From Thermodesulfovibrionales bacterium (lineage in GTDB: Bacteria > Nitrospirota > Thermodesulfovibrionia > Thermodesulfovibrionales > UBA9159), in NCBI GenBank assembly GCA_035686305.1, contig DASRZP010000023.1, positions 1 through 51,692 of the forward strand: a DNA stretch of 51,692 nucleotides, read 5' to 3'. The translations under genes and the position numbers were made by a program. Shown here in pieces: positions 1 to 51,692 of the stretch; the stretch's first letter is position 1; every line of letters begins with the position of its first letter. The notes under the pieces were generated by a model. It made no database searches and was not told where the DNA came from. It saw nothing but the letters and a program-made list of their open reading frames with translations.

Positions 1-8
1 TCTTGGCC

Positions 9-77
9 GTCATTCCCGCGAAGGCGGGAATCCACTTTGAACAGAATGGATGCCCGACTAAGGATCTCGGGCATGAC
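9..77. repeat. Dispersed palindromic repeat (REP/MITE-like)
   Basis: A short element bounded by imperfect inverted repeats: GTCATTCCCGCG...GGGAATCCA at the left and TGGATGCCCGA...CGGGCATGAC at the right. The same architecture, with different stem sequence, recurs at 27818-27900 and 37357-37438. No ORF is credible in it. Bases 1-256 otherwise show nothing I can assign. Confidence 0.6.
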
Positions 78-256
78 CAATAATAGGGAGCACATCTGTA
101 AATATTATCTTGAGACCGTTAATAACTATGTCATTCTCTTCGTTGCCGACGATTCAAGCAGTGTGGTGTCCCTTCCCAGTTTCAGTTTAGCAGAGAATAT
201 TTGAGGCTGCAATTAAAAGTGGAGTAGTTCCTAAGGCTATAGAAAGCGATCCCTGA

Positions 257-604
257 TCACATATCTGAAAGATTGCAAAGGGGAAGCATCCTGACCCGGC
301 AATTTCCATTGGAGTCAACAGACTTATAGTTTTTGTAAGCAGGATTATCCTTGCAATACGGTATCTGACAGTCTCGATCCGAGAATATATCGATGCTGAC
401 TCCCGGCCTTACCGTCAAGAGATGCTCATGAGTCCAGATGATACATTCCCCACCATCTTCCTTATACCAGAGGTCAACCATGGTCGCATTTCTGACGATG
501 ATGCCCTGTTGACTGCATGGATCTTCCTGAGCCCGACCGAAAGACGGGATCGCAAGAAGAACGAGAAACAGAATGGCTATCTGGGCAAAAACTTTTTTAT
601 CCAT
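257..604 (-). CDS. Small secreted cysteine-rich protein, family unknown
   Basis: A 115-residue protein that begins with a clear Sec signal peptide: positive start MDKK, hydrophobic core AILFLVLLAI, and a likely cut after SFGRAQ at about residue 26. The mature part of about 89 residues holds six cysteines (DPC, ECII, DCQIPYC, NCRV, LPLC), an even number that suggests disulfide pairs in the periplasm or outside the cell. An AGGAG ribosome site lies just before the ATG. I do not recognise the family. It is transcribed away from no obvious partner; rubrerythrin upstream is on the same strand but about 120 bases away. It could be a periplasmic or surface protein; no function is proposed. Confidence 0.6.
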   Translation of the reverse strand: MDKKVFAQIAILFLVLLAIPSFGRAQEDPCSQQGIIVRNATMVDLWYKEDGGECIIWTHEHLLTVRPGVSIDIFSDRDCQIPYCKDNPAYKNYKSVDSNGNCRVRMLPLCNLSDM

Positions 605-721
605 AACTCCTAAGCTATCACTAAAGCAGAGCTATGTCAATATGGCCAAGAGTGGCCCTCTGTCTTCAAGGGTCGTCACCAGGCAGACCTTCGAAGATCG
701 CGCGGATCAAAAACTTCTCTC

Positions 722-1297
722 CTACCAGTTCTCCTCCAGAAGCTCAAAGTGCGCCTGGGCATGGTCGCATGCAGGGCATTTGGCCGGTGTGTCCGTTCCC
801 TCGTGGATGTAGCCGCAATTCCGGCATTTCCATTTCTTCGGCTCTTCCCGCCTGAAGACACGGCTCTTTTCGATGTTTTCCAAGAGACCGAGATAGCGCT
901 TTTCGTGCTGCTTCTCCGCGACGGCTATTGCCCTGAAAGCGGCAGCAATGATGGGGAAGCCTTCTTCAGCGGCTATCGCTGCGAATCCAGGGTACATAAC
1001 GCTGTGCTCGTAGTTTTCCCCTGCAGCTGCAGCCTTGAGGTTGACGCTCGTGTTACCGATTATGCCTGCGGGAAAGGTCGCCGTCACCTCAGCATCGCCT
1101 CCTTCTAGGAACTTGAAGAGCCTCTTGGCGTGCTCCTTTTCGTTGTCCGCCGTCTCGACAAAGAATCCTGCAATCTGTTCGTACCCCTCTTTCTTTGCCT
1201 GTGAAGCAAAGTATGTATAGCGGTTCCTCGCCTGCGACTCACCGGCAAAGGCGGTAAGGAGGTTCTTCTCTGTCTTTGTCCCTTTCAAACTGTTCAT
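722..1297 (-). CDS. rbr: Rubrerythrin
   Basis: A 191-residue rubrerythrin, a cytoplasmic non-heme diiron peroxidase that reduces hydrogen peroxide in anaerobes using electrons from rubredoxin or NADH donors. The N-terminal ferritin-like four-helix domain (about 1-145) carries the iron-binding Glu/His pattern ([37 protein letters not shown]). The C-terminal rubredoxin-like domain has two CxxC knuckles, [10 protein letters not shown] and CPACDHAQ, for a single FeS4 iron. Length matches the family. A GAGGTG ribosome site precedes the ATG. Its neighbour bacteriohemerythrin is divergent about 200 bases away, together suggesting an oxygen or peroxide tolerance locus. Assignment is very secure. Confidence 0.96.
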
Positions 1298-1339
1298 CTC
1301 GTCACCTCAGTCATGATCATTGCTACCCTTTGAGAGGGA

Positions 1340-1369
1340 GCTTTATTCTCCTTCTTATTCCATAGTCAA
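1340..1369 (-). promoter_or_regulatory. Candidate sigma70 promoter for rubrerythrin
   Basis: On the minus strand TTGACT (1364-1369) is followed after 18 bases by TAAAGC (1340-1345), about 45 bases before the rubrerythrin ATG. The -35 is good and the -10 weak. Confidence 0.3.
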
Positions 1370-1499
1370 TTCTATCACAGGATAAGGCCGGCTACAAACC
1401 CAAGGTCCTTACTAAAGTTTTTCGGACTCTTGCCGATATGAATGGTTAAGATCCTTTCGCAGCAAAGGAACTACAAAAACGTTTCGAAAAGGAGGAATT

Positions 1500-1907
1500 A
1501 TGTCACTCATTACCTGGTCGAATGATTTGAGCGTTAACATCGGGTCCATCGACGAGCAGCACAAGAGACTCGTCTCCCTGGTCAACAGCCTTCATGATGC
1601 CATGAGTTCAGGCAAAGGAAAGGAAATCATGGGAAAAATCCTTGATGAACTCATCGAATACACAAAGACCCACTTTGCGACTGAAGAGCGGCTGATGACG
1701 GCCCACACCTATCCCGGATACCTGACGCACAAGAAAGAGCATGACGGACTAACAAAAGAGGTGCTGAGCTTTCATGAGGATTTCAAGTCAGGGAAATCAG
1801 TTGTTTCCGTGGAGATCATGAGATTCCTGAAGGATTGGCTCGCGAAACACATAAAAGGCACTGATCAGAAATACGGCCCCTTTCTGATCAGTAAAGGAGT
1901 GTCGTAG
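1500..1907 (+). CDS. Bacteriohemerythrin
   Basis: A 135-residue single-domain hemerythrin that binds O2 at a diiron site, used for oxygen storage, delivery or sensing in the cytoplasm. All ligand motifs are in order: an early His in the helix beginning DEQHKRL, HFATEE, HKKEHD and the final HIKGTD, matching the H, HxxxE, HxxxH, HxxxxD signature of the bacterial family. Length is typical, with no extra signalling domain, so it is a stand-alone carrier and not a chemoreceptor. A strong AAAGGAGG ribosome site sits before the ATG. It is divergent from rubrerythrin; together they suggest handling of oxygen by a mostly anaerobic cell. Very secure. Confidence 0.95.
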   Translation: MSLITWSNDLSVNIGSIDEQHKRLVSLVNSLHDAMSSGKGKEIMGKILDELIEYTKTHFATEERLMTAHTYPGYLTHKKEHDGLTKEVLSFHEDFKSGKSVVSVEIMRFLKDWLAKHIKGTDQKYGPFLISKGVS

Positions 1908-2148
1908 GAGATCATTCAGGCGGGGGAGCTCTCGGTCCTTAATCGAAGGCTCCTCTGCTGCTGAAAGGTCCTTTCCGGAATACACTTCTGCACCTGCAAG
2001 CCCTGTCACTCCCCGTTTGAGTAGGTCACTCCGCCTGAAGTTCAGCTAGGCTGAGCCATTGTCGGAGCCTTGACAGTGAGCCATGTCTGCGAGTAAAATC
2101 AACGGACTGCCGATGAAGGAGCAATACCTCTCCGAGGTCTTAAATCTC
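1908..2148. other. Intergenic stretch with no recognised gene
   Basis: Between bacteriohemerythrin and the tRNA-like fragment I see no coding signal, no T-run terminator and no convincing promoter. A 70-residue minus-strand ORF here overlaps bacteriohemerythrin and is not credible. Confidence 0.5.
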
Positions 2149-2193
2149 TCAGAGTTCTACTCCGTGCCGGTTCGAGTCCGGCCTCTGGCGCCA
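2149..2193 (+). tRNA. tRNA 3'-end fragment, Leu-like (possible att remnant)
   Basis: The sequence holds a perfect T-arm, GCCGG-TTCGAGT-CCGGC, followed by CTCTGGC, then G and CCA, which is the layout of the 3' end of a mature tRNA. The bases before the T-arm (CTCCGT) resemble the end of a long variable arm as in tRNA-Leu. No complementary 5' acceptor strand (GCCAGAG), D-arm or anticodon arm is present in the 110 bases upstream, so it is not a complete gene. Such tRNA 3' fragments are typical of attachment sites left by integrating elements, and the excisionase-like ORF starts six bases further on. Confidence 0.45.
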
Positions 2194-2198
2194 AGAAA

Positions 2199-2354
2199 AT
2201 GAATGTGAAAAAGGACGTGGCAGGGATGTTGAACATGCCGGGAAAGACGATTTACCGGAGGATTCAGAATAAGACTATGCCTCTTTCGGGACGGCTGGCC
2301 GGTGAAGTCTTCTTGCAGAAAGAGGCCGAGACATTCGGGCGGACCTTGCAGTGA
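2199..2354 (+). CDS. Small excisionase-like/MerR-type HTH protein
   Basis: A 51-residue ORF from ATG 2199 to TGA 2354, too short for usual ORF calling. It begins VKKDVAGMLNM followed by TIYRRIQ and then RLAGEVFLQKEAETF, which matches the order of the excisionase-family helix-turn-helix: a winged-HTH helix pair, the TIYR-I recognition helix and a G-x-F-x-x-E wing. It probably binds DNA. Its stop overlaps the GTG start of the HyfB-like gene (GTGA), so translation could be coupled and it may be the first cistron of that operon. Together with the tRNA fragment just upstream it may be a remnant of an integrated element instead. No integrase is visible. Family fit is moderate. Confidence 0.5.
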   Translation: MNVKKDVAGMLNMPGKTIYRRIQNKTMPLSGRLAGEVFLQKEAETFGRTLQ

Positions 2355-4396
2355 TTGTCTCACCCATTGAGATCGCCTCTTCGTCCGTTGTGCTGCTCAT
2401 GCTGCTTGTGCCGGCGGCTGCGCTGCTCGGACGCAATCAGCGCCTGCTGATCGCAATCTGTTCCGTATTTGCATCCGCTGCTTCGTTCATGGGGACTGTT
2501 GCCGGTGTCATGGCGGTTGGAAGCGCCTCGGTCGAACGCGTCGTTCTCTTGCTCGGACTTCCAAGTCTTCCCTTTCATCTCAGGCTCGATCCTCTCGCGG
2601 GGTTTTTCCTGACGGTCATCGGTTTACTTTCGCTCTTCGTGTCGATTTATTCGGCAGGCTATCTCAGGGGTTTTCTTGGACACAGACCGGTGACGAGGCT
2701 CGTGGTATTCTACAACCTTTTCATAGCAGGGATGTTCATGGTGGTGCTTGCGGATGACGCGCTGTTTTTCCTCATCTCATGGGAAGCGATGGCAGCAGCC
2801 TCCTATTTTCTGGTGATGTTCGAGGACGAAAGTCAGGAGAACCGCAGGGCCGCTTTCCTTTATCTCGTAATTGCTCACGTCGGCGCGATGGCGATTCTCC
2901 TCTCCTTCGGAGTTATGGCAGGCATCGCCACGGGATTTGAGAGTTTCGGCGGATATACCTTTGACGCAATGCGGCAGGCAAAAATTCCCCTTGAATGGGC
3001 AACGGTTGCATTCCTCCTTGCGTTCTTCGGTTTTGCTGCAAAGGCAGGCGTTGTGCCGCTTCATGTCTGGCTTCCTGAGGCGCATCCTGTTGCCCCCTCC
3101 AATGTTTCTGCCTTGATGAGCGGAGTTATGCTTAAGACTGCCATATACGGTATCGTGCGCATCACCTTTGATCTTCTCAAGGTATTCCCCTGGTGGTGGG
3201 GGGCTATCGTACTTGTTCTGGGACTGGTTTCAGCGGTTATGGGCGTTCTCTATGCCCTGATGCAGCATGACTTAAAGAGGCTTCTCGCATATCACTCTGT
3301 TGAGAATATCGGAATCATTCTCATCGGGATCGGCCTGGCCATGATATTCACGTCTTCTCATCTCACGGTACTGGCATCCCTTGCGCTCATCGCAGGGCTT
3401 TATCATACCATGAACCATGCGATGTTTAAGGGCCTGCTGTTCATGGGCGCAGGAGCGGTACTTCACGCAACACACGAGAGGAATATGGAGGAAATGGGCG
3501 GGCTCATTCACCGGATGCCCTGGACAGCGGCGCTCTTCCTTGTGGGTTGTGTCTCCATTTCTGCGCTTCCTCCTTTCAACGGCTTCGTATCCGAATGGCT
3601 TATCTTTCAGGCCTTCCTGCTTTCGCCATCCCTTCCCATACCGCTCGTGAAATTACTCATGCCTCTTGGCGCTGCTCTTCTTGCCCTAACGGGTGCCCTT
3701 GCCGCTGCCTGCTTTGTCAAGGCCTTTGGCGTTACCTTCCTCGGTCACTGGAGGGGGCATCCTCGTCCCAGGGTTCAAGAGGCAGACTGGCTTATGCGGT
3801 CAGGCATGTTGATGGGTGCAATTGTATGTCTTCTCCTCGGGATATTACCCACGCTTTTCATTGAATGGATGGATATCGTCCCTGAGCAACTCATCGGCTA
3901 CAAGCTCAGCACTTCTGCCGGAGCCTTCGGATGGATGTGGCTGACCCCTCTTTCGGAGGAGCGCGCGTCATATTCAGGGCCTGTCGTGTTCTGCGGCTTT
4001 ATTCTGATTTTCGCGGCAGCCTATCTCATCCTCCATGTAAAGGCTGGAAAGATACGCCGAGGGCCGATCTGGGACTGCGGGTTCGAAAAGATTAACGAGC
4101 GGATGCAGTACAACGCCACATCCTTTTCGATGCCCATCCGGAGGATATTCGGCTTCCTCTTTAGGGTGAAGGAGGAGGTCACGCTTGCGCCCCAGAGCGC
4201 GCATGGAGCATTTCCGAGGAGGTTGCACTACCGTCTTCGTGTCAAAGACCGTTTCTGGAACTGGATTTACCGACCGATCGTTGAGGTGAGCTTCTGGGCG
4301 TCCCGCAGGGTTGGCGGTCTCCAGCGAGGCCGCATACAGGCATACCTGATTTACTCATTCATCACAATCATTATCCTGCTGGTGTTCGTAGGATGA
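2351..4396 (+). CDS. HyfB/HycC-like proton-translocating membrane subunit
   Basis: A 681-residue polytopic membrane protein of the complex I NuoL/antiporter type, the HyfB/HycC form found in formate-hydrogenlyase-like and Ehr complexes. The Proton_antipo core lies at about residues 130-420 and keeps the channel landmarks: Glu in LISWEAMAAAS, His/Glu in HVWLPEAHPVAPS, the Lys in SGVMLKTAIYG, and HTMNHAMFKG. The C-terminal tail with WDCGFEK and RMQYNATSFS is characteristic of HyfB and not of NuoL. The start is a GTG overlapping the stop of the small HTH ORF, with no strong ribosome site, which suggests coupling. It overlaps the next gene by 4 bases. Expected to move protons or sodium across the inner membrane. 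Confidence 0.9.
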   Translation: MIVSPIEIASSSVVLLMLLVPAAALLGRNQRLLIAICSVFASAASFMGTVAGVMAVGSASVERVVLLLGLPSLPFHLRLDPLAGFFLTVIGLLSLFVSIYSAGYLRGFLGHRPVTRLVVFYNLFIAGMFMVVLADDALFFLISWEAMAAASYFLVMFEDESQENRRAAFLYLVIAHVGAMAILLSFGVMAGIATGFESFGGYTFDAMRQAKIPLEWATVAFLLAFFGFAAKAGVVPLHVWLPEAHPVAPSNVSALMSGVMLKTAIYGIVRITFDLLKVFPWWWGAIVLVLGLVSAVMGVLYALMQHDLKRLLAYHSVENIGIILIGIGLAMIFTSSHLTVLASLALIAGLYHTMNHAMFKGLLFMGAGAVLHATHERNMEEMGGLIHRMPWTAALFLVGCVSISALPPFNGFVSEWLIFQAFLLSPSLPIPLVKLLMPLGAALLALTGALAAACFVKAFGVTFLGHWRGHPRPRVQEADWLMRSGMLMGAIVCLLLGILPTLFIEWMDIVPEQLIGYKLSTSAGAFGWMWLTPLSEERASYSGPVVFCGFILIFAAAYLILHVKAGKIRRGPIWDCGFEKINERMQYNATSFSMPIRRIFGFLFRVKEEVTLAPQSAHGAFPRRLHYRLRVKDRFWNWIYRPIVEVSFWASRRVGGLQRGRIQAYLIYSFITIIILLVFVG

Positions 4397-5337
4397 CTCT
4401 CCACTCGTTCTTTGTAGAGGTCATGCAGGTGGTCACGCTCCTCGGCCTCGCTCCCCTTTTTATCGGATGGGTGAGGATGCTGAAATGCTGGTCTCAGGGC
4501 AGATCTTCCGCGAGCATATTTCAGCCCTACTGGGACCTTGCGAAGCTCTTCTCCAAGGACATGATCATCGCTGAAAATGCATCGTGGATATTCCGCTTTA
4601 CGCCTTACCTCGTCTTCGGCACGGCTGTCCTGGCCGGAGGGATCATACCCATACTCTCCGTTGACCTGCCCCTGGCGCCGACTGCCGATGTTATCGTGCT
4701 CGTGGGACTTTTTGCAATCTCCCGCTTTTTCACTGCCCTGGCAGGGATGGACATAGGGACCGCCTTTGGAGGCATGGGATCGAGCCGCGAAATGACGATC
4801 GCCTCACTGGCGGAGCCGGCCATGCTCATGTCCATTTTTACCGTGTCACTCGCGAACAGGTCTACATCTCTTTCCCATATCGTGCAGGTTATCTTCAGCG
4901 GCCAGTCGGTCGTGAGACCGTCCCTTGCCTTTGCATTCCTCGCCTTTATTCTGATCGCCCTAACGGAAACCGGAAGGATTCCCGTTGACAACCCTGCCAC
5001 GCACCTCGAACTAACCATGATACATGAAGCGATGATCCTCGAGTATTCCGGCAGACACCTCGCACTGATCGAATGGGCGGGTATGATGAAGCTCTTTCTC
5101 TTCGTCATGCTCGGCATAGCCTCTTTTGCTCCGTGGGGAATTGCAGGGACCGAAGGTTTTGTGGAAATAATTGGTGCTTTCTTTGTGATGGTGTTGAAGT
5201 TGGGCATTGTTGGTATTGCCCTGATCCTGATAGAGACAGGCCTTGCAAAAATGAGGCTGTTCAGATTAACCGAATTCCTCGGCGTCGCTTTTCTGATGGC
5301 AACGCTGGGGATGTTGGCCTTCTATATCCTGGAGTGA
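4393..5337 (+). CDS. HyfC/HycD-like (NuoH-type) membrane subunit
   Basis: A 314-residue membrane protein of the complex I subunit 1 (NuoH) family in its hydrogenase form HyfC/HycD. This subunit anchors the soluble arm and joins it to the antiporter-like subunits. The family signatures are present: AGMDIGTAFGGMGSSRE, the acidic loop ALTETGRIPVDNPATHLEL, and MIHEAMILEYSG, followed by about three more helices. Length agrees with the family. The ATG overlaps the end of the HyfB-like gene (ATGA), so the two are translated together. No truncation or frameshift. Secure as a family member; which electron donor the complex uses cannot be read from this subunit. Confidence 0.92.
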   Translation: MTLHSFFVEVMQVVTLLGLAPLFIGWVRMLKCWSQGRSSASIFQPYWDLAKLFSKDMIIAENASWIFRFTPYLVFGTAVLAGGIIPILSVDLPLAPTADVIVLVGLFAISRFFTALAGMDIGTAFGGMGSSREMTIASLAEPAMLMSIFTVSLANRSTSLSHIVQVIFSGQSVVRPSLAFAFLAFILIALTETGRIPVDNPATHLELTMIHEAMILEYSGRHLALIEWAGMMKLFLFVMLGIASFAPWGIAGTEGFVEIIGAFFVMVLKLGIVGIALILIETGLAKMRLFRLTEFLGVAFLMATLGMLAFYILE

Positions 5338-5338
5338 C

Positions 5339-6004
5339 ATGAATCTGCAGGCTGCTGCTCAAATAAACAGTTTTCTCGCTGCCTTCGTGCTTCTCGCCGC
5401 CTTTGCCATGCTTGTGCAGAAGAGGCTGTATGGCCTTATTAATCTCTTTGCGTGGCAGGGGCTTTTCCTGTCGATCAATACCGCCCTCGTCGGTTTTGTC
5501 GCAAGCAAGCATCATCTGTACATATCGTCAATCCTGACGCTCTCATTGAAGGTGTTCCTCCTGCCCTATATCCTTCATGTCCTCATCGCCCGTCTCAAGA
5601 TCCGCAAGGAAGTGGAGACGGTCATGAACATTCCCCTTACGATGCTTATTGGTATAGCTCTTGTAATATTGTCTTACCATCTCATGTCTCCCGTAAGGGA
5701 GCTTTCGACGCTGATAACGCGATCAACGCTCGCTGTTGCCCTCGCAACGGTCATGATCGGACTCCTGATGATGATTACGAGGAGGCACGCAGTCACGCAG
5801 ATCATCGGATTCCTTGCCATGGAAAACGGCCTGTTTCTTGCTGCAACAAGTGCGACCTATGGCATGCCGCTCGTAGTAGAACTGGGCGTAGCCCTTGACG
5901 TGCTGATTGCAGCGTTTATTTTTGGGATTTTCTTCTTTCATATCCATACGACCTTTGACACTCTCGACGTCGAACAGATGGCGAGACTGAAGGAGGAGGA
6001 GTGA
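5339..6004 (+). CDS. HyfE-like (NuoK-type) membrane subunit
   Basis: A 221-residue membrane protein with about six or seven hydrophobic helices, the length and pattern of hydrogenase-4 component E. The second half contains IIGFLAMENGLFL, the NuoK-like segment with the conserved membrane Glu that takes part in proton transfer, followed by VELGVALDVLIAAFIFGI, another typical HyfE stretch. It starts one base after the HyfC-like stop, with GGAG in the preceding codons as ribosome site. Position third in the operon is the usual hyf order. Residues after about 205 are charged and cytoplasmic. Identification is by order and these motifs and is strong. Confidence 0.88.
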   Translation: MNLQAAAQINSFLAAFVLLAAFAMLVQKRLYGLINLFAWQGLFLSINTALVGFVASKHHLYISSILTLSLKVFLLPYILHVLIARLKIRKEVETVMNIPLTMLIGIALVILSYHLMSPVRELSTLITRSTLAVALATVMIGLLMMITRRHAVTQIIGFLAMENGLFLAATSATYGMPLVVELGVALDVLIAAFIFGIFFFHIHTTFDTLDVEQMARLKEEE

Positions 6005-6052
6005 GATGCCGTTGATCCGTGGGCCCATCAGAAGAGACGGAGAAGATACGTT

Positions 6053-7501
6053 ATGATACTCCTCATTTTGCTTTGTGTCCCGGTTGTTGCAGCGACTGTC
6101 CTCGCCTTTATCGGTGACCGGAAAATTGCGCCCGAAATAAACATTCTCGGATCGGCAGCAACGTGTGCCGCAGGTCTCGGCCTGGCACTGCAGGTTTATG
6201 AGCAGGGACCGATGATGGCGGGGGGGAAATTCTTTTTTGTCGATGCCTTCAATGTCTATCTCGCTGTTCTGACCTCGTTTGTATCGATGACAACGGCGAT
6301 CTTCAGCCGGAGATATATGAGGAGGGAGAGGGAGCATGGACGGGTAGGACACGTCGGAATGCGCTTCTATCACGCGATGTTCCAGCTCTTCATCTTCGCC
6401 ATGCTCCTATGCCTTCTGACGAATAATATCGGCATCCTCTGGATAGCAATGGAACTGGCAACCCTGTCAACGGTCCTCCTTGTCTCTCTCTACCGGACGC
6501 CTACCGCCATCGAGGCGGCATGGAAATATTTCATCCTCTGTGGCGTCGGCATTGCACAGGCCCTCTTTGGGACAGTCCTCCTGTATTTTGCCGCTGAAAA
6601 GATTCTCGGCGAAGGCGGCGATGCACTCCTCTGGACAAACCTGAGCCAGGTGAGCGACAAGCTTGAACCGACCGTTCTCTCCCTTGCCTTTGTCTTTCTC
6701 ATGGTAGGGTATGGGACAAAGGTTGGGCTCGTGCCGCTCCACAACTGGCTTCCTGACGCCCACAGCGAGGGTCCCACACCGATCTCCGCCGTACTGTCGG
6801 GCCTTCTCTTGAATATCGCGCTCTATGCCCTCGTGAGGTGTAAGGTGCTTGTTGACGGTTCTACGCACACTCACCACGCGGGGAATATCATGATGGGATT
6901 CGGTCTTCTCTCGATCCTTGTCGCCTCCTTCTCCCTCCTGCGACAGAAGGACATCAAGCGCATGTTCTCCTATTCATCCATAGAGCACATGGGGATCGCG
7001 ACCTTTGCCTTCGGCCTCGGCGGCCCGATAGCGACATTCGGCGCGCTCCTTCACATGCTCGTCCATAGCCTGGCAAAGTCTGCGATATTCTTTACCGTGG
7101 GCCATGCCTCGCAGATGCACTGGACACAGGAGATGGACAAGATAAAAGGCCTTTTTAAAGGCAACCCTCTTGTCGGCTGGGGGATGATGTTCGGAGTCAT
7201 GGCGATCGTCGGCATGCCGCCCTTCGGCATCTTTACGAGCGAGTTTCTCATCCTCACTGCGACCATAAAGGATGCGCCTCTGCTGACGCCATTCCTCCTT
7301 TTAGGAGTGGGTGTGGCCTTTGCCGCACTTTTCAGGAGGGTCCAGCCGATGGTGGCAGGAGAAGTGCCGACGTATCAGCACCCGATGAAAGTGGCCCATG
7401 TGCCTGTCGTGCTTCATATGGCGATTGTCTTGGGAATAGGGCTTTATCTCCCCGAGTTCCTTAACCGGTGGTTTTACACAGCGGTGGGTTTGCTGAAATG
7501 A
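6053..7501 (+). CDS. HyfF-like (NuoN/NuoM-type) proton channel subunit
   Basis: A 482-residue second antiporter-like subunit of the complex. About fourteen helices are seen; the Proton_antipo core at about 115-400 has LWIAMELATLST, the Lys/His run GTKVGLVPLHNWLPDAHSEGP, SYSSIEHMGIA and HSLAKSAIFFTVGH. The presence of two different antiporter-type subunits, here and in the HyfB-like gene, matches hyf and Ehr complexes. A 48-base gap from the HyfE-like gene carries a weak purine-rich ribosome site. Its TGA overlaps the ATG of the large-subunit gene. It should contribute a second ion-translocation path in the inner membrane. Confidence 0.9.
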   Translation: MILLILLCVPVVAATVLAFIGDRKIAPEINILGSAATCAAGLGLALQVYEQGPMMAGGKFFFVDAFNVYLAVLTSFVSMTTAIFSRRYMRREREHGRVGHVGMRFYHAMFQLFIFAMLLCLLTNNIGILWIAMELATLSTVLLVSLYRTPTAIEAAWKYFILCGVGIAQALFGTVLLYFAAEKILGEGGDALLWTNLSQVSDKLEPTVLSLAFVFLMVGYGTKVGLVPLHNWLPDAHSEGPTPISAVLSGLLLNIALYALVRCKVLVDGSTHTHHAGNIMMGFGLLSILVASFSLLRQKDIKRMFSYSSIEHMGIATFAFGLGGPIATFGALLHMLVHSLAKSAIFFTVGHASQMHWTQEMDKIKGLFKGNPLVGWGMMFGVMAIVGMPPFGIFTSEFLILTATIKDAPLLTPFLLLGVGVAFAALFRRVQPMVAGEVPTYQHPMKVAHVPVVLHMAIVLGIGLYLPEFLNRWFYTAVGLLK

Positions 7502-9069
7502 GCATGTTGACCGACGCCCTGACGGCTTCGCTGGAAAACGATGTGCGGTTTGAAAACTGGCAGCATCCGTCCTCAGTAGTTTGCTGCACTGTTCCGGTGG
7601 AACGGTTCGCGGAAGCGGCGAAGGTATTGAAAAAAGCATATGCCTTACTCGCGGCGGAATGGACTACTGACGAAATACCCTTTGGAAGGGGCTTCGGCGT
7701 CTTTGCCTGCTACAGATGGGGCAGTGAATACCTGATTGTGCGGGCTGAACTCTCTTCGGACGATCCCCGGTTCCCGAGCCTCACAAAGAAGTATGTTCCT
7801 GCCTACAGGTTCGAGAGACAAATCCATAGTCTCATGGGTGTCAAACCGTCAGGCCATCCGGATATGCGGCCATGGATAAAGTTCGAAGACTGGCCTCAGG
7901 ACGCATTTCCCCTCAGAAAGACCTTTGAGGCATCAAAACCCCTTCCGAGGGTCAAGGGTGAGTATCAATGGGCGAGGGCCGACGGCGAAGGTATATATGA
8001 AATTCCGGTCGGACCTGTGCACGCCGGGGTAATCGAGCCGGGCCATTTCCGTTTCCAGGCAGTGGGAGAGATGGTCGTGAACCTTGAGGAACGGTTAGGA
8101 TATGTCCATAAAGGTATAGAAAAGCTGTTTGAATCACTTCCATGGAAGGAGGGGGGGAGGCTGGCAGGCCGGATATCGGGCGACACAACCGTCGCGCACA
8201 GCATTGCCTATTCCATGGCCGTGGAGTCCATGGCCGGCGGTACCGTCCCCGAAAGAGCGCATTGGCTCAGAGCGCTTTTCCTTGAACGGGAACGCATAGC
8301 AAACCATTTCGGCGATATAGGCGCCATTTGCAATGATGCCGCCTTCGCCTTCATGCTATACCAGCTTGCGCGACTCAGGGAGCTGATGCTCCGTACCAAC
8401 CACAGGTTGTTCGGCCACAGATTCATCATGGACAGGGTCTTCCCAGGAGGCGTGACAGCCGATATTGACAACGACGGAAAGAGAGAGATACTGTTTGAGC
8501 TTGACACGGTCTCCAGGGAATTTGAACGGCTCGTCGTCATCTACGACGAAAACTCGTCGCTCGAAGACAGGGTGAGAGACACGGGGGTCCTCGCTCCTGA
8601 AAAGGCAAGGGAGTTATGTGCAGTGGGTATCGTTGCACGCGCAAGCGGCTTGAACCTCGACTGCAGGTTGCAGAACCCTTTTCCGCCTTATGACCGGATC
8701 GAGCTGAATGTTCCGGTCCTCATATCCGGAGACGTCCATGCGAGGGTATGGGTAAGAGTAGAGGAGATACGGGAATCAATCCGCCTTATACGATATATTC
8801 TTGAGAATATCCCTGACGGTTCGACAAGCACAGATATAGTTATGCCTTCGCCGGATAGCGCAGGTTTTGCGACGGTTGAGGGATGGCGCGGCGAGATCGT
8901 CTGCTGGATTCAGGCAGGCCCCAGGGGCGAGATAAACAGGTGTATGGTAAGGGACCCGTCCAGTGTCAACTGGCTTGGACTCGAACAGGCGATCCCGGGG
9001 GACATCGTCCCTGACTTTCCCCTCTGCAATAAGAGCTTTAATCAATCGTACTCGGGACACGATTTATGA
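7498..9069 (+). CDS. Complex I-like large subunit (NuoC-NuoD fusion), lacking NiFe cysteines
   Basis: A 523-residue fusion: NuoC/HycE N-domain at about 20-150 and NuoD/NiFe-large-subunit domain from about 170 (GPVHAGVIEPGHFRF, RLGYVHKGIEKLFE). In catalytic group 4 hydrogenases the next motif is R-x-C-G-x-C and the C-terminus has D-P-C-x-x-C; here they read RISGDTT (residues 225-231) and SFNQSYSGHDL (513-523), so all four nickel-iron ligands are absent. This is the property of energy-converting-hydrogenase-related (Ehr) complexes. I chose the ATG at 7498, overlapping the HyfF-like stop, over an in-frame upstream start that would lie inside that gene. No C-terminal protease site is expected. 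Substrate unknown; a quinone-like or other cofactor pocket is inferred. Confidence 0.9.
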   Translation: MSMLTDALTASLENDVRFENWQHPSSVVCCTVPVERFAEAAKVLKKAYALLAAEWTTDEIPFGRGFGVFACYRWGSEYLIVRAELSSDDPRFPSLTKKYVPAYRFERQIHSLMGVKPSGHPDMRPWIKFEDWPQDAFPLRKTFEASKPLPRVKGEYQWARADGEGIYEIPVGPVHAGVIEPGHFRFQAVGEMVVNLEERLGYVHKGIEKLFESLPWKEGGRLAGRISGDTTVAHSIAYSMAVESMAGGTVPERAHWLRALFLERERIANHFGDIGAICNDAAFAFMLYQLARLRELMLRTNHRLFGHRFIMDRVFPGGVTADIDNDGKREILFELDTVSREFERLVVIYDENSSLEDRVRDTGVLAPEKARELCAVGIVARASGLNLDCRLQNPFPPYDRIELNVPVLISGDVHARVWVRVEEIRESIRLIRYILENIPDGSTSTDIVMPSPDSAGFATVEGWRGEIVCWIQAGPRGEINRCMVRDPSSVNWLGLEQAIPGDIVPDFPLCNKSFNQSYSGHDL

Positions 9070-9596
9070 TACGCATCCTTCGCCAGATTTTTCGAACCGG
9101 TATCGTTACTGAGCCCCTTCCGCCTCTTGCTGAAGAGGAAGCAACGCTGGTGGCGACAAGGCTGGAAAAGGCTATCAGAGACCATTTCAGCAGAAGTCTG
9201 ACCATAAGGGAAGTTGACGCGGGGTCATGCAACGGGTGCGAACTTGAGATCCACGCACTCAACAACCCTTTTTACAATTGCGAGAGATTCGGTATCCATT
9301 TTACTGCCTCCCCGAGATTTGCCGACATGCTTCTCGTTACAGGACCGGTATCGCGGAACATGGAAGTTGCGCTTCGCAGGACGTACGACGCCACACCCAC
9401 TCCCAAAATTGTTGTTGCGGCCGGCGACTGTGGGTGCCACGGCGGTATCTTCGGACAGAGTTATGCATCGCTCGGAGGCGTTGATAGAGTCATACCCGTT
9501 GACGTCCGGATACCCGGGTGTCCTCCTACGCCTATCGCCTTGCTGAAGGGCATACTGTCCGCGATTGACGGGTATCCGAAAAAGGCGGGTAAGTGA
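9066..9596 (+). CDS. HycG/NuoB-like iron-sulfur small subunit
   Basis: A 176-residue small subunit of the NuoB/HycG family that holds the [4Fe-4S] cluster next to the large subunit. Cluster ligands appear conserved: C55 and C58 in GSCNGCELE, C122/C124 in GDCGCHGG and C152 in PGCPPTP. So electron wiring to the interface seems kept although the NiFe site in the partner is not. It overlaps the large-subunit gene by 4 bases. No HycF/NuoI-type polyferredoxin gene follows, and the next 326 bases are non-coding, so the complex as encoded here has six subunits plus whatever donor docks to it. Confidence 0.92.
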   Translation: MIRILRQIFRTGIVTEPLPPLAEEEATLVATRLEKAIRDHFSRSLTIREVDAGSCNGCELEIHALNNPFYNCERFGIHFTASPRFADMLLVTGPVSRNMEVALRRTYDATPTPKIVVAAGDCGCHGGIFGQSYASLGGVDRVIPVDVRIPGCPPTPIALLKGILSAIDGYPKKAGK

Positions 9597-9922
9597 GGTT
9601 ATGGATCAACGTGTTTACCCAGGGATCTCTTTGAAGAGTGATCGCGCAATTCTTGAATCTGCCTCAAGAAGTAGCAGCGTGAAGACAATGATGCGTCGTT
9701 CTTCACCTTCTCGAAAAGGTGACAAAGAAGAGACCTCCTGACAACCCCTTCGATCATTTCGCTCTGTCATGGTGGACTGCTTTTGTTTCATCGAGGCCTC
9801 ATCCAGCATTGTCTCTTGAAGGGCCATTTTCTTTACATGCTGAGGTCCGACATCGTATAATATCAACCCGAATGAACAGAGATGGCGCTGCGTCTCTTTG
9901 AGAATCAAGGGAGGACGAAAGA
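9597..9922. other. Intergenic gap after the Ehr-like operon
   Basis: About 326 bases. A 46-codon ORF starts at 9601 but shows no recognisable motif. I see no clear intrinsic terminator. The right part carries the etfB promoter candidate. Confidence 0.4.
9832..9861 (+). promoter_or_regulatory. Candidate sigma70 promoter for etfBA-fabD
   Basis: TTTACA (9832-9837) and a perfect TATAAT (9856-9861) are separated by 18 bases, about 60 bases before the etfB GTG. This suggests that the ETF genes form a transcription unit separate from the Ehr-like operon. Confidence 0.5.
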
Positions 9923-10705
9923 GTGAACATCGTGGTCTGTATCAAGCAGGTTCCTGACACCTCCGAGGTGAGGATCAATCCCGAGACAAACACACTCATT
10001 CGGGAAGGCGTACCGAGCATCATCAACCCCTATGACATGCATGCCATAGAAGCAGCGCTCCAGATAAGGGAGAAGGCTGGCGGCAAAGTTATCGTGATTA
10101 CCATGGGACCTCCCCAGGCAGAGTCTGCGCTGAGGGATGCCGTGGCCATGGGCGCCGATGAGGCTGTTCTTCTCACCGACAAGGCCTTTGCAGGATCCGA
10201 CACATGGGCCACCTCCTATACCCTTTTCAAGGCCGTGGAGAAGCTCGACGCACACATAATCATATGTGGCAAACAGGCCATCGACGGCGACACGGCGCAG
10301 GTCGGTCCTGAGATGGCTGAATTTCTTAATATCCCCCACGTTTCCTACGTCAGGAGGATTGAGGATGTGAGTGAAGGTTCGATCCGCCTCCAGAGGTTAA
10401 TGGACGACGGTTATGATATCGTCGAATCATCCCTGCCGGTCCTCTTCACTGTTGTGAGAGAACTGAATGAACCGAGGCTGCCGTCACTCAAGGGAAAGAT
10501 GGCGGCAAAGAAGGTGGAGATCAGGAAGCTGTCGGCAGTCGACCTTGAGGCTGATGCCGAAAAAATAGGTCTGAAAGGTTCACCGACTCAGGTTCTAAAG
10601 ATCTTCGCGCCGGAAGCGAGGAAGGACCGCAAAATCCTTGAAGGGAGCATGGAAGAGCAGATTGATACCCTCGTCCATGAGTTGAGGAGTCTGAAGTGCG
10701 TATAG
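9923..10705 (+). CDS. etfB: Electron transfer flavoprotein beta subunit
   Basis: A 260-residue EtfB/FixA. It opens with NIVVCIKQVPDTSEVRI and has NPYDMHAIEAAL, GDTAQVGPEMAEFL and the EtfB signature region with VESSLPVLFTVVRELNEPRLPS. It binds AMP or a second FAD and pairs with EtfA to carry electrons from dehydrogenases. The GTG start follows GGGAGGA at a good distance. It overlaps etfA by ten bases. Whether this pair is bifurcating cannot be settled from the sequence alone; the ferredoxin-fused partner and anaerobic context make a low-potential role possible. Strong assignment. Confidence 0.95.
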   Translation: MNIVVCIKQVPDTSEVRINPETNTLIREGVPSIINPYDMHAIEAALQIREKAGGKVIVITMGPPQAESALRDAVAMGADEAVLLTDKAFAGSDTWATSYTLFKAVEKLDAHIIICGKQAIDGDTAQVGPEMAEFLNIPHVSYVRRIEDVSEGSIRLQRLMDDGYDIVESSLPVLFTVVRELNEPRLPSLKGKMAAKKVEIRKLSAVDLEADAEKIGLKGSPTQVLKIFAPEARKDRKILEGSMEEQIDTLVHELRSLKCV

Positions 10706-11898
10706 TTGTGTCGCAGGATAAATGCACCGGTTGTGAGACCTGCATCGAATCGTGTCCCTTCTCTTCCATTGTCATGAAGGAGGGCAAGGCTGTTATCACG
10801 GAATATTGCCAGCTTTGCAGGGCATGCCTCAGTGTATGTCCTGAGGGTGTCATCAAGGAGGTCCTCGAAGAAGGTCAGCAGCCTGCTGCTCAGAACTTAC
10901 CCCTTCATGAGTACACCGGCGTGTGGGTCTTCGCTGAGCGGAGGGGCGGAAAAGTGGCCTCAGTGGCGTATGAACTTCTGGGAGCTGGCAGAAGACTTGC
11001 GGACGAGCGCAACGCTCAGCTTTCGGCTCTGCTCTTTGGCGCCTCCGATGCTGAGGCCCAGGAACTCATCCGATGGGAAGCGGACAGGGTATATCTCTGC
11101 ACGGACCCAATCTTCGAAAGCTACAATGATGAGCCCCATGCAGATCTCCTCGGCCTCCTCATAAAAGAGCATCGTCCCGAGATTGTACTTGCCGGGGCGA
11201 CTCCAATCGGCCGCTCTTTCTTCCCGAGGGTGGCTGCAAAGCTCCGGACCGGCCTTACCGCTGATTGCACGTCCCTCGAGATCGACAGGGACACCGGGAA
11301 CCTCCTCCAGGTGCGGCCTGCCTTTGGCGGAAATATCATGGCAACGATACTCTGCCCTTACAACAGACCGCAAATGGCCACGGTGAGGCCCCGCGTGATG
11401 AAGCGAGGGCGGTATGATCAGAATAAGACTGGAGATATTATCCACATCGATGCTGAAGGCCTTTTTTCACGCACAAAGGTCGTCGACACCGTTAAAGAAG
11501 TGTCGGAAACAGCGGTCAACCTGCAGGAGGCCGATATTATCGTATCCGGCGGAAGGGGATTGGGAGACCCGAAGGGCTTCAAGATCCTCGGAGAACTGGC
11601 CGAGGCTCTCGGGGGAACTCTCGGCGCTTCGAGGGCCGCTGTCGACGAAGGCTGGATACCATACAGCCACCAGGTTGGCCAGACGGGGAAGACGGTATGC
11701 CCCAAGATCTACATCGCCTGCGGCATCTCCGGTGCTGTCCAGCACCTCGTCGGAATGCAGTCCTCAGACATCATAATCGCCATCAATAAAAACCCCGATG
11801 CCCCTATCTTCACTGTGGCAACTTACGGTATCGTCGGTGATGTCTATGAGATTGTGCCGATGATGATCAGGAAGATAAACGAAATGAAAGGGCGGTAG
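10696..11898 (+). CDS. etfA: Electron transfer flavoprotein alpha subunit with N-terminal ferredoxin domain
   Basis: A 400-residue EtfA with an extra N-terminal domain of about 60 residues holding two [4Fe-4S] motifs, [12 protein letters not shown] and [12 protein letters not shown]. The ETF domain follows at about 70-400, ending in the FAD-binding signature region ([22 protein letters not shown], here split by me as [10 protein letters not shown] and QVGQTGK; then [12 protein letters not shown] and [10 protein letters not shown]). Ferredoxin-fused EtfA proteins occur in anaerobes where ETF exchanges electrons with ferredoxin-like carriers. GTG start inside the end of etfB. No dehydrogenase partner gene is adjacent; fabD follows after five bases. 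Confidence 0.94.
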
Positions 11899-11903
11899 AG
11901 GAG

Positions 11904-12839
11904 ATGGGAATCTGTTTCGTCTTTCCCGGTCAGGGGTCGCAGCATGTCGGGATGGGCAAAGAGATTTATGAGAATTACGGGGAAGTCCGGAGCCTATTTG
12001 AGGAAGCCGGCGATGCCCTCGGATATGACATTGCCCGTCTATGCTTCGACGGTCCTTCTGGAGAGTTGAATAAGACGTACAGGACGCAGCCCTCCCTCTT
12101 GACCGTGAGTACATCGCTTTTCAAGGTACTCTCTTCAAGGGGAATACGACCATCGGTAGTCGCAGGCCATAGCCTCGGCGAGTATTCGGCCCTTGTCGCT
12201 GCCGGAGTACTCCCGTTCAGAGACGCTGTGGTTCTTACCGAGAAGAGGGGCCATTTCATGCAGGAGGCTGTTCCCGAAGGCAAGGGTCTCATGGCTGCTG
12301 TTATGGGACTTCCGAGAAGCACGGTCAACGAGATATGTCTTTCGCTCCGATCAGGATACGCGTCACCGGCCAACTACAATTGTCCCGGTCAGATCGTTAT
12401 CGCCGGAGAGAAGATGGCCGTTGAGGAGGCGATGAATCGTGCAAAGGACGAAGGGGCGAAGAGGGTCGTGGCCCTTGCGGTAAGCGTCCCATCTCACTGC
12501 ACCTTAATGGCAGAGGCATCAAGAAGGCTGGAGGAATATTTGAAGGGGATAGAATTAAAGAGTCCGTCGATTCCCCTCGTTAATAATGCGGAGGCTGCCG
12601 TGCTCACTACCGCCGATAGCATCAGGGCTTCCCTCGTGCGGCAGCTCGACAGCCCCCTCTTGTGGGAGGATTCGGTACTGGCCATCGTTGACTCAGGGAC
12701 AGACACCTTTGTGGAAGTTGGTCCGGGCAAGGTCCTGTCCGGGTTAATTAAACGGATAACTTCTTCGGCCAAAATCTACAACGTCGAAAATGTCAGCAGC
12801 CTCGATAAGACCGTGACGGCTCTCATGACGAACAGCTGA
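11904..12839 (+). CDS. fabD: Malonyl-CoA:ACP transacylase
   Basis: A 311-residue FabD that loads malonyl groups onto acyl carrier protein at the start of fatty acid synthesis in the cytoplasm. The signature FPGQGSQHVGMG, the nucleophile motif GHSLGEYSAL, an arginine in KRGHFMQE and the catalytic His in SVPSHC are all in place, and GPGKVLSGL closes the domain. AGAGGAG precedes the ATG. It directly follows etfA in the same direction, although other fab genes are absent from the window, so the linkage is probably incidental or reflects shared expression. Very secure. Confidence 0.95.
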   Translation: MGICFVFPGQGSQHVGMGKEIYENYGEVRSLFEEAGDALGYDIARLCFDGPSGELNKTYRTQPSLLTVSTSLFKVLSSRGIRPSVVAGHSLGEYSALVAAGVLPFRDAVVLTEKRGHFMQEAVPEGKGLMAAVMGLPRSTVNEICLSLRSGYASPANYNCPGQIVIAGEKMAVEEAMNRAKDEGAKRVVALAVSVPSHCTLMAEASRRLEEYLKGIELKSPSIPLVNNAEAAVLTTADSIRASLVRQLDSPLLWEDSVLAIVDSGTDTFVEVGPGKVLSGLIKRITSSAKIYNVENVSSLDKTVTALMTNS

Positions 12840-12859
12840 CCGCCGAGGTCTTACCAGCT

Positions 12860-13417
12860 TCATCGTGGCTCCGCCTTTATTGCTTGCGTCTCAGGTCCAA
12901 AGGACTCGGCCTTGTGAAATCTGAACAGCGTTGCGATCATGCTTGAAGGGAAAGATTCGATGATAGCATTCAGATCCCTAACAATGGCATTGTAAACTCT
13001 TCCCGCCTTTTCTATCTTCTTACCAGTCTCTTCCCATTGACGCCGGATCCGGAGGAAGCCGGTATATGCCGCAAGTTCTGGATATGCCTCAGCAAGAGAA
13101 AAAAGAGTCTTCAGGGTCTCCGCAAAGATTTTTTCGGTTGTCCCTTTCTCGGCAGGCGATGATGCCTTCATCGCTGCTGACCGAGCTTTCGATAGGTTCT
13201 CGATAGCTGCCATCTCATGTGGGGCATGACTTTTGACCACTTCGCCAAGATCGGGCACAAGGTCATACCTTACTTGCAACAGGACGTTGAGATCGATCCA
13301 TGAGGATTTTGCAGCATTTCTCAGAAAGGCCATTTTGTTATAGATCGCTATGCTGAGAGCCGCAAGAAGAACCGTGAAACCTGTGAAGATTCCGAATAAT
13401 GCCGCTGTTCCTTCCAT
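12860..13417 (-). CDS. LemA-family membrane protein
   Basis: A 185-residue protein with one N-terminal transmembrane helix (about 8-27) followed by a long helical domain. NKMAFLRNAAKSSWIDLNV, VRYDLVPDLGEVVKSHAPHE and the later RVYNAIVRDLNAIIESFPSS segment match the LemA family in order and spacing, where YN-x-x-V and RYDLIPNLV-type motifs are typical. The domain is thought to sit in the cytoplasm or periplasm; function is not settled. A GGGGGAAA ribosome site lies before the ATG. It is convergent with fabD and divergent from galU, with no TPM-domain partner gene beside it as often seen. Confidence 0.85.
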   Translation of the reverse strand: MEGTAALFGIFTGFTVLLAALSIAIYNKMAFLRNAAKSSWIDLNVLLQVRYDLVPDLGEVVKSHAPHEMAAIENLSKARSAAMKASSPAEKGTTEKIFAETLKTLFSLAEAYPELAAYTGFLRIRRQWEETGKKIEKAGRVYNAIVRDLNAIIESFPSSMIATLFRFHKAESFGPETQAIKAEPR

Positions 13418-13494
13418 TGCTTTCCCCCTTCTCGATAGATGACAGGGAAATCTTAGCAGATTTCAGGAGAAGGGTAAAGTCACATCCAGTCTCC

Positions 13495-13523
13495 TTGATT
13501 TATCAAGGATTTTTGCGTAAAAT
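13495..13523 (+). promoter_or_regulatory. Candidate sigma70 promoter for the galU run
   Basis: TTGATT (13495-13500) and TAAAAT (13518-13523) with 17-base spacing, about 90 bases before the galU ATG. Good fit for a housekeeping promoter. Confidence 0.5.
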
Positions 13524-13610
13524 ACAGGGAGACATGCAGGGCCCGGATAGTGCAGCCATCCGGCCAGGATCAGGGGTGTCAGTAATGAAAGAAAGGGCAA
13601 GAGAAAGACC

Positions 13611-14525
13611 ATGGAATACCGAGTGAAAAAGGCGATATTTCCAGCTGCCGGACTGGGCACAAGGTTTTTACCGGCTACAAAGGCTTCGCCGAAGGAGATG
13701 CTGCCCATTGTGGACAAGCCCATGATCCAGTACGCCGTGGAGGAGGCGATATACTGCGGTATCGAGGAAATCATCGTTATAACCGGTAAGCACAAGCGCG
13801 CCATAGAGGACCACTTTGACTCTGCCTACGAACTTGAAGAGAAGCTCAAGGTCGACGGGAAGAAGAAACTCCTCGATGAGGTCAAAAAGCTGAGCCATAT
13901 TAATCTCGCCTATATCCGTCAGGGCGTTGCCCTCGGCCTTGGCCATGCGATACTCTGTGCAAAACCCTTTGTCCGCGACGAACCCTTTGCCGTGATCCTG
14001 AGCGATGATGTCATCGAACCTGATTACCACCTCCTGAAGGACATGATCAGGGTCTATGAGGAAGTAGACTGTCCTGTCATCGCGCTGGAGGAGGTGCCCG
14101 ATTCCGATGTCTCGCGCTACGGCATCATTGACGGCGTTCCGGAAGGCGATGTTTACAGGATTTCAAGTCTTGTCGAAAAACCGAAAAAAGAAGAGGCTCC
14201 TTCCAATCTCGCTATCATAGGGCGGTATATCCTCACCCCCGACATCTTCAGGATCCTCGAGAGACAGAGGGCCGGCGCCGGCGGGGAGATTCAGCTCACT
14301 GATGCCTTAAAAGAGCTCCTCAAGAAACGGTCCATCTTCGGCTACCCGATCAAGGGCAGGAGATATGACGCCGGAGATAAGGTCGGTTTCTTAAAGGCCA
14401 CCGTCGATTTTGCCTTAAAGAACCCTGAAGTCTCCGGTCCTTTCACGGCTTACATCAAAGAAGTGGCTGAAGGGCTATCATCAGGGAAGGTCAGGGAAAG
14501 GGCTGTGAGAGGCAGGGCCTTATGA
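13611..14525 (+). CDS. galU: UTP-glucose-1-phosphate uridylyltransferase
   Basis: A 304-residue nucleotidyltransferase that makes UDP-glucose for surface polysaccharide. The N-terminal KAIFPAAGLGTRFLPAT is the nucleotide-binding signature, followed by SPKEMLPIVDKPMIQYAVEEA, the GLGHA and ILSDDVIEP acidic motif, VEKPKKEEAPSNLAIIGRY and GAGGEIQLTDAL. The first codon is in the ATG at 13611, after a weak purine stretch. It heads a plus-strand run with hsp20, lon, thiL, DUF2062, rimO and an M50 protease. Length normal. Very secure for the enzyme family. Confidence 0.96.
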   Translation: MEYRVKKAIFPAAGLGTRFLPATKASPKEMLPIVDKPMIQYAVEEAIYCGIEEIIVITGKHKRAIEDHFDSAYELEEKLKVDGKKKLLDEVKKLSHINLAYIRQGVALGLGHAILCAKPFVRDEPFAVILSDDVIEPDYHLLKDMIRVYEEVDCPVIALEEVPDSDVSRYGIIDGVPEGDVYRISSLVEKPKKEEAPSNLAIIGRYILTPDIFRILERQRAGAGGEIQLTDALKELLKKRSIFGYPIKGRRYDAGDKVGFLKATVDFALKNPEVSGPFTAYIKEVAEGLSSGKVRERAVRGRAL

Positions 14526-14573
14526 CCGGTAGTTCTGTGATGTTTCCGGCGTGATCAAGAAGGTGTTGCGAAT

Positions 14574-14963
14574 ATGTCACTGAGAAGTGTCGTCTATTTT
14601 GAGAATGAAACGGCCCGTTACCAGCCGTTTGTAGACGTCTATGAGGCAGATGACAATCTCGTCTTCGAAATAGAATTACCGGGAATCAACCCTGAAGATG
14701 TTCTCATCAAGGTTCTCGACGATTTTGTCATCATCGAGGGTGTCAAAAGAGAGCGGCGCGAAGGAATGAGGACAAATTACCTGTGCATGGAAAGAAAGTT
14801 TTCGAGTTTCAGGAGGATGCTCAAGATCCCGACACCGGTGAACACCGTGGCGGGAAAGGCGTCTTACAGCGAAGGAGTTGTGATCTTACGGTTTCCCAAG
14901 ATTAGGAACAAGGTCATCAAGATACGAATAGAACCTAACCAAGGAGGGTTTCTTGGTCGTTGA
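14574..14963 (+). CDS. Small heat-shock protein, Hsp20 family
   Basis: A 129-residue alpha-crystallin-type chaperone that holds unfolding proteins in soluble oligomers. The domain begins near residue 15 with [19 protein letters not shown] and includes [18 protein letters not shown] and the edge-strand motif near [14 protein letters not shown]; the closing GVL-like motif is GVVILRF. The C-terminal extension is short ([12 protein letters not shown]) and includes an I-x-I patch for oligomer contacts. It sits directly before lon, whose TTG start overlaps its stop, placing a holdase and a protease in one unit. Confidence 0.93.
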
Positions 14964-17356
14964 CCACGGAAACGAGAGTGAGGGACATGGCTGAACTAGA
15001 ACAGAAAGATGAGCAAGAAGTCGAGATTCCTGATACCTTGCCGGTGCTCCCGGTACGAGATATTGTGGTCTTCCCTTACATGATCCTGCCGTTGTTTGTG
15101 GGCCGGGAGATGTCTATCAAGGCCATTGACCATGCACTGAGTACAAACAGGATGGTCATGCTTCTCACGCAGAGGGACCTGAATGTCGAGAACCCCACAC
15201 CGGAAGAACTCTATACCACAGGGACTGTCGGTATCATTATGAGGATGCTCAAGCTTCCTGACGGAAGGGTGAAGATACTCGTTCAGGGTCTCAGCAAGGC
15301 CAGGGTGCTGGAGTTTACGCAGACAGAGCCCTTTAGCACGGTTACAATCGAGAGGATGACGGACCAGAAGGTGGAAGAGATGACCATCGAGGTTGAGGCG
15401 ATTATACGGACCGTAAAAGAACAGCTCGACAAGGCCGTGTCCCTTGGCAAGACAATCCTGCCTGATATTATGGTCGTCGTCGAGAACCTGGAAGATCCCG
15501 GAAGGCTGGCAGATCTTGTTGCGTCGAACCTCGGATTGAAGACCGAGCAGGCCCAGGAAGTCCTGGAGATCACCGATCCAATTCAGAGGCTGAAACGCGT
15601 GAGCGAGATCCTCAACAGAGAGATTGAATTGCTCATGGTCCAGCAAAAGATCCAGACAGAGGCGAGAGGAGAGATCGACAAGACCCAGAGGGAATACTTC
15701 CTCAGGGAGCAGCTGAAGGCGATACAGAAGGAGTTGGGCGAGATAGACGAAAGGGCGGAAGAGATACGGGAGTTCAAGAAGAAGATCGAAGAAGCCAAGA
15801 TACCTGAGAAAGTCATGAAGGAGGCTGAGAAGCAGCTGAGGCGTCTCGAAAAAATGCACCCTGACAGTGCCGAGGCCGCGACGGTGAGGACCTATCTTGA
15901 GTGGATCGTCGAGATTCCCTGGTCGAAGACGACAAAGGACAACCTCAACATAAAGGCTGCTGAGAAGGTCCTGAACAAGGACCACTACGACCTCGAAAAG
16001 GTGAAGGAGAGGATCCTCGAATATCTTAGCGTCAGAAAGCTGAAGGAGAAGATGAAAGGGCCGATTCTCTGCTTCATCGGTCCTCCCGGAGTTGGAAAGA
16101 CGTCGCTCGGCAAGTCCATAGCGCGCTCCCTCGGCAGGGAGTTCGTGAGGATGTCCCTGGGAGGTGTAAGGGACGAGGCAGAGATAAGGGGTCACAGGAG
16201 GACCTACGTTGGAGCGCTGCCGGGAAGGATTATACAGGGCATGAAACAGGCCGGCACGAATAACCCCGTCTTTATGCTCGATGAAATAGACAAGATCGGC
16301 ATGGATTTTAGGGGAGACCCTTCATCGGCCCTCCTTGAAGTCCTCGATCCCGAGCAGAACTTTTCCTTTGTTGATCATTACCTTGCCGTGCCGTTCGACC
16401 TGTCAAACGTGATGTTTATCACGACAGGCAATCTCGTTGACACCATACCGGGGCCGCTCCGTGACAGGATGGAGATCATCTATCTGTCGGGATATACTGC
16501 CGAGGAGAAACTCGGTATCGCCGAGAATTATCTTGTGCCAAAACAGTTGGAGGAACACGGGATCACCAGGAAGATCCTGAAGCTCAGCGACAAGGCGATC
16601 CTTCAGGTGATCTCGCAGTATACAAGGGAAGCGGGCGTTCGGAACCTCGAGCGGGAGATAGCAAACCTATGCAGAAAGGTTGCAAAGAGGATAGCAGAAG
16701 GACAGTCCAAGAAGTTTGTGGTGACGACGAAGAACCTTCACAGGTTTTTGGGGGTACCGAAATATCTTCCTGAAGAAGAGATGGAAAAGGATGAGGTGGG
16801 CGTGTCCACAGGCCTTGCCTGGACAGAAACGGGGGGTGACATTATCTACATCGAGGCGACAACAATGAAGGGCAAAGGCAGTCTGACGCTGACTGGACAG
16901 TTGGGAGATGTGATGAAGGAGTCTGCGCAGGCAGCACTCAGTTATGTGCGTTCCCGCGCCAAAAGCCTCGGTATCAGCGATGATGTCTTTTCAAAAACAG
17001 ATATACACATCCATGTGCCTGCCGGCGCGATTCCGAAGGACGGACCTTCTGCCGGGATAACCATGGCAACAGCCATTGCCTCGGCCTTCACGGGAAAACC
17101 CGTGAGCAAACACATCGCCATGACCGGTGAGGTGACACTCCGAGGGAGGGTTCTGCCTATCGGCGGACTCAAGGAGAAGACACTGGCTGCAAAGAGGATG
17201 GGGATCAAGAGAGTTGTCATACCTTCGAGGAACAGGAAGGACCTTGAAGACATCCCGAAATACATAAAGAAAGATATGGAATTTATCTTTGCTGATACCA
17301 TGGAGGACGTCCTGAAGGTTTCCCTGAAGGTGAACAGAAAGGGGAAAGATCGATAG
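14960..17356 (+). CDS. lon: ATP-dependent Lon protease
   Basis: A 798-residue bacterial Lon. It has the LonN substrate domain (about 25-220: [15 protein letters not shown]), an AAA+ module with Walker [10 protein letters not shown] and Walker [10 protein letters not shown], and the C-terminal protease domain with catalytic Ser in [10 protein letters not shown] and Lys in [11 protein letters not shown]. Length and order match E. coli Lon. Start is ambiguous: TTG at 14960 overlaps hsp20's stop after AAGGAGGG, while ATG at 14987 is nine codons later with poorer spacing. No defects. It degrades misfolded and regulatory proteins in the cytoplasm. Confidence 0.97.
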
Positions 17357-17423
17357 TCCGTGGCAGGCAGTTGGCAATGAAGGGATTCCCTCGCTTCCCC
17401 CTGGCCTCGTTGCTGTACGTCAT

Positions 17424-18413
17424 GTGACAATGAAGATCGCTGAAATAGGGGAAGTGTCCCTTCTTAGAGGGATACGGGAGAAATTCGGGGCGCCATCACG
17501 GGGTATTATCGCCGGTATCGGCGATGACTGTGCTGTTTTGCGTCCTTCCTATGGGAACCTTCTCCTGACTACCGATATGATGGTCGAAGGGGTCCATTTC
17601 GACCGCCGGCTCATCACTCCCTATCAGCTGGGCTTCAAGATCGTATCTGTCAATGTCAGCGACATTTACGCGACGGGAGGCAGGCCGAGGTTTCTCCTCC
17701 TCGACGTAGCTATGGGTAGCGATATGGACAAGAGATTTCTCGAAGACTTTCTTGACGGTGTCGGGGATGCTATGGCACGGTATGGAGTGAAACTTGTGGG
17801 CGGCGACCTTTCCGCATCCAGGAGAGGCATCGTGACAGCAGGGACGCTTCTTGGATACTCGAAGAGACCCATTCTGCGTTCCGGCGCCCGACCGGGTGAC
17901 CGGATATATGTTTCCGGCAACCTCGGTGACTCGGCATGCGGTCTTCACCTCCTGAAAAGCATAAAGAGGCCTGTCCCTGTAGAGTCGGGCGCTAGGATAG
18001 ACAGGCCGATGAAATGGAGGACGATGAAACCTCTCCTGGCAAGACATCTCTTGCCGGAAGCCAGAAATCCCGGCCCCTTCTCGAGACATGCTACGGCAAT
18101 GATAGACGTCAGCGATGGGCTGTTCATAGATCTTTCGAGGCTCTGTGATGAGAGCAGGGTCGGGGCCTTGGTCTGTCTGAAGGAGATTCCGCTTTCGCCC
18201 GAGATGAGGAAGGCTGCTTCAGCTTTGGGTCTGGAGCCTTACGGCCTCGCTTCGTCAGGGGGAGAAGACTATGAGCTCCTCTTCACGGCACGTCCTGAGA
18301 AGAAGATAAATGCCTGCTGCATTGGAGAGATCACCGAGTCGGAGCGAATTGTTATCGACATCGATGGTACTGAGAAACCGTTGACTCCGGAGGGATACGA
18401 ACATTGGCATTAG
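17424..18413 (+). CDS. thiL: Thiamine-monophosphate kinase
   Basis: A 329-residue ThiL that phosphorylates thiamine monophosphate to the cofactor thiamine pyrophosphate. Key motifs are GIGDDCAVL, TTDMMVEGVHF, SVNVSDIYATGG (Mg-ATP sites), GGDLSAS, the MIDVSDGLFIDLSRL block and SGGEDYELLFT, in the AIR synthase-like fold order. GTG 17424 or ATG 17430 could be the start; both keep the first motif. No other thi gene is adjacent and no TPP riboswitch is seen upstream. Its end overlaps the following DUF2062 gene by ten bases. Confidence 0.95.
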   Translation: MTMKIAEIGEVSLLRGIREKFGAPSRGIIAGIGDDCAVLRPSYGNLLLTTDMMVEGVHFDRRLITPYQLGFKIVSVNVSDIYATGGRPRFLLLDVAMGSDMDKRFLEDFLDGVGDAMARYGVKLVGGDLSASRRGIVTAGTLLGYSKRPILRSGARPGDRIYVSGNLGDSACGLHLLKSIKRPVPVESGARIDRPMKWRTMKPLLARHLLPEARNPGPFSRHATAMIDVSDGLFIDLSRLCDESRVGALVCLKEIPLSPEMRKAASALGLEPYGLASSGGEDYELLFTARPEKKINACCIGEITESERIVIDIDGTEKPLTPEGYEHWH

Positions 18414-18832
18414 GTGACAGGCTCAAGTTACTCTTCAGCATCAAGGACACCCCACACAGGTTGGCCCTGGCCTTCGCCCTCGGCGTTTTCATCGGCATGT
18501 CCCCCCTCCTCGGGGTTCACACCGTTATGGGGATTCTGATCGCTTGGATCTTCAGGCTGAACAGGATTGCGACTATCGTGGGTGTCTACGTAACGAACCC
18601 CTGGACGATCGTCCCCATATATACTTTCAGCACATGGGTCGGGGCAAAGTGTCTCGGCATGAACAGAATACTCCCCGATGTTGACTGGAGCCATATGACC
18701 TTCAGCCTCTTGTTGGGAGATCTTCGCCCCCTCCTTAAGCCTTTTGTTACAGGGACTCTTCTCATAGGGGCGATCTCTTCGGTTTTGGGATATATCATTA
18801 TCTTCAGGATAGCAAAGAGGACAGATGGATAA
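18404..18832 (+). CDS. DUF2062 membrane protein
   Basis: A 142-residue protein with the DUF2062 pattern: a short cytoplasmic start, then DTPHRLALAFALGVFIGMSPLLGVHT, IAWIFRLNRIATIVGVYVTNPWTIVP and a last helix at the C-terminus (about residues 115-137). Three or four transmembrane segments are likely. The family is uncharacterised, though many members sit near glycosyltransferase or lipid genes. A TTG start at 18404 overlaps thiL, and its stop overlaps the rimO ATG. The fit to the family is good; no role is proposed. The full quoted run is split in my reading at GVFIG. Confidence 0.8.
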   Translation: MALGDRLKLLFSIKDTPHRLALAFALGVFIGMSPLLGVHTVMGILIAWIFRLNRIATIVGVYVTNPWTIVPIYTFSTWVGAKCLGMNRILPDVDWSHMTFSLLLGDLRPLLKPFVTGTLLIGAISSVLGYIIIFRIAKRTDG

Positions 18833-20216
18833 GATATCGATCGTCAGCCTGGGATGTCCAAAAAACCGCGTAGATTCTGAGGACCTTCTCAAACATCTCA
18901 GGGAAGAGGGTTTCATTCATACCCCGGAACCTGAGGATGCTGATCTTGTCTTCGTGAATACCTGCGGCTTTATCGAGGATGCGAAGAGGGAGTCAATTGA
19001 GGAGATCCTTAAGCTGAAGGCACTCAAGGAAAAAGGGAAACAACTCCTCGTCTTTGGCTGTCTTGCCCAAAGATACAGGGACGACCTTTTGACAGAGATC
19101 CCTGAAATTGATGGCCTGTGGGGCGTGGGTGAGGAAGGGAAGATCCTCGAGTATTGCAGAAACATAAAGGGGAGAGATGAAGGGTTCGAGTCCGGCTGCG
19201 CGAAGGCCATGTCCCGTCCTGCTGCCTCATCTTCTGGCGTATCTTCCTTTGCCTATCTCAAGATAGCTGACGGCTGCAATCGGGGCTGTACCTTCTGCGT
19301 CATACCGTCCATAAGGGGCCCCTTCAGGAGCATGAGACCCGATGATATCCTGAGAAGGGCTGAGAGTTTTATCCTCTCAGGCGTCAGGGAGCTTGTTCTC
19401 GTTGCACAGGACATAGGAAATTACGGAAGGGAGTTCGGAGGGTACACGCTGCCGTCTCTTTTGAAAGATATCTCGTCTATAAGCGGAGATTTCTGGATTC
19501 GCCTCCTCTATCTTTATCCAACGGCCATCAGTGATGAGCTCTTGTCTGTCGTCGCTTATGAGCCGAAGATCTGCAAGTACCTCGACATTCCTCTACAACA
19601 CTCGGAAGACAGGATTCTAAGGGCCATGGGAAGAGGCGGAACGAGGAAATGGCATAAGGCCGAAATCGAGAAGATAAGGGAATCGATCCCTGATATTACT
19701 CTCAGAACAACTCTGATCGTTGGCTTCCCCGGAGAGACTGAAGAGGATTTTGATGGCCTGAAGGATTTTGTCGAAGAGGTTAGGTTCGAGAGGCTCGGGG
19801 TCTTCACGTACTCGAGAGAAGAAGGGTCAGCGGCATACGGGATGAAGGGCAATGTCCCGAAGAAGATCAGAGAGAGAAGGCGCGACGAGATTATGCGTAT
19901 CCAGTCCGTTATATCACTCGAGAAGAATAAGGCCCTTGTGGGGAAGAGGTTCAGGGCCCTCGTCGATGATGTTGAGGGAGGGATAACCATCGGAAGACTC
20001 TCTTCCCAGGCCCCTGAAATAGACGGCGTCGTCTTTCTTGGAGATGGCGGGCCGGATGACCCTTCACAATCCAAGACGTACCGTCTGAAACCTGGCGATT
20101 TCAGGGCTGTAGAAATTGTGAATGCCTTTGATTATGACCTGAAGGGGGTTTTGCTTGATGGTCCCATGAAATACGAAGAGGGAAACCGTCAATCTGAAAT
20201 CACGGACCAGAGATGA
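18825..20216 (+). CDS. rimO: Ribosomal protein S12 methylthiotransferase
   Basis: A 463-residue radical SAM enzyme that methylthiolates the conserved Asp of ribosomal protein S12. The N-terminal UPF0004 domain has its three cluster cysteines in SLGCPKNRVD, NTCGFIED and VFGCLAQRY. The radical SAM cluster is CNRGCTFC, followed by IPSIRGPFRS. The C-terminal TRAM domain begins near residue 385. The SLGCPKN opening distinguishes RimO from the tRNA enzyme MiaB. It overlaps DUF2062 by eight bases and the M50 protease by four. Nothing is unusual in length or motif content. Confidence 0.96.
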   Translation: MDKISIVSLGCPKNRVDSEDLLKHLREEGFIHTPEPEDADLVFVNTCGFIEDAKRESIEEILKLKALKEKGKQLLVFGCLAQRYRDDLLTEIPEIDGLWGVGEEGKILEYCRNIKGRDEGFESGCAKAMSRPAASSSGVSSFAYLKIADGCNRGCTFCVIPSIRGPFRSMRPDDILRRAESFILSGVRELVLVAQDIGNYGREFGGYTLPSLLKDISSISGDFWIRLLYLYPTAISDELLSVVAYEPKICKYLDIPLQHSEDRILRAMGRGGTRKWHKAEIEKIRESIPDITLRTTLIVGFPGETEEDFDGLKDFVEEVRFERLGVFTYSREEGSAAYGMKGNVPKKIRERRRDEIMRIQSVISLEKNKALVGKRFRALVDDVEGGITIGRLSSQAPEIDGVVFLGDGGPDDPSQSKTYRLKPGDFRAVEIVNAFDYDLKGVLLDGPMKYEEGNRQSEITDQR

Positions 20217-21055
20217 AAAAATTTCCCTACCTTCACATGCTCCTTTTCATTCTGACCTTCATCTCGACGATGGTGGCAGGTGCACTTCTTCAGAAGGGGA
20301 TCGATATCCTGAAAGAACCCTTGCGGGTATTCGAGGGACTCCCTTTTTCTCTGACCCTCATGACCATTCTCCTCAGTCATGAACTCTCCCACTACTTCGC
20401 CTCGAGGAGACACCATACGAAGGCCACGCTGCCCTATTTTATTCCTGCCCCTTCATTCATAGGAACCTTCGGCGCTTTTATCAAGATGAAGTCTCCGATC
20501 GTTACAAGAAAGGCGTTGATAGACATAGGCGCTTCAGGCCCGATTGCCGGCTTTGTCCTCTCCGTCATTGCCGCAATCATCGGACTGAACTACTCTACGG
20601 TGGTCCCTCTCACAGAAACGAAAGAGGCTGTTCTCGGTCTCGGAGACTCTCTGCTCTTTTCTCTCATTTCGCGTGCTGTGCTCGGCGTTCCTCCGGAGAC
20701 CCATGAGATACTCCTCCATCCTGTCGCCTTTGCTGGCTGGATCGGTCTCTTCGTTACCTCACTCAATCTCATTCCTATAGGTCAGCTCGACGGAGGGCAT
20801 ATAGCGTATGCCTTTCTTGGCGAAAGGCAGAGGCTTCTGTCAGTAACGCTCGTTGTGACCCTTCTCCTCGTCGGATTCTTTTTCTGGGAGGGATGGCTTA
20901 TCTGGGGGGCTATTATGCTCGTCCTCGGATTGAAACACCCTCCGGTGATTTACTGGGAGGTCCCCCTGGACCACAGGAGGAGGCTGATCGGCGTTCTCAC
21001 ACTGATCATCTTCGTCATCACCTTCATGCCCTCTCCCTTCAAACTCGCGGATTGA
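20213..21055 (+). CDS. Site-2-type zinc metalloprotease (M50 family)
   Basis: A 280-residue membrane protease with about six helices. The zinc motif is LLSHELSHYFASRRH (HExxH), and the third ligand lies in NLIPIGQLDGGH, the N-x-x-P-x-x-x-L-D-G-G motif of family M50. It should cut substrates inside the membrane, as in sigma-factor or stress signalling, but no substrate is evident. It has no PDZ domain, unlike RseP, and resembles the compact archaeal and plant EGY-type group by its F-G-A-F-I-K segment (TFGAFIKMKSP). Last gene of the galU-to-M50 run. Confidence 0.9.
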   Translation: MKKFPYLHMLLFILTFISTMVAGALLQKGIDILKEPLRVFEGLPFSLTLMTILLSHELSHYFASRRHHTKATLPYFIPAPSFIGTFGAFIKMKSPIVTRKALIDIGASGPIAGFVLSVIAAIIGLNYSTVVPLTETKEAVLGLGDSLLFSLISRAVLGVPPETHEILLHPVAFAGWIGLFVTSLNLIPIGQLDGGHIAYAFLGERQRLLSVTLVVTLLLVGFFFWEGWLIWGAIMLVLGLKHPPVIYWEVPLDHRRRLIGVLTLIIFVITFMPSPFKLAD

Positions 21056-21182
21056 GCGTCACATTTTTGACCATATGGAGATCGCACATCCACGTCAGGG
21101 GTGGAATCTTCGTGTAATCGCACATACGAAACAGTTAAAAAAGCCGGCTTCCTACCTGCTTGAGACAAGAGATGAAAGCGAT

Positions 21183-21206
21183 GGGTTAAGCCTGGCAGGC
21201 TAATCC
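21183..21206. other. Strong hairpin in the leader before the Tat peptide gene
   Basis: GGGTTAAGCCT pairs with AGGCTAATCC with a single bulged A and a three-base loop (GGC). No T-run follows, so it is not a classic terminator on either strand. It lies about 25 bases before the candidate promoter. It may be an end structure of the upstream transcript. Confidence 0.35.
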
Positions 21207-21226
21207 ATAGTGAATAAAGAAAAGTC

Positions 21227-21256
21227 TTGACAAGAGGCAATTGTAAATGATATGGT
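21227..21256 (+). promoter_or_regulatory. Candidate sigma70 promoter for the Tat peptide
   Basis: TTGACA (21227-21232) and TATGGT (21251-21256) with 18-base spacing, about 80 bases before the ATG at 21338. The perfect -35 is the main support. Confidence 0.4.
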
Positions 21257-21337
21257 GTGTATGGGGTGATGGTTGGCGACTTTGGATTGAAGGAGAAGGT
21301 GAGGATTCATTGAACAACATTGGCCATGGAGGGCGAC

Positions 21338-21556
21338 ATGAATGATCCGGTTTGTGCTTCTTGCACATCGAGGCGTGAATTTCTTAAACAGGCGTGTAAA
21401 GCGACAGGATACATAGTCCCCTTGGTCGTCGGCTTCAAACTGGGCTCTCTCGACGCCTGGGCTGCTGACTATGGTAGAAGCACCAATACCAAAGAAACCA
21501 CAAACACGCACTGTAACAGTACTATCGAGAAGATTTTCAACCCTTCTTGCTGGTAA
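21338..21556 (+). CDS. Short Tat-exported cysteine peptide, family unknown
   Basis: A 72-residue protein. ATG 21338 is preferred over 21320 because GGAGGG stands five bases before it. It starts with a CxxC (VCASC), then a twin-arginine signal SRREFLKQA with a hydrophobic stretch (TGYIVPLVVGFKLGSL) and a likely cut after DAWA. Only about 30 residues would be exported, with two cysteines twelve apart and a terminal Trp (HCNSTIEKI...SCW). A folded-cofactor role, a disulfide peptide or a modified-peptide precursor are all possible; I do not recognise it. It is convergent with the giant secreted protein. Confidence 0.55.
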   Translation: MNDPVCASCTSRREFLKQACKATGYIVPLVVGFKLGSLDAWAADYGRSTNTKETTNTHCNSTIEKIFNPSCW

Positions 21557-21637
21557 GTTCTGTAATCGCTTCACGAGGAGTCCGTGATCCATCATTTCTC
21601 TGCCACTGTCAGACTCGAAGCTCTTCACATTTTTCAC

Positions 21638-24600
21638 CTAAGGCGTAAACACGACATCCACCCAGTAGTTGGCTCCACCTTTACCGGCCGTCGGCTGATT
21701 CGGGAAACTGCTGCTTGAACTGTATTTATAGACACCGTTGTAGCCATCCGTCCCGTCCTGCAAGGCCCGAAGGGGTGGATTGTAAACGCTGGAAGTGGCG
21801 AATGACGTACCGTCCCAGGCATAATGCCCGGTATTCGTATGATAGGATGCAACATACGTCATGTTCGCCGTGATCGCAACAGGGTTCGTCAAGGTAGCCT
21901 GCTGCCAGCCTGAGGTTGTCTCATTGGTGAAGGTCACGCTCCCAAGGAGTGTTCCCGTGCTCGTCCAGAGATTGCCGATATGGGTGCCGGTGTTCCCCGC
22001 TCCCTTGTAAAAGCGTATTCCTGTGATATAGCCGTTCGTATCAGACCGGAATTTCACCCCCACTTCCACGGCATTGAGGTCATTGACCGATGTGTAGGTC
22101 GGTGTCACTGTGTTACTCCAGATGCTATACGTAGAGGTCCTGAGGGTAAAGGTGGCGGTGCATGTCTTGGGAGCGGTCATAGTTACCATTGTTGAATTGC
22201 TTGTACCGGAACAGTCTCCGCTCCAAGAACTGAAGACATAGCCGGTGTTGGACGCAGCGCTCAGGCTAAGCGCCGCACTTGAATCATAAAAGCCGCTGCT
22301 GGGGCTAATACTACCAGCCCCCGACGGGCTTACTGAGGTGGTAAGTTCATATTGAGTCGTAAAATTGGCAGTGTACGTCATCGCCGATGCTGGCGTTATA
22401 ATCGTATGCGTTTGTGGACCATTGTCACTCCATGAAGAAAATGCATATTGTGTTCCTGGCCCACCATCTTTGGGAGAGGTTACACTGAGCGCGTGGTTAG
22501 AGCCTTCTGGCCAGTAGAAGGTCTTAGGGGCTGTATAGGTAGTGCCATCCACAGTGATCAGGATTCCGGAAGGAGCAGTGGTTATAGTGAACGGAAGAAT
22601 TGTAGGGTACTCGTAGGCACCCATATCTGTTATGGCCATACCATCACCGTTTCCATCCGATGGTCTGGGGTATCCCATAATATCAGATGTGGGAGCACCA
22701 TCATTTGTCCCAGTATCGATGCAGGGTGAGCCCGCGGTCAATCGGAAGTCGCCTGCAGCAGCGTTTACAAAGAGTGGATCTGCACTGATATTGCCTCCTG
22801 AGTCAGTATAGGTTGCTCCTGTGATATCTCCTATGTCGGAGTATGAGATGGTTATACTTGGCGGACAAGTTGACCACGGTTGGCAAACATCATTTATGAA
22901 TAAGTTATGCGCGCTATTGCCCCATATTATGCTATTAACGGCGGTCATTTCGAGCCCCTCTCGCAGACCGTAATGACCGTGTTCATCAAACCAACCCAAT
23001 GTTTCAACCCCATTGGAGGAGTTCTTAACAATTGTGTTGTTCACCAAAGTCACGCCCGTATAAGAGTCGCCTCCCCTGTACGATGTGACATATATCCCTA
23101 CACCGTTTCCATATATGACGCTGTTAGTGAGGGTTCCAAGCGCGGTTTTGGGTCCTATCGCAGGCTCAAAAAATGAAGAGATGACTATACCGTAATTGGT
23201 ATGGCCGGTAATAATACTATTAGTTAGTGAAAGGCCAGCATTGTTACAAAGTATTCCGATACTTCCATTTCGGATTGTAAAACCACTGACACTAACGGTG
23301 ACGTCGAAAATATCAAAGACTGTGTCTTTAAGGCCATCGATAATAGTTAGAGAGGGGTCTTGAGACCTTGATGTAAATGTAGAATCCCAACCGCCTTCAA
23401 GAGTCGCACCTATTCCGCCCAACTGTATATATTCATAGTATATCCCTTGAGCAACCTTAATTGTTCTTGACCCAGAGACGGACCAATCAATGCTGTCAAG
23501 TGCAGTCTGAATCGAGGAAAAACATGGCGTGTTCCCGCCACACGAACCCTGTGGCGCTACAAACAGGGTTGCAGCCGATGTCTTCGTCAAGGATTCCAGT
23601 ACAGCATTGATTCCTCCTTTATCATATGGCTCAGTAACTGTCACAAGGTCGGCGTCTGGGAAATTCGTCTTGTTGTTGTACCATTGGCCCTTATATTTGT
23701 ATTGTGGGGGGGGGGTATAAGGATTGAATCCATGACCTTCTTGAAAAAAGACCTTATAGCTTCCCGTCGGTATCCCCAAGATTGTGTAATAGCCCTGCTC
23801 GTCAGCTTTAGTCGAATACCATGCTGTACCGTTATAAGCGGATATCTGAACAGGGATGCCAAGGCCGTCGGCATTTGTGACCCTTCCAGATATACTGCCG
23901 AGCCTTCTTAATACGGCATCTATCCCTGTTGTTGCATATGGCGCAGTTACAGTGATCAAGTCGGCACTACTTTGATCTGCCTTGTCATTGTACCATTCTG
24001 TTAAATATCCCAGTTTATCAAACCTGACTATATAGCTTCCATTCGGAAGAACTGCACTGTAATAGCCATTCGCATCTGTCCAAGCACCGTAATACGTCGA
24101 GACGCCATCGTATATATCAACATACACGTCTTGTATACCTATGCCGTTCGCATCAGTCACTCGCCCTGTAATGCCTCCACTCGCAAGAACGCTTGAAAGT
24201 TTAACGGTCTGCCAGAGAGACGCATTCTCAAAAGCGCCTGTAGTAATGTTCGGCCACATAACAGATGTGTAAGAGTCGGCATTTTTATCATTGACAGCAA
24301 AACTCATTCGTAGGGCTGAATCAGCTGCCGGCGCATTGGAAAGTCCGATAGAAGTCCAAGGGATTCTTATCTCAACAGTATACTTTGTATCAGTGTCCGT
24401 ATTGTTGTTGATCGTCCCGTATACTTTGACCGCTGACTGCCAGGTGCCGTTCCATGATGAAGTGGGCGTCCCCGAAGCGGTGCCCCGAGAATCATATTGG
24501 GTATTCAAGATGTTCACGATGCCATGATAATCATCAGGAAGCATGTAAGGCACATTAGGATTGCCTGATCCTCCACCGTCACCGAGGGTGTCTATGAACC

Positions 24601-25696
24601 ATTCTACCGAGTCGTCATTCCAGACACCACCGTCTCTCGTCGTAACCGAAGCATTTAATTGCGTGTCGGTTACCTCATAAGCGAGATAGAGCGCCTGATC
24701 ATCCCAAAGGGCTCTGACGGTAGCGGTATTCCCACCTGTGGGAAAAGAGAGCGCCATGGTATTTGCATCCTGGTACTCTGATAAGTCCCCGTCAATGATT
24801 GGCGGCGTCCCAGTTTTCAAAATGCCGAAGGCCCCATCGAACTTCTGGATGCGATGGTTAAACGTATCGGCAACATAGAGATTGCCGGAGTTGTCCACCG
24901 CCACTCCCGACGGATAATAAAAATGGCAGTTGTCATAACCGGCAGCACCAGTCACCCCAAGGGTGCCGAGATAGGCCCCCACAGAGTTAAACTTCTGGAT
25001 TCGCTGGTTCCACGTGTCGGCAACATAGAGATTGCCCGAGTTGTCCACCGCCACTCCTGATGGAAGATTAAAATGGCTGTCGTCAGAACCGGAAATACCA
25101 AGCGTGCTGAGATAAACCCCTGTGGAATTGAATTTCTCGATTCTATCGTTAATTGTATCGGCGACATAGAGATTGCCGGAGTTATCCACCGCCACTCCCA
25201 GTGGATCATTAAAGAAACCCAAGGTGCTGACATAGACCCCAGCCGAATTGAATTTCTGGATGCGCCAGTTATACGTATCCGCAACATAGAGATTGCCGGA
25301 GTTGTCCACCGCCACTCCTGACGGAAGATTAAAATGGCTGTTGTCAGAACCGGAAATACCACTCTCCCCAAGGGTGCTGACATACTGAATCGACGTGGCC
25401 GATACATCCGCATTCATTATTCCACTGATGAATAAAGCAAGGAGAATTGCTTCTGCCATGCGCAAGAAAACCGCCTTGAATAAAGCCACTCCACAGTAAG
25501 ATACAAGTGACGAAAACGTAAGCCTACGAGCTGTGTTTAATGACAGAAATCTGCGCCAGATCTTTCTCCCTCGCATGGTGGGGCCTGTGAGAGCTTCCTT
25601 CTTCCCTGGAATAGCGGTTTTTGCTCTGGCTGATGTCGCCGGGCATAGATTACTGTAAAGAACACTTCCTCCCATTTCCTCTTTTCCCCTTTTCAT
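21638..25696 (-). CDS. Giant multidomain secreted protein (NHL, CBM9-like, beta-helix, DUF4082)
   Basis: A 1352-residue extracellular or surface protein. After an unusually long N-terminal region (about 80 residues) comes a signal-like segment MAEAILLALFISGIMNADVSA read in two halves, then four NHL repeats (105-287, AVDNSGNLYVADT), a CBM9/DOMON-like domain (about 290-490), two carboxypeptidase-regulatory-like domains (about 505-660), a right-handed beta-helix ending in a choice-of-anchor-Q-like GSPCIDTGTNDG (about 675-945), two InlB/Big-like bacterial repeats (about 960-1130) and a C-terminal DUF4082 domain. ATG 25696 follows AAGGGGG; ATG 25459 directly before the signal is the alternative. 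Likely binds glycans or cells; no enzyme site seen. Confidence 0.85.
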   Translation of the reverse strand: MKRGKEEMGGSVLYSNLCPATSARAKTAIPGKKEALTGPTMRGRKIWRRFLSLNTARRLTFSSLVSYCGVALFKAVFLRMAEAILLALFISGIMNADVSATSIQYVSTLGESGISGSDNSHFNLPSGVAVDNSGNLYVADTYNWRIQKFNSAGVYVSTLGFFNDPLGVAVDNSGNLYVADTINDRIEKFNSTGVYLSTLGISGSDDSHFNLPSGVAVDNSGNLYVADTWNQRIQKFNSVGAYLGTLGVTGAAGYDNCHFYYPSGVAVDNSGNLYVADTFNHRIQKFDGAFGILKTGTPPIIDGDLSEYQDANTMALSFPTGGNTATVRALWDDQALYLAYEVTDTQLNASVTTRDGGVWNDDSVEWFIDTLGDGGGSGNPNVPYMLPDDYHGIVNILNTQYDSRGTASGTPTSSWNGTWQSAVKVYGTINNNTDTDTKYTVEIRIPWTSIGLSNAPAADSALRMSFAVNDKNADSYTSVMWPNITTGAFENASLWQTVKLSSVLASGGITGRVTDANGIGIQDVYVDIYDGVSTYYGAWTDANGYYSAVLPNGSYIVRFDKLGYLTEWYNDKADQSSADLITVTAPYATTGIDAVLRRLGSISGRVTNADGLGIPVQISAYNGTAWYSTKADEQGYYTILGIPTGSYKVFFQEGHGFNPYTPPPQYKYKGQWYNNKTNFPDADLVTVTEPYDKGGINAVLESLTKTSAATLFVAPQGSCGGNTPCFSSIQTALDSIDWSVSGSRTIKVAQGIYYEYIQLGGIGATLEGGWDSTFTSRSQDPSLTIIDGLKDTVFDIFDVTVSVSGFTIRNGSIGILCNNAGLSLTNSIITGHTNYGIVISSFFEPAIGPKTALGTLTNSVIYGNGVGIYVTSYRGGDSYTGVTLVNNTIVKNSSNGVETLGWFDEHGHYGLREGLEMTAVNSIIWGNSAHNLFINDVCQPWSTCPPSITISYSDIGDITGATYTDSGGNISADPLFVNAAAGDFRLTAGSPCIDTGTNDGAPTSDIMGYPRPSDGNGDGMAITDMGAYEYPTILPFTITTAPSGILITVDGTTYTAPKTFYWPEGSNHALSVTSPKDGGPGTQYAFSSWSDNGPQTHTIITPASAMTYTANFTTQYELTTSVSPSGAGSISPSSGFYDSSAALSLSAASNTGYVFSSWSGDCSGTSNSTMVTMTAPKTCTATFTLRTSTYSIWSNTVTPTYTSVNDLNAVEVGVKFRSDTNGYITGIRFYKGAGNTGTHIGNLWTSTGTLLGSVTFTNETTSGWQQATLTNPVAITANMTYVASYHTNTGHYAWDGTSFATSSVYNPPLRALQDGTDGYNGVYKYSSSSSFPNQPTAGKGGANYWVDVVFTP
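24871..25320 (-). repeat. Four tandem NHL-repeat coding units
   Basis: A near-identical block coding for VAVDNSGNLYVAD recurs at about 24871, 25021, 25162 and 25282, spaced 150, 141 and 120 bases. Differences in spacing are whole codons. High DNA identity suggests recent expansion or conversion of propeller blades; four blades are fewer than the usual six. Confidence 0.8.
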
Positions 25697-25897
25697 GTCT
25701 TCATCCCCCTTGCATCGTTCTATATTGGCTATAAGTGTCACTCAGTGCATCGCTGACATCGCAAAGTGCCCATGTTGCTGATGATGGTGAAACAACAAGA
25801 AGTTAGGAATTCCCGATGAATTTTGAACGCCATCTTTCCATCAGTTTTCGGGCTACTCTTGATCAACGCTTGGCTCCCCCTTCACATCAAGAGAAAC

Positions 25898-25940
25898 AAA
25901 AAAACCGAGCATACCTCAGGTTACCCCTTCGGCAGCTCGG
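25898..25940 (-). terminator. Intrinsic terminator in the leader of the giant secreted protein
   Basis: On the minus strand CCGAGC (25935-25940) pairs with GCTCGG (25905-25910), with additional inner pairing possible, followed at once by seven T. It lies about 200 bases before the preferred start at 25696 in the same direction, with no complete gene just upstream, so it acts as a leader terminator (attenuator) more likely than as the end of a gene. Its 5' stem strand lies inside the GEMM-like sequence. Confidence 0.55.
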
Positions 25941-26005
25941 CCATCTTTTTAAAAAGATCCGCTGCTTTCCGCCCCCTCCTCAGTTGGAAAACAGAAAGTC
26001 GGCCT
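25932..26005 (-). promoter_or_regulatory. Possible degenerate GEMM (cyclic dinucleotide) riboswitch
   Basis: On the minus strand the run GGGGGCGGAAAGCAGCGGAT, a T/A-rich hairpin (ATCTTTTT-AAAAAGAT) and GGCCGAGCTGCCG follow the order of the 3' half of GEMM-I aptamers (GGG-CGCAAAGC, P3 hairpin, GCC-GG-TTGCCG-like strand). The 5' half with GGCAAACC is not recognisable, and the AAAGC block differs by one base from CGCAAAGC. The closing strand CCGAGC is shared with the terminator stem, the usual arrangement for switching. If real, ligand binding would prevent termination and turn on the secreted protein. Confidence 0.3.
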
Positions 26006-26257
26006 AATGAATGCTTTTCTTCTCATCTCCTATCTCTCTCTTTTGACCTTGATGTTCAAAACTGTCCCTTCGCAAAGACCGGTGTAGCTGAAGTTTGCTG
26101 TGGCTTCGCTCACAACAATCATGTTCAGAAGTTGTGCTTAGTCAGGTCTTTCACTCCCCCTGAGGATATCTCACGACGCTGAGCTTAAGGTCTTCCACCG
26201 GCGGCGTCTGAGAGCGCTGGCTATACGACCAGTGACTTCTCCCCATTTAAGATCAGC

Positions 26258-26365
26258 TTACTCAATATCAACTCTTCTCGCAACTTTCTTGTGACGAACG
26301 GGCGGTTTTCGGTGACGAACGGACTTGACGAGGGTTCCCTTCTCGTCCCTGTCCGCATCGGTCAT
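26258..26365 (-). CDS. Possible basic micro-protein, unknown
   Basis: A 35-codon ORF starting MTDADRDEKG and ending in a strongly basic tail with two similar blocks (SVRHRKPPVRHKKVARR). A GGGAGA stretch precedes the ATG. The DNA under the tail contains a direct repeat GTGACGAACGG. I do not recognise it; it may be chance or the tail of a lost gene. Confidence 0.2.
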   Translation of the reverse strand: MTDADRDEKGTLVKSVRHRKPPVRHKKVARRVDIE

Positions 26366-26478
26366 CTTTAATGGTGTCTCCCTACCTTCTATTAAACGAA
26401 TGAATTCACACGAAGACCCGGAGATAATCCTTTATTCCTGTCTCTTGCTCCAGTTTGCTGAGAACCTGTTCCTGCGTT

Positions 26479-26508
26479 TTGACAGGGAGATTCTTGATGT
26501 GCTAAATT
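26479..26508 (+). promoter_or_regulatory. Candidate promoter for hicBA, possibly giving a leaderless mRNA
   Basis: TTGACA (26479-26484) and TAAATT (26503-26508) with 18-base spacing. A start site seven bases after the -10 would fall on the hicB ATG at 26515, and no ribosome site is present before that ATG. Confidence 0.45.
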
Positions 26509-26514
26509 TCTACT

Positions 26515-26712
26515 ATGAAATACACAGTAGTCGTTAACAAGACCGAATACGGATATGATGTACACTGTCCGGCGTTGCCCGGATGCCACAGCCAAGGTGA
26601 AACGCTTGAAGAAGCCATCGAGAATATCAAAGATGCCATCACGACGTACCTTCACATGATTGAAGAGGAGACAAAGGACTCCACTGTGTATCATGTAGAG
26701 GTACCCGCATAG
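26515..26712 (+). CDS. hicB: HicB-family antitoxin
   Basis: A 65-residue HicB-like protein: a partial RNase-H-like fold with YTVVVNKTEYGYDVHCPALPGCHSQGETLEEAIENIKDAI read in order as strand, strand, PGC-x-x-G-x-T-x-x-E-A motif and helix. This is the short HicB form whose C-terminal DNA-binding domain is reduced. It should neutralise the HicA mRNase made from the next gene, one base downstream. The order antitoxin first is the less common hicBA arrangement and is known in the family. No Shine-Dalgarno site is seen before the ATG. Confidence 0.88.
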   Translation: MKYTVVVNKTEYGYDVHCPALPGCHSQGETLEEAIENIKDAITTYLHMIEEETKDSTVYHVEVPA

Positions 26713-26713
26713 C

Positions 26714-26923
26714 GTGATTTTCACTGATGTCTCTGCTGAGCGGGCAGTAAGAGCATTCAGCAAGGTTGGATTCAGAACAGTCACTCGCGGCAAGCACATC
26801 GGCATGTCCGACGGGACTCACCGTATAACGATTCCTGACCATAAAAGACTGAATCCCTATACCCTCAAAGCTATCATCAAAGATGCCGGGCTGACCGACG
26901 AGGAATTCAAAGAACTTCTTTAG
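26714..26923 (+). CDS. hicA: HicA-family mRNA interferase toxin
   Basis: A 69-residue toxin of the HicA double-stranded-RNA-binding fold. It starts at GTG 26714 (IFTDVSAERAVRAFSK), carries VGFRTVTRGKHIGM with the conserved catalytic His, then THRITIPDHKRLNPYTLKAIIKDAGLT, which matches the family P-N/D-H-x-x-L-x-x-x-T-L-x-x-I-L core and final helix. It would cleave mRNA when free of HicB. It appears intact, and it follows hicB with one base between stop and start. Confidence 0.88.
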   Translation: MIFTDVSAERAVRAFSKVGFRTVTRGKHIGMSDGTHRITIPDHKRLNPYTLKAIIKDAGLTDEEFKELL

Positions 26924-26963
26924 CTCCAAACTCTGTTCGAACGTTATCCCCTTGCTACCCGCA

Positions 26964-26988
26964 CATCCCCTCCAAGGGTGAGGGGATG
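26964..26988. other. Perfect 8-bp hairpin after hicA
   Basis: CATCCCCT and AGGGGATG flank a nine-base loop. No T-run follows, so termination is uncertain; it may instead be a remnant of an inserted repeat between hicA and the decayed antitoxin. Confidence 0.35.
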
Positions 26989-27225
26989 ATAAGGACTGGC
27001 TTATAAGGTTTGACAAAGCGCTCAAGGCCATACGCGCCAAGACCGCAGGATTTTCGACAGAGAAAATCGAAGCGGATGTCGAAGAAGCTGTAAAAGAAGT
27101 TCGCAGAAGAAGACGTGCCTGTTAAGGCTGTCGTAGACACAAACATTTGGGTTTCCGCCTTGGTAGCTCCTCTTGGAACCGCCGCATTACCGTCATCTCC
27201 CTGTCAAAGTTTCTGGCTCTCATAA
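26982..27225 (+). pseudogene. Decayed antitoxin/PIN-domain toxin pair
   Basis: Two overlapping fragments. Frame one ends at TAA 27125 and reads DWLIRFDKALKAIRAK then STEKIEADVEEAVKEVRRRR, the usual C-terminus of antitoxins that precede PIN toxins; its N-terminus is missing behind a stop at 26979. The second, GTG 27115 to TAA 27225, reads VKAVVDTNIWVSALVAPLGT and then 13 unrelated residues, a PIN toxin cut off after the first catalytic Asp. The ten-base overlap is the normal toxin-antitoxin layout. It is a clear relic; a homologous but intact pair stands at 48738-49474. Confidence 0.7.
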
Positions 27226-27232
27226 GTAAGTC

Positions 27233-27661
27233 CTAACCCTTCCCCTTCCAACGCTCCCTAAGGAGACCCATAGCCCTCTTTGAAACGGGAACAGGGCCAA
27301 GCTTCTTGCTGTCGAAGAAGGCTGTCCCTGTCCCATTCGCTTCCTTTCTCAGCAGAGCTACGCGGTCCGGATTCAGGGCATAACTTCGGTGGACCCTAAG
27401 GAGACTTGCTCCTGCGTACTTCTTGATAATCTCTTTAAGAACGCCCCGGATGTGGAATGTCTTTTCATCGGTAGAGATCCTGCAGTAGTTGCCCTCGCAG
27501 CCGATGAAGCAGACCGTCTCAGGGTCAACAAAGGACACACCGCCTTTCTCGACGATGGGCAGCCTGACGTGGTCCGTCACTCTCCGCTTCGGGAAGTGCT
27601 TTGGCGGCGTCACTTCTGAGAGGGTCGCGACAAAGAGACGGGTCGGGGGAGAGGTCTTCAA
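27233..27661 (-). CDS. LytTR-type DNA-binding regulator
   Basis: A 142-residue protein whose residues from about 45 form a LytTR domain: VSFVDPETVCFIGCEGNYCRI in pieces, then the RGVLKEIIKKY helix, LLRVHRSYALNPDRV with the conserved R-x-H-R-S-x-x-x-N block and the final PVSKRAMGLLRE. LytTR domains bind direct-repeat DNA and usually follow a receiver domain. None is present here, so it is either a stand-alone regulator or a fragment. A TTG start is used for the full ORF; a GTG at about residue 28 is an alternative. Its target is unknown. Confidence 0.8.
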   Translation of the reverse strand: MKTSPPTRLFVATLSEVTPPKHFPKRRVTDHVRLPIVEKGGVSFVDPETVCFIGCEGNYCRISTDEKTFHIRGVLKEIIKKYAGASLLRVHRSYALNPDRVALLRKEANGTGTAFFDSKKLGPVPVSKRAMGLLRERWKGKG

Positions 27662-27754
27662 ATCAAGCCGGAGGAAGATTAATGGTTAGCCTTTTCTCTA
27701 TAGTTGCATATGATTTTTGTATGAAAACTCAAGAACCCTTGAACATTGCCCATT

Positions 27755-27900
27755 TGCTTTCAGATTTGCATCAGTGGAGGAATGCACCAAATGTGAAGTC
27801 CTGTTTGGGCCTTTGCAGTCATACCGGCGAAGGTCGGTATCCAGTGACTTTCCCCGGAATAGAAGAACGTCGCTGGATTCCGGGTCAAGCCCGGAATGAC
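27755..27900. repeat. Dispersed repeat, copy 2 (extended)
   Basis: The palindromic core 27818-27900 has ends GTCATACCGGCGAAG and CAAGCCCGGAATGAC. About 60 bases to its left (GCATCAGTGGA, CCAAATGTGAAGTCCTG) match the left side of the copy at 37303-37438, so the mobile or amplified unit is longer than the core. It lies before the DUF362 gene. Confidence 0.7.
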
Positions 27901-28066
27901 GGAAAAGACTCATCATATGCAACATTAGCCTTTCGACAGGCAGGCTTGTAACCGAATGGGCACGGTCCCTTACGATTGTCTTACGAGAACTGCAGGGTGT
28001 ATCATAGGGAAGATATCGTTAACACAAGGAACGAACAAAAAGAACCTGCACCTGAAAGGAGCATCT

Positions 28067-28969
28067 GTGAACAGGCGGGAGTTTTTGAAGCTGGCTGCAG
28101 CGAGCGGTATCGGTCTTTCCCTTCCCCTCGGTCTCGACACCTTGTACGATACCACAGAGGCTGCCATGAATACGGACCTTGTAGTTGCTCACGGTACATC
28201 TCCCGCAAGGATTACGAGGGCCGCTCTTGATGCGGTGGGAGGAATGAAGAGGTTTGTTTCGAGAGGGGACATCGTCGTTGTGAAGCCGAACATGGCCTGG
28301 GACAGGCTGCCCGAGCAGGCGGCGAATACGAACCCTGAGGTTGTGGCGACGGTTGTGGCCCTCTGTTACGAGGCAGGAGCAAAGAAGGTGAAGCTCTTCG
28401 ACAGACCTGTCAATGACCCGAGGAGAAGCTATGTTCAGAGCGGCATTCCTGAGGCCGTCAAAGCTTTTGGGGCCGAGGTCGAATACACAGACGACAGGAA
28501 ATTCAGGGAGATGAAGATAGGAGGTGAGGCGATCAAGTCCTGGCCTCTCTATGCGGACATTTTTGAAGCCGATAAAATCATCAATATCCCGATCGCAAAG
28601 CATCACAGCCTTGCAAATCTTACGATGTCAATGAAGAACTGGATGGGCGTTATGGGTGGACTGCGGAGATCCATACACCAGAGGCTCGATGAGAGCCTTG
28701 CAGACCTTACCCTGGTTATCAAGCCCACGCTTACGGTCCTCGATGCGGTGAGGATACTCACGGCAAATGGTCCGCAGGGCGGAGACCTTACGGACGTAAA
28801 AAGGCTCGATACCGTAGTTGTCGGCGTTGATCAGGTGGCGATCGATTCGTATGGGGCAACGCTCTTCGGCATGAAGGGGAGCGATTTGGGATATGTGAGA
28901 ATTGCCGACAAGCGCGGTCTCGGCACCATGGACCTTGGGAAGCTGAAGATCAGGAAGATTAACCTTTAG
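28067..28969 (+). CDS. Tat-exported DUF362 protein
   Basis: A 300-residue DUF362 protein. GTG 28067 is chosen because AAAGGAG lies six bases before it and because it gives a clean Tat signal NRREFLKLAAASGIGLSLPLG. Family motifs follow: DIVVVKPNMAWDR, the EAGAKKVKLFDRP block, KHHSLANLTMSMKNWMG and GVDQVAIDSYG. The family has no firm activity but often sits with iron-sulfur proteins. The longer in-frame start at 27956 would add 37 residues without a signal. Eight bases separate it from the polyferredoxin gene, suggesting one operon. Confidence 0.88.
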   Translation: MNRREFLKLAAASGIGLSLPLGLDTLYDTTEAAMNTDLVVAHGTSPARITRAALDAVGGMKRFVSRGDIVVVKPNMAWDRLPEQAANTNPEVVATVVALCYEAGAKKVKLFDRPVNDPRRSYVQSGIPEAVKAFGAEVEYTDDRKFREMKIGGEAIKSWPLYADIFEADKIINIPIAKHHSLANLTMSMKNWMGVMGGLRRSIHQRLDESLADLTLVIKPTLTVLDAVRILTANGPQGGDLTDVKRLDTVVVGVDQVAIDSYGATLFGMKGSDLGYVRIADKRGLGTMDLGKLKIRKINL

Positions 28970-28976
28970 GGCGATC

Positions 28977-30518
28977 ATGCAGAACCTCAGGAGAGTTACG
29001 CAGGCAGCATTCCTGCTTTTTTTCCTCTTCCTTTTCGTCCAGACCGAGGCGAAGGGAAATGACGAACTGGGTTATCCGGTTAGGTTCTTTCTTGATTTCG
29101 ATCCCCTCATCTTCTCGACGACAATCCTCTCAGCTCATGCCGTTGCAAAGGCCTTTTATCTTTCCGTTACTATGATAGCTGCCACGCTCCTTCTCGGAAG
29201 GGTCTTCTGCGGATGGGTATGCCCCCTGGGAACATTGAACAACCTTGTCGCTTCTTTGAAAACAAGGCGATCCCGACCATTCGGCAGGGACTGGTACAGG
29301 CTGAAGTATCTTATCCTCATCTTTCTTCTTGCATCCTCCCTCCTTACCATGCAGCTGGTCGGCATCATGGACCCCCTCTCACTTCTCATCAGATCTTTTT
29401 CGATAAGCGTTTATCCCTTGTTTAATTACGGCACAAGGGCTTTTTTTGATGGGGTCTATAACTCAGACGTCAAGGGCCTAGTGAGGGTCTCTGAATCGGC
29501 CTATTCCCTTATAAAAAAAACAGTCCTTTCTTTCCAGCAGCCCTTCTATAAGCAGAACCTCTTTATCGGCGTTATTTTTCTTGCAATCCTCGGTCTCAAT
29601 CTCATCGAAAAGAGATTCTGGTGCAGATACCTCTGCCCGCTGGGAGCATTTCTCGGCATCCTCTCGCGGTCCTCCCTTCTCAAGCGTTCCGTGAGTGAGG
29701 GGTGCAATTCATGCGGCGTATGCGCCACAGTCTGTCAAGGCAATGCAATGCCTGACAGGAAGGAGAAGTGGAGGATGTCTGAATGTCTTTACTGCTGGAA
29801 CTGTGACGACATCTGTCCACAGAAGGCAGTTGGTTTTGGGTTTGTGAGACGGAAGACGGCAGGTATGGATCTCGGGAGAAGGAGGGTGATCACATCGATG
29901 CTTTCAGGAATTGTGGCGGTGCCTTTCATACGGTCGAACCCCTTCTCGAAAACAGCCTATTCCAATCCCACGCTTGTAAGGCCTCCAGGGTCTCTCAGTG
30001 AAAAGGAGTTCCTCAAGAGATGCGTAAAATGCGGCGAGTGCATGAAGGTCTGCATCACGAACGGATTACAACCCGCGCTTTTTGAGGCAGGCCTTGAGGG
30101 AATATGGTCTCCTCTCCTCGTACCGAGGATGGGGTATTGTGAGTACCGCTGCACTCTCTGCGGCCAGGTCTGCCCCACGGGCGCAATAAAGAGATTGAGT
30201 CTGGAGGAGAAGGCCAGGACAAAGATCGGCCTTGCCATGATCGACAAGGGGCGATGCCTTCCTTACGCCCACGCAAGACCGTGCATTGTCTGTGAAGAGG
30301 TATGTCCGACGCCGAAGAAGGCCATATGGCTTGAGAACGCTACCGTAAAGGACAGAGCAGGGCAAGAGATAGCAGTGAAGCAGCCGAAGGTAGATCTGGA
30401 ACTCTGCATCGGGTGTGGAATATGTGAGGCAAAATGTCCTGTAATCGATCGGCCCGCGATATACGTAACGAGCGTCGGCGAGTCGAGGTCAAAGGAGAAT
30501 CAACTCTTATTGTCATGA
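28977..30518 (+). CDS. NapH/NapG-like membrane polyferredoxin
   Basis: A 513-residue fusion. The N-terminal half (about 1-280) resembles NapH, with helices, two CxxxCP motifs FCGWVCPLG and WCRYLCPLG, and ferredoxin motifs CNSCGVCATVC and CLYCWNCDDIC. A second segment begins near LGRRRVITSMLSGI, a Tat-like or membrane helix start, and then resembles NapG/MauM, with four more cysteine blocks (CVKCGECMKVC, CTLCGQVCP, CIVCEEVCP, CIGCGICEAKCP). Electrons probably pass from menaquinol through these clusters to a periplasmic or DUF362 partner. No nap catalytic gene is near. The next gene overlaps the end. Confidence 0.9.
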   Translation: MQNLRRVTQAAFLLFFLFLFVQTEAKGNDELGYPVRFFLDFDPLIFSTTILSAHAVAKAFYLSVTMIAATLLLGRVFCGWVCPLGTLNNLVASLKTRRSRPFGRDWYRLKYLILIFLLASSLLTMQLVGIMDPLSLLIRSFSISVYPLFNYGTRAFFDGVYNSDVKGLVRVSESAYSLIKKTVLSFQQPFYKQNLFIGVIFLAILGLNLIEKRFWCRYLCPLGAFLGILSRSSLLKRSVSEGCNSCGVCATVCQGNAMPDRKEKWRMSECLYCWNCDDICPQKAVGFGFVRRKTAGMDLGRRRVITSMLSGIVAVPFIRSNPFSKTAYSNPTLVRPPGSLSEKEFLKRCVKCGECMKVCITNGLQPALFEAGLEGIWSPLLVPRMGYCEYRCTLCGQVCPTGAIKRLSLEEKARTKIGLAMIDKGRCLPYAHARPCIVCEEVCPTPKKAIWLENATVKDRAGQEIAVKQPKVDLELCIGCGICEAKCPVIDRPAIYVTSVGESRSKENQLLLS

Positions 30519-31279
30519 ACTCCCTCGAAATTTATAAGCTCCTGCCGAAGAAAAACTGCGGGGAGTGTGTCTCGAAGACCTGCATGTCCTTCGCCCTTTT
30601 TCTCAAGACCAACCCCGAGGCCATCGACCAGTGCAGGTACGTCGAACCAGCGAATCTCGGCAAGTTGCAGTCTACGCTTGTACAGAGCGACTGGCGTGAC
30701 GAGCTCATTGGCTCCCTGAGAAGAGAGATATCCGGTCTTGACCTTGAGGAGATCGCGAAAGATATCGGAGGGAATATCAGGGATAAGAGAATTATCATCC
30801 GGTGCATCGGCGTTGATTATGCCATGGAGAAGGACGGCACAATCGTGCCTGACGGGGGAAATAAATGGATCACGATACTCCTCCTCAATTATATAAGAAA
30901 CATGGGAAAGGGCGACTTTACCGGCAAATGGATATCTTTTTCTGAACTGAAGGGAGGGTTTGTCAAGGCGGCCTCCTTCATTAGAGAGTGCGAAGAGCCG
31001 TTAAGGGAACTTATGGACGGGAATTCTGAAGGGGTGGTTGCGGCCCTCGAAGGTCTAAAGGCACGTCCCGTTGCCGGCTACCCGGCGGATCATGCATGGA
31101 GCATCGATCTGCTGCCCAGGGTGAGGTGTCTCATAATCTATCGTTCGGCAGATGAGGAATTCCCTTCATCCCTGAACATCCTCTTCGACGGCATTACCGG
31201 TCAGTTTATCGATGTGGAATCTCTCGTCTTTCTCTGTGAGGGACTCGTTCACACCTTGACGACGCTTCTTAAGAAGTGA
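30515..31279 (+). CDS. DUF3786 protein with CFeSP-like 4Fe-4S domain
   Basis: A 254-residue protein. The first 45 residues, IYKLLPKKNCGECVSKTC, carry a C-x2-C-x4-C-x16-C motif of the iron-sulfur domain found in the corrinoid iron-sulfur protein of acetyl-CoA pathways. The rest matches DUF3786 by its GVDYAMEKDG, WITILLLNYI, WISFSELKGG and LFDGITGQFIDVESL parts. I chose ATG 30515, which overlaps the polyferredoxin stop (ATGA), over the earlier frame start inside that gene. DUF3786 has been seen near corrinoid metabolism, so delivery of electrons to a corrinoid is one idea; it is not shown here. Confidence 0.85.
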   Translation: MNSLEIYKLLPKKNCGECVSKTCMSFALFLKTNPEAIDQCRYVEPANLGKLQSTLVQSDWRDELIGSLRREISGLDLEEIAKDIGGNIRDKRIIIRCIGVDYAMEKDGTIVPDGGNKWITILLLNYIRNMGKGDFTGKWISFSELKGGFVKAASFIRECEEPLRELMDGNSEGVVAALEGLKARPVAGYPADHAWSIDLLPRVRCLIIYRSADEEFPSSLNILFDGITGQFIDVESLVFLCEGLVHTLTTLLKK

Positions 31280-31712
31280 GCGTTCCTCTGATCTCTTTCA
31301 ACAGCTGAAGCACTCTTTTCTTTATCTCATCCCTTGCACGTCTGAACTCCTTCATAATCCTTTCTTCTGGGCCCATCGTACCCACAGGGTCTTTTATGGG
31401 CCAATGCAGACGCCTTATATGGGGTGGCAACGGAGGGCAGACTTCTTCAGCCTGAGTGCAGAGGGTAACGACGACATCCACGGCGTTGAGGAGATTATAA
31501 TCGACTCCTTTGGAACTCTGCCCCGATATATCTATTCCGATCTCCTTCATTGCTGCAACGGCCCTCGGATGCACACCTGCGGCGATGAGGCCGGCGCTGT
31601 AAGGTTCCAAAAGCCCTTTCCCGAGTTCTCTGGCAAGCCCCTCGGCCATCTGGCTCCTGCAGGAGTTGGCTGTGCATAAAAACAGTACCTTCAAATTTGC
31701 TTTCGCGGGCAT
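31269..31712 (-). CDS. arsC: Arsenate reductase, low-molecular-weight phosphatase type
   Basis: A 147-residue ArsC of the thioredoxin-coupled class, related to low-molecular-weight tyrosine phosphatases. The P-loop is VLFLCTANSCRSQMAEG, with C-x5-R; further cysteines in VTLCTQAEEVCP fit the Cys relay used to pass the disulfide to thioredoxin. The DPVG block (WPIKDPVGTMG) carries the general acid Asp. It turns arsenate into arsenite in the cytoplasm. Its stop overlaps the tail of the convergent DUF3786 gene by eleven bases. No arsR or efflux pump gene is close. Confidence 0.9.
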   Translation of the reverse strand: MPAKANLKVLFLCTANSCRSQMAEGLARELGKGLLEPYSAGLIAAGVHPRAVAAMKEIGIDISGQSSKGVDYNLLNAVDVVVTLCTQAEEVCPPLPPHIRRLHWPIKDPVGTMGPEERIMKEFRRARDEIKKRVLQLLKEIRGTLTS

Positions 31713-31767
31713 ATTTGGGGTATCCTTTTCATACTATTCATTTCCAATCGCGTAAACTATTGAGTCC

Positions 31768-31941
31768 TGGAAGGCAGGCGTGGTGAGAAGCCTTGTATTG
31801 CGATACTGTTGATGGTTGCGGACTGCCGCTGTTTGCTCGACGCGCGAGGGCATTCTCGGCAAAGTCCTCCATGTACCTCATTACAGGAATCTCATCGCAT
31901 ATACCGGGCTTCCAATACGTGCCTGCCTGACAGCTGTTTGC
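31768..31941 (+). repeat. Inverted-repeat element, copy A
   Basis: About 175 bases, starting GGAAGGCAGGCGTGGTGAG and ending CTGCCTGACAGCTGTTTGC, match in reverse complement the segment 34162-34336, with scattered substitutions and small gaps. The two copies frame rsmD, coaD and the nicotinamidase-like gene. A coding-like tail ending CLPDS is seen in both copies, but no intact ORF. Confidence 0.75.
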
Positions 31942-32008
31942 ACGGTAAAGTATACTATTACTATCTGCTCTCAGAAGAGACTTGTCAAGAGGAGGAGAGG
32001 GCGCTGCC

Positions 32009-32587
32009 ATGAGGATTTCCGGTGGGTCGGCAAAGGGAAGAAAGGTCGGAGCGAGAAAGGCTTTTTCTCGTAAAACCGGCGATGATGAACTGAGACCAAC
32101 ATCATCGAAGGTGAGAGAGGCGATTGGCGACATCTTGCAGAGTAACCTTACCGGTTCCTCCTTCCTCGACCTCTATGCCGGAACAGGAGCAGTAGGCATC
32201 GAGGCGCTGAGCCGAGGAGCGGGGAGAGTTGTTTTTGTCGAGTCCAATGACCTGCGGGTGAAGCTCATCAGAGAGCTTATCTCAGAATTTCATTTTGAGG
32301 CGCGTTCAAGAGTTACAAAGGCAAAGGCGTACGACTTCGTCGAAAAAACTCCGCGTGACCACGGGGGGTATGATATCGTCTTCCTTGACCCGCCTTATTC
32401 TTCGGAAGAACTCATGAAGATCCTTCCCCTTATCGGAGAAGGCGGCATCGTTAAGGATAAAGGCTTAGTCCTCGTCGAGCATTTCTTCAAGCGATCCCTT
32501 CCGGACATCATCAACGGGCTTCATCTTTTGAAGGTCTACCGGTACGGTGATACTTCGCTCTCACTTTACCAGAAGGTGAAGACGTGA
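32009..32587 (+). CDS. rsmD: 16S rRNA (guanine966-N2)-methyltransferase
   Basis: A 192-residue RsmD. I chose the ATG at 32009 ([13 protein letters not shown]) over 31982, since the family starts with R-I-I-G-G; AGGAGAGG stands before it. SAM-binding motif [20 protein letters not shown] and the catalytic [10 protein letters not shown] are intact, as is [16 protein letters not shown] with the conserved RPT. The stop overlaps the coaD GTG; rsmD-coaD is a common bacterial pair. It modifies G966 of 16S rRNA in the 30S subunit. Confidence 0.95.
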
Positions 32588-33078
32588 GACTAGCGATCTG
32601 CCCCGGCACCTTCGATCCCATAACGAATGGCCACCTCGACCTCGTATTGAGGGCTCAGAGGATCTTTGACGAAGTCATAATCGCTGCAGCCCTCAATCCG
32701 AAGAAGGAGCCCCTCTTTTCCATTGAGGAGCGCCTCCATCTGATACGTGAGTCCATCAGAGATCTGAAGAATGTCAGAGTAGAATCGTTTTCAGGGCTCC
32801 TCGTGGAATATGCAAGATCAAAGAGCTGTATAGCGATCATCAGGGGATTGAGGGCTATATCTGACTTTGAGTATGAACTCCAGATGGCGCTCATGAACAG
32901 AAGGCTCGACGTGGACATCGAGACGGTCTTCCTCATGCCTTCGGAGGAATACTCCTTTCTTTCATCGACGATCGTAAAAGAGGCTGCCTCATTGGGTGGC
33001 TCCATCAGGGGACTCGTACCGGATGTCGTGGAGAAGGCCCTGAGGGAGAAATTCAGAGAGACCGCAGGATCACGGTAA
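32584..33078 (+). CDS. coaD: Phosphopantetheine adenylyltransferase
   Basis: A 164-residue CoaD catalysing the fourth step of coenzyme A synthesis, ATP plus phosphopantetheine to dephospho-CoA. The nucleotidyltransferase signature [37 protein letters not shown] in its two pieces and [21 protein letters not shown] are all present and complete. The GTG start overlaps rsmD's stop. Length typical. Cytoplasmic enzyme, very secure. Confidence 0.96.
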
Positions 33079-33112
33079 GAAAGAATATTTTATCCACGAA
33101 CACGAGGACTCG

Positions 33113-34147
33113 ATGACGCGAGACGAACTTCCCCTTCCTCCCCACTTTCGTCCAGATAGGGCCGGCGAGGTCTGGAGAGTCCCTTATCAGGAACGCGCTG
33201 AGAATGCCAGGAGATGGGCTGAGGAGCACCGTATAGGTCCTTCAGGCGATGATACGTTCAGGATCTGCGTCGTTGCCGTTGACGTACAGAATACCTTTTG
33301 TATCCCGGGTTTCGAACTCTACGTTGCGGGACGTTCAGGCACGGGCGCCATAGACGACAGCAGGAGGCTCTCAGAATTCATTTACAGAAACCTCGGGAAG
33401 ATCACGGAGATCTGTCCCACCATGGACACTCACCGGGTGATGCAGATCTTTCATTCCCTGTCGCTCGTAAATGAGCAAGGAGAGCATCCTGCGCCTTTCA
33501 CGCTCGTTTCCGTGGAAGATATTGAGGAGGGCCGATGGAAGTGTAACCCTGAATTCGCGCGCACCTGCGGCCTCGATGCAGATTATGGGCAGCGATACCT
33601 CCTCCATTACACCAGGATACTGAAAGAAGGGGGCAAGTATGACCTGACGGTCTGGCCCTTTCATGGCATGCTCGGGGGGATCGGACACGCCCTTGTCGCT
33701 GTGGTCGAGGAGGCTGTCTTTTTCCACAGCGTGGCGCGATACAGTCGACCCGATTTCCAGATCAAGGGAGACAGGCCCTTTACCGAGCATTACTCTGTTC
33801 TCGGACCCGAGGTGCTGAAGGGTCCCGGGGGTGAACCCCTCGGGGAGAAGAGTGACACTTTTCTGAGGAAGCTCCTGGACTTTGATGCAGTTATCATAGC
33901 GGGGCAGGCCAAGAGTCACTGTGTGGCCTGGACAATAGATGATCTCCTGGAGGAGCTTCTTGCTCAAGACAGGCGGTTGGCTGAAAAGGTCTATCTCCTC
34001 GAAGACTGCACGTCACCGGTCGTGGTTCCCGGAGTTATGGACTACACTGAGTCGGCAGACGCCGCCTTCCTGAGGTTTGCTGACGCAGGCATGCACATCG
34101 TCCGCTCGACAGTTCCCCTTGCAGACTGGCCGGGGATGAAACGCTAG
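33113..34147 (+). CDS. Large isochorismatase/nicotinamidase-like cysteine hydrolase
   Basis: A 344-residue protein of the cysteine-hydrolase superfamily. The triad appears preserved: Asp in [11 protein letters not shown], Lys in [16 protein letters not shown] and Cys in [17 protein letters not shown] nearby His/Asp pair ([11 protein letters not shown]) fits a nicotinamidase metal site. It is about 130 residues longer than NAD-salvage nicotinamidases, with an N-terminal stretch of 60 residues and an insert around residues 115-185. Close substrate cannot be assigned. It follows coaD by 34 bases and may be cotranscribed, which fits cofactor salvage weakly. Confidence 0.8.
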
Positions 34148-34623
34148 CCTTTATCTTAATGTTGCAAGAGCTGTCAGGCAGGCATGGATCGAAGCCTTGT
34201 ACATGCGGTGAGATTCCGGCAATGAGGTACTTCGAGGACTTGACCGAAAGTGACCTTCCGCATTGAGCACACAGCGGTAGTAGGCAACCATCAAAGGTAT
34301 CGCAATACAAGGTTCTCACCATGCTTGCCTTCCAGAACAAGATAGTTTTGTGCGGTTGGAAGGATTATTCTTCATCCGGCGTCCGGCAGCCGACCGACGT
34401 TAGCTTGTGGAGCCAGGAAAAGCAATAATTCATAAAGTTCGGGGTGGATGTCCGATTTGAAGGCAAGAGTCGGGGTTATTGGCTGGTCCGCCCATGCGGA
34501 CCGCAAACATCTCTTCAGGACGGACTGATATTAGGATTGTGTGGTCGGACCAATCACCGAGGGCTATTCTCTTGCCGAAAAGCGGATATCGGCCCCGAAG
34601 AGAAGACGGCTAACTAATCTGGC
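34148..34623. other. Intergenic region with copy B and two hairpins
   Basis: Besides the repeat copy at 34162-34336 it has a perfect 7-bp hairpin GGTCCGC-CCAT-GCGGACC at 34485-34502 and the dyad TGGTCGGACCA at 34542-34552, about 70 bases from the end of the M3 peptidase gene. No gene or T-run terminator was found. Confidence 0.45.
34162..34336 (-). repeat. Inverted-repeat element, copy B
   Basis: The reverse complement of copy A at 31768-31941. Shared blocks include CCTTGTATTGCGATAC, GATGGTTGC, GTACCTCATT, GGAATCTCA and GCCTGCCTGACAGCT. About four bases in five agree. It starts directly after the nicotinamidase-like gene. Confidence 0.75.
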
Positions 34624-36447
34624 CTAGATCTTCTTCAGCTTCATCGCCAATGCCGTCGTCTCCTCCAAGAGCTTCTCAACCTCATCAAGGCCTTTATTCC
34701 AAAAGTCACTGTCCCCTATATCGATCCCGAGCTTCGCAAAGATCCTCCTTGGGGAGTCTGACAACCCTGCTGAGAGAAACTCCTTCACCTTTTCGATAAA
34801 GCCCGGATCTTCCTTGACAGAATGCTGGAGCGACTTCGAGATGAGGAGGCCGCTGGCATAGGAATAGACATAAAAGAAATGACGGATATGTCCCCAATGG
34901 ACCCACCAGTTTTCAGAGCCCGGGGACTGCTCGACATACTTTCCCATGTATCCGGCCATACGCTTTTGGAAGAGTCTGCCGATTTCTTCCTTTGACAGAT
35001 ACCCTTTCTCCCTGAACAGTCCATGGAGTTCCTGCTCAAAGCGGTAACAGGCCACCTGCCTGAATATGGTCGATACATCATCGTTTAACTTGTTCATCAT
35101 AATTACCAGCCGCAATTCATCATTGGCCTCCCCGAGGAGTTCCTGGAGCACGAAGTCTTCCATGAAGGTGCTGGCAACTTCTGCCGTCGAAAGGGGTGAA
35201 TCAAAGTTCAAGGAGTTCTGTTTTCTCCTCATGAGCTCGTTATTGATTCCGTGCCCGAGTTCGTGAGCGATGGTCAAAACGTCCTGAAGCTTGTCCGTGT
35301 GATTAAGGAGGATGTAGGTAGGTTGGGAGATGAGATGGTGGGCGCAAAAGGCTCCGTTTGCCTTCCCTTTTCCCGGATAGACATCGATCTGGCCTTTTTC
35401 AAGAAAGCGCAGAAGGATATCGGAAAAGTCTTTATCGAGATTTCTGAAGACCTTTTCGATGAGCCTGATCGATTTCCCGTAGGAATATCTCTTGCCGATG
35501 TCGCCGTATTCAACGTTCCGCTCGTGGTATTTCAATTGCTTGACTCCCATAAGGTTCGCCTTGAGCCGATAGTACTGTGAAGAGATGGAGAACCGGGCGG
35601 AGACTGCTGTGAGAAGGGCGTCAACAATCCCGCTCTCGATGTCATCAGAGAGGTGTCTGCTGAGGTCGGGGCGGGAGAGCTTCCGAAGCTCATCGTCGGT
35701 CTTCTTATTTGCAAGGATGGAATTTATCTCGGCCTCGGCGACATCGGCATGTTTCTCCACGATTTCATTGAATGCCCGTGCTGCCGAGTCTCTCACCTTC
35801 TTGTTTCTACTGTTTATGAGACTTGATATCTCGGTGAAGGGCTTGTGGCATCTTCTGCCGTCCTCGAGGAGTACCTTCCTCTCTTCTTTTACCAAGAAGC
35901 TCGACGTCATCCTAACCCAATTGGAGAAGGAGGTGGATGACTTGAGGTTCATGATCTTCTCCTCGGGTTCGCTGAGAAGGTACCGGGACTCTGCAAAGAG
36001 GCGTTCAAGGAAATGGCGGTACTCTTTCAGTCCTTCATGCTCGAGGAACCTCCTCTGTCTCTTTCGGGGGATCCTGCTGACCCTGAGATGAAAGAACTGG
36101 ATATCATTGCGGACCCTGTGGGAGAAGTCTTCGATCTTGTTGAATTTGGCTTTGAGGGCAGGACTGTTCTGATCCTCCTGGGTCCTGAGCATAAAGTAAA
36201 AGCCCTCGTCACCATCGGTGCCGCAATGCCTGTTCCAGGCCTCATATTCGTCAAGGGCCTCCTTCAGTACCACGGGATCCCTAAGGTAGTCCCTGCGGTC
36301 CTTCCATTTACCAATAAACTCGTAACTCTTTTTCTCAATCTCCTTGCGCTTCTTTTCTATCTTCGGGTCATCGTCGTGGTCAAAAAGGGGCGTGAGGTCC
36401 CAGGATGTGGAAAAGGTCCTTTTGCTGATCTTCTTTTTTCTTTGCAT
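34624..36447 (-). CDS. M3-family oligoendopeptidase (PepF type)
   Basis: A 607-residue zinc peptidase. The oligopeptidase N-domain covers about 110-170 and the peptidase domain about 195-590. The zinc site is IAHELGHGINNEL (HExxH), with the third ligand in STAEVASTFMEDF 25-30 residues later. It degrades short peptides in the cytoplasm; no signal peptide is seen. A highly basic first ten residues (QRKKKISKRTF) may be a start artefact or a flexible tail. Divergent from the membrane protein gene at 36573, with a short dyad between. Confidence 0.9.
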   Translation of the reverse strand: MQRKKKISKRTFSTSWDLTPLFDHDDDPKIEKKRKEIEKKSYEFIGKWKDRRDYLRDPVVLKEALDEYEAWNRHCGTDGDEGFYFMLRTQEDQNSPALKAKFNKIEDFSHRVRNDIQFFHLRVSRIPRKRQRRFLEHEGLKEYRHFLERLFAESRYLLSEPEEKIMNLKSSTSFSNWVRMTSSFLVKEERKVLLEDGRRCHKPFTEISSLINSRNKKVRDSAARAFNEIVEKHADVAEAEINSILANKKTDDELRKLSRPDLSRHLSDDIESGIVDALLTAVSARFSISSQYYRLKANLMGVKQLKYHERNVEYGDIGKRYSYGKSIRLIEKVFRNLDKDFSDILLRFLEKGQIDVYPGKGKANGAFCAHHLISQPTYILLNHTDKLQDVLTIAHELGHGINNELMRRKQNSLNFDSPLSTAEVASTFMEDFVLQELLGEANDELRLVIMMNKLNDDVSTIFRQVACYRFEQELHGLFREKGYLSKEEIGRLFQKRMAGYMGKYVEQSPGSENWWVHWGHIRHFFYVYSYASGLLISKSLQHSVKEDPGFIEKVKEFLSAGLSDSPRRIFAKLGIDIGDSDFWNKGLDEVEKLLEETTALAMKLKKI

Positions 36448-36499
36448 GGAGCCACTCCTCTCTCGTTCAGGTCATGACGCTGTGTATGCGAGATTCTAG

Positions 36500-36517
36500 C
36501 AACGGAAAATACCGTTG
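36500..36517. promoter_or_regulatory. Short dyad between divergent genes
   Basis: CAACGG-AAAATA-CCGTTG is a perfect 6-bp inverted repeat with a six-base centre, placed between the divergent M3 peptidase and DUF2301-like genes. It could be an operator or a small hairpin. Confidence 0.25.
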
Positions 36518-36572
36518 TCAACGGGCAGCAGTATCTGTGGAGTTAATGATTCCTGATCTGGTATTATTAGGC

Positions 36573-37178
36573 ATGGGCGAGACGAGGATGTTTCAGCCTC
36601 TCACAAGGGAGGACAGAGTCACGGTGGTGCTTTATAGAGCAGGGATCGTCCTCTCGACTCTGATTATCTGCCTTGCTGCTTACATGGCTCTTGGCTTTCG
36701 GAGTTATGAGGAGACCGGCGCCCTCAATCTTACGCTAAATGCAGTGCTTGTTTGTATCTCTATCTCTGTTGGGCTGAGCGTCTTCTTTATCCATCTCTAT
36801 GTCGGCAAATTCCACAGGGTCCTTAAGAAACTCTACTACGTTGCGATTGCCTCGCTTGCGCTGCTTTTCATCCTGGGGAATGGGGATGGAGCAGCAGTTC
36901 TCCTGCACAAAGGCTATGGTCCGCTCTTCCTCATACCGCTGTCGGGCTGCCTCGGTTTCATAACGGCAAAAGAAGCCTTCTGCTTCCAGCTGATGGAAGG
37001 CTATCTCCTTGCCCTGACCATGCCGCTTTTCCTCCTTCTCACCTCTCTGGGCGTTGTGACACAAAAGAGTATTTCTTACGGTCTTCTCCTCATAGCAGGC
37101 ATGCTCGCTCTTTTTACCCTGAGAAAGGTCTTCATGCCGATCCATTACGACATCGGCGACAAGTCTGCCTACACGTAG
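36573..37178 (+). CDS. DUF2301-like integral membrane protein
   Basis: About 201 residues with six hydrophobic helices (near AGIVLSTLIICLAA, VLVCISISVGLSVFF, VAIASLALLFIL, LFLIPLSGCLGF, LALTMPLFLLL, GLLLIAGMLALF). The loop FHRVLKKLYY and the segment CLGFITAKEAFCFQLMEGY look like the DUF2301 family of uncharacterised membrane proteins. The start is uncertain: ATG at 36546, 36573 or 36585 are in frame, and the 36474 start would overlap the peptidase promoter area. No ribosome site is strong. No role is proposed. Confidence 0.7.
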   Translation: MGETRMFQPLTREDRVTVVLYRAGIVLSTLIICLAAYMALGFRSYEETGALNLTLNAVLVCISISVGLSVFFIHLYVGKFHRVLKKLYYVAIASLALLFILGNGDGAAVLLHKGYGPLFLIPLSGCLGFITAKEAFCFQLMEGYLLALTMPLFLLLTSLGVVTQKSISYGLLLIAGMLALFTLRKVFMPIHYDIGDKSAYT

Positions 37179-37302
37179 TCCGGATAAGCAGTGAGTGACA
37201 GCCATGTCAGGGAAGGACAAGACATATTCTCTTGTTTTCCTTGACCTCTTCACCGCAGTCCGTGCATGGATCAGAGAGCATTCAATGAAAGGAGCAGTAG
37301 CG

Positions 37303-37438
37303 TGCAGACTTGCATCAGTGGATGAATACGCCAAGTGTGAGGTCCTGGCGTTTGCGGTCATACCGGCGAAAGCCGGTATCCAGTGACTTTCCTGGGAACA
37401 GAACAACGTCGCTGGATTCCGGGTCAAGCCAGAATGAC
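37303..37438. repeat. Dispersed repeat, copy 3 (extended)
   Basis: Same unit as 27755-27900: left flank with CTTGCATCAGTGGA and GTGAGGTCCTG, then the palindromic core 37357-37438 ending CAAGCCAGAATGAC. Its right end lies about 20 bases from the first recognisable ppnP codons, so its insertion or growth may have removed the ppnP 5' end. Bases 37179-37302 show no gene. Confidence 0.7.
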
Positions 37439-37455
37439 ACGAGCAGGGCGATCCT

Positions 37456-37714
37456 CTTTAAGACGGTTCGAAAAAACGCTCGGAATCATGTTGCCCGGCG
37501 AATACGAATTCAGCACCAGAGAGAAGGAGATGATGGAGATATTCTCCGGAGAACTCGAAGTCCTTCTGCCCGGGGAGACCCTCTGGAAGACCGTGAGGGG
37601 AGGGTGTCCTTTGAGGTTGCTGCCGACTCAACATTCAGATTGAAGATAAGGACGCTGACTGATTACTGTTGCTCTTTGTTGCTGACACTTGATATGACGA
37701 ACCGTGAACGCTGA
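37456..37714 (+). pseudogene. ppnP: Broken pyrimidine/purine nucleoside phosphorylase (PpnP, DUF1255)
   Basis: The reading RFEKTLGIMLPGEYEFST then KEMMEIFSGELEVLLPGET is the middle of the small cupin enzyme PpnP. About 30 N-terminal residues are missing and replaced by the dispersed repeat. Near 37600-37606 the frame shifts, and the C-terminus continues in another frame as VSFEVAADSTFRLKIRTLTD then YCCSLL to TGA 37714. Both halves are otherwise well kept, so the damage looks recent. It cannot make a functional enzyme as read. Confidence 0.8.
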
Positions 37715-38087
37715 AGTCAGGACTAATCGTTTCGTTAGGAAAGGGACATTCCTTCACAAATAGTCTCGGTATCATTAATACCGACTTATTCGCAGTTTCG
37801 CCGTGGCGCAACTGAACAAGAGTTCACCATCAAACACGCGGGCATGTCGATGCGTCCACTCTGGGAGTGCTCGTTGAACACGTCGAGATGCAACATCCCA
37901 GGACACCGCACGCAACACTTCTGATGCAGTTCTCATAACTGAATCTTTCAAACGATAACCAATTTGACAAGCGTATTTTGTTCTGATATAAGGTAATAAA
38001 AGGGATATTGCCCTCTTTGCGAACATAGAGAATCTTGATTTCTCTTTTTTAAATGCAAAAACGTTAAAGGGGAGGGAGGACCTGACG
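37715..38087. other. Intergenic region before the exported hydrolase
   Basis: About 370 bases without a convincing gene; minus-strand ORFs overlap the hydrolase. It contains a strong promoter (below). The leader from the promoter to the ATG is about 90 bases. Confidence 0.4.
37964..37992 (+). promoter_or_regulatory. Strong candidate sigma70 promoter for the exported hydrolase
   Basis: Perfect TTGACA (37964-37969), 17-base spacer and TATAAG (37987-37992). GGGAGGGAGGA stands just before the ATG at 38088. One of the best promoters in the window. Confidence 0.65.
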
Positions 38088-38744
38088 ATGAAGAAACTTT
38101 TTGTAATGGCACTGGTATGCGCACTTCCCATTTCAGCGGTAGCGCAGCTTTCTGATGTGCTGGAAGCGCCCAAAGCCGATGCTAAGTACGTCATTTACCT
38201 GCATGGAGTCGGGGTCGAAAAGTACGGTGTCGCGAAAGCGTCCGAGGACTACAGAGGTATCGTGAAGGCTCTCCAGCAGCGTGGCTTCGTCGTCATTAGC
38301 GAAGTGCGTTCGCCCGACACTAAGGTGAGCGAGTACGGTAAGAAGGTCGCGGGCCAAGTCAAGGCTCTCGTCACCAAGGGCGTTCCTCCTGAGAATGTCA
38401 CTGTGGTTGGCTACTCAAAGGGAGGGTTGATTACTCTGTGGGCCTCAGCTGCCGGTGATGACCCGAAAGTAAACTACGTGGTTCTGGCCGGCTGCATCCA
38501 GAAGGGAAAGGAGTCTTACGAGACCTATGCGAACAGCGTCGCACCGAAACTGAAGGGCCGAATTCTCTCAATGTACGACGCGGCCGATCCTGACCGCGGC
38601 ACTTGTAAGGACTTCTTTGCGGCAGCAGGTGACAAGGTCACCGGCAAGGAAATAGTGTTTGAGACGGGAGAAGGTCATGGCTTGTTTAGAAAAGCGGTCG
38701 ATCAATGGATGAATCCGCTTAATTACTGGGCTAATGGCAAGTAA
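38088..38744 (+). CDS. Exported alpha/beta hydrolase
   Basis: A 218-residue serine hydrolase with a Sec signal peptide (KKLFVMALVCALPISAVAQ). The mature protein shows an oxyanion strand YVIYLHGVGVE, the nucleophile elbow GYSKGG, a likely acid in MYDAADPD and the His in GEGHGLF, so the triad is complete. Small size with no lid domain suggests a simple esterase; substrate unknown. GGGAGGGAGGA gives a strong start. It stands alone between non-coding stretches next to the broken ppnP and a repeat, and its codon and base style looks different from the operons beside it, which hints at transfer. Confidence 0.8.
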   Translation: MKKLFVMALVCALPISAVAQLSDVLEAPKADAKYVIYLHGVGVEKYGVAKASEDYRGIVKALQQRGFVVISEVRSPDTKVSEYGKKVAGQVKALVTKGVPPENVTVVGYSKGGLITLWASAAGDDPKVNYVVLAGCIQKGKESYETYANSVAPKLKGRILSMYDAADPDRGTCKDFFAAAGDKVTGKEIVFETGEGHGLFRKAVDQWMNPLNYWANGK

Positions 38745-39291
38745 CCTGCGAATAATGAGTCCGGAGCGCCAATTAGTTGCTTTAACTCGGTAGCCTGACT
38801 CGACGGCGCACCACCAGTTGATCCACGCCGACCGCTTCTCGGCTCATGATTTTGTTGTTAGCACTGCTTGATTCTTGCGAAAAAGCTTTGCTGTTGTAAA
38901 TAATTGAACCGCGTTTGGTTGTCCGCTAAATGGGGGTCGGCGGAGGCGATACCATGCGACGAAAAGTTGCTAACCACTCATTTGTGGTCGCTTAGCGATG
39001 AACGTTTCTTCTACCATTTCACACGATGAAAAAGTGGGGCTCGGACGTTCATCTATGTGAGACTACATGCCCACATCTGAAGGGCCACCCAAGGTACGGG
39101 GCGAACTCCTTAGTTATCTCTTATCGAAACTCGCGGCAGTTGCAGGAAGTACAATACCTCAGGGAGGATGGATAAACCTATCAAGGTTTCTTACACAAGC
39201 CAGCAGTTTTAGTAACGGCCAGAACGCGATGGGACAACTGAATCGAAAGACACGCGGCCATCCCCGAAAGAAGACCAGCCGTGAATGAGAC
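38745..39291. other. Intergenic region with nested hairpins
   Basis: About 550 bases between the hydrolase and aroE. A 73-codon ORF at 39067-39288 lacks family features. Its most striking content is the structured segment 38969-39053 described next. No terminator with a T-run was found. Confidence 0.4.
38969..39053. ncRNA. Two adjacent structured hairpins, possible RNA or element end
   Basis: First GCTAA-CCAC / GTGG-TCGC-TTAGC (38969-38996), then a 57-base hairpin with a perfect 9-bp closing stem GATGAACGT / ACGTTCATC (38997-39053) and inner pairing CCA...TTTCA / TGAAA...TGG. They directly abut. It may be a small RNA, or the terminal hairpin of a lost insertion element. Confidence 0.3.
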
Positions 39292-40116
39292 TCATCTCTT
39301 AAATCCCATGATGGCGTTGCGCATGATAGCGACGGGCGGTTTGATGCCTGTCCATATCTCGAAGGCAAGCACGCCCTGGTGGAGAAGCATGCCCAAGCCA
39401 TCGAGTGTCTTGCATCCCTTCAGGGACGCAGCTTTGAGGAGAGGGGTCTTTTTGTATATCACGTCGCATATGACCATTTTTTCAGTAATGAGATCGGCGT
39501 GTAAGGGCAGGGGGTCGGTCTCTTTCAGGCCGAGAGGCGTCGCGTTAATAACGATATCGATCCCTTCCAATCTGTCAAGGCTTTTACAGACCCTCACGTT
39601 TGCACGGATGTTGCCCAGATCGCCTACGAGTCTTCCGACCTTGGCCTCATCGATATCGAATATGGCGACGCCGTCGGCCTTCTGGCTCAGGTAGTAGCTT
39701 ATCGCCCTGCAGGCCCCTCCCGCGCCGATTATGAGGACCCGTTTTCCTTCAACCGTAATTCCTGCTTCAGATAAGGATCCCATGAAACCCCTGCCGTCGG
39801 TGTTGTAGCCTGTTAGTCTGCCGTCCCTGTTCTCTATGGTGTTGACGGCGCCGATAAAGGAGGCTTCCTCATGGACAGCATCAAGGAGCCCGATCACGTT
39901 CTCCTTGTGAGGGATCGTTACATTCACCCCTTTGAGGTCCAGGGCCCGAATCGCCCTGACAGCCTCGCCCAACGAGTCAGGCCTCACCGGAAATGTGATG
40001 TAGCAGTAATCAAGGCCCAGATACTCAAAGGCCGCGTTGTGCATCGCAGGAGAAAGACTGTGCTCAACGGGATAGCCGAAGAGACCGGTGATCTTTGTTG
40101 TCCCGCTTATCTTCAT
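39292..40116 (-). CDS. aroE: Shikimate dehydrogenase
   Basis: A 274-residue AroE that reduces 3-dehydroshikimate with NADPH in aromatic amino acid synthesis. Substrate residues: GYPVEHSLSPAMHNAAF, GVNVTIPHKENV (Lys) and NTDGRGF; the nucleotide fold has LIIGAGGACRAISYYL, and the C-terminal GLGMLLHQG motif is intact. It overlaps the DUF512 gene by four bases and is the last gene of the minus-strand operon that begins with def. No other aro gene is in the window. Confidence 0.95.
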   Translation of the reverse strand: MKISGTTKITGLFGYPVEHSLSPAMHNAAFEYLGLDYCYITFPVRPDSLGEAVRAIRALDLKGVNVTIPHKENVIGLLDAVHEEASFIGAVNTIENRDGRLTGYNTDGRGFMGSLSEAGITVEGKRVLIIGAGGACRAISYYLSQKADGVAIFDIDEAKVGRLVGDLGNIRANVRVCKSLDRLEGIDIVINATPLGLKETDPLPLHADLITEKMVICDVIYKKTPLLKAASLKGCKTLDGLGMLLHQGVLAFEIWTGIKPPVAIMRNAIMGFKR

Positions 40117-41444
40117 AACGACGTGACTGCCTCCAATAATCCTTTCGGCGTCGATTCAATGACATAAGGCCTTATTCCGAGGAGATCTTCAATATCCTGT
40201 TTTGATACATCATCGAGAAAGACCTCATGACCTTCTCTCATGACAACATCGGGAATCAGCAGGATATCGTCCTTCTTCACGAATTCCGACAGACTTCGCA
40301 TCACGTCCCTTCCCGTGAGAAGCCCGGTAACGGTAACGCTTTTCCCGAAGAAGGTGTTTTCAATCGGAATCACTTCTATATCAATGCCGCCTTTCTTGAG
40401 TCCGTCGGCAAATCTGACCAGGTACGGATAGAAAGAGGTTCCGGTGAACGTAACAAATCTGTGACCGGTCTTGTCTCTCCCCTGGTCTCCTGACTCCGTG
40501 GCCTGAGAGGGTTGCGGCATTTTCATCCTCTTAGCTTGGTAAAGAAAAAATGGAACCATTCCGACCCCATTTTCTCTCTGGGGAAGCTCTCCATAAGCGC
40601 GAAGAGGCGGGAAGGGTGTTTCAGCCTTTATGTAGAGTTCATCAGCTGCGTAAACAATGGAATCGCCGTGCTTCTTCCTGAACCTCTTCTGAAAGGAGTC
40701 GATAACCCCGATGGCGCTCAGGGCATCATCTTTTTCCACTGCCTTCAGTTTGGGTGCGGTCTTCCGGTGAGTGGTGAGGCCGACGGGGACAACAGCGATA
40801 GAGGAGACATAGGGATAGAATTTATAGAGGTCCCTGATTGTCTGCTGCAGGTTCTTACCGTCGTTATACCCAGGACAGAGGACAATCTGACAGTGCATCT
40901 TTATCTTGTGCTCCTTGAAGAACTGTATTTCCTTCAGGACGTCGGACGCCTTCGGACTACCAAGGAGGGCGTTCCGGACAGCCCTGTCTGTGGAGTGGAT
41001 CGAGATATAGAGGGGGCTCAGCCTCTGTTCCACGATCCTCTTCTTCTCCTCCTTCGTAAGATTCGTGAGCGTGATATAATTGCCATAGAGGAAGGACATG
41101 CGGTAATCTTCGTCTTTGACATAGAGGGTCCTCCGAAGCCCCTTCGGAAGCTGACTCACAAAACAGAAGAGACACTTGTTCCTGCAAAGCCGTATCTTGA
41201 AGGGTTTGATCTCTATACCCGTGTCCTGTCCTTCCTTCAGGAAGAGCCTGAAGGAGAGTTTCCTCTCTCTTCTCCTGACAGTGATATCGAGCTGGGCATC
41301 ATTCCCGTAAAAGAGAAAGTCGATGACGTCATTGACTTCATTGCCATTGATCGACAGGATAACGTCTCCCCGTGCCATCCCTCCTGCATGGGCCAAACTG
41401 CCGGGTCTTACGCTTTCGATCTCGGCTCCGCCAGGATTATGCAC
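40113..41444 (-). CDS. DUF512 radical SAM-like iron-sulfur protein with PDZ domain
   Basis: A 443-residue protein with an N-terminal PDZ-like domain (about 5-80: SVRPGSLAHAGGMARGDVI, INGNEV), a cluster motif CRNKCLFCFVSQLPKGLR, a TIM-barrel-like part with LYISIHSTD and CQIVLCPGYNDG, and a C-terminal DUF512 domain (about 210-430). The C-x3-C-x2-C pattern and length match the conserved family known from cyanobacteria and many anaerobes, whose activity is unknown. It overlaps pgsA by eight bases. The operon context is general housekeeping. Confidence 0.88.
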   Translation of the reverse strand: MHNPGGAEIESVRPGSLAHAGGMARGDVILSINGNEVNDVIDFLFYGNDAQLDITVRRRERKLSFRLFLKEGQDTGIEIKPFKIRLCRNKCLFCFVSQLPKGLRRTLYVKDEDYRMSFLYGNYITLTNLTKEEKKRIVEQRLSPLYISIHSTDRAVRNALLGSPKASDVLKEIQFFKEHKIKMHCQIVLCPGYNDGKNLQQTIRDLYKFYPYVSSIAVVPVGLTTHRKTAPKLKAVEKDDALSAIGVIDSFQKRFRKKHGDSIVYAADELYIKAETPFPPLRAYGELPQRENGVGMVPFFLYQAKRMKMPQPSQATESGDQGRDKTGHRFVTFTGTSFYPYLVRFADGLKKGGIDIEVIPIENTFFGKSVTVTGLLTGRDVMRSLSEFVKKDDILLIPDVVMREGHEVFLDDVSKQDIEDLLGIRPYVIESTPKGLLEAVTSL

Positions 41445-41973
41445 CTGCCTGCTTAAGCCCCCTATAAATGTAATGCAACCCTGAGATGATCGTAAGAATT
41501 GCCGTCACCCATATGAGAAGATCGCGAATGTCGGGGATAGCAGGGAAATTCAGAACGAGAAGCACGTACCAGAGGAGGAGAAGTTGCAGGGCAATGGCTG
41601 TCTTTCCGAAGATCGTAGTGTCGACTTTGCTTGTATCGGCGACGATGTAAATTACAATCCATCCCGTCACGACGATTACGTCCCTGCTGATGATAACAAT
41701 TGTGAGCCATTTCGGAACGAGATGATAGACCGAAAAAAGGATGAAGGACGTGACGAGAAGGAATTTGTCGGCAAGGGGATCGAGAAACTTTCCGAGGGCG
41801 GTCTTTTGGTTCCTGAGGCGGGCGATGAGGCCATCAAAGGTATCTGTCAGAGCTGCGACAGCAAAGAGATAGAGCGCGATATCATATCTCCGATAGATGA
41901 TGGACGTGACGAAGAGCGGTATGAGGACGATCCTTGCTATCGTCAGGGTGTTCGGAAGGTTCAGGCTCTCCAT
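41437..41973 (-). CDS. pgsA: CDP-diacylglycerol-glycerol-3-phosphate phosphatidyltransferase
   Basis: A 178-residue membrane enzyme making phosphatidylglycerol phosphate. The CDP-alcohol motif D-x2-D-G-x2-A-R-x8-G-x3-D-x3-D reads DTFDGLIAR then GKFLDPLADK with every ligand present. Four or five helices follow (for instance YLFAVAALTD, TIVIISRDVIVVTGWIV, LLLLWYVLLVL). MESLNLPNTLTIARI is a typical start. It stands nine bases after the TPR gene, in one operon. Secure by motif; the exact alcohol acceptor is by homology. Confidence 0.93.
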   Translation of the reverse strand: MESLNLPNTLTIARIVLIPLFVTSIIYRRYDIALYLFAVAALTDTFDGLIARLRNQKTALGKFLDPLADKFLLVTSFILFSVYHLVPKWLTIVIISRDVIVVTGWIVIYIVADTSKVDTTIFGKTAIALQLLLLWYVLLVLNFPAIPDIRDLLIWVTAILTIISGLHYIYRGLKQAGA

Positions 41974-41982
41974 GATCCTCCT

Positions 41983-43068
41983 TTACGGTACGTTAAAGGG
42001 AATCGGGTTGAATTTCAGCGCTGAATCGATCTCTTTATACCCTTCACCGGCGTTCCTTCCATTGCTCACAAAGTTGAGAAGTGCGCCTGAATGGCAGGCC
42101 TCTATCATAAAACCCCTGTTCGATGATTCCTTGTAAGACTTCCTGAAAATTCTCTCTGCCCCTGCTCTGTCACCCTTCATGAAAGATACCTGCCCCATAC
42201 CCAACCATGAATAGATGAGTCCTCTTTTATCCTTTGTCTTCCTGAACCGTTCTGCAGCCATCTCAAAGCATTCTCCCGCCTTCTTCAGCCTTCCCTTCAT
42301 CATGTGGGTCATGCCCATGCTCCAGAGGGTGTAAGAATAGCTCACGACATCGCCTATGATTTTGTACTCCTTTTCCGCCCTCTTCAGATGTTTCATTGCA
42401 CCGGCATAGTCAGCCTTCATTCTCAGGGCATTGCCGATTCCGCAGTGAGAGTAAGCGATGCCAAACCTGTCATGAAGTGAGGAGAGCAGCCTGTTCGCCT
42501 CTCTATAGTACACGAGTGAGTCCTCCCACAGACCGGACACTCTTGAGACACCGCCAAGGCCGCAAAGACAGTATCCTATGGCGGTCAGATGCTCATCGTC
42601 CCGAAAGGATTCAAAGAGCCTCTCTGCCTTCTCGAAGGAATCGATAGCCCTCCTTGTATCCCCTCCGACCCTGAAGGCGCCACCCTCCGCCCAGAGGACA
42701 AAGGCGATCCCGTCCTTATCAGATTGATGCTCATAGATTGCCTTGGCTTGTGCAAAGAGTCCCAAAGCCTCTTTCCAGTTCCCAAGTGCCCTTACGGACA
42801 GGCCGAGACCAACGAGGGCGTCGGCATGCGCGGCCCTCGTCTTTTTCCGCCTGCTTAACGACACTGCTTCCCTGTAGGCCCTCTCAGCCTTTTCGAAATC
42901 TCCTGTCATCCGGGAAGTATCGCCGAGGGACAAAAGACATGCAAGCACGTCCTCTCTCTCTCCGTTCTTTCTCGCTATCCTCAGGGCTCTCCGATATAAC
43001 AACAACGCCTTGTGATACTCTGAGTCCTCGCGGAGTTCTTCCGCTTTCTGAAAAAGGTCATTTACCAT
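41983..43068 (-). CDS. Tetratricopeptide-repeat protein
   Basis: A 361-residue all-helical protein with about eight TPR units, visible as spaced A-x3-Y/F-x-x-A patterns: KAERAYREAVSL, LGLFAQAKAIYE, AIDSFEKAERLFE, DSLVYYREANRL, GAMKHLKRAEKEY, KAGECFEMAAERF and GAERIFRKSYKE. No signal peptide or enzyme domain. It probably scaffolds protein contacts in the cytoplasm; the partner is unknown. Its start overlaps the rpe stop by 11 bases, so it is expressed with rpe. Similar TPR genes are frequent in this kind of operon, but no role follows from that. Confidence 0.85.
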   Translation of the reverse strand: MVNDLFQKAEELREDSEYHKALLLYRRALRIARKNGEREDVLACLLSLGDTSRMTGDFEKAERAYREAVSLSRRKKTRAAHADALVGLGLSVRALGNWKEALGLFAQAKAIYEHQSDKDGIAFVLWAEGGAFRVGGDTRRAIDSFEKAERLFESFRDDEHLTAIGYCLCGLGGVSRVSGLWEDSLVYYREANRLLSSLHDRFGIAYSHCGIGNALRMKADYAGAMKHLKRAEKEYKIIGDVVSYSYTLWSMGMTHMMKGRLKKAGECFEMAAERFRKTKDKRGLIYSWLGMGQVSFMKGDRAGAERIFRKSYKESSNRGFMIEACHSGALLNFVSNGRNAGEGYKEIDSALKFNPIPFNVP

Positions 43069-43717
43069 GGAGCCGATCCCTCAGCCTCACCACAAGTTCC
43101 CGGTAATTCTTTGCATGAAAGAAGGCTGAGCCCATAACGAGTATTCCGGCGCCCGCTTCGACCACTTCCCGCGCGTTCTCATATTTGATGCCGCCGTCTA
43201 CCTCAATGACTGCAGAAAGCCCCCTTTCACTGAGCATCCCCTTCACCATACGGACCTTCTCGATCGCCTGGGGTATGAAATTCTGTCCGCCAAAACCGGG
43301 ATTGACGGACATGATCAGGACAAGGTCAACCTCTGAGAGAATGCTGTCGAGACTCCAGACGGGCGTTGCTGGATTTATCGAGACCCCTGCCTGAGCACCG
43401 CTTTCTCTTATCCAGTGCACGGTCCTGTGAAGATGGACTGAGGCCTCTGCATGGACGGTGAGATAGTGGGCGCCTGCATTGATAAAGTCCTTCAGGTACC
43501 TGTCGGGCTCTTCGATCATAAGGTGGACATCGAGAGGGAGGTTCGTGACCTTCCTGATCGCCTCTACAATGAAGGGTCCTATTGTTATGTTCGGAACAAA
43601 GTGGCCGTCCATGATGTCAAGGTGCAGCATATCGGCGCCGGCTGATTCTGCCGCCTTGATCTCATCGCCCAGCCTCATGAAATCAGCTGAAAGAATCGAG
43701 GGTGCGAGCTTAATCAT
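43058..43717 (-). CDS. rpe: Ribulose-phosphate 3-epimerase
   Basis: A 219-residue TIM-barrel enzyme that interconverts ribulose- and xylulose-5-phosphate in the pentose phosphate pathway. Metal and catalytic residues are all visible: APSILSADFMRLGDE, HLDIMDGHFVPNITIGP, DVHLMIEEPDRY, TVHAE, MSVNPGFGGQNFIP, EVDGGIKYEN and VMGSAFF. Length normal. It begins seven bases after the PASTA gene's stop and overlaps the TPR gene. Very secure. Confidence 0.96.
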   Translation of the reverse strand: MIKLAPSILSADFMRLGDEIKAAESAGADMLHLDIMDGHFVPNITIGPFIVEAIRKVTNLPLDVHLMIEEPDRYLKDFINAGAHYLTVHAEASVHLHRTVHWIRESGAQAGVSINPATPVWSLDSILSEVDLVLIMSVNPGFGGQNFIPQAIEKVRMVKGMLSERGLSAVIEVDGGIKYENAREVVEAGAGILVMGSAFFHAKNYRELVVRLRDRLHGK

Positions 43718-43724
43718 CGAGACG

Positions 43725-44423
43725 TTATTCTCCTTCCAGTTGCAGAATGACGGTTTCTCCTGATCGAAAGAGCGTATTCTGTCTCGGCTTCTGTGCCTTG
43801 ATCCTTTGCCCCTGGCCCGTAAACTCTACCTTCAGGCCGAGTTTTTCAGAGAGACTCAAAGCATCGTCCCTGCTCTTGCCAAGAAAATCGGGGCAAAAAT
43901 AGAGTATATCATAAGGCCCCGAACTGACGACAAGAGAAAGGGAATCCTTCAATGCCTCATCAGGCTCAGGCCGCTGAGAAAGGATCCTGTCCCTCGCTAC
44001 CGTGTCCGAATGTATGCGGATGACCTTCTCGACCTTCAGTCCGCTTCTCGCAAGGGTCGTTTCTGCTTCCTGAAGTGTCTGGCCTATCAGGTCAGGGACA
44101 AACTGGACCTTCGGGCCCTTGCTTAGGAAAACCTTTATCCCCCGCTCTTCCTTGACTTTGTTTCCCGAAGGAATGTCCTGCCGTAGAATGCGGCCGGACG
44201 GTATTATAGGGTCGTAATCTTCGCCTTCTACCTTCAGAAACAACCCACTCTTGCTCAGGAGTTCGTTCGCCTCGATCACGGTCTTTCCCTTCAGGTCCGG
44301 CACATCAACGGTCTTGCTAAAGCTCATCACTTTGAAGGTGAGATAGCCTGACAATAACCCCATGAGGAGAAACCCGAAGATATAGACGGGTATCATCAAG
44401 ACCTTCTTCACGCCTTTCTGCAC
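43725..44423 (-). CDS. PASTA-domain membrane protein
   Basis: A 232-residue protein with a short cytoplasmic start, one transmembrane helix (about 10-30: MIPVYIFGFLLMGLL) and three PASTA domains outside, each opening with a VPDL- or FCPDFLG-type motif (VDVPDLKGKTVIEANELL, FVPDLIGQTLQEAE, FCPDFLGKSRDDAL). PASTA domains bind peptidoglycan muropeptides; here there is no kinase or transpeptidase domain, so it is a bare sensor or anchor. Its start overlaps the rsmB stop by 16 bases. Location in a translation-linked operon is common for it. Confidence 0.88.
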   Translation of the reverse strand: MQKGVKKVLMIPVYIFGFLLMGLLSGYLTFKVMSFSKTVDVPDLKGKTVIEANELLSKSGLFLKVEGEDYDPIIPSGRILRQDIPSGNKVKEERGIKVFLSKGPKVQFVPDLIGQTLQEAETTLARSGLKVEKVIRIHSDTVARDRILSQRPEPDEALKDSLSLVVSSGPYDILYFCPDFLGKSRDDALSLSEKLGLKVEFTGQGQRIKAQKPRQNTLFRSGETVILQLEGE

Positions 44424-45718
44424 AGTCTCACCCCGAAGAAACCATCCATTTCGTTCTTGTGGGGATAGGTCCGGAAGAATCCATTCTTCATAAATCCCCT
44501 GAGAAAGGAAACGTCACTGTCTATAATAAAGAAATCTCCCGAATCCTTCAAGAACTCTCTGAGGACAGCTTCACCTTCCTCGGTCTCTGTCGAACAGACC
44601 GAGTATACCATGATGCCGCCGCGCTTCAACATCCTTGACACAGAACGCAAAAGCCCGATCTGTCTTGATCTGAATTCCAGGAGGTCCTTTGGCGTGTGGC
44701 GGTACTTGACGTCTGGATTGCGGCGTACAACACCGAGAGAAGAGCAGGGTGCGTCAAGGAGAATCCTGTCAAAGGGTCTTTCCTGAGCATATTCGGCAAT
44801 ATCGGCGACCAAGGTCCTTATTGATGAAAGACCGAGAACGGATACATTTTCCTTGAGACGTACAATTCTTGAAGGATTACTGTCAACGGCGAGAATTTCA
44901 CCCTCGTCTTCAATAAGCTGGGCAATGTGAGTAGTCTTTCCGCCCGGCGCAGCGCATGCATCGAGTATCCGCTCGTTCCGCTGCGGCCCAAGGAGATAGG
45001 AAATGAGTTGTGATGCCTCATCCTGGACAACGAGAGAATCCTTCCAGGGCAGTTCCCTGAATGAGTAGGATTCCTTCAGTCGAATACCATCGGGAGAGAA
45101 GGGCGTTGGTTCGGCCGCGATCTGCATTTCCGAGAGGTTTTTGATCATCTCTTCCCTTTTACTCCTCAGGGTGTTCACCCTCAGCGTCAGGGGAGGTATC
45201 CTGTTATTCGCCTCCGCAAGGGCCGCTGCTTCGGCCTCGCCGAAACGGCTGATCCATCGCCTGATAAGCCACTCGGGATGGGACGTCCTGAGGGCAATGT
45301 TCCGGGGGCCCTTTTCACGACTGACGTTGTCCAGTGAAAGCCTCACGGCGTCGATGTTGCGGAGGAGGTTTCTCAGGACGCCATTCACCACTTCAGGCCT
45401 GCCCGTCTTCTTCTCCATCTCTACAGCCTCGTGAACGGCAGCCCATTCCGGAACCCGCGTGAAGAGTACCTGGAAGAGGGCGAGTCTCAGGTTATTCAGC
45501 GTTCCGCGCCCGAGACCGGACGGCTTTTTAAGGAACCCCCTCAGTATCCAGTCAAGGATATCACGGTGCCGCAAAACCCCGTAGGTAAGTTCCATGAGGA
45601 ATGCCCTGTCCTTGCTGTCAAGGGAGACAGCAAGGTCTTCAAGGACGTCCTTTGGTTTTCGCCCTTGTCCCTCGATATCCTCCAAGGCCCTTAAGGACAG
45701 TTCTCTGGAAGTCGCCAT
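44408..45718 (-). CDS. rsmB: 16S rRNA (cytosine967-C5)-methyltransferase
   Basis: A 436-residue RsmB/Sun. I start at ATG 45718 (ATSRELSLRALEDIE), since the longer frame adds residues without family match. The NusB-like RNA-binding domain covers about 1-135 and the methyltransferase domain about 220-435, with the SAM motif DACAAPGGKTTHIAQL, ILLDAPCSSLGVVRRNPD and the catalytic Cys in YSVCSTETEE. It methylates C967 of 16S rRNA. DUF116 lies 39 bases upstream. Motifs are all intact. Confidence 0.94.
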   Translation of the reverse strand: MATSRELSLRALEDIEGQGRKPKDVLEDLAVSLDSKDRAFLMELTYGVLRHRDILDWILRGFLKKPSGLGRGTLNNLRLALFQVLFTRVPEWAAVHEAVEMEKKTGRPEVVNGVLRNLLRNIDAVRLSLDNVSREKGPRNIALRTSHPEWLIRRWISRFGEAEAAALAEANNRIPPLTLRVNTLRSKREEMIKNLSEMQIAAEPTPFSPDGIRLKESYSFRELPWKDSLVVQDEASQLISYLLGPQRNERILDACAAPGGKTTHIAQLIEDEGEILAVDSNPSRIVRLKENVSVLGLSSIRTLVADIAEYAQERPFDRILLDAPCSSLGVVRRNPDVKYRHTPKDLLEFRSRQIGLLRSVSRMLKRGGIMVYSVCSTETEEGEAVLREFLKDSGDFFIIDSDVSFLRGFMKNGFFRTYPHKNEMDGFFGVRLCRKA

Positions 45719-45757
45719 CAGATTGTGACCATAGGGGCGGGGTAATCCCCCCATACC

Positions 45758-46282
45758 TTATGGTCCACAGAAAAACGCAATGGCCTCCTTGACTCTCTCA
45801 AGGCTGACCTTCGTGTTGAAACAGGGCCCAAAGGGACGTTCATTCGAAATGCCGAGGACCGGGAGCGGATAGGAGTCTGCAATGCCGCTGCTGAGGTCCC
45901 TCTCGCAGGCAACGGCAACAATCGCCTCAGGACGGAGGTCCCTCACGATCTTCCTCGCCAGATTTCCGCCTGTCGCCACGAAGAGATCAAGCTTGTTGTC
46001 ATCAGCGATCTGAATGAGGTCTTTGATCTCGCATTTTCCGCACCGTTTACATTTGTAGATATTGTGAGTGATTCGTATGTCGCATTCGTTTATCTGAAGA
46101 CAGTGGGGAAGGAGAAGGAGTATCCTCTTCGCCTTTGGCTTTTCCATTCTCACCAGTCTGTTATTGAGACTTATGATAAGGGCCTGGAGCCCCTCCTTCC
46201 GCTCCTTTGAGAAAGACCCGATGAGCATGAAAAGGGGATGGAGGACCTTGAGTGTCAGACCTCGCGGCCACCTTTCCATCAT
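45758..46282 (-). CDS. DUF116 cysteine-motif protein
   Basis: A 174-residue DUF116 protein. ILLLLPHCLQ, the four-cysteine patch CKRCGKCEI preceded by NECDIRI, VATGGNLARKIV and AVACERDLSSGI are the conserved blocks, suggesting a metal or iron-sulfur site. DUF116 genes very often sit between fmt and rsmB or with deformylase, as here. Activity unknown. ATG 46282 overlaps the fmt stop. The N-terminal 30 residues hold a hydrophobic segment (LHPLFMLIGSF) that may touch the membrane. Confidence 0.87.
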   Translation of the reverse strand: MMERWPRGLTLKVLHPLFMLIGSFSKERKEGLQALIISLNNRLVRMEKPKAKRILLLLPHCLQINECDIRITHNIYKCKRCGKCEIKDLIQIADDNKLDLFVATGGNLARKIVRDLRPEAIVAVACERDLSSGIADSYPLPVLGISNERPFGPCFNTKVSLERVKEAIAFFCGP

Positions 46283-47199
46283 CCGACCTTCATCCCCTTT
46301 GCGAGCCTCCTGCCCTGCAAAAAGGCCGAGACAGACATGGGTCTCTTCCCGGAGGGCTGGATTTCGATGATGGAGAGAAGACCTTCACCGGTACCGATAA
46401 TGAGGTCCCTCTCGTCAGCTTTCTCTATGAGACCGGCTGACCCCTTGTCTGGCAAGGGACGCGCATTGAGGATCCTTACCATCTCGCCGTTCATATAACA
46501 GAAGGCGCCGGGCCATGGCTGCATGCCGCGAACGAAGTGATCGATCTCAAGAGCTGTTCGTGACCAATCTATTCTGCCGTCTTCTTTTCTCAGTATTGGG
46601 GCAAAGGTCGGCTCTCCTGTCTGGGGGACGGGTTTGAGAGAACCCTCCCGTATCCCCTTCAGCGTCTCGATAAGTAAAGAGGCCCCGACTTCAGAAAGGT
46701 TGATACCGAGACTCCCTGCCGTGTCCTCAGCAGTTATCGCCACTTCCCTCTTGAGGAGCACAGGGCCGGTGTCGAGTCCCTCGTCCATGAGCATTGTCGT
46801 GACTCCAGTCTTCTCTTCACCCCTTAAGATTGCCCAGGCTATGGGCGCTGCCCCCCGGTATTTCGGGAGGAGTGAAGCATGGACATTGATGCAGCCCTTT
46901 TGAGGTGTTTCGAGCAGTGCTTTTGGAAGTATTTTGCCGTAAGCAACTACAATGAGGAACTCAGGTTTTGAGGATGCTATCTCTTCAAGGAATTTTCCCT
47001 CTCTCAGGGATGTCGGCTGAATGACGGGAAGCCCTGCTTCAAGGGCAGCAATCTTCACGGCTGGCTGTGCGAGCTTGTGCCCCCTTCCCTTGATCTTATC
47101 CGTCTGCGTGACCACAAAGCTCACATCTTCGCCCTCCCCGAGTAAGGCCCTGAGTGAGGGAACGGCAAAGTCAGGCGTGCCGAAAAAAATGATGGACAA
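46279..47199 (-). CDS. fmt: Methionyl-tRNA formyltransferase
   Basis: A 306-residue Fmt, transferring formyl from 10-formyl-tetrahydrofolate to initiator Met-tRNA. IIFFGTPDFAVPSLRALL opens the Rossmann domain; catalytic NVHASLLPKYRGAAPIAWA holds the Asn-His-Ser signature and GVTTMLMDEGLDTGPVLL the Asp; the OB-like C-domain starts near residue 210 with QPWPGAF. Seventeen bases separate it from def. All motifs are intact. Confidence 0.96.
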   Translation of the reverse strand: MSIIFFGTPDFAVPSLRALLGEGEDVSFVVTQTDKIKGRGHKLAQPAVKIAALEAGLPVIQPTSLREGKFLEEIASSKPEFLIVVAYGKILPKALLETPQKGCINVHASLLPKYRGAAPIAWAILRGEEKTGVTTMLMDEGLDTGPVLLKREVAITAEDTAGSLGINLSEVGASLLIETLKGIREGSLKPVPQTGEPTFAPILRKEDGRIDWSRTALEIDHFVRGMQPWPGAFCYMNGEMVRILNARPLPDKGSAGLIEKADERDLIIGTGEGLLSIIEIQPSGKRPMSVSAFLQGRRLAKGMKVG

Positions 47200-47216
47200 C
47201 TTGCCTCCTGAAGAGA

Positions 47217-47726
47217 TTAGACCTTCGAAAGGGCCTTCTGGAAGCGTTTCTTGAAAAACTCTCTCTTGATGCTGCTGATTCTGTCGATGAGCAATATACC
47301 GTTGAGGTGATCGATTTCATGTTGAAAAGCCCGGGAGAGCAGCCCTTCGGCCTCAATCTCGACAGCCTTTCCCTCTCTGCTAAGGCCCCTCACCGTAATC
47401 CTTTCACTTCTCTTTACCGTCGTGTGATATTCGGGAAGGCTGAGGCATCCCTCCTCGCTCTCGATCTCCCCTTGCGCATTGACGAGCTCGGGATTGATCA
47501 ATACGATGAGCGGGGTCCTTTCCTCTTCCCTGATGCTTACATCGATAACGATCAGCCTGCCTGATACTCCTACCTGAGGGGCTGCGAGGCCGATACCCGG
47601 CGCAGCATACATCGTCTCGATCATATCGTCTATGAGACGCTGTACCGCCTTGTTAATCTCGCTTATCGGCGCGGCCTTCTGCGAGAGGACCTTTTCAGGA
47701 TATTCTTTGATTTCGAGCACTGCCAT
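47217..47726 (-). CDS. def: Peptide deformylase
   Basis: A 169-residue deformylase that removes the formyl group from new proteins, using Fe2+ or Zn2+. Motif 1 GIGLAAPQVG, motif 2 EGCLSLP with the metal Cys, and motif 3 QHEIDHLNG with the two His and catalytic Glu are intact. It is the first gene of a ten-gene minus-strand operon through aroE. The ATG at 47726 has no Shine-Dalgarno sequence, and TATAAT lies six bases before it, so the message may be leaderless. Confidence 0.96.
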   Translation of the reverse strand: MAVLEIKEYPEKVLSQKAAPISEINKAVQRLIDDMIETMYAAPGIGLAAPQVGVSGRLIVIDVSIREEERTPLIVLINPELVNAQGEIESEEGCLSLPEYHTTVKRSERITVRGLSREGKAVEIEAEGLLSRAFQHEIDHLNGILLIDRISSIKREFFKKRFQKALSKV

Positions 47727-47731
47727 AAAGT

Positions 47732-47737
47732 ATTATA
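47732..47737 (-). promoter_or_regulatory. -10 element directly before def
   Basis: A perfect TATAAT on the minus strand (47732-47737). A start site about seven bases downstream coincides with the def ATG. The -35 region (CGATTT at 17 bases) is poor. The same segment contains a possible plus-strand TAAAAT for purC at 47753-47758. Confidence 0.4.
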
Positions 47738-47797
47738 TCAAAACCAGTTCGCTAAAATCGAGGACGCAAGACACCATGATCCGCAGACGGAGGAACA

Positions 47798-48682
47798 ATG
47801 TCCAACCATAAAATTGTATTACGAACAGAGATGCCTGATGTTGGAGAACCAAGGAGGGGCAAGGTCAGGGATATATACGACCTCGGAAAACATCTCCTCC
47901 TTATAGCAACCGACAGGATATCTGCCTTCGATGTTGTCCTTCCGAGCGGAATTCCCGGAAAGGGGTGGGTTCTGACGCAGATATCGATCTTCTGGTTCAG
48001 GCAGATGGAAGGGATCGTCGGGAACCATATCGTTGCCACCGAGGTGTCCGACTTTCCGGCGATCCTCCAGAAATATCGTGGCATCCTCGAAGGGAGAAGC
48101 ATGCTCGTGAAGAAGGCAGCGCCCCTGGCGATCGAATGTATCGTAAGAGGCTATCTCTCCGGAAGCGGATGGAAGGAATACAGGGACAACGGTACGGTCT
48201 GCGGTATTTCTCTGCCGAAGGGTCTTGTTGAATCAGGCCGCCTCGACGAACCGATCTTTACCCCCAGCACAAAGGCGGAAGAAGGCCATGATAGGAATAT
48301 CGCCTTTGAAGAGGCCGCGAAGATCGTCGGAAAGGAGGTCGCCGAGAAGGCAAGAGAATTGAGTCTAAGTGTCTATTCAAGGGCAAGGGAAATTGCCGAG
48401 AAGAGGGGCATCATCATTGCCGATACCAAATTCGAGTTCGGTATTCATGATGGTGAATTGATCCTCATAGACGAAGTCCTCACCCCCGACTCTTCCCGGT
48501 TCTGGTCGATCCGTGATTACCGGCCCTGCAAGGGGCAGGACAGTTTTGACAAGCAGATCGTCCGAGACTATCTCCTCACCCTCGACTGGGACAAGACACC
48601 TCCGGGTCCTGTCCTTCCCGATGAAATTATAGCAAAGACTGCTGAGCGGTACAGGGAGATCATGGAGATACTGACGGGATAG
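47798..48682 (+). CDS. purC: Phosphoribosylaminoimidazole-succinocarboxamide synthase
   Basis: A 294-residue SAICAR synthetase of purine biosynthesis, of the longer bacterial and fungal type. [29 protein letters not shown] in parts, [34 protein letters not shown] and LTPDSSRFW are intact. It is intact despite a second copy of its 3' end at 49537-49785. It is divergent from def. Its stop at 48682 is followed by the accessory segment. Confidence 0.96.
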
Positions 48683-48686
48683 AAGG
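48349..48686 (+). repeat. purC 3'-end duplication, left copy (inside intact gene)
   Basis: This 338-base segment of purC, from GGCAAGAGAATTGAG to GGGATAGAAGG just after the stop, recurs at 49537-49785 with an inner gap. The last block of about 140 bases is almost identical between copies. Confidence 0.85.
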
Positions 48687-48737
48687 CTGAAGGGGTTTGA
48701 AAGGAAGGGAAGAGATTCGTAGAAAGGGAATCTCTTA

Positions 48738-49190
48738 TTATTTATGCCTCCCCGGTGACGGTCTCTTCCGCTCCTTCTTAAGTTTTTCTTTCTTGTAGAA
48801 CGTCAGGAATTCTTTAGGCGAAAGAACATTGACATCTTGACACTTCTCATAAGGAAAATGATCTCGGTTTCCCGTGACAAGGCATGCCACCCCGTTCGCC
48901 ACAGCGGCCTCAAGGAACGGTTCGTCGTCGGGATCGGGAAGGGAGAAGGCAAGGGGCGAGGATGCCGCCGCCTTACCCTGATGAACAATATAGTCGAGAA
49001 GCGCGGCAACCTTCTCTTCCTCAAAGCCGAACTTCGGCCTGCGTAAGACTTCAGCATACTCTGAGATTATACGGGCATCGAAGGAAAGCGTGATCTCGCC
49101 GGAAGAAACCATGAGTACAATCTCTCCGCAGGCGCCGAATGGAGACAGAAGGCCCGCAACGAGGACGTTAGTGTCGAGCACGATGTTCAT
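48738..49190 (-). CDS. PIN-domain toxin (COG1569-like)
   Basis: A 150-residue PIN ribonuclease toxin. The first acidic residue lies in NIVLDTNVLVAGLLSPFG, further acids in SEYAEVLRRPKFG and PDPDDEPFLEAA, and the closing one in LVTGNRDHF, so the metal site is complete. Free toxin would cleave RNA. The 49190 ATG overlaps the antitoxin stop by four bases. A basic tail (KKEKLKKERKRPS) ends it. The toxin fragment at 27115 starts in the same way. Confidence 0.88.
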   Translation of the reverse strand: MNIVLDTNVLVAGLLSPFGACGEIVLMVSSGEITLSFDARIISEYAEVLRRPKFGFEEEKVAALLDYIVHQGKAAASSPLAFSLPDPDDEPFLEAAVANGVACLVTGNRDHFPYEKCQDVNVLSPKEFLTFYKKEKLKKERKRPSPGRHK

Positions 49191-49474
49191 CGAGTCCGCT
49201 TCTTACGGACCGTCTTTATTTCCGCATCTATATCTTTCATGAGCAGCTTGTCCTTTCCCTGCTCTACAGAGCTGCGTTGTAACGATGTGACCGCCTCGAC
49301 CGCGCGCGCCCGGCGGAAAGCCGCAAGCGACTCTTCAAGATTAGACTCGTTAATAGCCGCAAGTATGGCTATTGGGCGTCCGTTGCTCGTGACGACCATC
49401 TCCCTCTCCTTCGGAAGCTCTTTCCAAACCTGTGCCGACTTGCCCCTCAAATCTCTAACGCTCAAGAATTTCAT
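49187..49474 (-). CDS. Phd/YefM-type antitoxin
   Basis: A 95-residue antitoxin. ATG 49474 is preferred over the longer frame, as AAAGGAGG stands eight bases before it. KFLSVRDLRGKSAQVWKEL followed by MVVTSNGRPIAIL is the Phd/YefM DNA-binding fold, and the C-terminal KDIDAEIKTVRKKR is the toxin-binding tail. It should repress the pair and neutralise the PIN toxin. Confidence 0.88.
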   Translation of the reverse strand: MKFLSVRDLRGKSAQVWKELPKEREMVVTSNGRPIAILAAINESNLEESLAAFRRARAVEAVTSLQRSSVEQGKDKLLMKDIDAEIKTVRKKRTR

Positions 49475-49528
49475 AACCGTGTCCTCCTTTGTATATTCTA
49501 TTATGTACACAACTGTCATCCGAGTCAA

Positions 49529-49868
49529 TCTGTTTGGGCAAGAGAATTGAGCCTGAAGGTCTATTCAAAGGTAAGAAAAATGGCGGAGAAGAAGGGCATC
49601 ATCATTGCAGATACGAAACTTGGCCGGCAAGGTACAGGATAGTTTTGACAAGCAGATCGTCCGTGACTATCTCCTCACCCTCGACTGGGACAAGACGCCT
49701 CCGGGTCCTGTCCTTCCCGATGAAATTATAGCAAAGACTGCTGAGCGGTACAGGGAGATCATGGAGATATTGACGGGATAGAAGGTGGCGGCTTTGGGAA
49801 GGAAGGTATGAGAGCAAATTAGAGAAGCCTTTTGTCTAAATTTCAAAATTTCACAATTACACCTTCCG
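49529..49868. other. Gene-free stretch built mainly of the purC copy
   Basis: Apart from the duplicated purC end it has an AT-rich tail (49806-49868) before the DUF4928 stop, with no terminator that I can assign. Confidence 0.5.
49537..49785 (+). pseudogene. Duplicated, deleted purC 3' fragment
   Basis: A second copy of the end of purC. The first about 80 bases (from GGCAAGAGAATTGAG to CATTGCAGATACGAAACT) have many substitutions, about 90-100 bases are missing, and the rest (from GACAGTTTTGACAAGCAG-like to GACGGGATAGAAGG) is nearly identical to the real gene. It is not translated as an enzyme. The toxin-antitoxin pair lies between the two copies. Confidence 0.85.
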
Positions 49869-50444
49869 TCACAAATTCCTTGGTATCTCAACCAACATCG
49901 ACTTGTCCTTCTCAGCCGTGTTGATGCGATCATTATAGGTTACAAGAAGGCGTCTGAAAGCACTTTTCCTCTTGTCTCTATCAAAACATGAGGACCATTC
50001 GATATTTTGACTGACAAACGACTCTATTGAACAGACGTCAATGCGGCCTTCCACCGTAAGGTCGGCATTTAGACGGGCCGCGGCGAGAACCCTGTCTGGT
50101 ACCAGGACAAAGACTCTATAGCCATCATCAAGAGTCTGTCGATAGTTCTCAAAAATACTGATAAAGGGCGAGGCCGTCACACAAAAGGCAGTGTCGCCGA
50201 CAAAAAAGTCTCCGGGTTTGCCCCTCGTATCAGCGGCGCTGTCATAGGGTGCATTTCTTAGCAGGATGTCAGGAAATGTCATTTGGAGGCTCGCACCGAT
50301 CAGATGATATGCGGCCTCGCCTTCCTTCCCGTTCTTCCGTGCCTCTTCCAAAAGATTATGGACGTTATACCATGTCGGCAACTTCAAATCAAAGTTTATA
50401 ACTGTTTTCCTGCTGTCTGTGTTGGAGACATAAGCACCTCTCAT
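49869..50444 (-). CDS. DUF4928 restriction-associated protein
   Basis: A 191-residue protein that reads like DUF4928: EARKNGKEGEAAYHLIGA, the FPDILLRNAP, RGKPGDFFVGDTAFCVT and YRVFVLVPD blocks and IESFVSQNI. Members are found beside cytosine methyltransferase restriction systems and Vsr-like nucleases; a nuclease role is suspected but not shown. The PGDF-x-x-GDTAF acid pair could be catalytic. ATG 50444 overlaps the end of the Mrr gene by four bases. It seems intact. Confidence 0.7.
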   Translation of the reverse strand: MRGAYVSNTDSRKTVINFDLKLPTWYNVHNLLEEARKNGKEGEAAYHLIGASLQMTFPDILLRNAPYDSAADTRGKPGDFFVGDTAFCVTASPFISIFENYRQTLDDGYRVFVLVPDRVLAAARLNADLTVEGRIDVCSIESFVSQNIEWSSCFDRDKRKSAFRRLLVTYNDRINTAEKDKSMLVEIPRNL

Positions 50445-51441
50445 CTAAAGGTTTCGACGTTTAAGCCGCTCCTGATAACCATCGATGAAAGCCTCGGCCC
50501 ATCAATGAGAGTTATAGAAAGCTTCGACTTATGCTGCGCTTCCATAACAGCGGCGCGTGTATAATGACTCGTCGTGATAAATATGCCTTTAGCTGTAGTA
50601 CTGAGCGCTCCTCTGAAATTGTTAATCTCGACATTACCAATGGCATGTCGCCAGCGTTTTACTTGCGCCTGCACATGCGTACCGGCAAAAAAATCGTTCG
50701 CATTATCGACATAGGCATTAATATCAATACCTCCATCGCCGGACATAGCAGTTAGGGAACATCTTGAAAGCCGTTTTTCTCCATGAGTTCTTTTACAAGA
50801 TGCTCAAAGCTGTAGGGTGGCACCCGTACTAACAGACTTCGTACGTTTTCAATCTTGTAAAGATCGCGTGTATTATTGGAAACGGCTTCGTCGATCTCCG
50901 CCACTTCTCGTTCAAGGTCCGCAAAAGTATTCTTCGTGCGAGATTCGCTTAGCAGATGGCCGGAGATGGCTGCAGCTTGTTCAATAGGTACAATACTTGG
51001 ATTCCCATGAATACGGAATTCAAACAACCATACTTTTCGCAAAACACCGCGTTTATCAGCCTGAATCTCCTGATAATGACGGAGAAGTTCCAAGAGACCT
51101 AAGAAGCGGTACGTTTGGCGGCCCACATTGATGAATCCGAAGAAGGGCACCGGATTGGAATATTGCTCGATGAGCCTTTTGTTTCTACCTAAAAGCTGTT
51201 GGTCGCCTTCACGGCCCTGAGCAGTATAGGTGAGGATATCGCCTTCTATTCGGTCATTATAAGGGTTTTCTGAAAGTATACGACCCGATTCCTCAGCCGC
51301 CGTCATAATTGCCAAATGGCGCAAATGCTTTCTGGCATCCACTGACGGACGAATCCCACCGAGATTTTCTAGGTCTAAGGCGAATCGAACTTGATCATTT
51401 GTGTATTCTTCGCCTATGTGAAATTCCTTCACAACGTTCAT
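50441..51441 (-). pseudogene. Mrr-family restriction endonuclease with frameshift
   Basis: The 230-codon frame from 51441 stops at 50752 just after FEHLVKELMEKNGFQDV, and the next 101 codons from 50746 start MSGDGGIDINAY and give QVKRW, FITTSHYT and LIDG. These are the two parts of one Mrr_cat domain, with the catalytic D and Q-x-K in the second. Adding one base near 50750 restores DVPLTAMSGDGG. The N-terminal part (about 1-140) has DRIEGDILTYTAQGREGDQQ, resembling SRA/YDG-like readers of modified bases. One frameshift is the only damage seen, so a sequencing error cannot be excluded. Confidence 0.75.
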
Positions 51442-51496
51442 AATTCTAAAACACTAGCCCAAGAGGCTGAGAATTCTTTTTCGTGAAAACCTTTAC

Positions 51497-51692
51497 TTAC
51501 CAGGCAAATTGCTGCTCCAGCGAGGCAAGCTTTCTTTTTCTCCATTGGCCTCCATGCCAAAAATCTCCGTCGATGAAAATAGCGATACGCTCTTCAGGCA
51601 TTACAAGATCAGGTTTTCCCGGCAGACTATCCCCTCCGTTATCACTGAGACGCAGACCAGTTTCCGCAAGCGCCCTGCGCAGGGCGACTTCC
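51497..51692 (-). pseudogene. Vsr-like endonuclease, truncated and cut by the window end
   Basis: The last 64 codons before a TAA at 51497 read ALRRALAETGLRLSDN, LPGKPDLVMPEERIAIFIDG and DFWHGGQWRKRK, the core of very-short-patch-repair-type nucleases, with the metal Asp in KPD and the FWH motif. A complete protein has about 50 further residues with the E-x-W...R-N-x-x-R-D part after LASLEQQFA; here a stop follows LEQQFAW. The 5' end is outside the window. It is in line with the Mrr and DUF4928 genes, all on the minus strand. Confidence 0.65.

Follow-up and report, generated by a model that had tools for sequence, protein, structure and literature searches.

A probable relic of a c-di-GMP-I riboswitch with a retained terminator half in the leader of a surface-protein gene of a Thermodesulfovibrionales bacterium

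Introduction

What remains of a riboswitch when only the half that forms its terminator can be recognised? A preliminary description of a contig from an uncultured Thermodesulfovibrionales bacterium noticed, in the leader of a gene for a very large protein, a terminator stem with a run of seven T whose 5′ strand lies within a sequence resembling the 3′ half of GEMM-I aptamers. The 5′ half of the aptamer was not recognisable, and a decayed element or a variant class was proposed. Here, we ask what this element is, which of its parts are kept, and how the leader would work. The window is the whole stretch that was analysed, namely one contig of 51,692 nt, and it belongs to a genome of 3.23 Mb in 147 contigs that is 97.66% complete and 0.93% contaminated.

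The available passages of PMC3764141 give G20, C22, A23, A25, G32, A35, G42, C44, G45, A47-A49, C59, G79, G83, G90 and C92 as conserved residues of this class and describe a GNRA loop of P2 that docks on P3. In the accessible part of PMC4744006, the ligand contacts are G20, A47 and C92, and earlier work is cited in which mutation of G20 caused a 30,000-fold loss. For the pilM GEMM-I riboswitch of Geobacter metallireducens, the portion of PMC9262584 available describes an aptamer and a terminator that are mutually exclusive, with ON logic.

Results

A terminator overlaps the 3′ half of a c-di-GMP-I riboswitch

On the minus strand, the arms GGCCGAGCTGCC (25942-25931) and GGTATGCTCGG (25915-25905) form a terminator hairpin at 25905..25942, which was found by the terminator scan and in the folds and whose helix occurs in other copies, and the seven-T tract follows at 25898..25904. 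A simple terminator scan of 25500-27000 on both strands gave 3 sites against 0.9 expected, which by itself is weak evidence for a terminator. The identity of both the terminator and the riboswitch is settled by homology to a model of the 3′ half plus terminator (R1), which was built from 19 other copies with the window copy excluded. This model matched the unit common to the relatives at 25891..25981 on the minus strand with 95.3 bits (E 1.6e-20 in a search of the window), and the best relative in the family genomes showed 81% identity across 89 nt (blastn, E 1.8e-17). Thus, the terminator and the GEMM-like 3′ half noticed in this leader are confirmed.

Few 3′ halves of the family are preserved as well as that of the window. 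When compared with 35 other copies this half scored 103, while the highest of 300 shuffles scored 45. Among n=48 matches of R1 in seven family genomes it ranked sixth by bits and fifth by E-value, and most copies ranked above or around it had trained the model, which the window copy had not. C44, G45 and the J2/3 residues A47-A49 are present in GGGGGCGGAAAGC, as aligned to R1 and RF03167, and the kept CGGAAA of the P2/J2-3 strand at 25966..25971 places three A (25968-25966) at the A47-A49 positions, with residue roles taken from the available part of PMC3764141 and the Vc2 residue numbers mapped onto these copies by us. P3 and C92 of J3/1 are also present (GCAGCGG...CCGAGCTGCCGAAG), as in the sister copies. 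In the constrained fold, P3 occupies 25932..25965 on the minus strand, where GCAGC (25965-25961) pairs with GCTGC (25936-25932) around an inner hairpin ATCTTTTT/AAAAAGAT, and it is the competitor of the terminator.

The best Rfam match in 25600-26500 was RF03167 (c-di-GMP-I-GGC), which aligned over its full model length at 26012-25927 on the minus strand with 31.3 bits (E 2.9e-5); the six remaining matches listed were snoRNA models with E of at least 1.2. RF01051 (GEMM-I) aligned at 25928..26013 on the same strand with 31.7 bits (E 3.0e-4 in a whole-genome search). The match that the preliminary description had asked of RF01051 and related models does exist, but it reaches neither gathering cut-off (35 bits for RF01051 and 59 bits for RF03167), and for this reason a default Rfam scan of the window is empty. 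We take the "GGC" of c-di-GMP-I-GGC to mean a G at the A47 position; the window has an A there, as do six distinct sister sites that were aligned. Six copies of the same genome (L009-L014) fit RF03167 better than RF01051 despite an A at the A47 position, and the P2 pair next to it has become C-G in 5 of these 6.

The 5′ half is at random level

Where the 5′ strand of P1, J1/2 with G20, and the 5′ strand of P2 with its GNRA loop belong, the window has unrelated sequence (25982..26020, minus strand) by both shuffles and motif score. The window 5′ half scored 16 against 35 other 5′ halves, a value reached by 287 of 300 shuffles, so that no similarity is detectable; this comparison counts one site in two rows, includes five rows from other families of the order and some copies that are degenerate themselves, and lacks one copy (L079:1074), which was dropped because its core mismatched the locator word. 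With a 17-nt motif of the conserved 5′ strand, the window scored -8.1, which is the second lowest of 124 elements (median 21.6) and is random level, being reached by 57.8% of 5000 random pieces. The motif was trained on 26 of the scored copies, which it therefore favours; the window copy was not among them. The 124 are those scored of 125 elements (one has too short an upstream sequence), of which the taxonomic family contributes 41 and the rest of the order 84, the latter taken among the matches listed; family matches G002:C414, G002:C476, G002:C277:3879, G003:C236 and G005:C72, two reverse-strand matches, the terminator-only piece G002:C258 and weaker matches outside the family were left out. 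Thus, the 5′ half was rightly described as unrecognisable.

The individual residues agree with these scores. By motif score and Rfam alignment, the J1/2 strand with G20 and the conserved C22, A23 and A25 is not found in the window. The Rfam alignment puts a G and CC at positions 20-22, whereas they would not fall there if CCGAC is aligned by eye with the P1 strand of the sisters; neither alignment gives a counterpart for A23, A25 or the loop. In place of a GNRA-capped P2 that docks into P3, folding predicts the loop AACUGA, on a hairpin that takes up the core. The window therefore keeps the C44-A49 stretch, P3, the C92 position and the terminator, without the 5′ strand and the loop.

The change from one state to the other is sharp. 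A blastn search with a 161-nt query in the 7 family genomes gave 38 non-self matches, all of which start at query position 59 or later (window position 25982 or lower). For the 95 nt at 25981-26075, a search of 176 genomes of the order gave, besides the self match, only short matches in 12 other genomes with E of at least 7.4e-5, and the best of these mostly covers a run rich in purines that precedes the 5′ half. In the same genomes, the 418 nt at 25983-26400 gave no non-self match at E 1e-4. A 5′ half at random level combined with a 3′ half of family grade suggests that the 5′ half was lost by one abrupt replacement near 25982 rather than by even decay.

A split riboswitch with its 5′ half further upstream was also considered. 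AAAGSYMAAMCC with at most one mismatch has 2 matches in the window against 2.98 expected, at 7310 and 29832, neither within 3 kb of the leader, and Rfam gave no second c-di-GMP match within 25600-26500.

The terminator competes with P3 in the window and in intact copies

In the terminator-bearing copies, the strand GGCCGAGCTGCCGAAGG serves twice, as the 3′ strand of P3 and P1 and as the terminator's 5′ arm. In the window, 25942-25931 likewise belongs to P3/P1 and to the terminator, an overlap of the pilM type. Constrained folds of the window gave -26.6 kcal/mol for the terminator form versus -17.2 kcal/mol for the P3 form, so the terminator is favoured by 9.4 kcal/mol, compared with 7.6 to 13.3 kcal/mol in five intact copies. 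Across the 19 other copies, which were chosen by similarity to the window 3′ half, the terminator helix pairs in 95.1% of cells, and in 30-46% when it is slid. Pairing is high, but the covariation that had been proposed as a check in relatives is itself weak: a single one of the 13 pairs differs in both of its bases, and among 500 shuffles 34 equal the pairing and 31 the covariation score.

The genome holds ten RF01051 matches, nine over the cut-off (37.9-63.6 bits) and the window copy as the tenth. Six of the nine were folded with their downstream sequence, and 6/6 form a terminator that uses the 3′ strand of P3/P1. The other three (C117, C92 and C83 minus) have no terminator by eye. The terminator-bearing sisters appear to be transcriptional ON switches in these models, and ON control by antitermination is not general in this genome, where 3 of 9 sisters seem to be without a terminator. 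In these three copies (L166, L168 and L169), the riboswitch ends about 28-37 nt before the start codon, and by appearance its P1 strand could pair with the ribosome-binding site, which suggests control at the level of translation. Similar multihaem cytochromes of 414 aa are encoded behind two of the three.

Other copies without a recognisable 5′ half

With RF03167, which has matches in 26 of 61 genomes including this one, 6 of 10 matches in the genome pass the cut-off and the window copy is the weakest. Two more degenerate copies of the same genome, L230:2061-2158 and L231 (G000:C54:10860 and C63:31710), are absent from both Rfam genome searches (RF01051 and RF03167), and their 5′ half is still recognisable.

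Among the 124 scored elements, 15 fall under the 99% random level of the motif. Besides the window, G001:C16:47816-47909, G002:C505:504-574 and G125:C160:7045-7137 are headless by eye, G002:C70 is doubtful, and the remaining ten still show a 5′ half. The 3′ halves of the three other headless copies score 64.5, 36.9 and 59.1 bits, respectively, versus 95.3 bits in the window. The terminator of G125:C160 looks weak. The G002:C505 relic (L233) follows an open reading frame of the same strand at a distance of about 10 nt, suggesting that it is reused as an ordinary gene terminator. These results show that headless copies recur in the order and that, among the headless copies scored, none comes near the window copy in the preservation of its 3′ half.

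Two further variations were seen elsewhere in the order. In L292 (G164:C1:705-806), the J1/2 strand departs from the family while P2, P3 and the terminator look intact, and a strong promoter-like sequence stands before the element. Probable tandem riboswitches, each a pair of c-di-GMP-I-GGC matches on the same strand with about 60-140 nt between them, occur at G036:C12:72257-72491 and 75159-75397, G036:C1:5064-5304 and G051:C151:4588-4904.

The leader lies between a surface-protein gene and a hicBA pair

Downstream of the element lies a gene at 21638..25741 on the minus strand, by Pfam and translation encoding a secreted, probable surface protein of up to 1367 aa with NHL repeats, CBM9, CarboxypepD_reg, an InlB-like repeat and DUF4082. 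Residues at about 95-115 of the listed frame resemble a signal peptide, which makes the start of the gene uncertain; ATG 25696, or a codon inside that, is a more probable start than the GTG of the listed frame. Genes behind other copies of this genome include those for two multihaem cytochrome c proteins, a PEP-CTERM protein, a lipocalin-like protein and an iron-containing alcohol dehydrogenase.

Upstream of the leader, Pfam places a hicB-like antitoxin and a hicA-like toxin (hicBA; PF15919 and PF07927) on the plus strand at 26515-26712 and 26714-26923, and a LytTR DNA-binding-domain protein (PF04397) on the minus strand at 27233-27661. A promoter-like TTGACA-18-TAAATT lies at 26479-26508 directly before the hicBA pair. 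Because hicBA is on the plus strand, the promoter of the leader should lie within 25741-26514, or else the leader would be transcribed by long read-through. A simple scan found no promoter-like site on the minus strand in 25500-27000. In a similar scan with a recognition pattern of our own, 8 of 31 copies, a set that mixes the taxonomic family with other families, reach 9 of 12 consensus matches, and the window reaches 6. Since just 8 of 31 copies have a good site, the silent scan of the window says little, and these counts do not support promoter loss as a mark that separates the window from intact copies.

In another part of the window, a methylthiotransferase-like protein (radical SAM, UPF0004, TRAM) has relatives of which the first 14 of 80 are nearly all from Nitrospirae/Nitrospirota/Thermodesulfovibrionales, with 49-60% identity, and the rest are mostly from Clostridia.

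Discussion

Taken together, these results point to a headless relic of a c-di-GMP-I riboswitch, whose 5′ half is lost and whose terminator half is kept, and we put the probability of this reading at about 0.8. Its origin is ordinary and its state slightly unusual, namely a truncated c-di-GMP-I riboswitch with an intact terminator. In the ancestral state, bound c-di-GMP would have made the 3′ half fold onto the 5′ half, with P1 and the pocket closed and P3 formed, and without ligand the same 3′ strand would have paired downstream into the terminator. In the window, unrelated sequence replaces the 5′ half, so no pocket would form; since nothing would then clamp the aptamer from the 5′ side, termination would be expected by default, and transcripts that enter from upstream should mostly stop at 25898-25904, as at a plain brake. 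Expression of the surface gene would then depend on leak-through or on transcription that begins behind the terminator. The homology of the 3′ half and the terminator, the unrecognisable 5′ half and the strand common to the terminator and P3 are direct observations, from which we infer the loss of c-di-GMP binding, the ancestral direction of the switch and constitutive termination. The ancestral system is in place in the same genome, which has the nine matches over the RF01051 cut-off together with 12 GGDEF matches. Against a relic, the full-length Rfam alignment with a G and CC at G20-C22 may leave some function to the 5′ part, and a dead element would hardly be expected to have a 3′ half so close to perfect, unless the event was recent or termination is under selection.

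Two other readings would leave the 5′ part a function. In the one, which we consider very improbable, it is a remodelled variant riboswitch, in which a new arm CUUUCUG...CC and the core GG..CGGAAAG make a new sensor or protein-binding fold that controls the same, well-kept terminator. The arm and the core can indeed fold into one hairpin, and folds of partial transcripts suggest that the terminator arm could be held by a short GGCC/GGCC pairing while the RNA is being made. However, 269 of 1000 shuffles of the 16-nt arm fold equally well, and 241 to 659 of 1000 do so for four longer arms; because shuffled arms pair as well, we assign no function to this pairing, and a template-switch or selected origin of a hairpin with its arm complementary to the core was rejected for the same reason. 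In 176 genomes the arm pattern occurs in the window and at one unrelated site, in no relative, and the pocket strand and the GNRA loop are gone. With these results and the short, weak matches of the 5′ stretch, the proposal of a new variant class finds no positive evidence, and of the two states first proposed for the element it is decay that is favoured. The second reading, a weakly functional, divergent c-di-GMP-I riboswitch with its 5′ half beyond recognition, draws on the full-length alignments to RF03167 (E 2.9e-5) and RF01051 (E 3.0e-4), with the G and CC at 20-22. It is very improbable, given that A23, A25 and the GNRA loop, conserved according to the available text of PMC3764141, are absent and that the 5′ part does not rise above shuffles or random pieces (57.8% of 5000 match its motif score).

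The break could also be an assembly artefact, in which two unrelated pieces were joined at about 25982 in a metagenome-derived contig. The abruptness of the break, the 418 nt upstream without a non-self match at E 1e-4 in 176 genomes, and the 147 contigs, completeness and contamination of the genome would fit such a joint. Yet the longest exact word between 25880-26020 and 22 overlapping loci of the same genome, a part of it rather than the whole, is 22 nt and lies inside the 3′ half, away from the break, which makes a misjoin driven by a repeat at the break unlikely, and we hold an artefact to be the least probable of these explanations.

A relic as described here is related to known systems by halves. 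With RF01051 and RF03167 it is homologous in the 3′ half (the A47-A49, C44/G45, P3 and C92 positions), and with the c-di-GMP-I sister copies of the same genome it shares a terminator that uses the 3′ strand; unlike the two Rfam families, it scores under both cut-offs and has no G20 strand, no P2 5′ arm and no GNRA loop. Judged by these features, the window element would not belong to the family as a sensor, and its terminator half appears to resemble those of the sisters by architecture. As far as the accessible text of PMC9262584 goes, the pilM riboswitch likewise builds its terminator with strands of the 3′ side of the aptamer, but it senses c-GAMP with a complete aptamer, and the window lacks the 5′ strand. 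A literature search on decayed, truncated or lost aptamers, by titles and openings of abstracts and with subscription journals mostly outside it, gave no riboswitch that has lost its aptamer, and one on c-di-GMP riboswitches in Nitrospirae found none.

The window copy clearly marks one step by which a riboswitch dies or is converted, with the ligand-binding half replaced and the switching half still at family quality. It is possible, though rather doubtful, that headless riboswitch terminators are a recurrent, selected state, in which the sensor half is shed, the terminator is kept as a fixed or differently controlled attenuator, and the surface protein stands outside the c-di-GMP regulon. Were termination under selection, expression platforms would outlive their sensors, and fixed attenuators may hide in leaders that score under the Rfam cut-offs. 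The finding cautions against annotating the surface-protein gene as controlled by c-di-GMP, and it identifies one likely ex-member of a sizeable c-di-GMP riboswitch regulon, with cytochromes and secreted proteins, in an uncultured lineage of Nitrospirota.
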